Source of the DNA: Aurantiochytrium sp. KH105
Lineage: Eukaryota > Sar > Bigyra > Thraustochytrida > Thraustochytriidae
Assembly (NCBI GenBank): GCA_003116975.1
Contig: BGKB01000044.1
Span: 322,940-386,939, forward strand
Direction: 5' to 3'
DNA length: 64,000 nucleotides
Shown: positions 1 to 64,000 of the stretch, in pieces
Layout of the letters: the number at the start of each line of letters is the position of its first letter
Numbering within the stretch: position 1 is the first letter of the stretch
Program-made: the position numbers and the translations under genes
The notes under the pieces: model-generated
The model's database searches: none
Told to the model about the DNA's origin: nothing
What the model saw: the letters and a program-made list of their open reading frames with translations, nothing else

Positions 1-774
1 GAGAAGCTGCGCCAGGCCGACGGTATTCTCATTCCTGGCGGTTTTGGCTCGCGCGGTGTAGAGGGCAAGGTCGCCGCCGCCAAGTACGCTCGCGAGGGCT
101 GCGTGCCTCTTTTGGGTGTCTGCCTGGGCATGCAGGTCATGGTCATTGAGTACGCTCGCAACGTGCTCGGCTGGACCGACGCTGCATCTGCCGAGGGCGA
201 CGAGAACACCTCGCACAAGGTTATTATCAAGATGCTGGAGCACCACCAGGGCCAGATGGGAGGCACCATGCGCCTTGGCAGCCGGCGCACGAATCTGCAC
301 CCTCTTCCAGACTCGTGCGAGCAGGCTAAGTCCGTTGCCAGCGCCATTTACGAGGGCGCGTCGCACGTTCTCGAACGTCACCGCCACAGATACGAGGTCA
401 ACCCCTCATACATTGCGGACCTCGAGAAGGGCGGTCTGTACTTTACCGGCAAGGACGAGGCCAACGAGCGCATGGAAATGACTGAGCTTCCGCGCAAGGT
501 GCATCCCTTTTACTTTGGTGTGCAGTTTCACCCGGAGCTCAAGTCTCGGCCGCTCCGCCCCTCTCCCCCTTTCCATGGCTTTCTCTTGGCTGCCTGCAAG
601 TCTTTCACATCGCACTATGGTGTTCCCGAGTCGACGGCCACTCCTATTGTGGCGCCGCTTCCCACGCCGCGCAGCGTCAAGCGCAAGGACTCTGTCAGCG
701 AGTTCCGCGATACCTCTGGGGCGCCAGGCGTTGCTAAGATGAAGCGTCCTCGTGTCATTTCTGACAGCAACTAG
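1..774 (+). CDS. CTP synthase, C-terminal glutaminase part (5' truncated by window edge)
   Basis: The frame is open from base 1 to the TAG at 772-774 and gives the last 257 residues of CTP synthase, which makes CTP from UTP, ATP and glutamine in the cytosol. Only the class I glutamine amidotransferase half is present. It shows the oxyanion stretch ILIPGGFGSRG, the nucleophile motif GVCLGMQ (Cys at bases 121-123), the MGGTMRLG segment, ERHRHRYEVNP, and the His-Glu pair in FHPE near base 523. These are all hallmark CTP synthase motifs. The amidoligase (synthase) half must lie upstream of the window. The tail of about 45 residues after the domain is basic and Ser/Pro-rich and ends in RPRVISDSN. 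Eukaryotic CTP synthases often carry a phosphorylated C-tail, so this tail is not unusual. A (GCTT)n tract follows 36 bp after the stop. Confidence 0.95.
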   Translation, partial: EKLRQADGILIPGGFGSRGVEGKVAAAKYAREGCVPLLGVCLGMQVMVIEYARNVLGWTDAASAEGDENTSHKVIIKMLEHHQGQMGGTMRLGSRRTNLHPLPDSCEQAKSVASAIYEGASHVLERHRHRYEVNPSYIADLEKGGLYFTGKDEANERMEMTELPRKVHPFYFGVQFHPELKSRPLRPSPPFHGFLLAACKSFTSHYGVPESTATPIVAPLPTPRSVKRKDSVSEFRDTSGAPGVAKMKRPRVISDSN

Positions 775-810
775 GTTTACTCCTGGGCCAATTGATCGGC
801 GCACGTATCT

Positions 811-835
811 TGCTTGCTTGCTTGCTTGCTTGCTT
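811..835. repeat. (GCTT)n microsatellite
   Basis: About six copies of a GCTT tetranucleotide in the 3' flank of the CTP synthase gene. The same tetranucleotide family recurs at many intergenic places in this window (for example 19034-19067 and 25054-25119). Confidence 0.9.
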
Positions 836-900
836 ACCAAATTGCTCAAGTGCCGGAAAATAATCACACCTAATACAACAAACCATACATAGCCCTGGCT

Positions 901-989
901 AAATTTCGTTCGGTCTAACCGAACGAAATTTTCGGCGAAATAGTTTCCCCGATCCGGCGGCAGGCTGGGTCAGTGAGACCGAACGAAAT
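901..989. repeat. Left subterminal repeats of the transposon
   Basis: 901-914 and 918-931 form a perfect 14-bp inverted repeat (AAATTTCGTTCGGT and its complement) around a 3-base loop. 971-989 (CAGTGAGACCGAACGAAAT) is the perfect inverse of 3230-3248 near the other end. Subterminal iterations of this sort usually bind transposase; that role is inferred. Confidence 0.75.
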
Positions 990-1285
990 CTCTGGCAAAC
1001 ACGCGAGGCATTGCATTAAATACTTCTATTCAATTTTAAATCTTGCCGATTGGCCAGATCGTTCCCACGATGCCCCCGCACCCCTCTGCAAGTTTGCAGG
1101 CAAATTCCCCCGGTGGAAGGGTTGTTGTTCTTCTGCAAAGTTGGGTACCGTGAGGGCGAACTTGACCATGACCTAACGACCGCGCTTCATCAAGCGCTAC
1201 AGCGGCTACAGCGAGCAGAAAAGCTTGGCAGCGTCGCGAGTCACGCTCTGCGATCGTACCCCTGGAATGATCGCGTCCAATCTGT

Positions 1286-1941
1286 TTGCATAGCGGCCCG
1301 TTGCGCGAGTTTGAAGCTGGCAACTGCCTCAAGCGATGGCGAGGCCCATGTCGAGAGCTGGTCGAGACGCTGCAGCTCAACGTCAGCCCAAGCACGGAGG
1401 AGGAGGAGGAGGAGCGTGCACATGAGCTCGATGAGGGCGCTCGAGATGATATTGACTGGGATCATGCCGATCTGCAAGACGAGCAAGATGATTCTTTTGG
1501 AGAATCGATCAAGCTGCCAGGACGCGGTTCCTGGAGCTTTGAGTCCTTTTCACGGCGTGGCGCCGCGTATCACGGCGACCNCGTGGCGCCGCGTATCAAG
1601 GTGACCTCGCGGGGGCAGTACGCCCTCTTGACTCGGTTGAGTTGAAATTCAATCCGTACGGAAGTTTGGCTCTCGAGAAGCTCAAACGGGAGGCAGATGT
1701 GGTCGTGAAGCGTCTCCGCGAGCAAGCGAACAAAAGTGATGACGATGAGGGCATGCAACCCGCCGAGATCTTTCACATGATCATGCCGCCAAACTTTATT
1801 AACATCTTCGAAACATGGCTCAATGAATGTGCAACGATTTATAACGAAAGGCTCGCTCGAGGAAAGCGATGCGGACAGTCTCGAAGGAACCATGCCGGAG
1901 CGCAACCAGTTGGAGAAATATGTGTTCGCTCTGAAAATTAA
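1286..1941 (+). pseudogene. Possible N-terminal transposase remnants in two frames
   Basis: Two open frames precede the main transposase frame inside the element. 1286-1645 encodes an acidic, Glu-rich stretch. 1642-1941 encodes a segment with PAEIFHMIMPPNFINIF that reads like a folded-domain start. They lie in different frames from each other. An ambiguous base at 1581 falls in the first. They could be the acidic N-terminal part of the transposase disrupted by mutation or by an assembly error, or chance frames. No conserved motif was recognised, so confidence is low. Confidence 0.3.
1556..1606. other. Single ambiguous base flanked by a near-duplicate 25-mer
   Basis: Base 1581 is N. The 25 bases before it (1556-1580) and the 25 after it (1582-1606) are the same sequence with two differences. 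This looks like an assembly join in which an overlap was left in twice, or a real short tandem duplication. It affects the reading frame of the transposon's upstream coding part. Confidence 0.7.
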
Positions 1942-3034
1942 GACCGCGACAGTGCGGTCTTCGGAGACGGCTCTCGATGAGCGGGTTTCTCGACAAGGTC
2001 TGTTTCGAGAATGCGACGCGGGTACACAGGACTTCAAAGATCTTGTGCCAAATGCATCCTATTGTGCACAATGTGCACACCATGCAGCTGTTTTGGATGC
2101 ACCATGCACATTTCTAGTGTACGCAGATACGGTCGATATCCGGCAAATTGTGATCGTCAGATTTTCATCGTCACAGCGCCAGGCCTGGGGGCTCTACTTT
2201 TCATCCCTCGCCAAAGAGTACCTTGGCTTCATTTACTCTGATGCTCAGGAGCCCGTTCCAGACATTGCCGAGGACTACAGCGAGCACCTCGGTTTTGCAC
2301 AAGACCATCACACCGTAGAGATATACCTGCAGCTCTGGCGCAAGTACAGTATCGACATCATTTCCAATGGGACTCCACCGCCGGCCCGGAAACTTATCCC
2401 TATCACAGGTTCTTTCTGGAACCACATGATGGGAGGAGTGGACACTGTGCGAAAGACGTTATCAGGTCGCGCGCGGCGGACTGCGCGTTTGACTCCAAAT
2501 GCGATCATGTTCTCAACATGGTTTGAATGTGCGCTCTACAATTGCTTTCGTGCCTACCAGCTGACAGAAAATAGGGACTTTATACGCACGTGCAACTCTT
2601 GGGAGTCATGGATGCCGCGCAAGAAAGGTATCTCGTTTGAGAAATTCCTGGAGAAGCTACGCATCAGCTTAAACGAGCTGGAATCGGCGCTAAATGTGAT
2701 GTTTAAAGGAACCAGAGCGGATGCGAACGAGCTCGAAGATCCGCCTGAAGAGGTTATGAATCCGAGAGCACCTGGATATCGAGCCAGGCGTCTCCCTGAG
2801 ATTTTGTCAAACCGAGCACAGGACAAGCACATGCAATTGCTGCAAGATAAAGCTCGTGCGTGCACTATATGCTGCACTAAGTGCGAAAAGGGTCAAAGCC
2901 CTGACGAACACGCTAGACAAGCTCGTAGGACGCAAAAATGGTGCTTGGCATGTGACACCGCCATCTGCAAGCACTGTTGGGCGCGCTTCCACGCCTCGGA
3001 TGGTGCTGTCCAGGTAGCTCATGCGAATCTATGA
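1823..3034 (+). CDS. piggyBac-like transposase, C-terminal part (DDE core remnant plus Cys-rich domain)
   Basis: 403-residue frame inside the element. Around residues 195-240 it has HMMGGVDTVRKTLSGRARR followed by a hydrophobic W/F/Y-rich helix region. This matches the piggyBac block GGVDxxDQ in which the Asp is the third catalytic acid. The C-terminus has CTICCTKC, then CLACDTAICKHCWARFH, which fits the cross-brace zinc-binding Cys-rich domain that ends piggyBac transposases and contacts the terminal repeats. The first two catalytic Asp blocks and the usual DNFFTS motif are not evident upstream, so the protein is diverged or the start shown is not the original one. ATG at 1823 is simply the first in frame. 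An unrelated DDE family with a GGVD coincidence is possible but the domain order argues for piggyBac. Confidence 0.55.
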   Translation: MNVQRFITKGSLEESDADSLEGTMPERNQLEKYVFALKIKTATVRSSETALDERVSRQGLFRECDAGTQDFKDLVPNASYCAQCAHHAAVLDAPCTFLVYADTVDIRQIVIVRFSSSQRQAWGLYFSSLAKEYLGFIYSDAQEPVPDIAEDYSEHLGFAQDHHTVEIYLQLWRKYSIDIISNGTPPPARKLIPITGSFWNHMMGGVDTVRKTLSGRARRTARLTPNAIMFSTWFECALYNCFRAYQLTENRDFIRTCNSWESWMPRKKGISFEKFLEKLRISLNELESALNVMFKGTRADANELEDPPEEVMNPRAPGYRARRLPEILSNRAQDKHMQLLQDKARACTICCTKCEKGQSPDEHARQARRTQKWCLACDTAICKHCWARFHASDGAVQVAHANL

Positions 3035-3229
3035 AGCTCCTATACCTTTTCGACTATCTTGTCACGATACGTCACTCAGCAGCACCTCCTGGCATGCTCA
3101 TTCGCTCATTTAAGCAATCGTGCTCTCATTTGGAGCCCGGCAAATCTTGATCACCCGAGCGCAACGCAATTTAAAATTTGGCTAGGCGAAACTCACCTAA
3201 CACAGTCTTAGTCATATTACTCCTAATTA

Positions 3230-3480
3230 ATTTCGTTCGGTCTCACTGTATCGGTCTATTCTGGCCAAATAGGCCACTTCTCCGCCGCCTTCCCCCAAAT
3301 CTAGTTTTCCCTACCCCTTGACCAAAACTGGTTCCCAAGCCTTTAAAATTTGGCACAGCAATCTACGGGCAGAGATCCTTCCCTGTGCTTAATTTCAAGG
3401 CGCGCGAGTTAATTTTGAGCGCGCTGGAAGAGATCAGGCAAATGAAATTTCGTTCGGTTTTTCGTTCGGTTTCATGTGGC
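3230..3480. repeat. Right subterminal repeats of the transposon
   Basis: 3230-3248 is the perfect inverse of 971-989. Close to the terminus, TTCGTTCGGTT occurs twice in direct orientation at about 3449-3471, whereas the left end has the same word as an inverted pair. The arrangement of sites at the two ends is therefore asymmetric. Confidence 0.7.
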
Positions 3481-3493
3481 TAGCCAGGGATAG

Positions 3494-4230
3494 GATCGAC
3501 TTCGTTGCATTTCTTGACCTCGTCTTATTTTTCTTTTTTTTGTATTTCTTCAGATAGCATTGTGAAGGTGACCATGCTCGGTCGCTCTGTCCAGCGACCC
3601 CCGGGCCACGAGCGCATTTCGCCCTCATCTTCGACCGTGAGTCTCTTGCTGGCACCAAATAAACTCCAACCAACCAAGCGTTTCCTCCGTAGAATCGAGC
3701 GACTCGGCCTCGGTTCATGCTTTCCCTTTGGCAACGGAAAGACGACAATGTCCTGCGACGCTGCCGACGACTCGGTGCGAAGCTTTAGCCCTTGAGCTTA
3801 TGTCGCCTACTCCAGCACAGGTATGATACTACCCTGAATCGGGTTGTCCTCTTCTAGGCCCCCTCCTAGTCTTTCTCCTAATAGCAACTAGGGACCTCGT
3901 CTGCTGATCGATCGATCGCCTGCCTGCTCCGCCTTCAACGGCGAGCATATCCCGAGCGAGGACGAGCGCGCGATCGATCGCGAGCGTGCGGGCGTGCGAG
4001 CGAGCGAGCGAGCGGCCAGGCGCGCGCGGAGAGTCTGACTGTCTGCCCGCCGGCTTGGCGCGGCCTCGGGCGCGGCGGCTCGGCTCGGCTCGGCTTGGCT
4101 TGGCGCGGCGAGGCTTGCTCGATCCAGGGCGGCCGGCCTTCGCTGGAGTTCGTCGGGAACAGAGACTCGGGGAGCGCTTGCTTGTGCGGGTTCGCGCGGG
4201 CGGCGCGCGCGCGCGCGGAGGAGCGGGAAG
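3494..4230. other. Intergenic, 0.7 kb: no gene supported
   Basis: From the transposon's right flank to the Rpt4 start. It has a 96-codon chance frame (3505-3795) without recognisable domains, and a GC-rich stretch from about 3970 to 4220 with GAGC and GGCTC iterations that probably holds the Rpt4 promoter and 5' UTR. Confidence 0.6.
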
Positions 4231-5409
4231 ATGGTGTCGGCGGAGCAGGAGCGCAATGAGGTGCTCGACGAGTACCGGCGCGTGCTGATGAGCCACCGCG
4301 AGATGGAGTCGCGCGTGAAGGCGATGCGCGCCAAGATGAAGGAGCTCTCCAAGGACTACGAGAAGACCGAGGACGACCTCAAGGCGCTGCAGAGCGTGGG
4401 GCAGATCATCGGCGAGGTTCTCAAGGAGCTCGGCGAGGAGCGCTACATCGTCAAGGCCTCGAGCGGGCCTCGCTACGTCGTGGGCGTGCGCAAGAAGGTG
4501 GACAAGGCCAAGCTGGTCTCCGGCACCCGCGTCTCCCTGGACATGACGACCTTGACGATCATGCGGGCTCTGCCGCGTGAGGTTGACCCCGGCGTGTACA
4601 CAATGATCGCAGACGAGCCAGGGTCCATTTCGTACACCGAGGTGGGTGGGCTCAACGAGGAGATCCGCAAGATGCGCGAGACCATCGAGCTGCCGCTGAC
4701 GAACCCGGAGCTCTTTTTCCGCGTTGGCATCAAGCCGCCAAAAGGTGTTCTCCTCTACGGACCTCCCGGCACTGGCAAGACGCTGCTGGCACGTGCGCTC
4801 GCCTGCAACTTGCAAGCTACTTTCATTTCGTGCGTGGCCAGTGGCGTTGTTGACAAGTACATTGGCGAGAGTGCGCGTCTGATCCGCGAAATGTTCAACT
4901 ACGCGCGTGATCACGAGCCTAGCGTCATGTTTTTTGACGAGATTGATGCCATTGGGGGCCGCCGCTTCTCCGAGGGTACCTCGGCTGATCGCGAGATTCA
5001 ACGGACGCTCATGGAGCTCCTCAACCAGCTCGATGGCTTTGATTCCCTCGGCAAGGTCAAGGTCGTCATGGCGACCAACCGTCCGGACATTCTCGATCCT
5101 GCATTACTGCGCCCTGGCCGCCTTGATCGCAAGATTGAGATCCCTCTCCCCAACGAGGCCTCGCGCATTGAGATCCTCAAGATCCACTCAAGCAAGGTCG
5201 CCAAGCGCGGCGAGATCGACTACGAGTCTGTCGTCAAGATCGCCGACGGTTTCAACGGCGCCGATCTGCGCAACGTCGTCACCGAGGCCGGCCTTTTCGC
5301 CATTCGCGACGACCGCTCCTACATCATTGAGACGGACTTCATGAAGGCCGTGCGCAAGATGGCCGAGCTCAAGAAGCTCGAGACCAAGCTCGACTATAGC
5401 AAAGTATAA
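4231..5409 (+). CDS. RPT4: 26S proteasome regulatory ATPase subunit Rpt4 (PSMC6 / S10b)
   Basis: 392 residues, close to the 389 of human PSMC6 and collinear with it. It forms part of the hexameric ATPase ring of the 19S particle, which unfolds ubiquitinated substrates into the 20S core. The order is an N-terminal coiled coil (about 1-55), an OB-like domain containing [18 protein letters not shown] and [13 protein letters not shown], then the AAA+ domain. Walker A GPPGTGKT is at residues 177-184, Walker B FFDEID at about 234-239, and the second region of homology is [20 protein letters not shown]. The invariant [20 protein letters not shown] follows. The C-terminus LDYSKV resembles the Rpt4 tail LDYKPV, which lacks the HbYX motif. 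These features distinguish Rpt4 from the other five Rpt subunits. The ATG at 4231 gives the expected length. No intron. Confidence 0.96.
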
Positions 5410-5423
5410 AACGATGAAATCAG

Positions 5424-5486
5424 AACAAACAAACAAACAAACAAACAAGCAAACAAATAAACAAACAAACAAGCAAACAAACAAAG
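5424..5486. repeat. (AAAC)n microsatellite
   Basis: About 15 imperfect copies of AAAC with a few AAGC and AAAT variants, starting 15 bp after the Rpt4 stop, in its 3' UTR region. Confidence 0.9.
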
Positions 5487-5892
5487 CAACAAAGACAACC
5501 TCGCCCAGTCAGCCTTCCCCCCCCACCCCCCACCCACCCCAATTCAGCCCCCCATTCAGGCCCCTAACATTTCCTCTCTGTTTGCTCCCTTGCTCGCTCG
5601 CTTGCTTGCTTGCTTCGGGTGCTCGCCCCATCTATGCTATGCTATGCTCTCCTAGTTCAACTATACCGCCGGGAAAAACCCTGCCTCTCATTCCCTGTCA
5701 CTGCCAGTCTCAAGTCGGCGTCGCCAGTAGGCCTAACTCGTAGGCCTCCCACTACGACCACCTCGACCTACATAACCACGCCATCTTTGCGTTGCGCTCG
5801 TTCATTCATTCCTGCATTCTCGCCCTCGCGCCCTCGCGCACTCGCGCACGCGCGCACTCGCGCACTCGCGCACGCCCGCCTGCCCGCCCGCC

Positions 5893-6164
5893 NNNNNNNN
5901 NNNNNNNNNNNNNNNNNNNNNNNNNNNNNNNNNNNNNNNNNNNNNNNNNNNNNNNNNNNNNNNNNNNNNNNNNNNNNNNNNNNNNNNNNNNNNNNNNNNN
6001 NNNNNNNNNNNNNNNNNNNNNNNNNNNNNNNNNNNNNNNNNNNNNNNNNNNNNNNNNNNNNNNNNNNNNNNNNNNNNNNNNNNNNNNNNNNNNNNNNNNN
6101 NNNNNNNNNNNNNNNNNNNNNNNNNNNNNNNNNNNNNNNNNNNNNNNNNNNNNNNNNNNNNNNN
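5893..6164. other. Assembly gap of 272 N
   Basis: Unresolved bases between GC-rich, CGCGCACTCG-repetitive sequence on the left and the zinc-finger gene on the right. The start of the next gene probably lies in or beside it. Confidence 0.99.
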
Positions 6165-6166
6165 GC

Positions 6167-8170
6167 GCCGGCGACAAGCGACGGCGGGTGGGCGAGCTCG
6201 GCGACGGCCACGGGCGCGTCCCGCGCGGGGTCCACAGGGGCCTGGGCGTCGAGGAGGAGGAGGAGGAGGACCACCTTGTGCTGGGCGGGGCGAGCCCGCG
6301 CGAGCTCGCGGACGCCGAGGAGAATATTCTCGAGGAGGAGCGCATGCACATGGGCGACGACGACGACGATGACCGCGATGATGGGGTTAACGACAACGGC
6401 GACAACGACGATGATGACAATAGTGATGACAATAATGATGACAACGTCATCCACCACCGACATCTCATGAATGATGCACGCGGTCATCATCATCCTCACC
6501 ATGATGAAGGGCGTCACTCCCCACGACACCCAGACGATGTGGTGCATCGGAGTAGGCAGAGGTCTCACGACGTGCGTCGCTCTCATGATGAAAAGATGAA
6601 TCGCAGCGGGAGCGCGCTCGATCCTCGAGATAGAGTCATGGTTCATCATCACCACCAGCATCAGCATCAGCATCAGATCCAGTCGCATCAGCATCAACAT
6701 CAGATCCAGTCGCATCAACATCAACATCAGCATCAGCTTCCGCTCCAGCATCATCAACATGCGCAGCAGCAGCAGCAGCATCACCAACTTCCCCACCAGC
6801 ATCATCAACAACAACATTCGCACCAGCAGCATCACCAATACGGCGACCAGGACCGTGTCCAGGATGATGAAGATGAAGATGATGAAGGTGACGACGACGA
6901 TGCGGACGACTCTGTCGAGATACATGGACAACATTTGGCTGATGACCCCGGGCGAGGGCGGGCTGGTCACAGCGGTAATGTGAACGGCCATCCGGCAGAT
7001 GAGGATGAGGCGGCAGCTGCCGAGGCCGAAGCAGAGCACGAGGCAGCCGCTGCCGCGGCAACGGCGGTTCACCACTCGGTCAATGCCTCGCATGATCATC
7101 GGGTTCCTTCTCATATGGCAGACCTCGACCTCCCGGACGGCGCAGCAGTCGCAGCCGCCCATGCCGCGCGAGAGCATGAAATGCTGAACGCCCGACTGCT
7201 CGATTCTTCGCGCGTACGCTCTCGCAAGAGGGTGTGCCAATATATATACTGCACACGAATCGCGCGAGGTGCTAGTCAACTATGCATCAAGCATGGAGGC
7301 GGACGGCGATGCCAATTCGAAGGCTGTGATCGCGGCGCCGAATCGGGTACGCCACAGTTTTGTAAAGCTCATGGCGGCGGGCGGCGCTGCGAGATCGACG
7401 ACTGCGACAAGGCGGCGCGTGGAGGATCCAAAGTTTGCATCATCCATGGAGGCGGTAGAAGGTGCACTGTCGACGGCTGCACGCATGCTGCCGTGGGTCG
7501 AACCAAACATTGCATCGCCCACGGAGGAGGGAAGCGCTGCCAGTACCCCGACGGCTGCAATAAGGCCGCGCAAACGCCTGGCAATATGTGCAAAGCCCAC
7601 GGAGGAGGTCGCCGCTGCCAGCATCCTGGCTGCATTCGTAGCGCCGAGGGCGGAACTGCAGCAGGAAGCCACCATCTTTGCAAAGCGCATGGCGGAGGTC
7701 GACGCTGCAGTATCGAGGGCTGTAATCGCTCTGCGCCTGGGAGCAAGGCCTTTTGCCGCCAACATGGGGGCGGAAAGACCTGCATCGTTCCCGGGTGCAA
7801 CAAGGCGTCTCGTGGTCATTCCGAACATTGCATTGCTCATGGAGGCGGAAAGCGTTGCCATCACATGAACTGCACCAAGGCTGCAGTCTCTCCGACTGAT
7901 TTTTGTGTGGCCCATGGAGGCGGGAGGCGGTGTCAAATTAGAAATTGTACCAAGGCGGCGCGGGGTGGCTCTGATCTTTGCCGGAGTCATGGTATCCGGC
8001 CTCGTTCTGCGACCGATTCCGATCGTGATTTCGGTGACCTTGTTCCTCATCTTGACCTTGGTCATGCAACGCAGCCTCCTTCGCATTTGCTACATGATAA
8101 TCATGGAATGCAAGTTGTCGACCATCATGACATTGGAGGGCCCGGCGCAGATCCCTTGGCTCTGGGCTAG
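6167..8170 (+). CDS. Tandem HGGG (WRKY19-type) zinc-finger protein with ten fingers; 5' end in gap
   Basis: The frame runs out of the assembly gap and stops at 8170. The first in-frame ATG after the gap is at 6344, so the true start is unknown. The N-terminal third is low complexity: an Asp-rich block (about 6350-6460), a His/Gln-rich block coded by CAT/CAG runs (about 6640-6840), and an Ala/Glu block. From about 7230 to 7990 there are ten tandem units of about 25 residues with the pattern C-x4/5-C-(x10-17)-C-x3-H-G-G-G. The linkers are of the form HGGGRRC. This is the zinc-finger type annotated after WRKY19, heavily expanded in oomycetes and other stramenopiles. Each unit has three Cys and one His as likely zinc ligands. 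Nuclear or DNA/protein-binding roles are usually assumed, but the function is not established. A shorter relative follows directly (8725-10053). Confidence 0.85.
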   Translation, partial: AGDKRRRVGELGDGHGRVPRGVHRGLGVEEEEEEDHLVLGGASPRELADAEENILEEERMHMGDDDDDDRDDGVNDNGDNDDDDNSDDNNDDNVIHHRHLMNDARGHHHPHHDEGRHSPRHPDDVVHRSRQRSHDVRRSHDEKMNRSGSALDPRDRVMVHHHHQHQHQHQIQSHQHQHQIQSHQHQHQHQLPLQHHQHAQQQQQHHQLPHQHHQQQHSHQQHHQYGDQDRVQDDEDEDDEGDDDDADDSVEIHGQHLADDPGRGRAGHSGNVNGHPADEDEAAAAEAEAEHEAAAAAATAVHHSVNASHDHRVPSHMADLDLPDGAAVAAAHAAREHEMLNARLLDSSRVRSRKRVCQYIYCTRIARGASQLCIKHGGGRRCQFEGCDRGAESGTPQFCKAHGGGRRCEIDDCDKAARGGSKVCIIHGGGRRCTVDGCTHAAVGRTKHCIAHGGGKRCQYPDGCNKAAQTPGNMCKAHGGGRRCQHPGCIRSAEGGTAAGSHHLCKAHGGGRRCSIEGCNRSAPGSKAFCRQHGGGKTCIVPGCNKASRGHSEHCIAHGGGKRCHHMNCTKAAVSPTDFCVAHGGGRRCQIRNCTKAARGGSDLCRSHGIRPRSATDSDRDFGDLVPHLDLGHATQPPSHLLHDNHGMQVVDHHDIGGPGADPLALG

Positions 8171-8724
8171 GCTAAACAAACACCTTTGAAAAAAGTAGTA
8201 TACCAAGGCCTCAGGCTCCGCCCGCTCCATAATATGAGTATCTTATTGAGTATCAATCATTCAAATCTATCGCCTTGTCTTGTCAGCAGTCTTAAACTAG
8301 CCCTGGAACTGTCAGACGGTAAAGAGGCGACTCATGTCAACTCGTGAACCTTGGTCTGGGTCAATATTATTCCCTCTCTCCCTGACTTTGACCTGGCCCT
8401 CCTACGACTTTCCCTTGCGTTACGGCTACACTTGCATCTGAACTTCCGCTCCCGATGAAAATCATTTTCACGGAAAAAAAAATTGAAAATTGAAAGAATG
8501 AATCGAAATGAATAAAAGAAAGAAGGGAGGCCGCGGCGTGCACGCGTTGTTGCGAGCTCGCTGCGTGCGGCGACCATGCAAAGACTAAATCAGGAGATGC
8601 GCGCACGGCGCGGTACGTGCTTGTAGAGGTGCCTAGGGGGGGGGCATAAGGTCGAGGAGGATACCTAGTTCGCAAAAGCCAGCGACATAGAGAAAAAAAA
8701 AGAAAACAGGCACGCCGCGGCGCC
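8171..8724. other. Intergenic between the two zinc-finger genes
   Basis: No gene seen. Contains an A-rich tract near 8470-8530 and a G-run at 8636-8643. Presumably the terminator of the first and promoter of the second gene. Confidence 0.6.
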
Positions 8725-10053
8725 ATGGCGGACAACGCGTTGGCAAGGAGCCAAAGCGTACAAAGCGCACCACTCTCAAGAAGAGATGTAGAAGGCACGG
8801 CTGAAGAGCATCATGGTGGGCCGAAAAGACCCCGAGATGCTCTCGATGATATCCTCTTACAAGGCCAAGACTTTATTTTTGGGCGATCTACACACGAAAG
8901 TCGTCCTGACGGCAGCATTCTTGGTTTAGAAGACTCGTTTAAGACTAGTATCACACATGAAGAGTACGACAACTTTGCGAGCAAGATTAGCAGCACACAG
9001 GAGGAGGATGACTTTGCTAGCGCGTCTGCACCTGATCATGATCTTGATCTAGTAGGAGCATTTCAGGTTGATCAGAATGCATTAGCAGACCGTGAACAAG
9101 ACATGGTATTAACGAGGAAGCGCAGGGTGCGGCGACGATGTATTTTCCCAAGTGGGTGCTCTTCACAGGCTCGTGATTGTCGCACAATGTTATGCTTCGC
9201 TCACGGTGGCGGGCGCATGTGCGCTGTTGAGGGCTGTTCGCGCCAGGCAGTGCGCGCAAGGCCCTCTGCGACCCGTTCCGGGCTGTGCAAAAGGCACGGA
9301 GGCGGGCACAGATGCGTGGTCGAGGGCTGCACGACGGCCGCGCGGGCAGGCAAAAAATATTGTCGAAAACACCTAAAGGAGCAGCCGGAGGTTTACTCCG
9401 GTCTACCAGAGCAGCGGCCAACCTGCTCAGACGAAAGTGGATGCTCAAAGTTTTCGCAGCATGGAACACCCTTTTGCATCGGGCACTTTCGCTTTGTCCC
9501 TTGCGTGGAGAATCTCTGCACGGAACGCGCTCCAATGCGCAGCGATGGAAATCACCGTTGCCATTTGCACGGAGGCGCCTACCCGCGCTCTCAGCAGTCT
9601 TGGGCTGCAAGCCAGCGCAAGATGTTGGCGTGGCGAGCTCGTTCATCATCAAAACAAGGCGAAGAGCAGTCTAGGGACTTGCATCCTGCCATAATTCCAG
9701 CATCTTCTTCGTTTCCTTCGTCGGAATCTTCGTCATCCTCCACGTCCAAACGCAGGAGACTCTGTGGCGCCAAAGATTGCACACGGCAGGCTCGGGATAA
9801 GACTTCCATGCGATGCATTCGTCATGGCGGCGGTAAACGATGCCAGGAACGCGGGTGCCCCAATTCCGCTCTGGGCGGCTTCAATAAATGTGCGGCACAT
9901 GGCGCTGGAAAACGCTGTGCGGCACCAAATTGCAGCAAGCTTTCGCGTCCTTCCGCCTCCTTTTGCGCTTTGCATCTTTCGGTGAAAACCTTACATAGAC
10001 CTGTGAGTGCATCAGCCCAGCTCTCGAACACCAACTCTCTCGTAGATGCCTAA
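8725..10053 (+). CDS. HGGG (WRKY19-type) zinc-finger protein, shorter paralogue
   Basis: 442 residues from the ATG at 8725. After an acidic N-terminal region of about 130 residues (with QEEDDFASASAPDHDLDL), a first cluster begins at RRRCIFPSGC. It holds two clear fingers with C..C...C...HGGG, a third without the HGGG (CVVEGCTTAA...YCRKH), and two looser ones (CSDESGCSKF...FCIGH; CVENLCTERA...HLHGG). A Ser-rich linker with SSSSSSTSK follows. Then come three more units (LCGAKDC...HGGGKRC, CQERGC...HGAGKRC, CAAPNC...FCALH). It shares the finger consensus with the gene upstream and is probably a tandem paralogue, but the fingers are fewer, more diverged and split into two groups. Function not known. 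Confidence 0.85.
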   Translation: MADNALARSQSVQSAPLSRRDVEGTAEEHHGGPKRPRDALDDILLQGQDFIFGRSTHESRPDGSILGLEDSFKTSITHEEYDNFASKISSTQEEDDFASASAPDHDLDLVGAFQVDQNALADREQDMVLTRKRRVRRRCIFPSGCSSQARDCRTMLCFAHGGGRMCAVEGCSRQAVRARPSATRSGLCKRHGGGHRCVVEGCTTAARAGKKYCRKHLKEQPEVYSGLPEQRPTCSDESGCSKFSQHGTPFCIGHFRFVPCVENLCTERAPMRSDGNHRCHLHGGAYPRSQQSWAASQRKMLAWRARSSSKQGEEQSRDLHPAIIPASSSFPSSESSSSSTSKRRRLCGAKDCTRQARDKTSMRCIRHGGGKRCQERGCPNSALGGFNKCAAHGAGKRCAAPNCSKLSRPSASFCALHLSVKTLHRPVSASAQLSNTNSLVDA

Positions 10054-10671
10054 CTTCTGGCCCAACTGGCCCCAAGTGCTAGCAGCGCAGCATACTAGCC
10101 GAGTTCTAGCCTACTCTTGGTTCCCGATAGCTGCGCTACGGCCCGCGCCGGGTCCAGGCCGCGCCGCATCCTAATGATTGATTATAAGGCCCCTTTCATG
10201 TTCAATCGAATGTTGCAGCGCGACTGACAAAGAGACAGTGAGCGCGTCCTGAGACTGGCATATCAGCCTGAGACAGAGCTGGGCTCAGCTGCGCTAGACT
10301 GACTGACAGTGAGCCTGACATGTGAGACTGAGCTGAGCCTGCAATGCACCGTAGGTCAACGGCTCTCTTTTTGCTGCAAGCACACATGTGCAACAAAGCG
10401 CCGCGCAGGCTAAGTGCTCGCGCGCTCGCTCGCTTACTCGCTCACTCAGCGTAAGCAAGCAAGCAGGCAGGGGCGGGCGGGCAGGCAGGCAGGCAGGCAG
10501 GCAGGTGGAATCTGCCGCGAGCGCTCAACGCAGCTGCGTCACCCTGAACGGGAAACCTTGCGTTCGTTGTACAAAGGTGCGAACCTCGCATCGCCTCGTC
10601 CGTCATCGGGAGCAGCTGCTCTCACTTTCCTTGCGCGTGCGCGCCACCTCGAGACCGCCGCGAGAGACATC
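10054..10671. other. Intergenic upstream of CFAP61
   Basis: No gene seen. 10230-10345 is rich in CTGAGAC/GAGCCTG words. 10443-10506 is a GCAA/GCAG tetranucleotide tract. An open frame in phase with CFAP61 reaches back to 10414 but starts at a non-ATG codon and encodes only low-complexity sequence, so I take it as 5' UTR. Confidence 0.6.
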
Positions 10672-13600
10672 ATGTCGTCCTCATCAATGGCGGCAGCTGG
10701 CGGTGCGCCTTCCGAAGCACTGACAATTCGCCGCGCAGAAGCTGAGGATGCACGCCGACTTGCCGACCTTGTCGACGCCGAAGCGTGGCTCAAAAGCGCC
10801 GAAACGGGATCAATCACAAGCGCAAACTTTGAGGACAGCTTCGTGAGCGAATTGCTGCCTGGGTCTTTACTGTGCGTTGCGGTCGAGGACGCGCAAGGGC
10901 AAATCGTTGGCTTTGCTGCCTTTGATGATCGTCCAACACGAGGTTTTGCCTCGGCGGAGCAAGCTTGCGCAGCCATTGAGATGCCAGGCGCGGACTCTGC
11001 AAATACCATTTTTCTCACTTGCTGGGGATCTCAGGAAGACATTAGCGCAGCTTGCCTTGACTTGTGCATGCGCACACTCTTCGACACGCTGCCACGAAGC
11101 GACTATGTTGTCATCATGTGCCACCCCCGGTGCCGCGACAAAGAGCTTTTCCGAGACATGTATTTCGACGACGCTGGCATTTACGATTCAAGCGACGCAA
11201 AGGACGAAGGAGCGCAGTGGCTTGTTCTCTGCTCAGGAAGAACGAGCTGGAGACTGAACCTGGATACAAGGCCTGCCCAAGTCGAGGACTACGATGACCT
11301 CGTAAAAATCTTCGATGCCCAAAGTCAGATTCTCACCAAGACCTTTGGAGAGTTCTTCCTGGCGGAACTGATTGAGGCGCAGGATGAAGATAATCGCGCC
11401 GTAGCTGCAACTCTGCGTGGGCGCGCTGTCGGCATGATGTGTCTCACAACGCAAGTCGACGTCGGTCTTTTGCAGAACAACTTTGAACTGGACGCCTTTG
11501 ACAATCTCGTTGCCTCGAGCGAAGTATCTGCAGAGAACGAGGCTGCCTTTGGTAGTGAAGCAAAGCTTGCGGAGCGTGCTTCCGAAAACGTCTTTGCCAT
11601 CTCTGTATTTTGCATCGCTGAGGAACATAGGTCAAGAACGCGTGATGTTCTCATTGCCGCATTCGAGTCTTTTCCGGGCAAAGAATACCTTGCACTGACC
11701 CTGCCATGCGAGGTGCACGAAAGCGCATTGCTGCCTTTTTTCACCGCGATTGCACCTCGAGACGGTACAACGCTTTCTCACAGCCTCTATGTTCTCCACC
11801 GGGACGCGCTCCGCGTGCTCAAGGCAGCTGATTTTGCGCTCGATGGTGCGATCGAGGCCAAGACTGGCTCCGAAGGAAAGTACGATGCGCACGTCCCAGT
11901 CCCGCGTTGGGTTGGCGGCAGTCAGATGCGCGTTCGCGTCTCAGACATGAGTCAGCTCGATCAAAGCGCCATAGCAAGCCTTCTCGATGGCCTGGAGATG
12001 AGCGAAGAGGCCCAGAACCAGGCCGCCCATGCGGACAATCAAGCTCTGATGGTCGAGGTTCTTGGTCAGCTCATCGGATTGGTCGTGTTGCAACCGGGCG
12101 TCAATCCTGATGAGCTCGAAAAGCTCGGCCAAAAGTTTCACATGGAAGCTGTCCAGGGAATCCCGACGTCAGCCGCACAGCGAAGGCATCTCCGGATCAG
12201 TGCAGTTCTGCAAATGTCACTGCTTCCCATTTTCAATCAGTTCGCTCGGCTCATCCTCCAAGAGGTGATGCGCCAGGTCAACGTGCACGGCCTCATCTTT
12301 CAACTCTTCCCCGGGCAGCTTCCACCCGTGGCAGTTGTTGAAGAAATGGTACCACTCCGCCCGAGACGAACGTTCTCACTGCAGCGTGCGCGAAAGCTGC
12401 GTCACGTGCACGAGCCTCCAGAGGAGAACACGCGCTTTTCACTCTTCATGCTTTCGCGTGCTGCACTCTCAGAGCCGCGTCTTACTTTGAATGCGCGTAT
12501 TGTGGTCGTCGGCGCGTCGACTGCAGGTCTGTCTTTGCTGGAGGAGCTGCTTACGATTCCTCATGCGCATTTCCCTAAACTCACCCTCATTGCACCCGGA
12601 GGAGTTGCTGATGAACGCTTTGATGGAGTGCGCGGACTTTGCACACAGGGTACGAGTGCTCCTGGCGCGTACGATTCGCGCTTTTTGGACCGCCTTGGAC
12701 TACGGGAACGCGTCACCATCGTAGAAGAGCGAATGCTCTTCATTGAGCGCGAACCACAGGCCGTGGTACTTGCAGACGGCTCCTTGTTGCAGTACGATTT
12801 CCTCGTGCTTGCCACAGGCCTGCAGGACACTTCGTTGCATCGACTGTGCGACGTCAAGCATGCAGAACTTGCTAACTCCAAGTCTCTCGCTGAATCTGCA
12901 TACTCGGTTGGCGGAAACCCCCGGGAAGCTGTTTTCCTGCGAAGGGCGATCCAGGCGAAGCACGTCAAGGTCAAGGCGCAAACCCTGGTTTATGGTGCCA
13001 CGCTCGAAGCGTACGCAGTTGTACAGTCTCTGCTGGATTGGGGTCTGCCAGGAGCGAGCATCACCATGATCCATCCACCGGACGCCCCCTGTCCGTTTTC
13101 GCGCGACACTTGGATTTCGGAGCGCGTCGCGCAAGCTGTCGAAGCCGCTGGAGTCGTCGTTGTCCAAGGACTTCGCCTGGTTGGCGTTACCCGAGATCCT
13201 GGCACAGGCGCTGTGTGCCAAGCAAGTTTCTTGAAGGAGACCAAGGCGCAAGCGGAAGAGCAAAGCGACGATATCCCCACCGGCACGGAAGGTTCAAGCT
13301 CCGAGAACCCCGAGTCTGAAGAATCAAAATTAGAAGGAGCAGCATCGAGCGCCTCGGCAACATTCGAGGCCGCGGGCAGTGTCAGTACGAATGCAAGGGC
13401 TTTGCTCCGCGAATCAATGGAGGCCTACGAGACGACAGCGCCGGGAGTGGAAGGCGAAGCCTTGGAGGTCATGAAGTGCCGTCTTTTTATCACGGCAGAC
13501 ACGAAGAACGTGGACCCTGACATTTTTGCATCGGTGAACGACACGGGCCTCGTTTACGATGGTCGCATGGTAGTGAATAGCTGCTTCCAAACAGTTGATT

Positions 13601-14487
13601 CTCGCATCTTTGGCTGTGGCACAAACACCAAGTTCTCACGAAGATACCGGGCCCCGCTGACAATCGAGCACCACAGCTCTCGTGAGGTCGGGGCACGCAT
13701 TGCCGCGAGTCTGCTCCGCTTTGTTGATCCGCTGCGGTCCAGCGAGGCCGCGAAAGAAGGCCTTCCCGATACTCTTCCCGTGTGGTCGATGCCGCACGTG
13801 AAGGCGCACAATGTCGAGCTTCCTGGCAAGGTGTCCTATTTCCATGCGTGCACACCGGGCTGGGACGGCTCCGCACGGCACTCTGTGCTCGAGACAAAGT
13901 CCGAGACGGGATTCTGTCGACTCGAGGTGACTCACGCTGGTTACCTTGCTAGCGTCTCTTACGGTATTAGCGAGGAGGCGATTCTTACGCGGAGCGAAGG
14001 CCAGTCATTGAGTGCTGCCCGTATTCGCGCGCTCAAGAACCGAACAGTGCCTGTCGATCAACTTGTCGGCCTCCATCTTTCGTATTTGAACGGGATCGAG
14101 GACCAGCTCGCGCGTGGTCGAGTCGAAGATCTTCTTGAGTTTCTCTCTCAGGATTGGGCTTCCGCTTTGTATCACGATCGCTTTGGCAGCTTTTGTCGCG
14201 ACTTGCAAGGATTCTTTGCCAGTGAGGCAGATCGGGACCTCAAGGATGTTGTGCGCCAGCTTACTGCGACATATGCTTCGGAGACTGCCGAGGAGCTCGA
14301 TATTGCTGCGCAGCGCAGTCAGCTCATTGGCCCATCGGGCCAGGCTCTGCCAGGTCTCGCCAAGAAGTCGATTCAAGCTCGTGTCGTGAGTTTCCTTCGC
14401 AGCAATGCCGATCTACTTGACATGTACGCGCTCCCGGCGCTTCGTTCGCCTCATTTCGGTGCTTCGGCAAGACTTGACAAGAAGTAA
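10672..14487 (+). CDS. CFAP61: Cilia- and flagella-associated protein 61 (CFAP61/FAP61)
   Basis: 1271 residues from the ATG at 10672 (human CFAP61 is about 1240). CFAP61 belongs to the calmodulin- and spoke-associated complex at the base of radial spokes, near spoke 3, in motile axonemes. The N-terminal half has an acetyltransferase-like beginning, LTIRRAEAEDARRLADLVD. A second similar block follows (TRPAQVEDYDDLVKIFDAQ), as does the family-typical LQNNFELDAFDNL. The C-terminal half has a Rossmann nucleotide-binding fold opening with NARIVVVGASTAGLSLLEEL at about residue 607, and further flavoprotein-disulfide-reductase-like motifs (LVLATGLQDTSL, IFGCGTNTKFSRRYRAP). An acidic Ser/Glu-rich insert (about 860-915) interrupts this part. 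No intron. The presence of this gene implies a motile flagellated stage, such as a zoospore. Family assignment is by recognised motif order. Confidence 0.88.
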   Translation: MSSSSMAAAGGAPSEALTIRRAEAEDARRLADLVDAEAWLKSAETGSITSANFEDSFVSELLPGSLLCVAVEDAQGQIVGFAAFDDRPTRGFASAEQACAAIEMPGADSANTIFLTCWGSQEDISAACLDLCMRTLFDTLPRSDYVVIMCHPRCRDKELFRDMYFDDAGIYDSSDAKDEGAQWLVLCSGRTSWRLNLDTRPAQVEDYDDLVKIFDAQSQILTKTFGEFFLAELIEAQDEDNRAVAATLRGRAVGMMCLTTQVDVGLLQNNFELDAFDNLVASSEVSAENEAAFGSEAKLAERASENVFAISVFCIAEEHRSRTRDVLIAAFESFPGKEYLALTLPCEVHESALLPFFTAIAPRDGTTLSHSLYVLHRDALRVLKAADFALDGAIEAKTGSEGKYDAHVPVPRWVGGSQMRVRVSDMSQLDQSAIASLLDGLEMSEEAQNQAAHADNQALMVEVLGQLIGLVVLQPGVNPDELEKLGQKFHMEAVQGIPTSAAQRRHLRISAVLQMSLLPIFNQFARLILQEVMRQVNVHGLIFQLFPGQLPPVAVVEEMVPLRPRRTFSLQRARKLRHVHEPPEENTRFSLFMLSRAALSEPRLTLNARIVVVGASTAGLSLLEELLTIPHAHFPKLTLIAPGGVADERFDGVRGLCTQGTSAPGAYDSRFLDRLGLRERVTIVEERMLFIEREPQAVVLADGSLLQYDFLVLATGLQDTSLHRLCDVKHAELANSKSLAESAYSVGGNPREAVFLRRAIQAKHVKVKAQTLVYGATLEAYAVVQSLLDWGLPGASITMIHPPDAPCPFSRDTWISERVAQAVEAAGVVVVQGLRLVGVTRDPGTGAVCQASFLKETKAQAEEQSDDIPTGTEGSSSENPESEESKLEGAASSASATFEAAGSVSTNARALLRESMEAYETTAPGVEGEALEVMKCRLFITADTKNVDPDIFASVNDTGLVYDGRMVVNSCFQTVDSRIFGCGTNTKFSRRYRAPLTIEHHSSREVGARIAASLLRFVDPLRSSEAAKEGLPDTLPVWSMPHVKAHNVELPGKVSYFHACTPGWDGSARHSVLETKSETGFCRLEVTHAGYLASVSYGISEEAILTRSEGQSLSAARIRALKNRTVPVDQLVGLHLSYLNGIEDQLARGRVEDLLEFLSQDWASALYHDRFGSFCRDLQGFFASEADRDLKDVVRQLTATYASETAEELDIAAQRSQLIGPSGQALPGLAKKSIQARVVSFLRSNADLLDMYALPALRSPHFGASARLDKK

Positions 14488-14945
14488 AAAGTATCTCTTG
14501 TGTGCACGAAATTATTTGTTTGGCCTGGGTCGACAAGCGATTCCCGCATTCCTTCTTTTTTCTTTGTTGAAAAAAGTTAAGCTGGTATACGTTGGGCGGC
14601 ACTTCAAGACGTCAAAGTTCTAGACGCAAAACCATCAGAAAAAGTAAAAAGGAAGAGGAAAGAGAAAAAGGAAGTATAAAAAGTCGACGTCCTTTCTTGT
14701 GGGTGGGTATCTAGGGTTTACATCCTTCGAATTTAACGTGATCTCTTCTTCTTTTGTCTTTTCTCACTCCGCTTCTAGTCACTCAACTTACTTCATTGGC
14801 CCGAAAGCGGTCGATATATGCATCACTTTTTAAAAATAAAAAAGTGAACCTACGCTGTGTTTGGGGGCAACGAACGCAAGAGGAAAAACATATCTTGGTA
14901 GAAAATACAACATCATCATCACTTTTAACATCATTACCAGCATCA
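14488..14945. other. Convergent 3' intergenic region
   Basis: AT-richer than the genes around it, with A-tracts at 14630-14680 and 14830-14850. Lies between two convergent genes. Nothing else seen. Confidence 0.6.
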
Positions 14946-16184
14946 TTAGGCAGATGCAGCATTCGTTGCGTCAGCGCCCTTAACCTCTTTCCACTTGCAG
15001 CGGAAAAAACAGACAGCAACATAACGAACGCCCTTGGAAATAGGCAGGCCATGATGCCACACAAGAGCATCGAGACAGCAAATGTCTCCAGGCTGGAGCA
15101 CGTAGGTTTGCTCCGGCTGCTCACCTTTTTCGTTTCTGGGGCCATCCCAAATCTTGATCCCGGGCCAATCATGCGGGTCGTCGGTGGGAAGCGCGACAAT
15201 AAGACTACCATCACACTTTGCACTATCGACGTGCTTGCCAAACTCTTGTTTACCTTCAACGGGGATGTACTTTGTGACAAAGCTGTTGAGCGCGTACACT
15301 TCGGCATTCTTGAGACCGTGGAGCTCCTCGTACCAGCTCTTAAAACGAAGCCTGCAGCGCTCCATCACGGGTGCCATGCAGTCGCGAAGAGGCTCCGTGA
15401 TGGGCACTTGCGGGCTCCAGTGCTCGTGGCAATCCATGTAACAAGACTGCGTCCAATTCTTGTACCTGCTGTATTCTTGGAGTTGTTGCTCGTGATAGTA
15501 CTTTTTCACGCCCTCAAAAGCTTTGGAGAGCTCCTCTGCAGGCACGACGTCACGGATGCAGGCATGTCGAGGCTTTGTGGTCTTTCGAGCTGCGGCAGAC
15601 GTTTTACGACGTAAGAAGGCCCCAAGCTGAACAATGTTTGCACTGAAGCCGACAGCCTCAACCGCAGCGACGAGGTCGGCATCCTTTACAGTCTGCTCCA
15701 CGAGAGCATTTGCAGACGCAGTCTTTGCGGAGGCCATGGCTTCCTGAACGCCTGGGACACCCTTGAGAGCGCGAATGACGGTGGCCCCACAATTTTTGTC
15801 ACACATCATGCCGTCTACGCGGAGTTTCACGCGGCGCACCTTTGTCTCGGGCTCGGCGATCTTGGCAGCGAAGCCAATGGCATCTACTGCTGCCACCAGG
15901 TCCTCGTCTTTGACCGCGGCCTCGACGACTGCGGTGGCGCGCTTGGTGGCAGCGACCGCAGTGGCCTCGACAACGCCCGGGACGTTGCGCAGCGCGCGCT
16001 CCACGGCGGTTCCGCAGTTCCCTTGGCACATCATGCCCGACACGTACAGGTCGACGCGCCTCCGCGCTGCGCGGGCCTTGTGCGCCTCCCTCGCGCCGCG
16101 TTGCCTCGCGAGCACGAGCGCGCCGGCGACGGCGACGGCCGCGGCCGCCCACAGGCCCCTCGGCCCATCTTCGAGCGCGGCCAT
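14946..16184 (-). CDS. Two heavy-metal-associated (HMA) domains fused to a 2OG-Fe(II) oxygenase (prolyl-4-hydroxylase-like)
   Basis: 412 residues from the ATG at 16184. A hydrophobic anchor, LWAAAAVAVAGALVLA (residues 11-26), suggests membrane attachment. Two HMA-like beta-alpha-beta domains follow (about 42-110 and 117-185). Their metal motifs are GMMCQGNCG (C53, C57) and GMMCDKNCG (C128, C132), so the spacing is Cys-x3-Cys rather than the usual Cys-x2-Cys. Residues 205-400 form a double-stranded beta-helix oxygenase. The HxD iron ligands are H318-V-D320 in KHVDSAKCDGS, the distal His is H377 or H378 in WHHGLP, and R387 is a candidate 2-oxoglutarate anchor. The oxygenase part resembles prolyl-4-hydroxylase-like enzymes; its substrate is unknown. 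Copper or iron delivery by the HMA domains to the oxygenase, or metal sensing, is inference. Divergent from EBP2 across a 0.5 kb promoter. Confidence 0.82.
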   Translation of the reverse strand: MAALEDGPRGLWAAAAVAVAGALVLARQRGAREAHKARAARRRVDLYVSGMMCQGNCGTAVERALRNVPGVVEATAVAATKRATAVVEAAVKDEDLVAAVDAIGFAAKIAEPETKVRRVKLRVDGMMCDKNCGATVIRALKGVPGVQEAMASAKTASANALVEQTVKDADLVAAVEAVGFSANIVQLGAFLRRKTSAAARKTTKPRHACIRDVVPAEELSKAFEGVKKYYHEQQLQEYSRYKNWTQSCYMDCHEHWSPQVPITEPLRDCMAPVMERCRLRFKSWYEELHGLKNAEVYALNSFVTKYIPVEGKQEFGKHVDSAKCDGSLIVALPTDDPHDWPGIKIWDGPRNEKGEQPEQTYVLQPGDICCLDALVWHHGLPISKGVRYVAVCFFRCKWKEVKGADATNAASA

Positions 16185-16377
16185 CCTGCCCCTTTCTCCG
16201 CCCCCCGCCCTCTTCCGCCCTCTCCTCCCCCTTCCTGCCCAGGCGCGCTCTTGCCGGCTCCCCTGGCCTCGCGCCCGAGCTCGCCGCGCGCGTCCCTCTC
16301 CGCCGCGTCCCTCTCCGCCGCGTCCTCGCGCGCCGTTTCCCTCTTTGCTGTCGCGTTGTGCGCGGCGGCCCTCGAAA

Positions 16378-16490
16378 TGCGTTGCGCGGCCCAAAATGCG
16401 TTGCGCGGCCCAAAACGCGTTGCGCGGCCCAAACTGCGTTGCGCGGCCCAAACTGCGTTGCGCGGCCCAAATTGCGTTGCGCGGCCCGCC
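16378..16490. promoter_or_regulatory. Six-copy 19-bp repeat (GCGTTGCGCGGCCCAAA) in a divergent promoter
   Basis: GCGTTGCGC starts at 16379, 16398, 16417, 16436, 16455 and 16474, exactly 19 bp apart, each followed by GGCCCAAA except the last. It lies 194 bp upstream of the HMA-oxygenase start and 224 bp upstream of the EBP2 start. The same core word is iterated in another divergent promoter at 45132-45200. Regulatory function is inferred from position and recurrence. Confidence 0.7.
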
Positions 16491-16713
16491 TGCTGTGTGG
16501 AGAGGGGAGGCGGGGAGGCGGGTGGGTGGCGGCGGCGCAGAACCGCTTGGTCGGGAGCGCGGAAAGCGGCGAGGGCGCGGGCGAGCGACGGGAGGAGGGC
16601 GCGGGCGGCGCGAGGCAGGCGCGGGGCTGCGCGGCGTCGGGCGGGAGCAGCGAGCGAGGCGAGAAGCGGGCCCGGGCGCTCGCTCGATCGGATCGCTTCA
16701 AAGGTCAGCCATC

Positions 16714-17832
16714 ATGGTGAAGCGGCAGAAGAAGGGCGCGACCCGCGCGCGGGCCTCGCCGGAGGACGCGCCAGGCTTCGTGGCGCCCGAGGCTGCCGAT
16801 GTGGAGCAGGACCTCGCGCTCGGCGAGAGCGGCAAACATGTCCTGGCGCAGATCGCCAACGTGCGCAAGGCCATGAAGAAGAACAAGGAGAAAATGAGCA
16901 AGGCCGCCCGTGAGGAGGAAGACGACGGCGGCGACGACCTCGTGGCCGCAACAGGCTCGGGAGCCAACGACGAGGACGCCGGCTGCGACTCGGAGGAGGA
17001 GGCGCTGCGAAGAATCAAAGCAGAGCGCGCTGCTCTTGCTGCCGGTAAAGACGTTCGCAAGGCTGGGGCTGGCGCGGCTGATGCGGAGGGCAGTGGCGAA
17101 GACGAAGACGAAGACGAGGATGAGGACGAGGACGAGGAAGAGGCGCAAATGTTGAAAGACGAAGCCGTCTTGCAGAGACTCGAGGACTTCAAGCTCAAGG
17201 GTCCTTTTGCAGAGACCCTGGCGGTCGTCGCCGAGGAGCCAAGCGAATTCGACGACGCCGAGGATGACCTCAAGCGAGAGGTTGAGTTCTACAACCAAGC
17301 GCTTCGCGCAGTCAAGATTGGACGCACACATCTCGACGAAGACAAGGTCCCGCACATGCGGCCAATCGACTATTTTGCAGAAATGATCAAGAGCGATGAG
17401 CACATGGCACGTGTCAAGCAGAACCTCCTCTTTGAAAAGAAGAAGATTGAGGCCTTTGAGCAGCGCAAGCAGCAACAAGAATACAAAAAGTATGCCAAAA
17501 AGCTCCAGGCCGAAAAGCAAAAGGAAAAGGCAGCTTGGAAGAAACGCGACAAGGAGCTCGCGCACGAGTTCAAGGCAAAGGGCGCTGTCGAAGGTGCCAT
17601 TGCTTCCACGCGCCGAGGCAACAAGCGAGAACGCGAAGACGCTCCTGCCGGGAGCCCTGGTGCCGGTCGCTCCGGCCCCAACAAGAAACGTCAGCTCAAG
17701 AACGAAAAGTACGGTTTCGGTGGACGTTCTCAGCGCAAGAACGATGCCAAGAGCGTTGGCTCCATGTTTACGCAAGAAAACGGCCGCGGTGGCAAAAAGG
17801 GTCGCCCTGGCAAGTCGCGCCGGGCCAGGTGA
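16714..17832 (+). CDS. EBP2: rRNA-processing protein EBP2 (EBNA1BP2 homologue)
   Basis: 372 residues from the ATG at 16714. EBP2 is a nucleolar 60S assembly factor needed for 27S pre-rRNA processing. The N-terminal 175 residues are charged and low in complexity, with an Asp/Glu run at about 128-145. The conserved core begins near LQRLEDFKLKGPFAETL and contains DDLKREVEFYNQALRAVKIG, HMRPIDYFAEMIKSDEHMARV and the long basic helix EKKKIEAFEQRKQQQEYKKYAKK, which together define the Ebp2 family. The C-terminal tail is Gly/Lys/Arg-rich with KNEKYGFGGRSQRKNDAKS, also typical. The longer upstream open frame is GC-rich 5' sequence that includes the promoter repeats and is rejected as coding. Human EBP2 has 306 residues and the yeast protein 427, so the length fits. 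Confidence 0.93.
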   Translation: MVKRQKKGATRARASPEDAPGFVAPEAADVEQDLALGESGKHVLAQIANVRKAMKKNKEKMSKAAREEEDDGGDDLVAATGSGANDEDAGCDSEEEALRRIKAERAALAAGKDVRKAGAGAADAEGSGEDEDEDEDEDEDEEEAQMLKDEAVLQRLEDFKLKGPFAETLAVVAEEPSEFDDAEDDLKREVEFYNQALRAVKIGRTHLDEDKVPHMRPIDYFAEMIKSDEHMARVKQNLLFEKKKIEAFEQRKQQQEYKKYAKKLQAEKQKEKAAWKKRDKELAHEFKAKGAVEGAIASTRRGNKREREDAPAGSPGAGRSGPNKKRQLKNEKYGFGGRSQRKNDAKSVGSMFTQENGRGGKKGRPGKSRRAR

Positions 17833-18223
17833 AATATCGTGTAGCTCTTCATATAATCAACCATGTACGTGTGCGAGGATTTCCAGGCGCCATGAGAGAG
17901 CCTTGATTGCCTTTGTTTGCAAGATGTGAGGTCGTGGCGGCGGTCAAAGGTGGGCATGTTCCGGCACGACGCATCCAAGCCGGCAGGCCGGCGATAGCAA
18001 ACAAGGTTGTAATGTACGTGGGCAAGAAATTATAATAATAAGTTGAAAGAAAAGCAAGTTGACAGTGAATCCATCGATCAACGAATCGCTCATCGCGCGC
18101 ATTGCATTTGAGGCTTTGCAACGAGAGGCCTGTTGCGATTGTACTGACAGCAGTGAGAGCGTCACTTTCTGGAAACGTTATAGCTTGCGCACGTGATGTG
18201 CTTTCCAAGCCTCGAACCTCAAC
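17833..18223. other. Convergent 3' intergenic region
   Basis: 391 bp between the EBP2 stop and the stop of the membrane protein on the other strand. No further gene or RNA seen. Confidence 0.6.
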
Positions 18224-19033
18224 CTAGCCTTCGCTGAGCAAAGGTGTCTCGGCGTTGGCCGTAGCAGCAGAGGCGCTGGCGCCTGTGCGAGCTTCCGCAG
18301 CACCGAGACCATTCCCTTCCTCATAGGCATCGCTTCCTTCAAGCATTCGCTCGTCCTCATGTCGTGCCTCTTCGGTTGGCCTTAATCGCACGGCACCCTC
18401 AATTGGATGCAGCAGGGGTGAGGTCCAGGCATACTGTCGCAGAGTTACAAGGAGGCACGAAAAGTAGTACGTGGCAATAACGCTCATCAGAGTTGCGATC
18501 AGCTTGGGATATGATTCGAGCTCGAGCGGCAGGAAATGCGCGTCACTGTACACGAGATAGGCTTTACCCTTTAGCTTCTCGATGACAAGCATGGCAAAAA
18601 GGTACGCTGTGCACAAATAGGAGACCCACATCCACCGCGAGCTATGCAAGACAATTCGGTTCATCGACCACTCGATGAGCATGAGTGCCGCGTTGAGCGA
18701 GGCAAAAATACGCATCAGAGGTCGGTGAGGGCTTGGAAAATCAAAGTGCGTGCCGCGGTCCAAAAAGATCCAATAGGTAACACAGAGAAAGAGCGACATG
18801 GGAAAGGCAACCTCGTAAAGACACACCATGACGACCTCGTAGCGGGCAACAGCCCCATCACGACGGGGATTCTTGATGGAGACAAAGGTCGCCATAACAA
18901 AGTACAGCGTGTATAACACAAAGGTCCATGGCTCAATATATTCCAGATCGTCGCAACATGATTTGTCGCGGAAAAAGTATACCCACATGGCTATGCGTTG
19001 AGAAGCGATGAGATGCAAACGAGCGAGCAGATG

Positions 19034-19066
<33 letters not shown>

Positions 19067-19073
19067 ACAGTGA

Positions 19074-19107
<34 letters not shown>

Positions 19108-19565
19108 GTCAGCGAATATGCAAGCGTTTGCGCCACCATTCGCTTAACAAACCAAAACGTACTGATACAGTATGCGACTACCCCGAGTCGATAGAGTCCC
19201 AAGGTGAACCTCGAAATTACGCCCACATGCGAGCCATGGCGCAGATCGAGTGGTGACACGGTGCTCCAAAAATCGCACTCGAGCTGATTCTGCCTCTTGC
19301 GCGCGGCCAGCATGTCTGCGTGCGAGTCATCGGGTTCGCTCGATAGACCTTCGTCACGAGACATTGCGCTCGCTGGAGTCTTGAAGCCGACGTTCTCTAC
19401 GCCCTCTGGATCTTGCGTTGCCGCCTGCTGCGCACGCGAAGCCATGTGCCAATGATATGCTCCCGTCAGGAGCATGAGGAAGGCCAGCACGCCGAGCAGC
19501 TCGCCTGCCGCGTCCTTGTCCTCCAGCGCGCCCGACGGGTCGAAGCCGTCACCAAGACCCATCAT
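18224..19565 (-). CDS. Multi-pass membrane protein, Rolling-stone/AIG1-like, two exons
   Basis: Exon 1 is 19163-19565 and exon 2 is 18224-18990, with a 172-nt intron (18991-19162) having GTACGT at the donor and CATAG at the acceptor. The split Thr codon (A/CC) restores a single 389-residue frame. I place the start at the ATG at 19565 (MMGLGDG); the frame is open for 20 codons upstream but without ATG. There are about six hydrophobic segments: LLGVLAFLMLLTGAYHW in exon 1, the span around LYRLGVVAYCI at the exon junction, then WTFVLYTLYFVMATFV, FPMSLFLCVTYWIFLD, WVSYLCTAYLFAMLVI and IATLMSVIATYYFSCLLV in exon 2. HFDFPSPHRPLMRIFASLNA followed by LMLIEWSMNRI resembles the central block of the Rolling-stone and AIG1-like membrane families. 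An acidic soluble tail ends in LLSEG. Function unknown. Confidence 0.72.
19034..19104. repeat. (GCAA)n and (GA)n microsatellites inside an intron
   Basis: A GCAA tract at 19034-19067 and a GA tract at 19076-19104 together make up much of the 172-nt intron of the membrane protein gene. Read on the minus strand they give the pyrimidine-rich stretch ahead of the acceptor. Confidence 0.9.
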
Positions 19566-20598
19566 CGGCTGCTGCTCGCGCTCGTTCGCAGGTCTTCGTT
19601 CTGCGTCTGCGCGCACGCGGGACACTAGAAAACGGACAAGCCAGCGAGCGAGCTACAGCGCCAACCTGATGGCCACCCTCTGGTAGGCAGAGCAGGATCG
19701 CGACTGCAGCTCTGTCCTGCGCAGCAACTGCAAACGAACTTTGGATTTAGTACAACTACTAGGCTTCCTACGTATGTCTATACTTGAAGGGGAGGAGAGT
19801 CCGCCGTCAAACCTTTCATGGACGAAGTACGAACTGTCTACCTGTCAGAGTCGGAGGTCGTCAACGGAAGCGCAAAGAACGTGAGTCTATAGCCTGTCAA
19901 CTCGAGGAACTTCGAGTTGAGCAGCACGATGACCGCGGCGACGCTAGTGCGTCAACATAAAAGTCAGGATCTCAAGTGGCCTCGTGCTTTTACTAACATC
20001 TCTGTTATGCTCTCGCCAAATCTTGACGTGATTTGTTCTGCCAACAATTGGCTCCAGTCTTCTCGTACGAAGACTAGCATAGGGCTTGTCCGAAAGTCCT
20101 AAGATAAAATCAGATGAAAGCCACGATTCCGCGGCTTTAGAATTACACAGCCTCGCATGGCCGAATGCGTCATGGTCTTCTGCATCAGAGGAGCATCATC
20201 ACTCTTCCCGACGACACCATCAGGATCTTTTGCTTGCGCATTAGAACTCGTTTCGCATGGCAATGCCTCCATCCCTCCCTCCCTTCCTTCCGGCCGCGAG
20301 CACAACAAAAGCTACACGGCTCGTGAGTAAACGAGGGAGATCCATCGTGCGCACGCAAAGACCACATTTGAGTGACCTACAGGCCCGGCGGCGGCGCTGC
20401 TCAGAAAAGGCGCGCGGCGGCAGAGCCCGATTGATCTTGCGATAGAAGCGAGCGAGCAAGCACGCGTAGGCTGCAGCGAGCACGCGGCCCGAACAGGCAT
20501 TGCCTCGGGCAAGAGCTCCAACGCAGCGTCGCGCGTCCAAAGCCGTAGTACCTAGCAGCAACAGCAGCAGCAGCAGCGGAGCTGCGAAGGAATCTAGG
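19566..20598. other. Divergent promoter region, about 1 kb
   Basis: Lies between the membrane protein (minus) and HslV (plus). TCCGTTTTCTAG just upstream of the open frame on the minus strand (around 19624) looks like a 3' splice site, so a 5' non-coding exon is possible. No tRNA or other RNA gene was recognised. Confidence 0.5.
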
Positions 20599-21315
20599 AT
20601 GTTGGCAGCAGTATCCAGAATGGCAGCGCCTCGGCTCTCGACTGTGAGCCGCGGCGCAGCCATGGCGACGCCGCTGCGCAGCGTCGGCGTGGCCCGGGCC
20701 ATGAGCTCCAGTGCCTTCTCCAACGAAATGCACGGAACCACCATCCTGTCTGTGCGTCGAGGAGGCAAGGTTGTCGTCATTGGCGATGGGCAGATCTCGC
20801 AGGGCAACTCTGTTGTTAAGGGCAATGCTATCAAAGTGCGGCGTCTGGGAGGCAGCAGCGACAAGAATGGTGGAGAAAATGTCGTGCTGGCAGGCTTTGC
20901 CGGCGCCACTGCTGACGCCCTGACCCTGCTGGACCGCCTCGAGAAGAAGCTCGAGCAGTACCCTGGCCAGCTCACTCGTTCTTGTGTTGAGCTCGCCAAG
21001 CTCTGGCGTACCGACAAGTACCTGCGGCGTCTGGAAGCCATCATGATCGTCGTGGACAAGGACGTTTCTCTTACTCTTACTGGCAACGGCGACGTTCTGC
21101 ACTCACCAGATGGAGTCATTGCTGTTGGCTCAGGCGGTCTTTTTGCGCTCTCTGCAGCGCGCGCACTCTCTGGCCTCGACGCCCCAGATCTCTCTGCTGA
21201 AGAGATTGCCAAGCGTTCAATGGACGTGGCTTCTGAACTCTGCGTCTTCACCAACAGCAACTACACGATGGAGACGATTGAAGCCAGCAGCGAGTCCAAG
21301 GTCCCTAGCGCCTAA
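20599..21315 (+). CDS. hslV: HslV-type ATP-dependent peptidase, mitochondrial
   Basis: 238 residues from the ATG at 20599. HslV is the proteasome-like, dodecameric Thr peptidase that works with the AAA+ unfoldase HslU. In protists it is mitochondrial. Residues 1-45 are rich in Arg, Ala and Ser ([20 protein letters not shown]) and lack acidic residues until SNE, fitting a mitochondrial presequence. The mature enzyme would begin at Thr47 in [10 protein letters not shown], where the N-terminal Thr is the nucleophile. [29 protein letters not shown] and [20 protein letters not shown] are HslV signatures. [19 protein letters not shown] and ARALS continue the beta-type subunit fold. The frame extends upstream without ATG. 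No HslU gene lies in this window. Divergent from the membrane protein gene and convergent with the kinase. Confidence 0.93.
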
Positions 21316-21890
21316 CTTTGCTTCTTTTTCTTTTTTTCTTATGCAAAAGAAAGAGTGCGGCGTTGGCCACTAGATTAGAACGGTATGCCCTTAGCATCAT
21401 CGCAGTGCCCATGGCGCTAAAAACAAGCCGGGCAATCTTTTTCTAGACACAGCGCGCGACCGCTCCAAGGGTCCAGCTCTGTATGTACTCCGGAGAAGAG
21501 AAACATTGTTTTCGCCCTACTTTATTCTCTCATCACCAAAGAAACAACCAAGAAAGTATGAGATGCCCAAGGCGATTCTTGCGTAGACTTTCGGCTGACT
21601 TGCGCGCTCTATGCGTCCTGTGCTTTGTAGGGTAACCCAAAATGACTGTCAACAAATGATCCTCATGTGCAGGCAGGTTTTTCATTATTATACATTTTCC
21701 AGACTTGTAGGCAGATGAAGGCTTGTTTGGTCGAAACAAAATATTGACATGTACTGTTACTCCTACATTCTCCAGGGGTCTGAGGCGCTTCACCTTTTGT
21801 AAGGTATTTGTTTTTGGAAAAGGTACAAGGTGCTTGCGACTTTTGAGAGCAAAAAGACAAAAATGAAAATGAAAGAGCAATAGCAATATC
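21316..21890. other. Convergent 3' intergenic region
   Basis: 575 bp, AT-richer than coding DNA. No gene seen. Confidence 0.6.
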
Positions 21891-24503
21891 TCAGGGCTTT
21901 TTCGAAGCGCTCGATAAGCCTTCAGGTGCTACAGGTGCTACAGGTGCCGCAGGTGCTGCAGATGGCTGGTTCTGCTTTTTTGCGGTTGTGACTGCATCTG
22001 TCCGACGCTCCATCATCTGACGCAGCGGTTCGGGACGCAGCTGCCGGGTTGGCAGCGAAAGCGGTCGGGTTTCAGGCCGTTCTGACCTAACGCCCATGCT
22101 CGTGTCGAGACGCAACCCGAAATCTGGCAGAGGCACGACCATGTCGCCACCGTCACTCCCAGCGCCGATGCTGCTTCCGGTCTCATTGCGGCCAAGCCGA
22201 CTCGACGATGGACTTGCCTGCTCAGCGAAACGACTCGAGTTTCCAGCGGTAGCGGCGCTGTTCGGGGTCTTCGAGGGAGTAACTGCTGCAAGAGGGATAT
22301 TTGTACCTTCGCTGAGATTCGATGCAGCAAAAGTAGTACCAGCAGTGCCATCGCTGTCGTTCATCCGGTCATTGGTGCTTGTGGTAGTGGTGGTGACCAC
22401 CTTTGGTTGTATGCGTTCCGGGGCCGGGGAGGTTAGCGCATTCATGAAAGCAGAAGTTGTCCATGATTTGCTGCGCACCATTGGCGTAATGCCAACAGAT
22501 AAGTCAACCTCTGTGACGGCTGCGTTAAGTTCGTCTTGCGTGGGAACAATAAAGTCGCGGTAGGCCTGAGAGAGCTGAGCAAGCTTGGCGCCCTGGCGCA
22601 CCCAATCGCTCGATTTGATGCCTGGAATATCCAGACGCTCATAAGACCGTTTGGCGAGCATTCGGTCCAAGAGTTGCATGGCTTCTGGGCTCACATGAGA
22701 AACCAAGGTGTCAGGAAACCTTAGTGGCATTGCACGAATGAGCTTAAAGATTCCCTCTCTTGTATCCGCGAGAAAGGGGACGCATCCAAAGAGCATCATG
22801 TAGAGCGTAATGCCGGCGGCCCAAAGATCAGCAAGCTTGCCTTTGTACTGTACATCATTGAAGTTGTCAAAGTTGCAGGCTTCAGGAGGGAAAAACGCAT
22901 ACGTTCCAATGGGTGGCGAATTCATGTCATCGTTGTGCTGCACTTTCTCAATCCCACTCGGTGTTGGCGGGTAGAGAATACCACGCAACCGCCGCATTTC
23001 TTCAGAGTCCGGATTAAGTCGCTCGGCGGCAGCGGCGGCGCGGGGCGTAATGAACGGAATTGCACCCATGCGCGGCGTCTCCACCTGCGAAAGCATGGTA
23101 AGCAGACCGCTTGCCTCACTGCGCCGACTTTCGCGCTGACTTTCACTTGCCAGTCCGCGGCGCTCATGATGATATAAACCCCCGTCGTCATCCTCTTCCT
23201 CTTCGTTGAGACCTTCACTAATTGCGTCGTTCAAGATCTCGTCACCAAGATGAAATTGCATCGATGGAGACTCGAGATTTTCCGTTGTGAGCGTCAGTTT
23301 CGGCAAGTCTACCTCCAGCTGCAGCGATGAGGGCGCGAGAGAACTCTTCTCGCTTTTCTCTGACTCCATCTCCTCTTCGTGCTGCTGCTGCTGCCGTTGC
23401 CCTCCTATTGAAAGCGGGGGAGGCGGGGGCTCAGGGATGGGAGCGCTGGCCTCCCCGTCGTCGTCGAGCCGCTCGTCTTCAGACCCCCCGGCGGGAATGA
23501 GGCCAACGAGAGCGCCATTGCCGGGTCCGAATGCCGCGGAGCGATCGGCTCGCGTCAGATCATCGCACGCATCGGAGCTGTTCCCAATATCGGTGTCTCC
23601 ATTGAAGACATGGGTGGAGTCGGCATCATACTCGTCGTCCTCATCGTCCTCATTGTCGCTAATCTCGTCTTCTAGCTCCACGGGCTCGCAAATGGCAGAG
23701 ACGCCAAAGTCGTTGATTTTGAGTAGTCCCGTCTGCGTCACAAGCAGATTGGAAGGCTTGATGTCACGGTGAACAATGCCGTGAAAGTGAAGGTACTCGA
23801 TGCCTTTGATGAGCTGTCCAAAGAGGTCGCGTGCGCGCGCCTCTTCGAGTGGTTTGTTACCTTCGAGTTGGTCGCCCATGATGGGCCCACCATTAACGTA
23901 CTGCATGACAAGGAAGATACGGTTGTGCTGCGGGAGATCGAGAATCTCGTGCAGTTGTACAATATTCGGGTGTTGCAGCTTCTTCATGATGGCAATTTCG
24001 CGGGCGATGGGCGCTGCGGCGCTGGCGAGGAGGCCAGAGCTTCGCGCGCGGCCTCGTCGTAGTGTAAGCCTTTTGCGGATGATCTTGACAGCCCATTGGT
24101 TGTTGCTCGCGTCCACTGCGAGCCGCACTTGGGCTTGTGATCCCTGGCCGAGGATCTTGGTCAGCGTGTATTGGTTTACAACGAGCTCGCCCGTCTCAGG
24201 CATGCCTTCGAGGCCTGTTTCCAACTGCTCATTGGGCGGGTGAAGGTTGTTGTTGCTTTTATTATGAGGATGAACGGGGTGGCGATGATTATGCAGCGCG
24301 TGAGCGGGCTGCCCTAGCTGCTGCTGCTGCTGCTGCTGCTGCGGCACCTGTTGAAAGCCTTGCGTCTGCGCGCCCGGCACGTCGGCGAGCCGCTGGCCCG
24401 TCAGCGGCTCGGGTGCAGGTGTTGCGTCCGGGGGCATGGCCTTCCCGTCGTCCTTCCTGCAAGCGTCCGCCTCTCGCGACGGCGAAGACGACACGCACCC
24501 CAT
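21891..24503 (-). CDS. CaMKK/SNF1-kinase-kinase-like Ser/Thr kinase with large activation-segment insert
   Basis: 870 residues. The N-terminus MGCVSSSP fits dual N-myristoylation and palmitoylation, suggesting membrane association. The kinase domain starts at about residue 112. It has the Gly loop GQGSQAQV (119-126), catalytic Lys in WAVKIIRK (K140), HRDIKPSN (D247), and DFG (265-267) in NDFGVSA. HRDIKPSNLL with DFGVS is the pattern of CaMKK and yeast Sak1/Tos3/Elm1 kinases, which activate AMPK/SNF1. The PPE motif (539-541, in GTYAFFPPEAC) lies 270 residues after DFG instead of about 25. The insert is acidic, Gln- and Ser-rich. The C-lobe continues with KLADLWAAGITLYMMLFGCVPF and the conserved Arg in KRSYERL. 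Residues 640-870 are disordered, Thr/Ser-rich. CAG-coded Gln runs are at 55-62. AMPK-type signalling is inference. Confidence 0.85.
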   Translation of the reverse strand: MGCVSSSPSREADACRKDDGKAMPPDATPAPEPLTGQRLADVPGAQTQGFQQVPQQQQQQQQLGQPAHALHNHRHPVHPHNKSNNNLHPPNEQLETGLEGMPETGELVVNQYTLTKILGQGSQAQVRLAVDASNNQWAVKIIRKRLTLRRGRARSSGLLASAAAPIAREIAIMKKLQHPNIVQLHEILDLPQHNRIFLVMQYVNGGPIMGDQLEGNKPLEEARARDLFGQLIKGIEYLHFHGIVHRDIKPSNLLVTQTGLLKINDFGVSAICEPVELEDEISDNEDDEDDEYDADSTHVFNGDTDIGNSSDACDDLTRADRSAAFGPGNGALVGLIPAGGSEDERLDDDGEASAPIPEPPPPPLSIGGQRQQQQHEEEMESEKSEKSSLAPSSLQLEVDLPKLTLTTENLESPSMQFHLGDEILNDAISEGLNEEEEDDDGGLYHHERRGLASESQRESRRSEASGLLTMLSQVETPRMGAIPFITPRAAAAAERLNPDSEEMRRLRGILYPPTPSGIEKVQHNDDMNSPPIGTYAFFPPEACNFDNFNDVQYKGKLADLWAAGITLYMMLFGCVPFLADTREGIFKLIRAMPLRFPDTLVSHVSPEAMQLLDRMLAKRSYERLDIPGIKSSDWVRQGAKLAQLSQAYRDFIVPTQDELNAAVTEVDLSVGITPMVRSKSWTTSAFMNALTSPAPERIQPKVVTTTTTSTNDRMNDSDGTAGTTFAASNLSEGTNIPLAAVTPSKTPNSAATAGNSSRFAEQASPSSSRLGRNETGSSIGAGSDGGDMVVPLPDFGLRLDTSMGVRSERPETRPLSLPTRQLRPEPLRQMMERRTDAVTTAKKQNQPSAAPAAPVAPVAPEGLSSASKKP

Positions 24504-25053
24504 CTTCGCCCTCTGCTCGAGCGCCTGCCAGCGCCCGCGCAGCGTGCGCAGCTTGCGCAGCCCGCGGCGCTGTGACCGATTTTGGCAGCCGCAAGAATGA
24601 GAGAGAGAAGAGAGAGAAGAAAAAGAGGCGGCGACCCAAAATCTGCTTCAGGGGCCGTGATTCGGGCCTCCTTGCCTGCCCGGCTCGTCGTCTTGTCGAC
24701 TGGCTGGCTGCTGCCGCTGCTCCTGCGTGCAGAACGATGATAGAAATCATGCACTTTCTTGGCAATCTGACAAGGTGAACCTCGAGGCGCTTGCCTTTCG
24801 TAGGTTATACTCCATGTTTTCAGCTTTGCTTGCAGCAGCTTGATCGACAAACCTAGGGCGAGGATGTGATGATCATTTTTTTATGACCGCTAGCCTACGG
24901 AAAGAATGTAACGATGGCGAGTGTGCCAACATTCTCCGCCCTATGGTCGCCCCGTCTTGCACTTCGTTGATGGCAGAAAGGTGGCCAAGGTCCTCGTTGT
25001 TCGCTGTCGCGCACACATGATTGTTTGCGTCCCTCTTCACTCTGTATCCATCA

Positions 25054-25119
<66 letters not shown>

Positions 25120-25410
25120 AAAATCGCCGTCCAAGCGTAAGCTCGTTGCGCTCGCTCGATCCCTCCTTCAACACTGCAATCGTCGCGGCCACGACGCTTC
25201 TATGCATCGCCTGCAGGTCGATGCAAGCTGTGAAAAGGTCCGAGGAGCTTGGATCCTGTGGTAATCCGGCCTTTCTGCCTGCTGACGTCGTTCTATGCTT
25301 CGGCTTCGGGAGGCCGGGACTTCGAGCGCCAAAGCCCGAACGAAGGAGCAGCAGGCGGCACAGAGAGCGGGCGAGGCGAGGCCGGGAGCCACGAAGGGCG
25401 CGCGGAGAGA
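24504..25410. other. Divergent promoter region between kinase and glutathione synthetase
   Basis: 0.9 kb without a supported gene. Includes the (GCTT)n tract at 25054-25119. Confidence 0.6.
25054..25119. repeat. (GCTT)n microsatellite, longest in the window
   Basis: About 16 uninterrupted copies of GCTT, 290 bp upstream of the glutathione synthetase start. Confidence 0.95.
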
Positions 25411-26841
25411 ATGCAGGGGCTCACGGACGAGGCGGTGGCCTGGGCCACGGCGCACGGGCTGCAGATGATGGACGCGGAGCACTCAACGCTGTGCAAGGCC
25501 GCGCCCGTCACGCTGCTGCCGACGCCGCTGTCCAGGAAGGCCTTTGAACACGCAGTGCACCTGGCGCAGCCCTTCAACGTGCTGGTCGACAAGGTGGCGC
25601 GCGATCTCGACTGGGTGTACAAGACGCTCGACGGCGTTCTGGAGCACGACGAGTTCACGGCCCAACTCGTCAAGATCTGCCGCGCCGTCGAGGAGAAGGG
25701 TGACGTACAGAGAATCTACCTGGGCATCAACCGCTCCGACTACATGCTGGACCAAGGCAAAGACCTCTTGCAGGTAGAGCTCAACACAATTGCGTCCTCT
25801 TTTGGGTGCTTGTCGGCTCGCGTCGCGCGAATGCATAGATTCCTCATGGATCGCTACCCCGAGCACGAGACGGTGCAGGAGCGCTGCCCGGACGCGCAGG
25901 ACGCCACGCGCACGCCTCCAAACCGTGCCGACACAGAGATTCCTCGCGCTCTTGCGGAAGCAGCTCGCATCCATCTTCAGTCGCGCGGCAAGGAGGAGAC
26001 GACCAAAGGTCCTCCCACGGTCCTCTTTGTGGTCCAAGAGGGCGAGAGGAACTCGTTCGACCAGCGTTGGCTCGAGTACGAGCTCTGGGATGCCCACAAG
26101 GTCGCCTGCATGCGCCGATCCCTGAGCCAGATTAAAGAGCAGGCCTCTGTGGACGACGCTAACGGTCGCGATCTCATCGTCGACGGCCAGCTCATTTCGG
26201 TGGTTTACTTTCGCGCGGGCTACACTCCCAATGACTACCCTAGCGACGTGCAGTGGGACGCGCGTCTTCTCATGGAGACATCTAACGCCATCAAGTGCCC
26301 GAGCATTGCTTACCAGCTTGTGGGCACGAAGAAGGTGCAGCAGGAGCTCGCGCGCCCCGGCCAGGTTGAGCGATTCATGGGCGAGGGCCCCGGTGCTGCG
26401 CTGCGCACAGGCTTCGCAGGTCTCTGGTCTCTTGACGCCAAGGAACAGGATGAAAGTGCCAAGGATGCCATCAAGGACGCCATTGCGAATCCGGGCAACT
26501 ACGTCGTCAAGCCGCAGCGAGAGGGCGGTGGAAACAACATTTACGGCGAGGACGTCAAAAAGGCGCTCGAGTCCATGTCATCGACCGAACTTGCCTCATA
26601 CATTCTCATGCAGCGCATCTTTCCTGAGGAGGTCGATGCCATTCTTGTCAAGGCCGGCGAGCCCCATTCTGCAAAGGCGCTGCAGGAGCTTGGCGTTTAC
26701 GGCGTTTATCTCTCGGACGGCTCCAAGGAACACTTTAATGCATATGCGGGTCAGCTTCTGCGGACCAAGATGGTTGGCGTCGACGAAGGCGGCGTGGCCA
26801 CTGGGTTCTCTTGTCTGGACTCTCCTCTTCTTGTTGACTAA
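25411..26841 (+). CDS. GSH2: Glutathione synthetase (eukaryotic type)
   Basis: 476 residues from the ATG at 25411, against 474 in human GSS. It joins gamma-glutamylcysteine and glycine with ATP, the last step of glutathione synthesis. Signature blocks in order: PFNVLVDKVARDLDWVY, LGINRSDYMLD, VELNTIASSFGCLSARV (substrate and Mg2+ binding), VDGQLISVVYFRAGYTPNDYP, SIAYQLVGTKKVQQELA, and the glycine-rich ATP-grasp loop KPQREGGGNNIYGEDV starting at K367. EELGVYGVYL and MVGVDEGGVATGFSCLDSP complete the fold, the last matching the family C-terminus. The frame runs 54 codons upstream from a non-canonical methionine context without conserved sequence, so I prefer the 25411 start. No targeting peptide is obvious, so it is probably cytosolic. 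No intron. Confidence 0.96.
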   Translation: MQGLTDEAVAWATAHGLQMMDAEHSTLCKAAPVTLLPTPLSRKAFEHAVHLAQPFNVLVDKVARDLDWVYKTLDGVLEHDEFTAQLVKICRAVEEKGDVQRIYLGINRSDYMLDQGKDLLQVELNTIASSFGCLSARVARMHRFLMDRYPEHETVQERCPDAQDATRTPPNRADTEIPRALAEAARIHLQSRGKEETTKGPPTVLFVVQEGERNSFDQRWLEYELWDAHKVACMRRSLSQIKEQASVDDANGRDLIVDGQLISVVYFRAGYTPNDYPSDVQWDARLLMETSNAIKCPSIAYQLVGTKKVQQELARPGQVERFMGEGPGAALRTGFAGLWSLDAKEQDESAKDAIKDAIANPGNYVVKPQREGGGNNIYGEDVKKALESMSSTELASYILMQRIFPEEVDAILVKAGEPHSAKALQELGVYGVYLSDGSKEHFNAYAGQLLRTKMVGVDEGGVATGFSCLDSPLLVD

Positions 26842-27411
26842 TTATAAGGAGTCTGCAGGTAGGTAGGTAGGTAGGTAGGTAGGTAGGCCTATATACAATC
26901 AAGACCCAATAATTTTCTCTCCTTTTCTTGTCTCTCCTGCCGTGCCAATCAACAACTTCCTCTTCTTTGTAAAAGGGTTTGTGCTCTTTTGTTTGTGACA
27001 GCTACTTGCGGAGCGGAAAGACTGTAGCCTACCCCCAAATCTTTTGGTATACATAAAAGTGGTACTACAGCTCTACCGTGGATTGAGAAAGAAGACGGCC
27101 GCGGCCAGGGGCTAGGTTTTATTCGTCAATTATCGGTAAGAAAAAATGCGGACATTCCGGAATACAAATCGGGCAAGATTAGAGGAGTGAGCGAGAAACG
27201 AAGGGAGGAGACAAAGGAGACAGACAGAAAAAGAAAAGAAAAGAAAAGAAAAGAAAAGAAAAAAGGGTGTCATTTCTATTTTAGTTATGCAAGTTTCGTA
27301 GCGATGTAGAAAATTGCAGATGGTATACGTATACATACACAACAACGTGCAAGTCATTTCAGAGCCATTCAAAGCAAAATCAATGCTACAGTAAAATGAA
27401 CCTCTCATGTG
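26842..27411. other. Convergent 3' intergenic region with (GGTA)n and AAAAG tracts
   Basis: Includes a GTAG tetranucleotide tract (26857-26887) just past the glutathione synthetase stop and an AAAAG tract (about 27225-27265). No gene seen. Confidence 0.7.
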
Positions 27412-29436
27412 CTACGATGAAGCGTTCAAGCCGGGAGGTTCATCTGTGCCAGCTGCAAAGGCTGAAAAAGCTGTTGGGACTTCGGCATTCGCTTCAACCG
27501 GAGCAGGCGGAGGCGCAGCTCCTGATGCAGGTGCGCTGGCCGCGTCGTCCCCGTTACGCCGATTTTTGGCAGACTGGCGTCTCTCGCGACGCTTCGAAGC
27601 GTAAAAGTGATTCTTTACATCATTGGCGCTGCGGCCTGGCAACTCTCGCGCAATGGCAGCCCAGTGATTTCCATTTTCCTTGTGCAGCACTCGAAACTTT
27701 TCAATCTCCGCCTCCGTCCATTCGCCTCGACGAAGATTGGGCTGAAGCGAATTGAACCAACGTTCGCGACACTGCTTACCAATGCGCCCCGGGAGATATG
27801 GAGCGATCTGGATGGTCCACTTCGTTGGTCCATACTTTTCCACAAGAGAGCGCAGCTTGGCGTCCTCGGCAGGTGTCCAAGATCCACGACCCTTGACGAT
27901 GCTTGGATTAAGAACGTTGTTCCAGTGTCGGGCGCACTGCAGCGCGGTACGACGCGGCATGTCCTTGGCGATAAGATTCCAGTCCCCTGTTCCATGAGTC
28001 GTCACAAGGTCGAGGAGCACTGCGCCTTCTGCTGCGTCCCAGCGCAAGTCTTGCTCTGCATCCTCTTCCTCCTCTTGTCCGAGGGCGCTTTCCCCTGGCG
28101 GAGGAACGATAAAGGCGGCAAAGGCGTTGGTGTTTCCAGTCGCTTCCTGGCCTTGGTCCTTGTCTCCACTCTCGTCCGAAGTCATGCCACTTCTCTTGCC
28201 ACGTGCTGCATGCGTCTGCGTATCCGCAGTAGTGCCCGTCTTTTGTGCCTTACGAGAGCCCGGGGGCGGAGGCGGCCCTGCGTCTGCCCCGTCGTCGCCA
28301 TCTTTTCGTGCACGCTTCCCCAAAGATGTCGCTGCTCCAGCTGCAAAGGAAGAACCAGGAGCATAGGTTTCCTCGCCATCGCCTTGACTAGCGTACACAC
28401 CACTGACCACTTGCATGCGGGTCTTTAGCCGTCGTTGCGAAGCGTACCAGTGGTTTTTCACATCGTTATCACTACGCCCGGGCAGCTTCCTCGCGATGAG
28501 CGACCAGCGGTTCCCCACGCGCTGATGCGTTTCGATAAGAGTGCGTTCCTCCTCTGGAGACCATGGGCCACGCTTGAGGTCTGGATCCAGATGGTTGCGC
28601 CAGCGCTCGCGACACTGCTTCCCTGTGCGGTTCGGAAAGTGGTTTGCGATGAAACTTGACCAGTTCTGAGGCCCATGCATGCCAACAACCTTGCGCAGAT
28701 TCGCGTCCTCGGCTGCGGTCCACGAGCCTTTTGTCACAGGTGGAATCGCGGACATTTTCCTCCAGTGTGCCCTGCACTCAGCCTCTGTGCGGTCCGGCAA
28801 GAAGCGAGCAATCTTATCCCATTCCTTGCCTTCATAGTGATTAACGGTTGTGCGCAGTACTTGCTCTTCGATGTCGGCCCAGGGAGGTCTTCCCGAAGCG
28901 ATGGCTTCGGCTTCTTGAAGGGTCAGGCCAGTTGACTCCCCGTCAATCATGTCCCTGTTCTCGTTTCCTCCGCCCTCGAGCTGATCGTCGTCTTCCCCTG
29001 TCGGGGTTCTCCTGTTGTTTTGGGACTCTGCATCTTTTGTGTTGTTATTGTCATCATCATCGTCTTCGTCGCTGTCGTCGTCGTCGACGTCTCCATTGTG
29101 ACCAGCTATATTATCGAGACGTGCTTTTTCAGCGTCTCTATGCCCCTCGTCTTGGTTCTCGTTGTCAGCGTCTTGTTGCGCGCCTCCATGCGTGTCCTCT
29201 GGCAACAGCGCTGCGTCCGCACTCGCGTCCATGTCCTCCTCGCCGCCCTCTGCGTGCGCCGTCTCATACGCTCGGCTCCTCTTTTGCGTGCCGTTTTGTT
29301 TCTGCTGCTGCCCTCCTCGCCCCTTCTGCGTCTGCGTCTGCGCCTGCGCCTGCGTCTGCGCCCCGCCGTCGCCGTCTTCGTCGCCGTCCTCGGCCCTGGC
29401 CTTCGCCCTGGTCCTCGCGTCCTGCGCGCTCATCAT
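27412..29436 (-). CDS. MYB-type DNA-binding protein with six MYB repeats (two R1R2R3 sets)
   Basis: 674 residues from the MM at 29436. The longer frame upstream is basic low-complexity and probably 5' UTR. Residues 1-180 are acidic and Gln-rich. The first set of MYB repeats is R1 at about 185-228 (a diverged first Trp context, EEQVLRTTVNHYEGKEWDKIA), R2 at 236-285 (GSWTAAEDANLRKVV...NRTGKQCRERWRNHL) and R3 at 288-335 (GPWSPEEERTLIETH...GRSDNDVKNHWYAS). A disordered linker of about 125 residues follows. The second set is R1 at 464-508, R2 at 516-565 (GSWTPAEDAKLRSLV...GRIGKQCRERWFNSL) and R3 at 570-617 (GEWTEAEIEKFRVLH...GRSANDVKNHFYAS). R2 and R3 carry the GKQCRERW and NDVKNH recognition-helix motifs of c-MYB type proteins. 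It is probably a nuclear transcription factor. The duplicated three-repeat layout is unusual. Confidence 0.9.
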   Translation of the reverse strand: MMSAQDARTRAKARAEDGDEDGDGGAQTQAQAQTQTQKGRGGQQQKQNGTQKRSRAYETAHAEGGEEDMDASADAALLPEDTHGGAQQDADNENQDEGHRDAEKARLDNIAGHNGDVDDDDSDEDDDDDNNNTKDAESQNNRRTPTGEDDDQLEGGGNENRDMIDGESTGLTLQEAEAIASGRPPWADIEEQVLRTTVNHYEGKEWDKIARFLPDRTEAECRAHWRKMSAIPPVTKGSWTAAEDANLRKVVGMHGPQNWSSFIANHFPNRTGKQCRERWRNHLDPDLKRGPWSPEEERTLIETHQRVGNRWSLIARKLPGRSDNDVKNHWYASQRRLKTRMQVVSGVYASQGDGEETYAPGSSFAAGAATSLGKRARKDGDDGADAGPPPPPGSRKAQKTGTTADTQTHAARGKRSGMTSDESGDKDQGQEATGNTNAFAAFIVPPPGESALGQEEEEDAEQDLRWDAAEGAVLLDLVTTHGTGDWNLIAKDMPRRTALQCARHWNNVLNPSIVKGRGSWTPAEDAKLRSLVEKYGPTKWTIQIAPYLPGRIGKQCRERWFNSLQPNLRRGEWTEAEIEKFRVLHKENGNHWAAIARELPGRSANDVKNHFYASKRRERRQSAKNRRNGDDAASAPASGAAPPPAPVEANAEVPTAFSAFAAGTDEPPGLNASS

Positions 29437-30232
29437 GCGTCTTGCGTCCGCGTCCGCGCGCCGCCGGCTCCGGCCCTTCCGGCGTCCTGCGAGCGCGTCC
29501 CGAGGGCGCCGCGCGCTCTGCGGCCGCCGGCCTCGCGCCCGCGCTGTGCCGCGCCTCGCGCTGCTGCGTTGCTGTGCTCCGGTCGCGGGGCTCGCCCGGC
29601 TCGGCTTGGCTCGCTCGCTTTGCTGCTCTGCCTCGCCTCTCTTTTTTCCACGCCTGCTTGCCCCTGCGAAACCGACGCCGTCGTTGCGTCGGTTAGCCCT
29701 GCCCACCCATTCCTTCTTTCTTTCTTTCTTTTTAGGCCCTACTTGCTTTCTTTTGTGGTTTTTTCCCTCGTGTCGGGCTTCGACCCTCGCGGGCGCGACG
29801 AGCTGCCGCTGGAGAGAAGGCGCGTCTGAGCCCGCTCGAGCGCGTGGGCGGCGACGCCGGGAAGGAAAGGCGAGGCTCGCCGCTGTCGAAAGGACGGATC
29901 TTTGTGTGACGCAAATTGGCAACCTCGACGTGATCTTCAAGGCCCGGGACTCCGGGAGCCGAGGCTCGAAACGGCCATAACGGCCTCGGCCTAACAAACA
30001 CCGTTCTACGTTACTACTATCGGTCATCATTCTCTTTTCTTTAGTCCAGAGAGCTTGCTTGCCTACGTGCTGGTAAATCAGATGATGCGATGTTTTCCAT
30101 GGAATTTCCATTCCACATCAAGGCGTTCATACGACGCATCAGTTTACGTAGGACCCCCCTTTTTTTTGGAGATAATTTGTCGTCAGTGGTGGTGGCGCTC
30201 AGAAAAGACAGTCTTGTTTGCTTTTAGATTTT
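29437..30232. other. Region upstream of the MYB gene
   Basis: Holds the 5' flank of the MYB gene, an A/G-rich stretch near 29715-29735 on the minus strand, and the 3' flank of the next minus-strand gene. The long MYB-phase frame here encodes only Arg/Ala/Ser-rich sequence and I do not call it coding. Confidence 0.5.
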
Positions 30233-31258
30233 CTAGTGCGAAGACACGGTCTCCGAAATCCACTTGTTGGTGATTTGCATAGCTTCCTCGAGAGGCGTAG
30301 ACTTGAAATCGGGGAAACGAGCCTCAAAGTCGGCAGCACTCACAGTGAAATCTTCCTTCCACATGTACATGGTGTCGCGGAGACCGTCGACTGTCTCTGA
30401 GAAGAATGATAGCATCGTCAAGAGCGCGCCGTCCGAAAGAGCCATATACTTGAGCTTGCCTTCGTGCGGTTTGTCGTTGATCCGATAAATGTCACGCAAC
30501 CAGTCAAGAACACTCCTGTCGGGCAGTGTTGGCGGCGCGTGCCAGGCGCGGCCCCAGGTATCAGGGTTTTCCGCCACCAGCACGATGGCCCGGGCGATAT
30601 CCGGGACAAAGGTTTGCGAGTGGATCGTCGTCGGATCGCCGAGAAGAGACGGCTTTTTTCCTTTGACGACATCCGTCCAGATGAGATTGAGCGCGCTGGC
30701 GTTGACGCGGGGCCCAAAGAAATCAGAGGCACGCACAAGAGCCAGCTTGGCGTCGCCGGCCTCGCTTGCAGCTAGAAATTGGCGCTCGATGGCCGCGCGC
30801 ACCTCCGGCTTCGAGTTTGTTCCGCCGGCCAGAAATTCCGTATCTTGCTCACGAAGCGGCATGCGCGCCATGCCAGGCTGGCCAAACATGTAAAGGTTGT
30901 CCATGAATATGAGGGGCACACTTGTCTGCTTGCACGCGAGCAGCAGCCGGTCAGCAATCTTTGGCCACCCAGGTCCCCAGGACTTGACATGGTAGCGCGG
31001 AAGGCCAATGCAAGAGAAGAGAATGTCCGGTTTGACGTTCTCGCAGATCTTAGCCAGATCGTCTTCTTTGCCCTTGACCATGTCAAGCGGCACCACTTCG
31101 ATCGAGCTCGAGTTGCTTGTCGGCAAGCCCGCAAGGCGGCCGCTACGGCTCGTCAGCACGATGCGCGACGATTTCGCTCCCGCAAGAATTTCATCGAGGA
31201 CGGCCCGTCCAATGGCGCCTCCAGCGCCCACAATGACGACGGTATTCCAGGCCGGCAT
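30233..31258 (-). CDS. NAD(P)-binding Rossmann-fold protein, atypical SDR / epimerase-like
   Basis: 341 residues from the ATG at 31258. The N-terminus TVVIVGAGGAIGRAVLDEIL carries the GxGGxxG dinucleotide-binding loop, followed by a basic turn (LTSRSGR) that would favour NADP. DILFSCIG at the end of beta4 is typical of extended and atypical short-chain dehydrogenase/NmrA/epimerase proteins. The Tyr-containing stretch MDNLYMFGQPG resembles the epimerase YxxxG region, though no clear YxxxK catalytic pair is visible in it. ALVRASDFFGPRV and SQTFVPDIARAIVLVAENP match the epimerase substrate-side blocks. Substrate unknown. It is the second of two minus-strand genes in a row and is divergent from the SUFU-like gene. 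Confidence 0.8.
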   Translation of the reverse strand: MPAWNTVVIVGAGGAIGRAVLDEILAGAKSSRIVLTSRSGRLAGLPTSNSSSIEVVPLDMVKGKEDDLAKICENVKPDILFSCIGLPRYHVKSWGPGWPKIADRLLLACKQTSVPLIFMDNLYMFGQPGMARMPLREQDTEFLAGGTNSKPEVRAAIERQFLAASEAGDAKLALVRASDFFGPRVNASALNLIWTDVVKGKKPSLLGDPTTIHSQTFVPDIARAIVLVAENPDTWGRAWHAPPTLPDRSVLDWLRDIYRINDKPHEGKLKYMALSDGALLTMLSFFSETVDGLRDTMYMWKEDFTVSAADFEARFPDFKSTPLEEAMQITNKWISETVSSH

Positions 31259-32500
31259 CTTTCGTCGTCGTCTTCTTTCTTCTTCTTCTTCTTGTTCTCC
31301 TTCTCTGCTTTGTCAACGCGTCGTTCCTCTTAGGCTTGATAGCAGTCGAGCGAGCTGCCTTGCCGTAGCCGTCCACGACCTTTCCAATTCGGGGTTTGCT
31401 TTGGATACATTCAGTTCTGCTGCGGACGTCCACGCGTCCCGGACTTGGCCGGCAGACTGAATCTTGCTCAGCTTTACCAGCATGGCAGATGGGCGCCGTG
31501 GCGCCGCAGTGCAGCCGTGGCCGGCGAGATTCGCTTGATTAGCTTTTATTCTACGATGCCCACGTCTTCGCAAGAAGAGCTTTACGGTCATGCTTCCTCC
31601 CGGACCCTGGACCTCCGGACCCTGGTCTGTCTGACGGCTTGCAGGCCGCAGCCGCGGCCGTTCCCGCCGCGCGCACACCGTGCGAGTCGGGGCAGTGCGC
31701 GCGCACCCCTGGGAACAGCTCCGACACGCGCGTCCGGGCGCCTCCCGGGTCTCCCGTGCACAAGTTTTAGTTCTCGACCATGAAGAATATCTGTATGGGA
31801 AACTAGTTTCGCACTACGAGACGCGGCTCGGTCCGCTCGACGTGTGCACCGTGCACGCGCCGCTGCTCGGAGATCGTTGCAGCTCTACCGGGCTGCGACC
31901 GCGACACGCGACGAGCCCGGCACGCCCGTGCAGAGTAATACTAGCAACCAGGTAGTAAATCTTGAGTGCCTGCACACTCCTCGCGTCCGAGCGGCGGCAG
32001 CAGCAGCAGCAGCAACAGCAGTTTGGGGCACGCACGGTCGTCCGCGAGCGGCGTGCGCTTGTGCGAGGTCTCGCACGAGTACGAGCGCACGCACAGCCGC
32101 CCCGAGACGCGCACGAGTGCACGCAGTCCCGGAACGTCGCGACCGAGGGGTGGCCGTCAACACGCACGTGTTCGCAGGTCGACAACCAGCCTCTCGCACC
32201 AGACCAGGCCGCGCAGCAGAGTCAGCCATTGACTGACATTCGGACGAGGTGAAGCTTGCTATCCCGGCAGGCAAAACGCCAAGGCGGCTCTGACGCGCAC
32301 GCGTGTTGTGCGCAGGAGGCAAGAGGCGGCAGACCCCACTCCCCCGCGCGGGCACGCTCGCTCGCACGTACGCTCGCACGCACGCACGCACGCACGCTCG
32401 AATCGCTTGGAGGCGCGAACGGAAGCGCGGAAGCCCGGAAGCGTGTAAGCACGGAAGCGCTGCACGCGACCCGAGAGACGGAGCAGCAAAAGCTAAGAGG
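31259..32500. other. Divergent promoter region, 1.2 kb
   Basis: Between the Rossmann protein (minus) and the SUFU-like gene (plus). Contains a CAG-rich patch (about 31994-32020) and a CGCA tract (about 32368-32400). Several frames are open on both strands because the DNA is GC-rich; none shows a domain. Confidence 0.55.
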
Positions 32501-33355
32501 ATGGGCTCGTCGAAGTCGAAGTCTGCGACAGCGCGTGGGCCGAGCGTCGCCGCGCTCCATGTCGAGAACACCAAAGACGCCTCCGACTGGAGGTTCTCGA
32601 CGCCGGTTATCAGGTTCTACGAGGATAACTTTGACGTTATCAAGGAAAAGCCTCTCGGAGAGGAGTTTGAGGAGTTTGATGTCGGATCGACCACGTGCAG
32701 CATCGGCGTCATGATCATGCGCTCAGAGGACGAGTTCATCTATGCGACCACAGGCTTCGGAAACATGGTCCTTCTCGAAGAGAAGGAACAAGGGATTCCC
32801 CGCGAAAAGCGCAATCACGGCTTTGAGCTCGTGTTTCGCTTGCCCATTCCCGAGGAGCAAAAGAACGACGTGAGCAATATGGTCCTTCCCGCGTGGCCCG
32901 TAGATCTTCTGCTGCGGATCTGTGCGGAGAAAGTCGACGACCCTATGCCCCCTGTCGAGCCGACGCAGCGCGTACTCATCAATCAAGAGCAGATCCCGGA
33001 AAGCCACGAGAAATTTGATCAGATTACCACACGCCATTTCTTTTACGCTCTCGCAGACAAGGAGGAAGACGCTCCATTCAATCGTACGCTTGAAGACGCG
33101 CACGGCAAGGTCCGCTTTCTTTTCCTCTGTGGGCTCACGGCGCAAGAGCGATTTTGGGCCAAGAACCATGGCCTTTCGGCGCTAGAAACCAAGATGCGTG
33201 AAGTTTCAGCCGCCTGCAGCGAAGCTGCTGACGACGCCGAAGACGCGGAAGCTTCGTTCACCTTTGGTCTGAACGATCTTTACAGAGAGAGCGTCGTGCA
33301 GCGCCGGACCATCTTTCGCAGCGTTCGTTTGAACAAGCCCTCCGAAGTCCAGTGA
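32501..33355 (+). CDS. Suppressor-of-fused (SUFU) domain protein, probably N-myristoylated
   Basis: 284 residues from the ATG at 32501. MGSSKSKS is a good N-myristoylation signal with nearby Lys residues. The body matches the SUFU domain: an N-terminal alpha/beta part, YATTGFGNMVLLEE, then NHGFELVFRLPIPEEQ, which corresponds to the diagnostic GFELTFRL block. A Pro-Trp-Pro helix start (LPAWPVDLLLRICAEKV) follows, then VRFLFLCGLTAQE in the second half. In animals SUFU restrains GLI factors, but SUFU domains are widespread in bacteria and protists, where they act in other, mostly unknown roles. I infer no Hedgehog function here. The upstream part of the frame is GC-rich low complexity and is left out. 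Confidence 0.8.
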   Translation: MGSSKSKSATARGPSVAALHVENTKDASDWRFSTPVIRFYEDNFDVIKEKPLGEEFEEFDVGSTTCSIGVMIMRSEDEFIYATTGFGNMVLLEEKEQGIPREKRNHGFELVFRLPIPEEQKNDVSNMVLPAWPVDLLLRICAEKVDDPMPPVEPTQRVLINQEQIPESHEKFDQITTRHFFYALADKEEDAPFNRTLEDAHGKVRFLFLCGLTAQERFWAKNHGLSALETKMREVSAACSEAADDAEDAEASFTFGLNDLYRESVVQRRTIFRSVRLNKPSEVQ

Positions 33356-34188
33356 AACAGCTAGATTCTTCCTCTTCCTGTCCGTCCGCCTCCTTTTCTG
33401 TTGTTTCTCTGCTGACTGTGTAAACAGGTGGTGCGCCACAATTCTTTCACTCAATCAATCGGTCAATTTTCATCTTTTCGTTGTCTTTTCTTTTGTCTAT
33501 ACCTGGTTCGTTTTTGACAAGCAACTTGCCTCGCGCCTCCATTCATTGATACAAATCCAATCCAGTCTCTCTACCTGAGTAGTGGCTTCAAGGTGGCAGG
33601 CAAGCGCACAGGCCAAGGCATGAGCTTGTCCAAAGCTACCGGTTGGGCATGCATACGAAGTCAAAATCACTCCGCTCCACGCTATTACGCTGGCTTTCAC
33701 GATCCACTGCTTGGCATCGCCCGATGCTCTTTCAAGATCGCAGGGGAGCAAGCTCTCCGACCGGCTCGACGGGGGCGATCTTGGCCGCGTCCTCGCAAAG
33801 CCCCAGAAGGAGCATTGATTAGGATTCTTCCTTTTGACTGTGACCGTCTAGGTAGCGACGGACGAACTTGTGCATGTAATGGATGAAGCAAATAAACGAG
33901 TGAAGGGGCGAACATCATCAAAGTCCAGCGTCCGTTCTCCTGGCGCGATTTGGGTGCAAGACCCACTACTGAGGCTCGATTGAGGGAGAACGCGGGGCGA
34001 ACGAAGATAGGGAATCAAAGGCACAAGAAGGATTGACTACGCGCGGAGAAGCCGGTCGTAGGAATTTCTTTGGCGCGCCTCGACTCACCTCGTCTCGCCC
34101 GAGGTGGAGATCTCGCCTCGTCCGAAGTGGACCCCTCGCCTTACCTCGGCCGTGCTGGACAGGTGAATAGGTGGCCACGAGCCGTGCT
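33356..34188. other. Intergenic, nothing recognised
   Basis: 3' flank of the SUFU-like gene and spacer before the tandem array. No gene seen. Confidence 0.5.
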
Positions 34189-36365
34189 CGTTCGGACCCC
34201 GTTCGTCCGGACTTCGTTCGTCTGGATCCCGTTCTTCCGATTCCGAGGTGCTCTCCTTGCTACCAGCCAGGTGCAACTCTTTTTAAGGTCCGTGGCAGGG
34301 GAAGCGATACAGACTTGCTCGTCATCATTATGATGGTAGCTCCTCACATCTTTTTCTGGTCAAAGTATCTTTTCTCTTTTTTTTTTCTTTTTTTTTTTAT
34401 AAACTCTTTTTCTTGCCTCAATTCCTTGCTCTTTGTAGCATTGAACCAGCCAAATGATAAGGTCTGGACAGCACCCGGGCACCTCCGTTTGTCCTTCGCC
34501 GTGCGTACTTCGAGAGCCACCAAGAGCCACCAGATTCGGACGCGTAGACCAAAACGGATGACGATCTTGTTAATTGAGGGAGTTGAAGGCGAAGAGAGAC
34601 CCCGTTCGTCCGGACCCCGTTCGTCCGGTTCCGAGGTAGTCTCCTTGCTACCAGCCAGGTGAAACTCTTTTTAAGATCCGTGGCAGGGGGAGCGATACAG
34701 ACTTGCTCGTCATCATTATGATGGTGTATAGCTCCTCACATCTTTTTTTTGGTCAGAGTTCACAATATCTTTTCTCTTTAAAACTCCTTTTCTTGCCTCA
34801 ATTCCTTGCTCTTGGAAGCATTGAACCAGCCAAATGATAAGGTTTGGACAGCTCCCGGGCACCCCCGTTTGTCCTTCGCCGTGCGTACTTCGAGAGCCAC
34901 CAAGAGCCACCAGATTCGGACGCGTACACCAAAACGGATGACGATCTTGTCAATTGAGGGAGTTGAAGGCGAAGAGAGACCTCGTTTGTCCGGACGCCGT
35001 TCGTCCGGACGCCGTTCGTCCGGACGCCGTTCGTCCGGACGCCGTTCGTCCGGACCCCGTTCGTCTGGACCCCGTTCGTCCGGTTCCGAGGTGCTCTTCT
35101 TGCTATCAACCAGGTGCAACTCTTACGAAGATTTCTCAATTTCTTGCTCTTTGAAGCATTGAACCAGCCAAATGATAAGGTCTGGACGCTCCCGGGCACC
35201 TCCGTATGTCCTTCGCCGTGCGTACTTCGAGAGCCACCAAGAGCCACCAGATTCGGACGGGTATACCAAAACAGATGGCGATCTTGTCAATCGAGGGAGT
35301 TGAAGACGAAAAGAGAACCTGTTCGTCCGGACCCCGTTCGTCCGGTTCCGAGGTGCTCTCCTTGCTACCAGCCAGATGCATGTCTTACTTAGGATCCGTG
35401 GCAGGGGGAGCGATACAGACCTACTCGTCATGATGATAGCTCCTCAGTGAATGGCTCACGCAATGCACGCATCTTTCTTTCTTTCTTTCTTTTTCTCTTC
35501 TTCTTTTCTCTGTCGCGTTGTTGGGCTGAACAGCTCCGGGCACCTCCGCATGTCCTTTGCCGTGCGTACTTCGAGAGCCACCAAGAGCCACCAGATTCGG
35601 ACGCGTACACCAAAACGGATGACGATCTTGTCAATTGAGGGAGTTGAAGGCGAAGAGAGACCTCGTTTGTCCGGACGCCGTTCGTCCGGACCCCGTTCGT
35701 CCAATCCCCGTTCGTCTGGACCCCGTTCGTCCGGTTCCGAGGTGCTCTCCTTGCTACCAGCCAGGTGCAGGTCTTACTAGGATCCGTGGCAGGGAGAGCG
35801 ATACAGACTCATTCGTCATGATGATAGCTCCTCACATCAGTGAACGGCTCGCACACATCTCTTTTTTTTTTCTCTTCTTCTTTTCTCTGGCTCGTTGTTG
35901 GGCTGAACAGCTCCGGGGCACTTCCACATGTCCTTCGCCGTGCGTACTTTGAGATCCACCGAGAGCCACCAGATTCGGATGCGTACACCAAAGCGGATGA
36001 CGATCTTGTCAATTGAGGGAGTTGAAGGGGAAAAGAGACCCCGTTCGTCCGGACGCCGTTCGTCCAGACGCCGTTCGCCTGGACCCCGTTCGTCCGGTTC
36101 CGAGGTGCTTTCCTTGCTATCAACCAGGTGCAGGCCTTACTTAAGATCCGTGGCAGGGAGAGCGATACAGACTTGCTCGTCATTACCATGATGATAGCTC
36201 CTCAGTGAATGGCTCGCGCGATGCACACAGCTCCTTTTTTCCTCTTCTTCTTTTCTCTGTCTCGTTGTAGGGCTGGGCAGCTCCGGTGCACCTCCGCATG
36301 TCCTTCGCCGTCCGTACTTCGAGAGCGACCAGATTCGGACGCGTATACCGAAATGGATGGCAGTC
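34189..36365. repeat. Tandem array of six imperfect 340-380 bp units (satellite-like)
   Basis: A block beginning GTGCGTACTTCGAGAGCCAC (GTCCGTACTTC in the last unit) recurs at 34501, 34881, 35218, 35562, 35940 and 36310, spaced 380, 337, 344, 378 and 370 bp. Each unit then has a GACGATCTTGTCAATTGAGG block (variant in unit 1), a variable number of a 15-bp GTCCGGACGCCGTTC-type repeat, GGTTCCGAGGTGCTCTCCTT, and a GATCCGTGGCAGGGAGAGCG block. A pyrimidine-rich tract comes last. A partial unit lies at 34189-34360. Units 1-3 share ATTGAACCAGCCAAATGATA; units 4-6 have GTTGTTGGGCTGAACAGCTC instead, so there are two subtypes. Frames stay open across the units on both strands, but no known domain is encoded. 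The array may be expressed or may be plain satellite DNA. Confidence 0.88.
34988..35084. repeat. 15-bp minisatellite inside an array unit
   Basis: GTCCGGACGCCGTTC and close variants repeated about six times. The period is a multiple of three, so copy-number changes keep the reading frame. The copy number differs between the large units (two in unit 1, about six in unit 2). Confidence 0.9.
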
Positions 36366-36559
36366 TGTAGTGGGCCGGGAACCGGATATGCTCGCGGGCA
36401 ATCGGACATGCATGAAGCGAGCGAACGAGCGAGCGAGCGAGCGAGCGAGCGAAGCAAACCCGAATTGCCAGAAAACCCTCCAAAGAAAGCGAGCTCGACA
36501 CCGCAAGGCGTGGCACTGCAAGACACGAATCAGCGGCCGCTCCTTGCGGGCACAGGACC

Positions 36560-38296
36560 ATGAGAATGCAATTCTGGGCAGCCATCCTTTTTGTGCTGGC
36601 CGTGGTGAGCTTGCAAGAAGTCGAAGGCAGTGCGAAATGCGGCAGGTTTACAGAAGGTCACATCGAGACAAAATGCAATACTTTCTCCGAAGGAGCTAGA
36701 AAGGACAAGTGCAAGAATTGGGCAGCCAAGGTTCTCGTGAAAGAGAATCCGGCTTGGCCCAATAAAAAGTACATGATTCGCGAGTACGAGAGGTGCGCGA
36801 ACAAGGATTTTACAAAGTACCGCTGCTGCTGGGGAAAAGCAGGCGTGAGTGAGCAATCCAGAAGTGGCAGAAGACTCCAAGATTATTACGAGTATTCGCC
36901 TGACAATTTCACCGAGAATTCGTCTGGCAATTTTGCCTGCATGGATCCTGTACAACACGAGAATGGAACTTGGACGGACCTCCAGTTCTATGTCGATGGC
37001 GACATTGCAACGGGCGTACAGCTGGAGCCTGGAACTTATTCGGTTCCCTTCGTTCCTCTCGTTCAAATGGTCGATCCACCTTCCGCTTGCAACTTCATCC
37101 TCTCGTATGTCAAGTACGACTCCGAACCTGGAACATTCGACAACAAGCCCAAGTTCGACGTCGTGGATCTCACCCAGCCGTCCTCTGGTTCGTGCTCACT
37201 CACCCCGGACGCTGAGAAATGCACCTGCTCGTCTCTTCAAGAGGATCCCAACTGCCCCAACTATTGTCTCGAGCTCGAGCGTTTTCACCGTTGCTCAGAC
37301 TGCTCGCTTCAGCAATGTGCAGCAATCTGCACTAGCGTTGCAACATGCGCGGGAATTGAATACCACAACAATACAGAAGCCTGCAAGCTCATGCTTCGAC
37401 CCTCATTTTCGATTACACCTGACCTGACGGTTTTTGGCCAATCAAATGAGGAGTCGTATCCTAGCTTCTCCATTGGCCTTTCCTATGATGCACCTCCGCC
37501 GGTGGAGGAAAATTCTGCCGACGGGTCAACTACATGTTATGGGCGGTCGAACCAAACTGCGCTCAATTCCAGAGCCGTCGAACTTAAGTCGGCTGCGAGC
37601 AAAGGCGGTAAGTGTGCAGTTTCGAACCATACCAATCGTGTGCAGCAGTGCGGGCCGGCCGGCTTTGGAGGTGTCGGTCTTTGCGGAGCGGCGGAGTGCT
37701 CCACAATGTGCACGCAGAATCCCAATTGCACGGCGTATGATGTCGATATCGATGTGGACAAGGGGAGATGCTTTTTGGTCTTTAACGAAACCCCGTCGGA
37801 TGTGGACGAGGACACCTCGGATACGTATCGTTGCTTCGTAATCGACCGAAGTGTCGACGCGAGGTCGAGCGACTGGTTCAACATCTTTCTGCACGTTGGA
37901 TTTCGTGACGTGGCAACCGAGCCCAATGGGACCGCTATCAACCTCCGAAACCTCCCCAATCTCACTTCCCCGGGCCCCGAAATTGAGACGTGCGGCACGG
38001 ATGGATGCTCGATGAATTGTAACACAACAGATTGCTGCAAGACACTCGAGAGCTATGACGTCTATGACGAAAAGCGTTGTTGCACGGGTACCAGGTATTC
38101 GGAGAAAGGACGTACTTGCTGCTATTTTGAAGATCATTACTATTACCAAACAACTCTCCGGTGCTGTACCCGGATTGGCGACGAGCAGATGCGGTGCGAT
38201 TGGGTCACTGATGAAGGGAACATCACCTCCTTTTCTGATTACGGTAATCATTATTCGAGTGGCGACGACCTCATTGAAGAGGAAATCTACCCGTGA
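36560..38296 (+). CDS. Secreted Cys-rich glycoprotein with PAN/Apple-like modules
   Basis: 578 residues from the ATG at 36560. The N-terminus MRMQFWAAILFVLAVVSLQEVEG is a clear signal peptide with likely cleavage near residue 23-25. There are more than 40 Cys and about a dozen N-x-S/T sites, as expected for a secreted or cell-surface protein. Two PAN/Apple-like stretches are visible: CSLQQCAAICTSVATCAGIEY...ACKLM (about 248-280) and CGAAECSTMCTQNPNCTAYDV...RCFLV (about 378-413). The C-terminal quarter has tight CC pairs (DCCKTL, RCCTGT, TCCYFE, RCCTRI) forming another Cys-rich module. No transmembrane segment follows. Function not known; adhesion or carbohydrate binding is possible for PAN modules. 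It begins about 195 bp after the tandem array. Confidence 0.78.
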   Translation: MRMQFWAAILFVLAVVSLQEVEGSAKCGRFTEGHIETKCNTFSEGARKDKCKNWAAKVLVKENPAWPNKKYMIREYERCANKDFTKYRCCWGKAGVSEQSRSGRRLQDYYEYSPDNFTENSSGNFACMDPVQHENGTWTDLQFYVDGDIATGVQLEPGTYSVPFVPLVQMVDPPSACNFILSYVKYDSEPGTFDNKPKFDVVDLTQPSSGSCSLTPDAEKCTCSSLQEDPNCPNYCLELERFHRCSDCSLQQCAAICTSVATCAGIEYHNNTEACKLMLRPSFSITPDLTVFGQSNEESYPSFSIGLSYDAPPPVEENSADGSTTCYGRSNQTALNSRAVELKSAASKGGKCAVSNHTNRVQQCGPAGFGGVGLCGAAECSTMCTQNPNCTAYDVDIDVDKGRCFLVFNETPSDVDEDTSDTYRCFVIDRSVDARSSDWFNIFLHVGFRDVATEPNGTAINLRNLPNLTSPGPEIETCGTDGCSMNCNTTDCCKTLESYDVYDEKRCCTGTRYSEKGRTCCYFEDHYYYQTTLRCCTRIGDEQMRCDWVTDEGNITSFSDYGNHYSSGDDLIEEEIYP

Positions 38297-40155
38297 TAAA
38301 ATGATTCAAGAGACGCTTCAAAAGGTCTTGCTAAAGAACTTCAATTTCAATCTTTCTTTCCCACGTCGCGTTTCACTTTGTGCCATCTTCAACGGTGTTT
38401 CGGCAATTGAAAAGAGTCTTCTTGAAAAAGCAAGGTACGGGGCGTCTCCGCCTATGAACGATTTCTCTTCTCTCCCTGTCCGCGCCCGGCAAAATGTACG
38501 GACACGGGTCCTCTTCTCTCCGCTCGGCGCTGCTGTGCCTGCTCTTGCTGCAACTCGCACCGGTGACCGGCCGTCCGTTTGCCACGGTGGAAGCGGCCCG
38601 AAAACGCGATCGGCTACGACCACTTTTACCGTCGCTGCCATGGACGCCGCGGCGGCTCGCCACTGGCGGCCCAATCGTGACGGGCGGCGCCAAAGCGCGT
38701 GCTCGCAACAGCCACTGCCGCCGGGGCCGTTTCCCCCAAACCACCGTGCGTGGTAGTGGACGCCGACTGTGGGAGGAGTCTAAATGTCGAGCAGATTCCA
38801 CTCAACTCTGATCAGAGTCAAGGGGAAGAAAGAAGGAGGTGGGTCTCAGTTTCAGAACGTATTGGAAAAAACCTGGAGTCGAATCGATTAGGGTAAGGCT
38901 ATGTACGCAAGGATCGCCAACGTCGATTCGGGGCTGCTCAAACGAGAAGCATTTGTCTTGTCAAGAGACTAAAGTTCGATTTCAACTTACTGTTAGTCCG
39001 CCTCGAAGTGAAGTCATGGTCGGCACTTCTTGCCGAGTCTCCGAGCCTCTGCTTGCCCACGCCACCTGCAGAGTTTGAGTTACTTCCAAGTTAGCGTGAG
39101 AAAAAAAATACGCTGCCCAGTAACTATGAGTTCATAGGAAACTCCCCATGGGTGCAAGGTTGACCTCATTGCTTTTGTGGCGCTGATGTCTGTTCACGTT
39201 ATTTCCATTCTTCATGAGTACGCTAAAGGGGCATGGGTTTTATTTGGTTCCTTTCCAAGTGTGGATGTACTAACGGTTCGTCTTATCATTCTTATCGCTG
39301 CCTCTCGCAAAAGCGTACCACAGGTTGCGAGGATCTTCGGAGATCCAGCTTCACTTGGAACGGACAAGGATTCAATGCCCACTTTGGTCGCTATACTTCG
39401 TTATAGCATGTTGCTACACAATTTTTTTGTCTTGACAAGGGACAACGCAGACCATCCCTGAAAATAAAGGTTCTCAATAGCATTCGTGTCACCGCCCCTT
39501 CTCCGCTCGCGCAAATTCAAGAGACCTCAAGCAGCTCGCTTGAGCCAAGTCGTTGCGTTGTTCAGCGTTAATGCCGGGCGGCGCTAATTCTGTTCTGCCT
39601 AGGGGTCTCATTTGTGTCGGCAATCCCCTGGATTACCGCGAAGATGTTGACGATCTTTCAGAGGAGTATTCAATGAGAACGCGTACTCTTGGCGAGACAG
39701 TTTGTGCACAGCATTGGTCTGCCTGCCTTGCGACGCCTCGAGAGGCCTCAAGATGCCATGGAATACTATGTGCCATCCATGCCATGCCAACGTCCCGCCG
39801 CGCTGTGCCGCTCGCGCTCGCTCGTCCGTCCCGCGCGCGCGCTGGCCAGGCCCCAGCAGGCGTGCCGCCACGCGCGCGCGAGCTGTCTGCAGCCGGGAGT
39901 CGCGGCCCCGCGGCGACTTGACGAAAAGTTCATGACCGCCGCGAACTGCACATCTAGGCTAGCATACGTGCACTATGCCTAGGAAAAGATGAGCTCGCCC
40001 AGAACGGCGAATCAAAGAAAAAAGGTGTGTACCGTACTCGAACGGTGTGTACCTTTAAAGGATGGGCGAACTTAAACTTGATCAGAAGGTCCCTCGCTCG
40101 CTCGCTCAAGTTCAGGTTCGTTGTCGCCAGACAGACCAGAATTACTGCTTCACGC
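38297..40155. other. Intergenic, 1.9 kb, mostly without recognisable content
   Basis: Holds a small secreted-looking frame (38494-38811, listed separately). The rest shows nothing I can identify. Confidence 0.5.
38494..38811 (+). CDS. Small hypothetical frame with signal-peptide-like start
   Basis: 105 codons. The start MYGHGSSSLRSALLCLLLLQ followed by LAPVTG looks like a signal peptide. The rest is Arg-rich without a domain. Part of the same stretch is open in another frame (IGYDHFYRRCHGRRGG), so a spliced or decayed gene is possible. Weak support. Confidence 0.22.
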   Translation: MYGHGSSSLRSALLCLLLLQLAPVTGRPFATVEAARKRDRLRPLLPSLPWTPRRLATGGPIVTGGAKARARNSHCRRGRFPQTTVRGSGRRLWEESKCRADSTQL

Positions 40156-42075
40156 ATGCAAAGCCCGGGCAGCCCGGTTCGCAAGGGGGCGGCCAGCCTC
40201 GCCACGGGACGTGGCTGGCTTGAGGCTCCACCGCCTCCTGGCGCTGGTCTCAGCGCGGACCTTGGTCCCGGCACGAAACGGAAGGGGAGGCGTACGAGCC
40301 TGAGTAAAGGTGGCTCCGGCGCAAACAATCACTCGCGCAGCGGCCCTCGCTTCAAAGTACTGTCATATAATGTTCTCGCGCAGCGCAAGCTGAATGGTCC
40401 AAAGTACGGATATTGTGACGGCGGCGATATCAATTGGCATCAACGCAAGAAACGACTACTCGATGAGGTTCTTGCGCACAAGCCAGACGTCCTTTGTCTG
40501 CAGGAAGTAGACAACTTTGATCTCTGGTGGCAGCCCAGGCTCGCTGAGGCCGGGTACGATGGGATCTACTGCCAGCGTGGCAGGCGCCACAAGGATGGCG
40601 TGGCAACTTTCTTCTCTCGCAGCAAGTTCCAGCTCTTTCGATCCGAGACAATCGACTTTAATGATGCCGGTCGTTTCTTAGGAGAGGCAAAGCCGAGTTC
40701 ACGCCTACAACAAGACAATGTCGGCGTCATTGTCGCTATTCAGCCCTGGGAAGACTCGGATCACCCTTCTGCTCTGCTTGTTTCAAACGTGCAGCTGGTC
40801 ACTCCAACCGACCCTGACCTCGAAGCCGTCCAAAGAAAGCAGGTTCTCATGCTGCTGCGAACCGTCGAGCGCTTCAATGCTGACTTCCAGCTTCCTGTTC
40901 TCATGTGCGGCTCGTTCAACTTCTTGCAGCAGTCGGATTTGTACACGATTGTGACTCGTGGCAAATTTCCTTTTCAGCTGACACGACCTGGCACAATCGA
41001 CGAGCGACCTGAAGCAAAGGTACTTGCGCACTCGCACGTTCGAGTTCGCTGGAAGGCCCCTTCCTCTGGCGATGCTGCGATTCAAGGTTATGTCATACGG
41101 AGACGTTGCGGCGGAAATACCTCTCGCGGTTTCGACGATCCCGCCTTTTTCCCGCTCTCAGCGGTCGAACACGACGGTCTCGTTTGGCGCGAGGCCAACG
41201 TGTCGGGGCTCAGTGCTGGGCTCACGTATGAGTTTGTTGTTGCTGCCGTCAGCGCTGTTGGCCAAGGTGACTTTAGCCAGCCAACGCCGCCGGTCACCAC
41301 ACGTGTCAACGCGCAATTGCCGCCCATCAACGACATTTTGAAACATCCTACCCTCCCAGCCGTCGAGTTACTCGATAAGCCTATCGAGACGCTCGATCAA
41401 TGGGTCGACTCTTCTCTTTGGCTCTCCTCTGAGGATGACGATGAGACAAAGGATTGCAGAAATGGACCTTGTGGTACAAAGACTCTCGCGGCACGCGCGG
41501 CTGCGCGGGATGCCTTTGAGATCGACGTGTCTCTGACGCCCAAGTATGAGGATCGTGAGCTTAACATGGACATCAATCCAACGCGAAGTCAGATCGGGGG
41601 CACCAGACATGCAGGTCTCGTTCATACATTGGGTCTTCAGTCGGCCTACGAAACTCTCCAAGGAGACTATGAGCCGCCATTTACGCTCAACACGGAACAG
41701 TTTCGCGGGTGTGTCGACTACATCTTCTTTTCGGACGAGCAACTTATTCCGGAGCGCGTGCTCGAAATTAGCCTCAAGCCAGAGCTCGTGTCTCCCAAGG
41801 CAGATCCGCGCCGCCCACAAAAAGTTGGTGACATTCACGATCATGTGCCTGTACGCTGGGACCCGCAGCACATGCTTACAGGAATTGACTACGAGCGTGG
41901 CGAACTTAGCGAGTTTCCGAATCGCGCGTTCGCAGGTGAGTGGGAGCCCCGATTGCGTCCAAACGAAAACTTGACGCACTCGTGGTTTCCTAACGCGCGG
42001 CATCCGTCAGACCATATTTCCCTCCTCTGCGAATTCGCCTTTTGCACCGCTCAGCTTGCGACGCGCTGGAGCTAG
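40156..42075 (+). CDS. CCR4/nocturnin-type endonuclease-exonuclease-phosphatase protein split by a fibronectin type III domain
   Basis: 639 residues from the ATG at 40156; the frame upstream starts at GTG and is not conserved. The first half of the EEP fold begins FKVLSYNVLAQ (N72) and contains the catalytic Glu in LCLQEVDNFD (E117), GVATFFSRSKF and QRKQVLMLLRTVE. At the usual GDFN site the sequence is CGSFN (S253, N255), so the metal-binding Asp of CCR4-type deadenylases is replaced by Ser. Residues about 288-380 form a fibronectin III domain (VRVRWKAPSSGDAAIQGYVI, LSAGLTYEFVVAAVSAVGQGDFS). The EEP fold then resumes with LGLQSAYETLQGD, FRGCVDYIFFS and the terminal HPSDHISL (D619, H620). CCR4-type proteins remove poly(A) or other RNA 3' ends. 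Loss of the Asp suggests weak or altered activity. FN3 insertion inside this fold is unusual. Confidence 0.82.
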   Translation: MQSPGSPVRKGAASLATGRGWLEAPPPPGAGLSADLGPGTKRKGRRTSLSKGGSGANNHSRSGPRFKVLSYNVLAQRKLNGPKYGYCDGGDINWHQRKKRLLDEVLAHKPDVLCLQEVDNFDLWWQPRLAEAGYDGIYCQRGRRHKDGVATFFSRSKFQLFRSETIDFNDAGRFLGEAKPSSRLQQDNVGVIVAIQPWEDSDHPSALLVSNVQLVTPTDPDLEAVQRKQVLMLLRTVERFNADFQLPVLMCGSFNFLQQSDLYTIVTRGKFPFQLTRPGTIDERPEAKVLAHSHVRVRWKAPSSGDAAIQGYVIRRRCGGNTSRGFDDPAFFPLSAVEHDGLVWREANVSGLSAGLTYEFVVAAVSAVGQGDFSQPTPPVTTRVNAQLPPINDILKHPTLPAVELLDKPIETLDQWVDSSLWLSSEDDDETKDCRNGPCGTKTLAARAAARDAFEIDVSLTPKYEDRELNMDINPTRSQIGGTRHAGLVHTLGLQSAYETLQGDYEPPFTLNTEQFRGCVDYIFFSDEQLIPERVLEISLKPELVSPKADPRRPQKVGDIHDHVPVRWDPQHMLTGIDYERGELSEFPNRAFAGEWEPRLRPNENLTHSWFPNARHPSDHISLLCEFAFCTAQLATRWS

Positions 42076-42955
42076 CCTAGATTATAAAATATAGAAGAAA
42101 AAGTGCAGATGTTTGGAAAATGTTTAATGTGGGTTTGAGCTGCATGCAAGAACAAAATGGCCTCGAATATACAATTAAGATTGCGGCGGGGGCGACAAAG
42201 TTGGCCCTTCTTCTACTTTTATCCCTGGCTAGCCACATAAAACGGGACGAAATTGGGACGAAATCTCTGCTCTTGTTGTCCGTCTGGGCATGGTCAGATC
42301 TACACCGCGTGTTATGAAATTAAGCGCAAAGCTAGGTTTTCTTGTCTAGATTACTCTACCAAAAGCTTTCGGAATCGCTGGCTTCCGGACAAGATTTCGA
42401 CATGGGTACAAACCAATAGGGGAGAGACATTTCCTTGTATGACGTCAGTTCAAGAGTAAGTTTGCTTCACGCCGCTCACTACGGAGCAGGCTAGCATACG
42501 AAGGCGGTGAGATGAGCGAGAGCTACACATTTATCTGGATGTGACGAGTAAGATTTTGCCCAACTCCACGATTTCAGAAATAAAAAATTTGATGTAAAGA
42601 GGGAGCGAGGTCGGTGAGCTGCGCAAGCCCATTTTCGTCCCTGGAGAGAACCCAATCACTTCATCTTGTCAGCTTTTCTTCTTACCTAAAAGACCGCCCT
42701 ACAATCACCGTCAGCGGGGGAGCCCACCGCACTGGACTCACAGTGAGGAGCCCAGCCCGGGCCTTTGCTGACTTATCGCCTGAGCCTGAGGAAGGCCGCC
42801 TCAACGGCTATAGAGATAAGCATGGGCAGTCTTCAATAAATTGTGGGTGGACTCGGAGTGGAGGAGTGCATGCGGCTTGCAGCTGCAAGCAACATAGCCT
42901 TCGACAGGAAAGCGGGCGTGCTGCGCGCAAGGTGGTGGGCGGATAGTTAAAAGCT
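42076..42955. other. Intergenic with a lone transposon end
   Basis: 0.9 kb without a supported gene. A transposon terminus lies at 42223. The remainder shows nothing else. Confidence 0.55.
42223..42272 (+). mobile_element. Solo terminal repeat related to the 893-3489 transposon
   Basis: CCCTGGCTAGCCACATAAAA at 42223 is nearly identical to the inverted right end of the element at 893-3489 (CCCTGGCTAGCCACATGAAA). It is followed by two GGGACGAAAT words in place of CCGAACGAAAT. No matching inverted end is seen between here and CEP19, so this is a broken or solo end of the same family. Confidence 0.7.
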
Positions 42956-43546
42956 ATGGCGCAGGTGACTCGCTTCGGAGTGCAATACGAGCCTCCCAAG
43001 CTCGTGGCGGAGGTGCACCGCGAGAACGGGGCACGAGACTTGGTTCGCTTTGAGTTCAAGGAAAGCTGGGCCATCTTTGAGCGAAGGAAACTCCGTAGCA
43101 TCACGCAAGAGCTGCACGAGAGGCTCGAGGTGCATCAAGATGCTCAAGTGACAGGCAAGGCACGCCGTGCACTTTCTGACGCTGTGCAGGCTTTGCTCGA
43201 TCGACATCGTGCCAAACAAGCTCTTGAGCGCGGAGATGATCTGAATAAAGCTTCTACGTCGGTGCTTCAGCAGGCCAAGGCGGAAATGAACTCCACCTTT
43301 TCTCAGAATGTCTTACGTCCTGGAGACCCTGGCTATGTCTATAACCGTAAAGTCGACTTTTCTACAGAAAACGAAGACGACCTGAGCGCAGCGTCTTGGG
43401 ATGACGATGACATGGAAAGCCAGCAGCAGGAGGAGGAGGAGGAGGACGAGAAGGAGGACGAGAGGGTGAGTAGGAATCAAGGTTCCGACACTGACGACGA
43501 CGACACTGACGACGAAGTAAGCAATGCGAGTGATGACGACTTTTGA
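42956..43546 (+). CDS. CEP19: CEP19-like centrosomal/ciliary protein
   Basis: 196 residues from the ATG at 42956; human CEP19 has 163. CEP19 sits at the mother centriole/basal body and recruits RABL2 for entry of intraflagellar transport particles. The match is collinear. The start RFGVQYEPPKLVAEVHRENG resembles the CEP19 GIRFQPP block, a central helical part has LHERLEVHQ and DDLNK, and GDPGYVYNRKVDFSTEN corresponds to the CEP19 block ending in VYDIEVEF. An Asp/Glu-rich tail (about 150-196) ending SNASDDDF replaces the short acidic tail of the animal protein. Its presence with CFAP61 supports a flagellated life stage. Tail-to-tail with ribokinase across 101 bp. Confidence 0.82.
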   Translation: MAQVTRFGVQYEPPKLVAEVHRENGARDLVRFEFKESWAIFERRKLRSITQELHERLEVHQDAQVTGKARRALSDAVQALLDRHRAKQALERGDDLNKASTSVLQQAKAEMNSTFSQNVLRPGDPGYVYNRKVDFSTENEDDLSAASWDDDDMESQQQEEEEEDEKEDERVSRNQGSDTDDDDTDDEVSNASDDDF

Positions 43547-43647
43547 TAGAAACTTTTCCATGCAAAGAGATAAAAAATTATTACACATTGGCCCGGTCAG
43601 TTAGACAATTCTCGGGTCGCTTAAATGATTTCGTAAGCTGGAAACGC

Positions 43648-44888
43648 TCATGGCGGCGACGAGTCGCGGCCTTGCGTGCCTTGTGTCGATGCACGAGCCG
43701 AAAATACATCCAGCGCTGCATAATACGAAGCCTGTGTCCCAGGAAACTGCACACTCAGCCCTGCGATTTGCGTGGCGAAACTTGCAGCATGGCGCATTGT
43801 CTCACCACGGGAAAGGGCGACAGCGAGAGCCCCGAGAAAACTATCGCCCGCGCCAACTGTATCCTTAGCCTCGCAGGACACCGCTGCGAGCGTGATAGTT
43901 TCTGAGACTTGCCCAGACAGGACGTCGCGCTCAATGAAACAGACACCGCGCTCACCTAATGTGAGAACCACGCTGCTCGTCCGAGGAAATATGCCCAAAA
44001 GAGCACTTGCAGCTTCTCTTCCCATGCCAGACAGCACACGAAGAGACTCCCAGCCAAGAAGTTGTGCAGCTTCGATTTCGTTCACGCAGAGAACATCACA
44101 AGCATGGCAGAGCTCCTGCAGACGCTCATCGTGCGGGTCCGTAGGGATGGGAGCCGCGTTGAGGATCTTGAGCGCTCCATCTGGCCGGTTTTTGCCCGCA
44201 AGTGTGAAAGCCGCGAGCGAGGCGTCCATATTCGCTTCAAGCTGGCACATAACAATGCTCGCGTCTTGAAAAAGTGGCGCGGCGTTTTGAACGTCTGATG
44301 CGGATATCATTGCATTGGCGCCAGGTGCAACTACAATCGCATTGGCACCATGAGGATCCACCATTACCGCAGCGAAGCCAGTTGGCAGTACGGGGTCCAA
44401 GGCAAGGTGCGAGCAGTCTATCCCGGCGGCCTCAAGAGCAGCGCGAGTGGCGCGCCCGCGAGCATCGTCGCCGACGCTGCTAACAAAAGAAACCTGTTGT
44501 GACCCCAAAAGCAAACTTGCCTGCACGGCTTGATTTGCGCCTTTGCCTCCAAAGTCTTCGCTCGTGCTGGTACTCAAAACGGTTTCACCTTTGCTTGGCA
44601 GGCGTGGGACGTCTAGCTTGCAATCAACGACATTCTGTGCGTAATTATTCCACGTGGCGTTAGACTTGCCGATCAAGCGAACCCCTAAGCACCACCACCG
44701 TCACCACCACGACTCCCTCCTTCGATGGAGAAACTCACAATGCCCAGGACCACAATCGGTGTTGGTCGAGGTTTCCCGGCAAGATTGGCGTCGCTTAGAC
44801 CGCGTCTCGATCCACCACAGCCCTCGCGCGCTCGCCCTATCGCTGCTGCGAAGCGTCTCCGCGTCTCCCGTTGGACCAGTGCTCGCAT
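43648..44888 (-). CDS. RBKS: Ribokinase (PfkB family), two exons
   Basis: Exon 1 is 44739-44888 and exon 2 is 43648-44664, with a 74-nt intron (44665-44738) having GTGAGT at the donor and CAAG at the acceptor. Joining them in phase gives 388 residues and restores the family N-terminus: TPIVVLG from exon 1 meets SNATW from exon 2, then VPRLPSKGETV. Exon 2 alone lacks this strand, which supports the splice. Ribokinase phosphorylates ribose at O5 with ATP. Signatures are FGGKGANQAVQASLLLG (PfkB motif 1) and DTVGAGDSFLGALAVAL (motif 2, with the catalytic Asp in GAGD). TLGERGVCFIE and NEIEAAQLLG are also seen. The first 35 residues are Arg-rich (RETRRRFAAAIGRAR) and might be a targeting signal or an unneeded extension. 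The start at 44888 is the first ATG in exon 1. Divergent from the PX-associated gene. Confidence 0.83.
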
Positions 44889-45131
44889 CTCGGCCGACGC
44901 GATCGTTCTCTCGCAGGCACTCAGTCAGTCTCAAGCCCACCAATCAGAAAACAGACCCTGCACAGGCGCGCTGCTCCCCCGCTTCTCCCCTTCGCGCTCG
45001 TCCCCGCGCTCTCTCGCGCTCCCCGACGCTCTTCCTCGCCCGCCAAGTTCTGGCTCATTCATTCATTCTTTCTTTTCATTCATTCATTCTTTGCTCGCCC
45101 TCGCCCTCGCCCTCCCCCGCGCTCCGGATTT

Positions 45132-45200
45132 GCGTTGCGCAAAACTAAATTGCGTTGCGCAAACCAGACCGCGTTGCGCGCAGAAGAAATCGCGTTGCGC
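45132..45200. promoter_or_regulatory. Four GCGTTGCGC words at 19-21 bp spacing in a divergent promoter
   Basis: GCGTTGCGC at 45132, 45152, 45171 and 45192. It is the same word, at nearly the same spacing, as the array at 16378-16490. It lies between ribokinase (minus) and the PX-associated gene (plus). The first two copies sit in the near-palindrome TTGCGTTGCGCAAA. A binding site for one shared regulator is inferred. Confidence 0.65.
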
Positions 45201-45308
45201 GAATCTCTTGCGATCTCTCTCTCGCTCTCGTCTCGTCTCGTACCGAGTTCTCGTGCCGCTGGCTCGAGCCCTCGCGGCGCGACCTCGCGTCGCCAAGGCG
45301 GGGCGCAG

Positions 45309-45393
45309 AGCAGGGCAGCGCAGCGCAGCGCAGAGCAGCGCAGCGCAGCGCAGCGCAGCGCAGAGCAGCGCAGCGCAGCGCAGAGCAGCGCAG
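45309..45393. repeat. (GCAGC)n pentanucleotide repeat with GCAGA variants
   Basis: About 17 copies of a 5-bp unit in the 5' flank of the PX-associated gene. A (CT)n tract follows at about 45543-45570. Confidence 0.9.
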
Positions 45394-45613
45394 ACCAAGA
45401 CGGAGCGCGCGGAAGCCGAAGGGCAGATCGCCAACGCGGGAGACCAGGCTGGCGCGCGCGGACCCCGGGCGGGACGCCTGCCTGCTCCATCTCCGACGCG
45501 CGGGCGCCGGGCGGCGCGGCCTCTCTCCTCGTCTCTCTCACGCTCTCTCTCTCTCTCTCTCTCTCTCTCGGCGCGCGGAGCGGCCGGAGATCGACGCCCT
45601 GCGCTCAGGGACA

Positions 45614-48505
45614 ATGAGCGCGAACGAAGAGAAACCGCAAACTCCCGCGGACACGGCCGAGTCTGTCTCGCAAGAGCAGCAGCAGCAGCAGCAGCAGCAA
45701 GACGCGGATGTCGAGACGCGCATGGGCCAGCTCTCCGTCAGTGTAGATCCGCCTGGCGCGCTGGAGACCCCGGAGCAACGGCAGCAACAGCAACAGGCTC
45801 AAGCGGATATAAGATCGGAGAGCTCCAGCCCAGTGATGCGGCAGGTCAAGTGCGCCTGTGGCGTGTCTCTAGAAGTCCCTTCGGACATCTTTGTGTTCAA
45901 GTGCAGTGCTTGTGATCAACTGATGCAAATCCCCAAGCCTCTCTCGGACGCTGAAAGAAGCCTGCTTGCCCAGCGCGCGCTACAGAAATGGATCGCCCGC
46001 GAAGCCGTGAGCAAAGAACTCGACAGTTGGCTCGATGGGAAAGAAACCTTCGCTCCAGACTCGCAGGCCCTGGTGGCTCGTCTGTACCGTAAAATGACCG
46101 AGTTCCCGCTCTTCAAGGACAAGAGCAGTGGGATTGATAAGGCGCTCCTACAGCTTTTCAAGTTTCTACCGACCCTTGAAGACAAACTCAAGCGCATGGC
46201 AGAGTCTAGGGCGAGTATTCGGAAACGCTTTGTCAACTACATTGCTGGCCCTGTATTCTACGCCACCTTTGGCGATGAGTATCTTTCGGTTGTCTTTGGG
46301 GACTCGCGAGGCGAAAAGAATGACGCCTTCAAGACGGAGATTATCCAGCTTCTTCAGGAAATCGAAAAGCCCGATGGCGTCTCGACGCTGATGGAGGCTA
46401 TCGAATCCGCTCACAGTATCTCGGAGCTGCCCGGCAGCTTTCAGCGCATGGTGAACGCGCACGTCGAGTCCGCCGTTGCCAATTTGGAGCACTCGTTGGC
46501 TAAACCACGCTCGCGCTCGCGCCTCAAGAGTCTGTATCGCCTTGTCCCGCGACAGGCTTTGCTAAAACTCATGAAAATGAATGTCGGCGGCGCCGGGCTC
46601 GTGTCTTCAGCCATCAACCTCTTCATGGTGCGGCCCTTTGGTCATCGCAGTCTCATGCAGCGTATGGCCAGCACCTCGCTCGGGATTAATGAGTCGGAAG
46701 ACCTGGCCGCTCTCGCGTCCTCAAAGCTGAGCGCAGAAGTGCGTGCCCGCTGCCTCGCGTACATTTCGCACTACGACGGAGAACATCTTATTGACATGTG
46801 GTTCGCCACCGATGAAGAAATTCTGAATTTCCTGTCTGACCCCGAGCTCACGAAACGCTGGGGGTGCCCGAGCGTGCCTGCAGAGCAAATCGAAGCGCTG
46901 CGTGAGAGCTGCAAAGCTTACCAAGCGGCCGTAGCCAGCAAGGCAGCCCAAGACAAGCGAAATAACTTTCGGGCATCGAGCTCCGAGTTTTACAGCGGCA
47001 TGGACGACGACGCCGAATCACTTGCGTCGTCGTGCGCAGACGACCTCGACGACCTTGACGCCGCAAACGTTGACGACGAAATGGCACGCAACGAACTCGA
47101 ACTCAATGAGGACGGGTCTGTGCGCGAGTCCACTTCGTCCTCGTCTCTGTCAACCGCCGCCGCCGCGGCGGCGTCGGCGTCAGCGTCCTCGTCGTCATCT
47201 CCGGCAAAGCGCGGATCTCAACCCAAGACGCGACCCACCGGCTTTTTCCGAAAAAAAAGTCAGCGTCTCACCGAGGATGCCGACAAACATCCTCTACAGT
47301 ACATTCGCATGTTCTGCTACGAGGAAATGAACGTTCAAATTGGCGACATGGCCATCGAGCTTCTCGACGACCCGGCACTGGAAAAATTCATTCGTATAGT
47401 GCTTCCCGTCGTGCAAAAGCACATGATCCAGAGCGTGACGAGCCGTGGAAGCGGTCTTATTCCACTCATGGAAGGCCTCTTTGACGCTTGGAAACGGGTG
47501 CTCAAGGTGCATAGCGATCGAGGAATTTCACCCAAGAATAGACGCAAGGCGTACGCAGATGTGGTGGTCAAGATTCACGAGCTCATCTTTACGCTCGTGC
47601 ACAATCTTGTGCGCAGCGACAAGTCGAACACGTGGCATGAACTTGGGTACTGGCTCGTGGACTTTTACAATGCTTCACGTCTGGATCTCGACATGGACTC
47701 GATGCTCAAGGCCCTTCCAAAGGGCCAACAGGAAGAGATCATGCAAGAGTCAGAGCTTCTTCGTGATCATCAATTGCAAAACGCAACGCGCCCACTCGGA
47801 AGCGCAAGCTTGCCACCCCCGGAAGTGAGTGCCTCGCAGGTACTAGTGGACCGCTTCAGAGAGCGCATCGTGGATGGACTTTTCCAGGCGCAGACAGAGC
47901 GAAGCCAACTCTCCAAAGCGGCGGGAGGTCTTGGCGCCGATCACCTTCTGCCCAAGCGACTGCGCACCACCGAGTCGATGGTTCACCGCTCCGAGGATCT
48001 ACAGCTCACTCATTTGGAGGTAATTTACTCCTACGAGGACTTTTCCGGAATGGCTAAGCGAGGATACGAGTGTGTGCAAGTGGACTTTAATATTTCTGGA
48101 AAGAGCGACACCAAGTCAGCGCTTTGGGCCCGTCGCTCGCTTCCGCATCATTCTACGACGGCTGACGGGACCGAGCTTGCTTGGATGAAACCCATCACCG
48201 CCATTCGCATTGTCGAAGGCGCGAATCCGGAGACCGAGGCGACCCTTCGGACGCAAGGGTTCTCCAAGGTTGCCAAGGCTCTCGACAAGCGCGAGGTCTA
48301 TTTGTGGTACTCGCGTTCGACGCAGGACAAGCCGATTCGCAACTTGACGGCTATCCGTATGGACGACCCGAATGCAAAACTACGCCAACAAGCGCTCATT
48401 GCTTCAGACTACATTTTGCTTGCGCCAATTATTCGCTCACAAAAGACAGGAGGATTCTTTTCCTCTGCATCGAAGGCCGCCATTGGAATTTATATTCAGC
48501 GATGA
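45614..48505 (+). CDS. PX-associated-domain protein (PXB/DUF3818-like) with N-terminal zinc ribbon and C-terminal MABP-like domain
   Basis: 963 residues from the ATG at 45614. The N-terminus is Gln-rich (residues 20-30). VKCACGVSLEVPSDIFVFKCSACDQLMQIP (about 76-105) has two Cys pairs like an LSD1-type zinc ribbon. LSDAERSLLAQRALQKWI to about residue 240 resembles the PX-associated PXB domain. VSSAINLFMVRPFGHRSLMQRM resembles the block that marks DUF3818 in fungal PX proteins such as yeast Ypr097w/Lec1. An acidic and Ser/Ala-rich linker (about 455-550) separates this from a second conserved part (PLQYIRMFCYEEMNVQ). The last 170 residues, with GYECVQVDFNISG, ITAIRIVEGANPE and VYLWYSRSTQDKPI, resemble an MABP-type membrane-binding beta-prism. 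A PX domain itself is not seen. A role at endosomes or in lipid handling is inference. Confidence 0.62.
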   Translation: MSANEEKPQTPADTAESVSQEQQQQQQQQDADVETRMGQLSVSVDPPGALETPEQRQQQQQAQADIRSESSSPVMRQVKCACGVSLEVPSDIFVFKCSACDQLMQIPKPLSDAERSLLAQRALQKWIAREAVSKELDSWLDGKETFAPDSQALVARLYRKMTEFPLFKDKSSGIDKALLQLFKFLPTLEDKLKRMAESRASIRKRFVNYIAGPVFYATFGDEYLSVVFGDSRGEKNDAFKTEIIQLLQEIEKPDGVSTLMEAIESAHSISELPGSFQRMVNAHVESAVANLEHSLAKPRSRSRLKSLYRLVPRQALLKLMKMNVGGAGLVSSAINLFMVRPFGHRSLMQRMASTSLGINESEDLAALASSKLSAEVRARCLAYISHYDGEHLIDMWFATDEEILNFLSDPELTKRWGCPSVPAEQIEALRESCKAYQAAVASKAAQDKRNNFRASSSEFYSGMDDDAESLASSCADDLDDLDAANVDDEMARNELELNEDGSVRESTSSSSLSTAAAAAASASASSSSSPAKRGSQPKTRPTGFFRKKSQRLTEDADKHPLQYIRMFCYEEMNVQIGDMAIELLDDPALEKFIRIVLPVVQKHMIQSVTSRGSGLIPLMEGLFDAWKRVLKVHSDRGISPKNRRKAYADVVVKIHELIFTLVHNLVRSDKSNTWHELGYWLVDFYNASRLDLDMDSMLKALPKGQQEEIMQESELLRDHQLQNATRPLGSASLPPPEVSASQVLVDRFRERIVDGLFQAQTERSQLSKAAGGLGADHLLPKRLRTTESMVHRSEDLQLTHLEVIYSYEDFSGMAKRGYECVQVDFNISGKSDTKSALWARRSLPHHSTTADGTELAWMKPITAIRIVEGANPETEATLRTQGFSKVAKALDKREVYLWYSRSTQDKPIRNLTAIRMDDPNAKLRQQALIASDYILLAPIIRSQKTGGFFSSASKAAIGIYIQR

Positions 48506-48810
48506 GTGAGCTGGCTAGCTGGCATAGTAGCTGGTCTGGTTGACGAGGAAGCTATCCCTTCTCAACACTCCTTACCATCCAACCATACGAGAGACCGGCC
48601 CGTGATGGTTGAAAGTAGTATCAGGCTATCTATCCCAACGTAAAGAAAAATCTGAAAGAAAAAAATAAGAGCATTCACATGATTAGGAGGGGTGCTATAC
48701 ATTACCATACCATACCAGACTAGCCTTTGGGGGGGGTTCGGGCTGCCTGCTTGTTTGCTTGTTTGCTTGCTGACTCGCGTGCTTGCTTGCTTGCAACGAG
48801 AGAGCGACTG
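48506..48810. other. Convergent 3' intergenic region
   Basis: 305 bp. Contains a G run at 48729-48736 and a GCTT tract (about 48750-48795). No gene. Confidence 0.6.
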
Positions 48811-49958
48811 CTAAATGTTGTTGGTCAGATTTGCAAGCGGCGCGTGACCCTGACTGTCAATTGCACTTTCATAGCCAGCCTTCATCATGAACTGCCGTTG
48901 GAGAGCTACCTTTTCTTGCAAGTTGGATACCTTTTCCATCCAGCGTTCGACCTCAAGTTTGCGTTCGTTCACACCTTGCTCAAGATGGATCTCCAGATCC
49001 TGCACTTGAGATTCAAGCCGCGCAATTTCCCTTTGCGCAGCAACAAGGTCGCGGCTTCCTGATGCTTCCGCGCTCTCTGCCCATTTCCGATTCTTTTCTG
49101 CACGAGACTTCCACTCGTCGATCTCTTGCTTAAGAGTCTCACGTTCTGTTTTCGCCTTTTCAGCAGCCTTGGCAGCCTCGGCAGCCTCGGACCGAGCAGC
49201 TCGAACAGCCTCAGCAGCCTCCTGCTTGCTCTCTTGGAGGACTTGTGCAGCCTCCGCCTTGGCAGCCTCCACAGCTTGTGCGATCTTCGTTGCGATTTCC
49301 TCCTCGGTCCATCGTGGTGAAGAAGGCGACGGTGACGGCGACGATGCCGACGAAGAGGTCTTTGTCCTTCCTGTCGGTGAGGAATAAGTCTGTGTAAACG
49401 AAGGTGACTGTGCGTTCTCGTTCCCGAGCGCACTCAGTCTCGAGGGCGACGACGACTCGTTAAGACGAGCCGCAGATAACTCCTTCAACTCGCGAGCGAG
49501 CGAATCTTTTCCGGCCGTCTCGAGTTCGAGCATACGCTCGAGATCAGCCAAGATTTCCAAAGTTGCGCTGCGCTCAAGGCTGTAGAACTCGCGGTCCTCC
49601 TCCTGTACGACGCAACGCAACAAATACATCAGGGTAAATAAATTGAGTCAGTTGTGCATGCACACAAATCGTCGACCAATATCTTCCCTTGCCCCCAAAG
49701 GCATTAACATGGCAAGATGCTCAAATTGTGCAGGATGGCCGTGATTTTTAAAAACCTTGACGTGATACCCTCCCCCCCCCCAAAAAGAATGGTCGCCTTC
49801 GAACTTACATAGACTTTGATGAGCTGCTCGTTATCCTTGCGCAGCATCTCCATTCGCGCAGCTGCAGCAGCGAGGGCACGGACTTCAGGGCCTGCCTCCG
49901 CTGCAGCGTCGTCGTCGCCGCCGCCATCCTGCCGCCTCGAAGACGAGGCTTCAGCCAT
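48811..49958 (-). CDS. Coiled-coil protein of unknown function, two exons
   Basis: Exon 1 is 49809-49958 and exon 2 is 48811-49602, with a 206-nt intron (49603-49808) having GTAAGT at the donor and GTACAG at the acceptor. Phase 0 joining gives a 313-residue protein. Across the junction the heptad pattern continues (MLRKDNEQLIKVY then EEDREFYSLERSATLEILADLERML), which supports the splice. The N-terminal 25 residues are Gly/Asp/Ala-rich. Residues 85-145 are Ser/Thr/Pro-rich with a Ser/Pro run. Residues 145-295 are a long Ala/Glu/Lys coiled coil ending VALQRQFMMKAGY. No known domain is recognised. Divergent from BRX1 with 489 bp between starts. Confidence 0.75.
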
Positions 49959-50447
49959 GGCGAAAATCTCCTGCCTCCAGAGACCGGTGTTTCCTGCGCG
50001 TAAGTCCCCTCCCCTGTCCGTCTTGGCCTCGCACGGCGTGAAGTGCAGCACGCTCCGTCGCGGCCTCGTGCCGCGCGCGCGCGCACAAACAAGGTTATTG
50101 TCCTTCTCCGCCCCGTCTAGCCGAGCAGTCTCCGCTACGGTTAGACACCTTCCCTGCTTGCCGCCAGCCACGAAACGGCGCGAGGTTTCGCCGTTGGCGA
50201 AACGCAAAAGCGAAAAGGGGCGCAAGTGGGCCTGTTGCGGGAGGGACGGGCGGCAAAAGTAGCGGGTGGCTTTGCTCGCCAGCGAGGGCCGCGCAGAACC
50301 AGTCGGCAGCGGGCACGGTCGTGCGGCGCAGGCGGAGCAGCAAAGCCGTGGCCGGGGAGACTTGCGCGGCGCGCAGGCGGAGAGCAAGGCCGAGGCCAAG
50401 GTCGAGGCCGAGGTCGCGGCCACGCCCGCAAAAGCTCGGTGAGGAAG
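49959..50447. other. Divergent promoter region between coiled-coil gene and BRX1
   Basis: 489 bp, GC-rich. No repeat word shared with the other divergent promoters was seen. Confidence 0.55.
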
Positions 50448-51614
50448 ATGAAGCGAAAGCTCTCCAAGGGCGCCGCGACGGAGCGCAGGAGGTCGCGACG
50501 CGTGGACCTCGAGGACATGGTCCGTCTGGACGGCGTCAAGGGCGAGCGCAAGGCGCGCGCTGCGGCCAAGAAGACCCGCGAGGAACTCGACCAAGCCAAG
50601 GCCGAGGCCGATGCCGAAGCCGAGGCGTATGCCAAGGCCGACGAGGAAGACCTCGCGAGCTCCGAGGACTCGGAGAGCGAGGTCGAGGGCGAGGACTTGG
50701 AGGCCGACGAGTCCGAGGAGAAAGTAAAGGGCTCCCTGTCGAAGCGTGACCAGGAGGTCATGCGCGAGCGTAACGCAGAGCTCGACAGAGTGGCAAACAT
50801 CGTTCCGTACCGCAACAAGCAGCGCGTGCTCATCTTTTGCAGCCGTGGCATCACCTCGCGCTTTCGGCACCTGATGGATGACATGCGAAGTCTGCTGCCA
50901 CACCACCGGCGGGAAATCAAGCACGACACGAAACGTAACTTGCACGAAATCAACGAAGTTTGCGAGCTCAAGGGCTGCAACAACTGCCTCTTCTTTGAGG
51001 CGCGCAAGCGAAAAGACCTTTACATGTGGCTGAGTAAGACACCCAACGGGCCTTCGGTCAAGTTTCATGTGCTTAATATTCATACCATGGACGAGCTGCG
51101 TTTGAGCGGCAACTGTCTCAAGGGAGCCCGCCCTTTGCTCTCTTTTGCAAATGAGTTTGATGTGGACCCGACACTGCAACTCATCAAGGAGCTCTTTACG
51201 CAGATCTTTGGCACCCCCCGTGGCCATCCGAAGAGCAAACCGTTTGTCGACCATGTGATGAACTTTAGCCTTTTGGACGGCAAGATCTGGTTCCGCCACT
51301 TTCAAATTGTTGACACGACCCAGGACGCCAAAGAAATTCGCCGTGCGCTCAAGCGTGGCGAGGAGACTGTCAAGCTTGTGGAGATTGGACCCCGTTTCGT
51401 GTTGGATCTCATCAAGGTTTTTGACGGAAGTTTTGGCGGCCGCACGCTAGTGGAGAACCCGGCGTACGTGACGCCCTCGGCTGAGCGCAGTGAGATCATG
51501 AAGGGCCGCGGATCAAAGTACGCGGCGCGTGTCCAGGACAAGGTCGATCGCGCGGCCCGTTCCGAGGTCAACGTGCTTCCCCACGACCCCGTCCGCGAAG
51601 TCTTTCGTTCATGA
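50448..51614 (+). CDS. BRX1: Ribosome biogenesis protein BRX1 (Brix domain)
   Basis: 388 residues from the ATG at 50448; human BRIX1 has 353. BRX1 is a nucleolar factor for assembly of the 60S subunit, binding 25S/28S rRNA with partners such as Ebp2, whose gene is also in this window. The first 105 residues are charged, with an acidic run DEEDLASSEDSESEVEGEDLEADESEE. The Brix domain begins QRVLIFCSRGITSRFRHLM and continues with the BRX1-specific DMRSLLPHHRREIKHDTKRNL, LKGCNNCLFFEARKRKDLYMWLS, GPSVKFHVLNIHTMDELRLSGNCLKGARPLLSF and NFSLLDGKIWFRHFQIV. LVEIGPRFVLDLIKVFDGSFGGRTLVENPAYVTP closes the domain. These blocks separate BRX1 from the other Brix proteins. The first in-phase ATG upstream of the conserved part was used. 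No intron. Confidence 0.96.
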   Translation: MKRKLSKGAATERRRSRRVDLEDMVRLDGVKGERKARAAAKKTREELDQAKAEADAEAEAYAKADEEDLASSEDSESEVEGEDLEADESEEKVKGSLSKRDQEVMRERNAELDRVANIVPYRNKQRVLIFCSRGITSRFRHLMDDMRSLLPHHRREIKHDTKRNLHEINEVCELKGCNNCLFFEARKRKDLYMWLSKTPNGPSVKFHVLNIHTMDELRLSGNCLKGARPLLSFANEFDVDPTLQLIKELFTQIFGTPRGHPKSKPFVDHVMNFSLLDGKIWFRHFQIVDTTQDAKEIRRALKRGEETVKLVEIGPRFVLDLIKVFDGSFGGRTLVENPAYVTPSAERSEIMKGRGSKYAARVQDKVDRAARSEVNVLPHDPVREVFRS

Positions 51615-52928
51615 TTGTGATCTCGCTGAGTCGTCGTGCGAGCTGACAAGAGATTTGCTCTTATTCGCAAAGCGACCTTTCTCTCCCGGGGCCACTTCCT
51701 TTTCTTTCCCTTCCCTTCCCGCAACACACCCCTCTTTTTTCTACAGACATAGCTTTGGCTCGACGAGGTTGACTTTGCTCGACTGACTTGATGAGAGGAC
51801 CGATTCGGTCGGCGTCGATCGGACAGCAGTGTAAAACTTGGTATACCACTACCGTAAGCAATCAGAGATATCACAATAAAACCTTTTTGATTTCAACAAG
51901 AACAGCCTCGTTGAACACTCCTATAATCTGGGCAACTTTCGAGAACCCGGGTCAGGCACCGTGTTCTTTTGATTTCAGTCTTTCTTCTGGTCCAATTTGG
52001 TCAGGGTTACTTGTACGCATTGTCTGGCCGGCCAGGAAAGGGTACTGCAATCGGAACAAGAATAATTTGAACCTGGGTGTAACAAAAGGGTCCCGCATCA
52101 CACTTGAGGGCTTGCCTGGAGTGTGGGTGTGATATCAGGTCGGGCCCGATGATGCTTGACATCAAGTAGCAAGATTATAAGCTAATTGTGTGCGCAGGTA
52201 AGTCGAGCGCATGATGGCCTATCCACACAAAGTCAGGATTACGTTAAAAACGAGAGAGAATGCATCACTTCGTTCGCATCTATGGATGGGGTCATCCTTG
52301 TAAACATATCGTATATGAAAGAAAAAGAAGAGAGGAAGTAACAAGGAGATGCCAGCTGGAATTCCAGCATTGCCTTTCCTCTTTTGTCGGATCGATTCTT
52401 CGCAGGGTCACACAGCAAGCTCTTTTGGTTTTGGTATTTCTAACGAACTAGCTAGTGGAGAAGAAGAAAAAAAAAAGAAAGAAAAGGAAAAAAAGCGGCC
52501 AAGCCGGCTTCAGCTCCTTGGTAAACGCACAGACGCACGCACGCACGAAGGTTGAGCATAACAAGCCATTGACGCGGCATAAAGCGCCATCAGTTGCGTT
52601 GCAGACGTGACGTGACGTGAGCGTTGCGTGAGTGTGTGCGAAAAAGGGTAAGATGAAGGACGTCGAAGGGTAGAAGGACTACCAGTGCGTGTGAATGTTT
52701 GTGTGCCGGCGCGGGGAAGCGCCCTCCTCTTTCCCGCACTGAAACCTAAGCGCTCTCCGCTCCGCTAATCCTCTTCGCAAGCACGCAAGCGCGCCAGGAA
52801 GTGTATAAGCTTTGGGGTGAGCACAGAGGAGGAAAGAGACGGTAAAGAAGAGCGCAGACGCGCACCTCTCAGGTGTAGAGTGGTAGGGAATCAATAGGAA
52901 CAAAAAAGAGCTAGCTCATTGAAGCGTC
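51615..52928. other. Convergent intergenic region, 1.3 kb, nothing recognised
   Basis: AT-richer than the genes, with A-rich stretches near 52320 and 52465-52500 and TGACGTGACG words at about 52608-52620. No protein or RNA gene was identified. Confidence 0.5.
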
Positions 52929-53297
52929 CTAATGCTCCTGGAGCTCGGGCTTCATGCCAGGCTCCTTGGTCCAGGAGAGCTTGTGGCCGTGGCCGTGGTC
53001 ATCATGGCCATGGTCATCATGGCCGTGGTCACCATGGCCTCCCTCGAACGGGTTCTGAAGGCCCAGCAGGTAGACACCATCCTGTTTTGCCCTGTAGAAA
53101 ATCCACAGCCACGTCATGCATCCGAGGGCCTCGCCAAGAAGCTGGTGGTTCTTCTCCACGTGAGGGACCTTGAAGTGGTTGTACTCGGGGCCCGCGCTCG
53201 TGCCGGCGTTCCGCACCTGGCCCTGCTGCTGCTGCTGCATACGCCACGTCGGCGCCGCGCGGCGGCCAGCCGCCCTGCGTGCGATCGCGCCCAGCAT
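52929..53297 (-). CDS. NDUFB2: Mitochondrial complex I subunit NDUFB2-like
   Basis: 122 residues from the ATG at 53297. NDUFB2 is a small single-pass accessory subunit of the membrane arm of NADH:ubiquinone oxidoreductase. The N-terminus MLGAIARRAAGRRAAPTWRM is a typical mitochondrial presequence. EALGCMTWLWIFYRAKQDGV is the membrane helix and matches the plant form, which has MWFWVLYRAKQD at this place. LLGLQNPFEGGHGDHGHDDH then continues into a His/Asp-rich tail like the plant HPWEGHGDHGH tail. Plants and this protein share the tail but animals do not. Gln-rich residues 21-25 are coded by a CAG run. No intron. Divergent from ATG3. Confidence 0.88.
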   Translation of the reverse strand: MLGAIARRAAGRRAAPTWRMQQQQQGQVRNAGTSAGPEYNHFKVPHVEKNHQLLGEALGCMTWLWIFYRAKQDGVYLLGLQNPFEGGHGDHGHDDHGHDDHGHGHKLSWTKEPGMKPELQEH

Positions 53298-54098
53298 CTT
53301 CTTTTATTTCCCCTCCGCCGGGCCGAGTGGACCCGCGCTGCCGCTGTCTCGAGCTTCGCCGACGCGGAGCCTGCCTGCCTGCCTGCCTGCCTGCCTCGCT
53401 GCTGCCCTGCCCGCGCGCAAGGCTTGCCTCGTACGCCTCCTCCCTCTGGATGGCCTTCTGCCAGTCTCCAGCGCCGGCCGTCTGCGCTGCAGGCCAGGCC
53501 GCCTTAACTCCTCCGGCATTTCTCCACTTTCCTTTTCCCAACTCTCACTTGCCGCGGCCGCCACATTCACTTTACCACTCCACTATACAAGTCCATCGCG
53601 CCTTCGCAGGCACCTTACTGTTCTCACGCAACATTTGTGGACTGCAAAGAGGCGCATTTGTGCTGTTTGCGAGTTCTGCGAGGGTTCCGGGAGAGGTCCG
53701 CGCGAGGGAACTCAACTCGGTTATCCAGACCCAAACGACAAGTCCGCCCGACCTGCTCCGCCCGCCCGCCCGCCCGTGCGGAGAGGAGGGAGTCTGGTCT
53801 GCCTGCCTACGTTGAGCGCGAGCGGATCGAGTCCGCGCTGCGTGCGCAGCGGAGGCAGGAGGTCTGCGGAGGAGCTTTCGACAGAGAGCGCGGACAGCTT
53901 TTCTGTCATCTCCGGTTTCTCCAATTTCCTGGAGAGATATCCGCGCGCGCCGCGCGTACCACTAACGCGCGATCGGGCCCCGCTCACAGTCGTGTGAACG
54001 TCCGCTCTTCGCCTCGGGCTGCGCTGTCTGGCCGAGGTGAACGAGATAAGAGCTTTCGATTGCGTTGAGAAAGAGCGAAGTCGAAAAGGCCCCCGACG
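53298..54098. other. Divergent promoter region with a (CCTG)n tract
   Basis: 0.8 kb between NDUFB2 and ATG3. CCTG tetranucleotide tract at about 53370-53396. Several open frames without domains are due to composition. Confidence 0.6.
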
Positions 54099-54548
54099 AT
54101 GAGCTTCCTGCACAAGCTCCACAACGTGGCGCATGCCGTCGGGGAATACGTCACTCCCGTACTGAACGAGTCTGCGTTCGAAGAGCGTGGAGTCTTAACG
54201 CCCGAGGAATTTGTACGTGCCGGAGATCAGCTTGTGCGTATGTGCCCGACGTGGCAGTGGGCTTCGGGCGATCCGAGCAAGAAGCGTGGCTTCCTTCCGG
54301 ATGAAAAACAGTTTCTCATTACGCGAGGTGTGGCCTGTGAGCACCGCGTGCGCGATCTCGAGGCGACGTACAGCGCAGAGCTCGAGGTCGAGGGTGTCGA
54401 GGGCGAGGACGAGTCATGGCTCGCCACGCACAACAACTCCGCTGCCGACAATGGATCTGAGAAAAAGAAGGAGCAGCAGCCGCTCGATTTGCGCTCGGTC
54501 GAGGCCGCGTTGCCCAAGGAGAATGAGCCCACGCCTTCTCCTGCGCCA

Positions 54549-54587
<39 letters not shown>

Positions 54588-55163
54588 TCGAAGGATTCTA
54601 CGGAGGCCGCGAGCAGCAAGCCTGAACCCACAGAGAACGAAGACGGCTTTATCGATCTGGATGATTTTGTTGAGGAAGGTCTCGACTCCACGAACGCGGG
54701 TTCAACTGAGGATTCCAACGCCAAGGGGCAAGACAAGGCGCAGAATGGGGGCTCTTTGGTGGGAGGGTCAGGCCAAGCAGACGATGGACTCGTGAAGATG
54801 CGCACATATGACTTGAGCATCACGTACGACAAGTACTACCAGACGCCGCGCGTGTGGCTGCACGGCTACGACGAGCAGCAACAGCCTCTGTCTGGCGAGG
54901 CTGTGCTGGAGGACATCATGCAAGACTATGCGAACAAGACAGTAACGATTGAACCGCACCCTCAACTAGCTGGCGGCGTCCGGTACGCGTCGATTCACCC
55001 CTGCAAACATGCGGACGTGATGAAAAAGATCGTCGCTCAGCTCAACGAGGGCGGCAAGAAAGCTGATCCAAGTCAGTACCTCTTCATCTTTCTCAAGTTT
55101 ATCCAGTCGGTCATTCCGACAATCAACTACGACAACACCATTGAAGTCGCTGCGCAAATGTAA
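54099..55163 (+). CDS. ATG3: Autophagy E2-like conjugating enzyme ATG3
   Basis: 354 residues from the ATG at 54099; human ATG3 has 314. ATG3 transfers ATG8 to phosphatidylethanolamine on the growing phagophore. The N-terminal amphipathic part [20 protein letters not shown] is the membrane-sensing helix. [32 protein letters not shown] and [19 protein letters not shown] are strongly conserved. The flexible insert (about 100-230) carries a Pro-Ala dipeptide run at 147-163 and acidic residues ([13 protein letters not shown]). The C-terminal E2 core has [21 protein letters not shown], and the catalytic Cys is C302 in [14 protein letters not shown]. The C-terminus [20 protein letters not shown] also fits. 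The Pro-Ala run comes from a GCGCCC repeat (about 54545-54586) and is probably variable in copy number. No intron. Confidence 0.96.
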
Positions 55164-55719
55164 GTAGGAATTTAGGAGCCGGAGACGCCTCTGTTGGCAC
55201 GATCAGTGTCAATGACGAACGAAGCAAGCCGGTAAACGCGGGCGAAGAGACAAATAAAATAAAAAATTAAAAAATGATCATTTTTCCCCTGGGTCTCTGA
55301 CATGTTTTTTTCTTTCTTCCGTCATTGTCAAAGAAAACATGTGTCTGCCGCAAGTCGTCGCTCCCTTTTCCCTTCATGTGGCGAATGATCACATCACCAT
55401 AGCCGTGACCGAGGCAATATTTTTTACAAAAAGAAAACACAAAATCAGAAAACGACGAGGTAAATCTTGCAACGTGCGAACATTCGTCCGCCATACAGCT
55501 CTCTCTTTCTCCTTTTTGGTAAGACAAACAAGGACAAAAAATCAACAACAACAAGCAACCTTGCGAGTGCAGTGCATGCGCATCAAGACAAAGTGGTATT
55601 GGTAGGAGAAAAGAAAGATGCCGGTGGTAAAAGTAAAAGTGGTAGTAGGAGGAGTAGGTAATGAAGAAAAGAAAATAGCCGGATGTACAAGATTCTAGAG
55701 CCAGATGTGCACCCAAAAA
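55164..55719. other. Convergent 3' intergenic region
   Basis: 556 bp between ATG3 and the m-AAA protease, AT-richer. No gene seen. Confidence 0.6.
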
Positions 55720-58497
55720 CTACAAGGCCGGCGCAGGCGTAGGCCCTGAACCGTGCGTCTCCTTGCCTTCCTCGTTGTCATTGCCAGTGTCGCCGTCCTC
55801 TGACGTCTTGGACGCGCCAGGTCCGCGGACCTCCTTCAAGAAGTCGCGGTACGTGGAGGTGGGCTCAAAGGGGCGCGGTCCAATAAGACGCTCGATGTCG
55901 TGCTGGTTGATGGTCTCCTTCTCAAGAAGATACTCAGCAACTTGCCCGAGCTGCGTCTTCTTGGAGATGAGAAGATCCTTGGTACGCGCGTAGGCCTCAG
56001 TCACAAGCTTGTTGACCTCTTCGTCAATAATCTTTGCCGTGGCCTCACTGTACTTCTTCTGAGGCACCATTTGGTTCTCGTCCTCCGGGTACGAGATCGT
56101 ACCAATACGCTGCGACATGCCGAAACGCGTGACCATGTTGGTCGCGATCTGCGTGACCTTGTTCAAATCGTCCGCAGCACCAGTAGTGATGCTGCGCTCA
56201 CCAAAGGTGATTTCTTCGGCAACACGACCGCCTAATGCCATGGCCATCCGATCGAGCAGCTGATCCTGCGAGTGCAGCGCAAGCTCGCGCGGAAGGTACT
56301 GCGCAAAGCCAAGAGCACCGCTGGCGCGGGGGATAATGGTCACCTTGAGGAGCGGATCGCAGTCCTTGAGGAACCAGCCGACAAGAGCATGGCCAGCTTC
56401 GTGGTAGGCGACCGTTCGGAGCTCCTCGCGGGTCATGACAGAGTTGCGCTTCTCGAGACCGCCAATGACGCGATCCACGGCGCCCTCAAAGCACTCCATA
56501 TCGACAGCATCCTTGTTCTTGCGGGCAGCAAGGATGGCGGCTTCGTTGGCGATGTTTGCGATCTGCGCACCGGAAAATCCAGGCGTCAGCGCAGCAAGAC
56601 GCTGCGCGACCTCTTCAATGTCGCCGGCCACGTTCACCTTGCCAAGATGGATCTTAAAGATCGACTTGCGGCCCTCGATATCCGGAAGATCGACGTTGAT
56701 CGTCCGATCGAAGCGGCCGGGACGGAGGATTGCCGGGTCGAGAATGTCAACACGGTTGGTGCCGGCCAAGACGACAACGCCCTCCTTGGAGGTGAAGCCA
56801 TCCATCTCAACGAGCAGCTGGTTCAGGGTGTTCTCACGCTCATCGTTGCCGCCACTGAAGCCACCCTTTCCGCGGGCGCGCGCGACGGCATCAATTTCAT
56901 CGATAAAGACAATGCACGGGGCATTCTTGCGCGCCTGGCCAAACAGATCGCGCACGCGCGACGGACCAACACCGACGAACATCTCGATAAAGTCACTGCC
57001 AGAAATGGAAAAGAAGGGCACGCTGGCCTCGCCGGCAGTAGCCTTGGCCAAGAGCGTCTTACCGGTACCGGGTGGGCCTGCCAACAAGGCACCCTTGGGA
57101 ATTTTGGCGCCAAGCTTGGTAAAGCGCTTGGGGTCCTTGAGGAACTCGACAAACTCCATGATTTCCACCTTGGCCTCGTCACAGCCAGCCACGTCCTTGA
57201 ACGTGACACCAACGTTCTTGTCCTTGCCAAGCATCTGTGCGGGGGACTTGCCCACTTTGAAAATGTTGGACATGCCGCCACCGCCGCCGACGCCACCGCC
57301 GCCCATGCTGCGCATCATAAAGAGCCAGGCTGCGATAATGAGAAAGGTGGGTGCAAGCTTGGAGAGCTCCGACAGCCAGTTGGTCTCGTTCACATACTGC
57401 ACGGGAACAAAGTTGATCGATCGGATGCCCAGCTCGCGCTGCGCCATCTCGAGCTTGCGCTCGAAGCTGTCGATGCTACCAATCGTAAAATAGTATTGCG
57501 AGTTGGCGTTGTTGAGATTGTGCAGGCGGTTCGGGTATCCCGCGGTGCCTCCAGCGGATCCGTTGCGCGCGTTGCCTTCACTCTCGTTCGAGTTGGCGTA
57601 CTTGTCTTCATCCGGAACGAACTGGCCCGATGATCCGGACATGGACGAGGAGGAGCCAACGGAACGAAAATGCATGCCGTTGTCGGCCTCGGAACTGCTG
57701 AGCCCGCTGTTGTTACTGCTACCGTTGCCGCCGCCGATCCCAATAATGTCATTGGCTGCCGAGCGGCCGCGTACATAGACCTTGGCCACTTGCTTGTTGA
57801 CCACGACGATGCGTTCGACCTCGCCAGCGGCAAGCAGGTGGGTCTTGAACTCTTGCCAGTTGATCTCCCTGCCAATGCTCTGCTCCGAGTTGCTGCTCAT
57901 AAGGCTGTAGATGAGGAAAAGAGCCAAAGCCCCGGTGAGCATCTGGTTGGCGCCCATGTTGGGTCCCTCATCTTCGGGTCCGCCATTGCCGCCGGCGCCG
58001 TGTCGCTTCCGGTTGTTGTCGGAATCATTTTCCTTTTTGGAGTTGAAGGAGGACGCGGACCCGGCCCCAGGTCCAGCTCCGTTCGATTCCGCGCTTCCCT
58101 CGGCTCCGGTCTTGGCGTCCTTCTTCTCGGCTCCGGCTTGGGCATCTGTCCCGCTCTGGCCGTTCTCGCTGTTTTTGGCATCGCCCTTGTTGGAGTTTCC
58201 CTGGCCATCGTCGCTGTCCGGGAAAAACTTGCCGAATCCTCGCGGCACCTTGCCGGACGAGAAGGCGTCCTGGAAGAGCTCGACGAGGCCGCGCGCCTTG
58301 GGCGACCCGAGCGCCGCGAGGGACCGCGAGCCGCCCAGAAGCGCGTCGGGGGCCCGCGCCGCCAGCGTCCACCCTTGGACGTCGAGTCCGCCGCGGCTCG
58401 GGCCGCTCCCGGCCAGGCCTCCCTGGCGTCCGAGCGCGCGCCTCGAGGCCGCGCCCAGGGCGTGGCGCCCTCCGCCGCGCGTCGTCAGCCTCAGCAT
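55720..58497 (-). CDS. Mitochondrial m-AAA protease (FtsH/AFG3/Yta family)
   Basis: 925 residues from the ATG at 58497. m-AAA proteases degrade misfolded inner-membrane proteins and process precursors from the matrix side. The N-terminus [20 protein letters not shown] is a mitochondrial presequence. A Gly/Asn/Asp-rich region follows. [14 protein letters not shown] is the first membrane segment, and [18 protein letters not shown], followed by a Gly-rich stretch, is the second. The AAA domain has Walker A GPPGTGKT (474-481), Walker [16 protein letters not shown], and the SRH ATP-sensing block [13 protein letters not shown]. The zinc protease motif HEAGH is at 699-703, with a third ligand expected in the helix near [10 protein letters not shown]. 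The layout with two membrane segments and the AFG3-like C-terminus fits AFG3L2/Yta12 rather than the one-segment i-AAA YME1. The space between the two membrane segments is enlarged by Ser/Asn/Gly-rich sequence (about 255-330). Confidence 0.95.
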
Positions 58498-61400
58498 CTT
58501 GATCCTCGGCAGCAACTCGCGCACTCGCTCCTTGTTCCCCGTAGTAGTCTCCCCGTCAAATAAGCTGCCGGACGCCTCGCGCCTTCACTCTCTCGCGCGG
58601 TGTCGCTCGCCCGCTCGCTCGACGGACGGACGGACGGACGGATGGACGAGCGTGCGTGCGTGCGTACGTCCGCGCGACGCCCCGCCGACGCCTGCCTCGT
58701 GCGCGTCCTCGCGCCGCTGCTCCTCGCGTCCGCGCGGAGAAGGCGCTGCTCGTCGCGCGCGCTGATCCGGATTTCCCGCTTGCTTTTTCAAAAATCAGAT
58801 CCCGGGAAGGCCTCGCCGCCGCTCGCTCCGGCCTGCCTGCTGGCCTGCCTGCCTGCCTGCCTGCCTGCCTGCCGCGCGCGCTCAAGCCCTCGCGCTCGCG
58901 CTCGCCCGCCCCGCCGCCTCGCGTCCCCGCTCGCCCGCGCGCGCTCGCCGCCGCGGCTCGTCAGTCTCGGATTTGGATTGGGCCTCCTTCGCGCGTAGTG
59001 GCACGGTAGTATACTATAGTCGTGCAGCCGCGGCGGAAGCAGCAGGAGAAATTCCTAGCTGTTTTTTTTAGACTGTTGGATAGAAAGCGCGCGACGCCTA
59101 GCTGGCGCCTAGGGGGGCCTACGCGCCGCGCTTGCGCGCCTCATCTTCCGCGAGCTTTCGGCCGACTGCCCAGGATGGACAGAATGGAGATTAGTGCCGA
59201 CTAGTTCGAACTAGTTATTTGTGCGAAACCGGCGCCGCGCGAGAAGCCTCAGGAAGGAAGGAGGTCACTTTTTTAAGGGGAAGGGGGGAAAGGGGGGTTC
59301 TCTGCGTGTGAAGGAAGGATGATCAGGCGCCGCGGCGAAGGCAAGTGGCTGGATCCCGCACGTGAGCAATCTTGGACATACCATTTGAGCCTGGAGAAGT
59401 GAAAGTCGATCGTTTTCATCCATGAGGAGATGTGATAATTGGATGTAGCTTCATTTGTTCCGAACAAAGGGGCACATCTTTGACTCTCTCGCGCTTGATC
59501 CATTGAAAGAGGATGCGCGTTCGTTCTTGGACCCAGTTGGAATCAAGACAGTATTGCATGCATGAATGCATACATGCAAGCATGCATTCTCAAAATTGCA
59601 TCCAGGCCTGGAGAATGTCCATCTACTCTCTCATGACCGATCCATTTTCTCGAGGAGTAGTGCAGTTCAGTATTGAGCGCTGCGTCCACTTCTTCGATAT
59701 GGACCCCCTTCCCCCCCCCATTTCTGTATTTCTCACCCCTTGCTCTCCCTTTCTCTCCCTTTCTTTCAACTGGCGCTCCACCTTTTCCGGCGATCGTTGA
59801 CATCACAAAAGAATTAAAAACTTTTGAAAAAAGTACAACCTAGCCTACGGTAGCATGATTCCATTCCTAGGACCCAACCTTCTAACAGTGTACAACCATA
59901 CCTTTGGCCAACCCCTGGCTGCACAGTGTGGTGAGTGGTATTCGTTGCTGTTTTTGGTTCAAAAAGAGGTCTTGTCGCTTGACCTAGTGCCCCAGTGCGT
60001 CCTCCTCGCTAGCCTGTTTCTAGTGCCACCTCCCACGCAGCAAGTCCATTTCTCCAGAGGCAATTCCCCCGTGCTCTTGCTTCTTGCTTCTTGCTTCTGC
60101 AGGCCTTCTTAGTAGCTACTCTTGCTGCTTCATTGTTGGATGCCTGCTCCAGGCAGACATTGATATTCGTTTCAGTCAGCGGTCGACTGACTGGTATAGC
60201 AAGCTTTAAAATGTCAACTTTTCTTGCACGGTGCTCGCCCTTGAAGCCCACTACCCAACCTTATGCCAGTATACCGTTACGCCATCACTGATAGCTTGCC
60301 TGCGCACTCTTTGGCCACCTATGGAACGGAAAAGGGACGGAAACATACATGGAGTGCCAGGTGTGGTGCCCACAGTGGATTGAGCTTCCTCACGGACAAA
60401 GTTCCGGGGAAGGAGTCGTTTGGAAAGCTAGCAGCTTACCTTAGCAAAGCTAGCCCCCAGAGGTAAAGGGTAGTGGGGTCTACTGTGGGACGTGGACTTG
60501 CCTCGCTCGGCATGTGGAATGTATGCAGCCTGTTCAATTTCGCATGGACGCCCATTGGCTGTGGGAGGCTGGGATGGTGCCTGCCTGACAGTCACACCCT
60601 CCGAGGAACAAGCTACCACACTCTGCGTGTCAAATCCGTATACGCGCTTGACAGTGAATGGCCGGGTGGCCGGTATGAATGAATGGCCGCGCTACCCCTA
60701 GATAGATCGAGATCGACCTGCGCAGCGCCGACCAGCCCGGCCAGCCTCCGCGTACCCGCTCGGGTTTGTCCATTCGCTGCGGCGCGCAGCACATTTCCTT
60801 CGCGCGCTCTCCCTCCCTCCCTCGCTCTCCCTCTCGCTCTCCCTCTCTCGCTCCCTCTGTCGCTCCCTCTCCACCAGCCAGCTAGCCTCCTCAGCGTGTA
60901 GTAGCAGCAGCAGCAAGCAAGAAAACGGGCGAAGCGTCCCAGGTTCTACAGACGTAGGTTCTCTGGAGAAGCTACACCTTCAATCACAGGCTTCGGCAGG
61001 TTCCTCCACCGTGCTGCTCTGCCCCCTCACATCGGGGCCGCGCCAGATACCGCAGTGAAGCCAATCATTTAACCACAGCTGTGTCACGCTGTGGAACCTG
61101 AGGGCCTGGCCAATCCATCGAGTCCATGCGCGCCGGCCTGCGTTCGACCTTCCGCGCCGCCTCCTCGCGCCCGCCAGCCTGGGCCCCTCCCTCTCTCCGC
61201 CTGCCTCCCGCGCCTGTCCATGCGGCGCCGGTCCGCGCGGCGCGCAGGCCCTCGCCGCGTCCAGCCCGGAGGCCGCCCTGCTTTTTCCCCATTCCCTCCA
61301 TTCCCTCCACACCCAACCCCTTCTAATCTTTCCTCCCTCTCCCTCCTCATCCTAGGAGGGAGCCAGGCCGCGCCTGCTTAAACTCGTAGCAGCCGGCGCG

Positions 61401-61813
61401 CGCAGGCTGCGCCACGGCGCTGCGCCGGCGAGCAAACCCGCAACGAAGCCGCGGCGGCACCCGAAGAACTCGACGCGCGCGTCCGCCCCGCGCCCAGCGC
61501 AGCGCAGCGCAGCGGCACCGGCGGCGGAGGGGGGCGAGGGCGAGGGGCGCGCGGCCGGCCTCTGCAGGCAGGCCCGTGGCGGCGCAGCGCAGCGGCAGCG
61601 AGCGGCGAGCGGCCTCGGCCGGTCCGGGCGAGCGCCGTCACGCAGGCACGCGACCGATAGGAAACCGCTAGGGGTCCCTACGGCCGCCGCTCTGCGCTCG
61701 AGGCACACGGCGCGAGCTTGCCTGCTTGCTTTACACAGTGGAGGAGCGCGGCGCCCGGCGTCTGCGGAGCAGGGTCGCGCCCGCTCGCGAGGGAGCGCAG
61801 CAGCGGAGGCAAG
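58498..61813. other. Longest gene-poor divergent region (3.3 kb)
   Basis: Between the m-AAA protease (minus) and the phytochrome-like gene (plus). I see no supported protein or RNA gene. Simple repeats include GACG (about 58620-58645), CTGC (58830-58873) and CTCCCTCTCG (about 60810-60870). The last 450 bp before the phytochrome start are very GC-rich. Confidence 0.55.
58830..58873. repeat. (CCTG)n microsatellite
   Basis: About ten copies of the CCTG tetranucleotide with one TGG interruption, in the divergent region upstream of the m-AAA protease. Confidence 0.9.
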
Positions 61814-64000
61814 ATGGCGCACAACAGGTGGAAGGACCTGGAGGGCACGGCGACCAAGACCGGCCTCACGGCATGCGACACGGAGCCCGTGCACCTGGTG
61901 CCCCTGATTCAGGAGGGCATGGGCGCCGTCATCGTGGTCCACGTGACCGGCGAGAACAAGGACGAGGCCATCGTCAAGCAGGTCTCGTCCAACATCGAAG
62001 AGTGGACCAAGCTCGGCCCGGATGGGATGGTCAACCGCCCCATGCAAGAGGTCCTTCCCGAGGGCATCTGCGAGCTCGTGGAGGAGGCCGTCAACTTTGA
62101 CCTGCTCCCCATTGAGTGCAGCACCAACCTGCCCGCGCGCTTCAAGGAGCAGGTCCTGGGCCAGGACATGTGCGACTGGTGGAAGGACATTTACACCATG
62201 GACGAGGCCCAACGCTTCCTCAAGTCCAACTCTACCGTGCCTCCACTCGCCGCAAGAGACATGACGCGTCGCCTCGCAATTGGTGACAAACCTCACGTCC
62301 ACGTCTCGGCAGCAGCCTCGCGCCGGCCCGCAGAGGGAAACCAAGCAAAGAACATGCCCGGGGAGGACTTTCGCCCCGTCTGGTCCGTCATCATTACGCT
62401 CGAGGAATCCGATGCCGATACCGATACCTTCTCGAATGACTACGCTGCCGTGGAGAAGCTCGATCGGCAAAATTGGCAGCTTGAGCTCGCCCGCGACGAG
62501 CAAGAACTAGCCACCCTCCTCACCGAGTATGTGGCCGACTTTTGCAAGTTCGACCGCGTCATGTACGTCAACTTTCTCCCCGGCGGTCACTGCGAGGTCG
62601 TTGCGGAAAAGGCAACACCGGGAACCCCGACATTTATGAACTTTCGTTTCCCTGCCACCGACATTCCCATGCAGGCTCGTGCTTTGCTCAAACGAAACCG
62701 CGTGCGCCACATCATGGACACCGGCTCTCCTGGCGCTGAGCTTGTTCCATGCCATGTCGACGGCAAGCTCACCGATCTCAGCAACTGTCATCTGCGTCAG
62801 TGCGGACCCATCCATCGACAGTATCTCAACAACATGAAGGTTTTCTCGAGCTGCACGGCTGGTGTCATGGTCGACGACATGCTCGTCGGTATGCTTTCCT
62901 GCCACCACAAGGCCAAGCCCCTGACCATGGGGCCTGCCAAGCGCATGCTGCTTCGCCAGCTCTGCAAGTCAGCCAGTTCCGTGCTGCAGGGCATCCGTGC
63001 TCGCCGTGGCCGGCGCCTTGCGGCCAAGATCCAGCGCGTACTCCTCCCTCGCTTCGAGTCCGTCACTCAGGCCGTCGAGTGTCTCTCCGAGTCCGAGGGC
63101 ATTCTTCGCGACACGGCCGAGGCCGATGCGCTCGTAATCGTCAGCTACGACTTGGACGCAGAGGAGAACGTGCGCACCGTGCGGCAGGCCCTCACCTTCG
63201 GAGCGAGCGTCGATAGCGACGCCATCATCGCTGCCACACATGAGCTCTCCGATGCCCAGGACAAGGAACTCATCCCGAACACGCCCTGCCTGCGCACAGA
63301 GTGCCCTAACGCCTACGAGGCCCACAAAGCGGCCTTCGAGCGCGATCGCGCCTCTGGTCTCGCCGTCATCCGTCTCGTGCTGTGTGACATTGTTCTCGTG
63401 CGTCTGGGCGTCAAGCAGAACGTTCGCTGGGCAGGCAAGAAGGCCACTACGGGCGCAGATCTCACCACGAATTCCCGGCTCGGGCCACGCGGCTCTTTTC
63501 AGGCCTTTGACGAGCGCCTCGAAGGCGTTGCCTTCGACTGGAGCGACGTCCAGCTCGACGCGCTCAGCTCCTTCCGTGCTCACGCTCACGTGTCGTTCTG
63601 CGATGTTCTCGCCGCGGACGAACGCAGGCGCACGACCAAGCTCACCAAGCGCTTCCTTGCCAGCGTCAGCCACGAGCTGCGTACACCTTTCAACGGTATC
63701 GTCGGTCTTCTCTCTGCCCTGCAAGAGGAGAGCATGCCTGATAGCGCCAAGGATCTTGTTGGCACCGCCGGCCGCTCTGCGGACGCCATGCTTGGCATTC
63801 TCGACGACCTGCTCACCGCTGCCAAGCTTGACGAGCACAAGGTGGAGCTCATGTCCAACCCGGTCGACATTCCGCTGCTGGTCAACTCCGTTTGCCTTCT
63901 CTTCGAGCGCGCCGTGTCCAAGGCGGATCTTTCCCTCGTAGAAAAGGTGTCTGACCATGCCAATCTTGTCAACAAGAACATGCTTGGTGATACCGGACGC
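61814..64000 (+). CDS. Phytochrome-like sensor histidine kinase (PAS-GAF-PHY-HisKA), cut at window end
   Basis: 729 codons from the ATG at 61814, open to the last base. TACDTEPVHLVPLIQEG has Cys21 at the place where bacterial and fungal phytochromes attach biliverdin (CDxEPIH). A PAS-like domain follows. GAF begins near FDRVMYVNFLPGGHCEVVAE and has FPATDIPMQARALL (D283, the PASDIP motif) and LRQCGPIHRQYLNNM with the conserved His334. At the plant-type Cys position there is Ile, so attachment by Cys21 is expected. The PHY domain has RWAGKK (compare WGGDP) and the tongue motif PRGSF (558-562), then FDWSDVQLDALSSFRAHAH. The histidine kinase starts with FLASVSHELRTPFNGIVGLL, H620 being the phospho-acceptor. 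The ATPase part and any receiver domain lie beyond the window. The chromophore and red/far-red sensing are inferred from family knowledge. Confidence 0.9.
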   Translation, partial: MAHNRWKDLEGTATKTGLTACDTEPVHLVPLIQEGMGAVIVVHVTGENKDEAIVKQVSSNIEEWTKLGPDGMVNRPMQEVLPEGICELVEEAVNFDLLPIECSTNLPARFKEQVLGQDMCDWWKDIYTMDEAQRFLKSNSTVPPLAARDMTRRLAIGDKPHVHVSAAASRRPAEGNQAKNMPGEDFRPVWSVIITLEESDADTDTFSNDYAAVEKLDRQNWQLELARDEQELATLLTEYVADFCKFDRVMYVNFLPGGHCEVVAEKATPGTPTFMNFRFPATDIPMQARALLKRNRVRHIMDTGSPGAELVPCHVDGKLTDLSNCHLRQCGPIHRQYLNNMKVFSSCTAGVMVDDMLVGMLSCHHKAKPLTMGPAKRMLLRQLCKSASSVLQGIRARRGRRLAAKIQRVLLPRFESVTQAVECLSESEGILRDTAEADALVIVSYDLDAEENVRTVRQALTFGASVDSDAIIAATHELSDAQDKELIPNTPCLRTECPNAYEAHKAAFERDRASGLAVIRLVLCDIVLVRLGVKQNVRWAGKKATTGADLTTNSRLGPRGSFQAFDERLEGVAFDWSDVQLDALSSFRAHAHVSFCDVLAADERRRTTKLTKRFLASVSHELRTPFNGIVGLLSALQEESMPDSAKDLVGTAGRSADAMLGILDDLLTAAKLDEHKVELMSNPVDIPLLVNSVCLLFERAVSKADLSLVEKVSDHANLVNKNMLGDTGR

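Follow-up and report, generated by a model that had tools for sequence, protein, structure and literature searches.

The 64,000-nucleotide stretch of DNA analysed in this study, hereafter the window, ends inside a gene that appears to encode a working but retuned hybrid-kinase phytochrome of the bacterial/fungal type from a probable thraustochytrid. Judged from sequence, this reading is given a probability of about 0.68. The gene is intact, runs in a single frame, is conserved between haplotypes, and encodes a PAS-GAF-PHY-HisKA-HATPase-receiver protein. It is a real phytochrome whose type is known and whose pocket is uncommon. Phytochromes have been reported from plants, algae, fungi, amoebae, and bacteria; thraustochytrids lack photosynthesis. 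A search of titles and listings, mostly of open-access literature, found no published phytochrome from a thraustochytrid, a labyrinthulid, or Aurantiochytrium, and database annotation may already label such genes. In PMC6794264, phytochrome is mentioned solely in a reference. The gene had been noticed in an earlier reading of the window (the original prediction), whose sequence reading was good and whose interpretation is partly supported. The most unusual feature, overlooked there, is the apparent loss of the equivalent of Tyr176 of the Deinococcus radiodurans bacteriophytochrome (DrBphP). If the protein works, it would offer a clean test of red/far-red sensing in a non-photosynthetic stramenopile, and the Val that it naturally has in place of Tyr176 would be a direct test of pigment-kinase coupling.

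Materials and methods

The sequence collections compared comprised bacteria, archaea, viruses, plasmids, and PDB chains; the eukaryotic phytochromes among them were plant PDB chains. The genome collection was scanned with two motif patterns, which gave at least 595 stretches, at least 575 of them encoding relatives, and the best 80 were kept. Together with two viral loci, 82 sequences were tried and 77 were aligned (the bacterial rows, all best matches). The other five (L041, L049, L098, L105, and L106) were left out since they were missed by the motif filter [FY]PA[STA]DIP. Row selection by motif accounts for part of the conservation of columns 279-285 and of the Cys motif. Among plasmid records, 117 had a match; eight of these were examined and six were used in the first alignment. 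The input for structure prediction was an alignment with bacterial phytochromes. DrBphP residue numbers were assigned to pocket positions by motif (Tyr176 via FDRVMLYKF).

Results

The coding sequence occupies 61814..64000 of the window on the plus strand (codons 1-729 of 1,133), as defined by the open frame, the genome read, and Pfam. It starts with ATG at 61814 and is free of stops up to the window end. The genome contig carries the complete gene (L003:54-3452 followed by TAA) as a single intronless frame of 1,133 codons, and its last codon before the stop reaches the position equivalent to window base 65212. A PHY family search of the whole genome (76.0 Mb, 367 contigs) matched two loci, the window gene and a copy on contig C130; one PHY locus was thus present per haplotype, and no second phytochrome gene was found by this profile search. 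The C130 copy is open across an equal length, with 1,133 codons, a TAA stop, and no intron. The two copies are read as haplotypes, from an identity of 96.3% across the gene-bearing 3.8 kb and 95.1% across 6.0 kb downstream, the comparison covering the gene and its downstream side. Their coding sequences differ at 97 codons, 84 silently and 13 with an amino-acid change. The dN/dS ratio was 0.045 for the whole coding sequence; by part, it was 0.11 (PAS), 0.044 (GAF), 0 (PHY), 0.042 (kinase), and 0.022 (receiver). Residues 401-605, the PHY part, have no amino-acid difference. Because dN/dS is low in every part, the protein is under selection along its entire length. With both copies open and dN/dS at 0.045, a pseudogene was ruled out.

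Pfam placed five domains above their curated cut-offs: GAF (29.5 bits), PHY (50.8 bits), HisKA (54.6 bits), HATPase_c (87.1 bits), and Response_reg (34.6 bits). GAF and PHY follow in the expected order. The last two domains lie beyond the window end, where the original prediction had proposed to look for them. PAS_2 scored below its cut-off of 21.4 bits, with 17.4 bits for the N-terminal fragment and 14.5 bits for the whole protein. The predicted structure spans the joint PAS-GAF-PHY fold; this agreement is partly expected because the prediction used an alignment with bacterial phytochromes. A PAS-region stretch, residues 98-147 (62105..62254; this and all following gene features are on the plus strand), has pLDDT below 50. 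Residues 98-127 and 139-150 stand opposite gaps in 90% or more of the bacterial rows, and relative to these rows about 60 extra residues precede GAF, the low-pLDDT stretch included.

The motifs that had been named, CDTEPVH, FPATDIP, CGPIH, PRGSF, and SHELRTP, were recovered in that order and place when numbered from the ATG at 61814. Cys21 in CDTEPVH (61874..61876), the residue expected to link biliverdin, is Cys in 77/77 bacterial rows, this motif also being a retrieval pattern. The neighbouring IQPHG motif is indeed changed, to IQEGMG, although the change is more exactly a one-residue insertion with substitutions that keeps Gln33 and Gly37. Within GAF (residues 228-389, 62495..62980; PF01590, cut-off 22.4 bits) lie FPATDIP (residues 279-285, 62648..62668), whose Asp283 aligns with DrBphP Asp207 in rows partly chosen by this motif, CGPIH (residues 330-334, 62801..62815), whose His334 corresponds to His260, and CHH (residues 363-365, 62900..62908), whose His364 aligns with His290. 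Ile333, directly before His334, occupies the position of the plant-type Cys, as had been read. PHY (residues 457-589, 63182..63580; PF00360, cut-off 27 bits) contains two aligned tongue motifs, the W(G/A)G motif as WAG (residues 539-541, 63428..63436) and PRGSF (residues 558-562, 63485..63499), in which the PRxSFxxW Trp is Phe565. The RWAGK sequence had been taken as a departure from WGG; that point was dropped, as WAG is the majority form (55/77 aligned bacterial rows, against 22/77 with WGG). HisKA (residues 613-674, 63650..63835; PF00512, cut-off 26.9 bits) holds the expected phospho-acceptor His620 in SHELRTP. The hybrid-kinase boxes are complete, with the HisKA His, the N, G1, and G2 boxes, and the receiver Asp and Lys all present (SHELRTP at 619, NLLGNALKFS at 736, DEGIGI at 848, GTGLGL at 880, VVVDFHMP at 1042, and IIKP at 1093). 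The assignment to phytochromes of the bacterial/fungal type, with an N-terminal Cys, is upheld. The features of the biliverdin-type (BphP/Fph) group were found, namely Cys21 ahead of PAS and Ile333 rather than Cys adjoining the GAF His.

The chromophore pocket combines a conserved core with several changes. Cys21, Asp283, Arg298, Arg328, His334, Tyr337, Asn340, Met341, and His364 are kept, as are Trp539, Gly541, Ser561, and Phe562 in PHY, and each of these thirteen residues is identical in 77/77 bacterial rows. The DIP Asp, two Arg, two His, and PRxSF of the phytochrome core are thus all present. At the position of DrBphP/Cph1 Tyr176 stands Val252 (62567..62569), identical in both haplotype copies, where 76/77 bacterial rows, phyB, and Cph1 have Tyr; this Tyr is highly conserved but does not serve to define the phytochrome family. 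Cys260 (62591..62593) occupies the Gly184 position (Gly in 77/77 bacterial rows), and Val358 (62885..62887) that of the LWGL Trp (Trp in 76/77 bacterial rows, phyB, and Cph1). By eye, all five left-out rows have Tyr, Gly, and Trp at these positions, which brings the counts to 81/82, 82/82, and 81/82. Further changes are Leu292 at the Tyr216 position (Tyr in 73/77 bacterial rows), Gly331 at Ser257 (Ser in 77/77), Gly350 at Ser274 (Ser in 75/77), and Phe565 (Trp in 74/77); the Ser272 position holds Thr, which is also found in 6/77 rows.

Over 68 near-invariant columns, the protein keeps 47 and changes 21; bacterial rows treated by leave-one-out (61-63 columns) change at most 8/61, with a median of 1. 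In a control restricted to 42 near-invariant GAF columns, the protein changes 10, phyB 8, Cph1 6, and the 77 bacterial rows 0-5 (median 0). Given the counts for phyB and Cph1, the number of changes is not extraordinary for a non-bacterial phytochrome, and the 21 changed columns were dropped as proof of lost function. The positions of Leu292, Cys330, Gly331, and Gly350 all vary in phyB, and the first three vary in Cph1. At Val252, Cys260, and Val358, phyB and Cph1 both retain Tyr, Gly, and Trp; at the milder changes Lys342, Ser345, and Met360 they also keep the usual residues.

Pfam scans of nine of the 17 remaining long frames of the window identified, among others, CFAP61, an EBP2-type protein, a protein of autophagy conjugation, and a protease of the FtsH type, none of them out of the ordinary for a eukaryote. 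CFAP61, at 10672-14484, is consistent with a flagellated stage and agrees with the flagellated host that had been proposed. A minus-strand frame of 516 codons (49707-51254) had no Pfam match at E 0.001.

The best two crtI matches in the genome lie inside 1,318-codon frames. In the 1,102 codons read of such a frame, Pfam found an amine-oxidoreductase-type desaturase domain followed by phytoene synthase, and the end of the frame looks lycopene-cyclase-like by eye. PMC5924542 describes a fused CrtIBY for Aurantiochytrium sp. KH105 and has it ticked in four other thraustochytrids; KH105 is given there as diploid, with 76.7 Mb of scaffolds. From the CrtI-CrtB(-CrtY) fusion, the host is probably a thraustochytrid, which narrows the stramenopile originally suggested. 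A profile search of the host genome gave zero matches to the light-harvesting family, in keeping with the apparently non-photosynthetic host of that suggestion.

Heme oxygenase, whose presence in the same genome had been named as a check, gave six matches, that is, three domains in each of two haplotypes, from one tandem two-domain gene and one single-domain gene. The tandem gene (L012:1508-3601 on contig C19, with a copy in L011 on C3) encodes two complete domains, each half with HREAE and GDLSGG motifs, and a hydrophobic C-terminal tail. The single-domain protein (L014:1816-2568 on C101, also matched on C92) ends in CCIVM, which resembles a prenylation (CaaX) signal. Among PDB chains its best matches were those named heme oxygenase 1 (E 2.5e-47), the top ones being presumably animal enzymes, and it matched the chain named chloroplastic heme oxygenase 1 much more weakly (E 2.2e-10). 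A six-frame, exon-by-exon search of the possibly incomplete 76-Mb assembly gave no match to a ferredoxin-dependent bilin reductase. Heme oxygenase without a matching bilin reductase is the gene content of a biliverdin-type system, as far as this assembly is complete. One Hpt locus was found per haplotype (C3:87601-87837 and C19:439755-439991), encoding a protein with an HSIKGSS motif. Response_reg gave at least 36 matches, about 18 per haplotype, the phytochrome's own receiver included; the single Hpt protein may therefore be shared by many kinases.

Discussion

Contamination by bacterial DNA, or recent transfer from a bacterium, is scarcely credible as the origin of the gene, even though it has no intron and its top named matches come from bacteria. 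It is present on two contigs, with the identities given above within and downstream of it, its neighbours are eukaryotic, and its GC3 is 0.74, compared with 0.75 for the adjacent FtsH-type gene and 0.66 and 0.65 for two downstream frames. Identity to the 77 bacterial rows peaks at 28% over 500 columns; local tblastn segments reach 33% among the matches listed. No supported grouping of bacterial rows in the 78-row tree includes the phytochrome, whose terminal branch of 4.07 changes per column is so long that its placement is unsure. This origin was rejected on the two haplotypes, the neighbours, and the tree. A viral origin was also dropped: a scan of viral contigs with the protein query alone found no relative, a scan with the alignment found two bacterial-looking loci at 28 and 29% identity, and 50,697 phage records gave no match at E 1e-5. 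Two IMG/VR contigs filed as viral, L105 and L106, carry bacteriophytochrome-like frames of 749 codons.

Compared with bacteriophytochromes, the protein is changed at Tyr176, Tyr216, Ser257, Ser274, the LWGL Trp, and the SFxxW Trp, and it differs in its extra pre-GAF residues, its own fused receiver, and its eukaryotic host. It resembles phyB and Cph1 in sharing the GAF family and the equivalents of Asp207, Arg222, Arg254, His260, Tyr263, and His290; unlike them, it lacks the GAF Cys and the equivalents of Tyr176, Gly184, and the LWGL Trp. Fungal (Fph) and diatom (DPH) phytochromes are described as having the same PAS-GAF-PHY region, classical histidine kinase, and C-terminal receiver (PMC4422448), and the pocket changes could be common to them. 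DPH is described as biliverdin-binding in PMC13150293, where biliverdin is linked to the diatom responses, for which far-red and blue light are activating and red and green light inhibitory.

In the mechanism that we favour, heme oxygenase would supply biliverdin, which would be bound through Cys21. Light would flip the D ring inside the GAF pocket, after which the PHY tongue would change its fold and His620 would be autophosphorylated. The phosphate would then pass first to Asp1045 in the fused receiver, and from there via the Hpt protein to a response regulator. Because the pocket is retuned at Val252, Cys260, and Val358, the protein probably departs from standard phytochromes in spectrum, thermal stability, or coupling. 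The pigment pocket appears uncommon, and light sensing may be unusual. The 21/68 changed columns, the replacement of Tyr176 by Val, and the sub-threshold PAS_2 score count against a working sensor.

The main rival is a light-independent hybrid kinase that binds biliverdin but has lost photoswitching, being either locked or responsive to temperature, biliverdin level, or redox; we regard it as unlikely. A Cph1 Tyr176His study (PMC11924222) concludes that Tyr176 is key to coupling isomerisation with tongue refolding; with His at this position the Cph1 tongue is Pfr-like, and the equivalent plant mutant signals independently of light. Val at this position makes normal red/far-red switching less certain, and its effect may be a retuned, a weakly switching, or a light-independent protein. 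Phe in place of the PRxSFxxW Trp points the same way, as do the propionate contacts: a femtosecond study of DrBphP (PMC7164956) has Ser272 and Ser274 anchoring the C-ring propionate and Ser257 contacting the B-ring propionate, and these are Thr, Gly, and Gly here. Against the loss of photoswitching, the residues tied most closely to photochemistry, namely the Cys and the equivalents of Asp207, His260, Tyr263, His290, and PRxSF, are all kept, the PHY part has no amino-acid change between copies, and phyB and Cph1 change almost as many GAF columns. Far less probable is a degenerate sensor without bilin binding, in which only the kinase part matters: the weak PAS_2 score, the altered IQPHG region, and the long terminal branch would suit it, but the dN/dS values for GAF, PHY, and PAS and the retention of Cys21 and the pocket core oppose it. 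A further, rather doubtful idea is that of a natural phytochrome without the Tyr176 switch, its kinase uncoupled from, or newly coupled to, the pigment. Such a protein may be constitutively Pfr-like, its real signal being temperature or biliverdin, or may form a second, colour-shifting bilin link via Cys260, Cys330, or Cys347; if true, it would be the natural counterpart of phytochromes engineered from Tyr176 to His.

Red-light control of zoospores or pigment metabolism, the role originally proposed, is speculation, as nothing tied to either was found at the locus. If the retuned phytochrome behaves like that of diatoms, the stimulus it meets in nature could be blue light under water. We think that a phytochrome kinase more naturally sets gene expression or stage changes than steers swimming. 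Phototaxis of thraustochytrid zoospores is documented (PMC8818676 and PMC12221091), and channelrhodopsins are its proposed receptors in PMC8818676. The genome gave six microbial rhodopsin matches, three per haplotype, one of the three being partial. One rhodopsin (L112:1396-3453 on C102, with a matching place on C99) carries a long C-terminal extension with a MYND zinc finger at its end.
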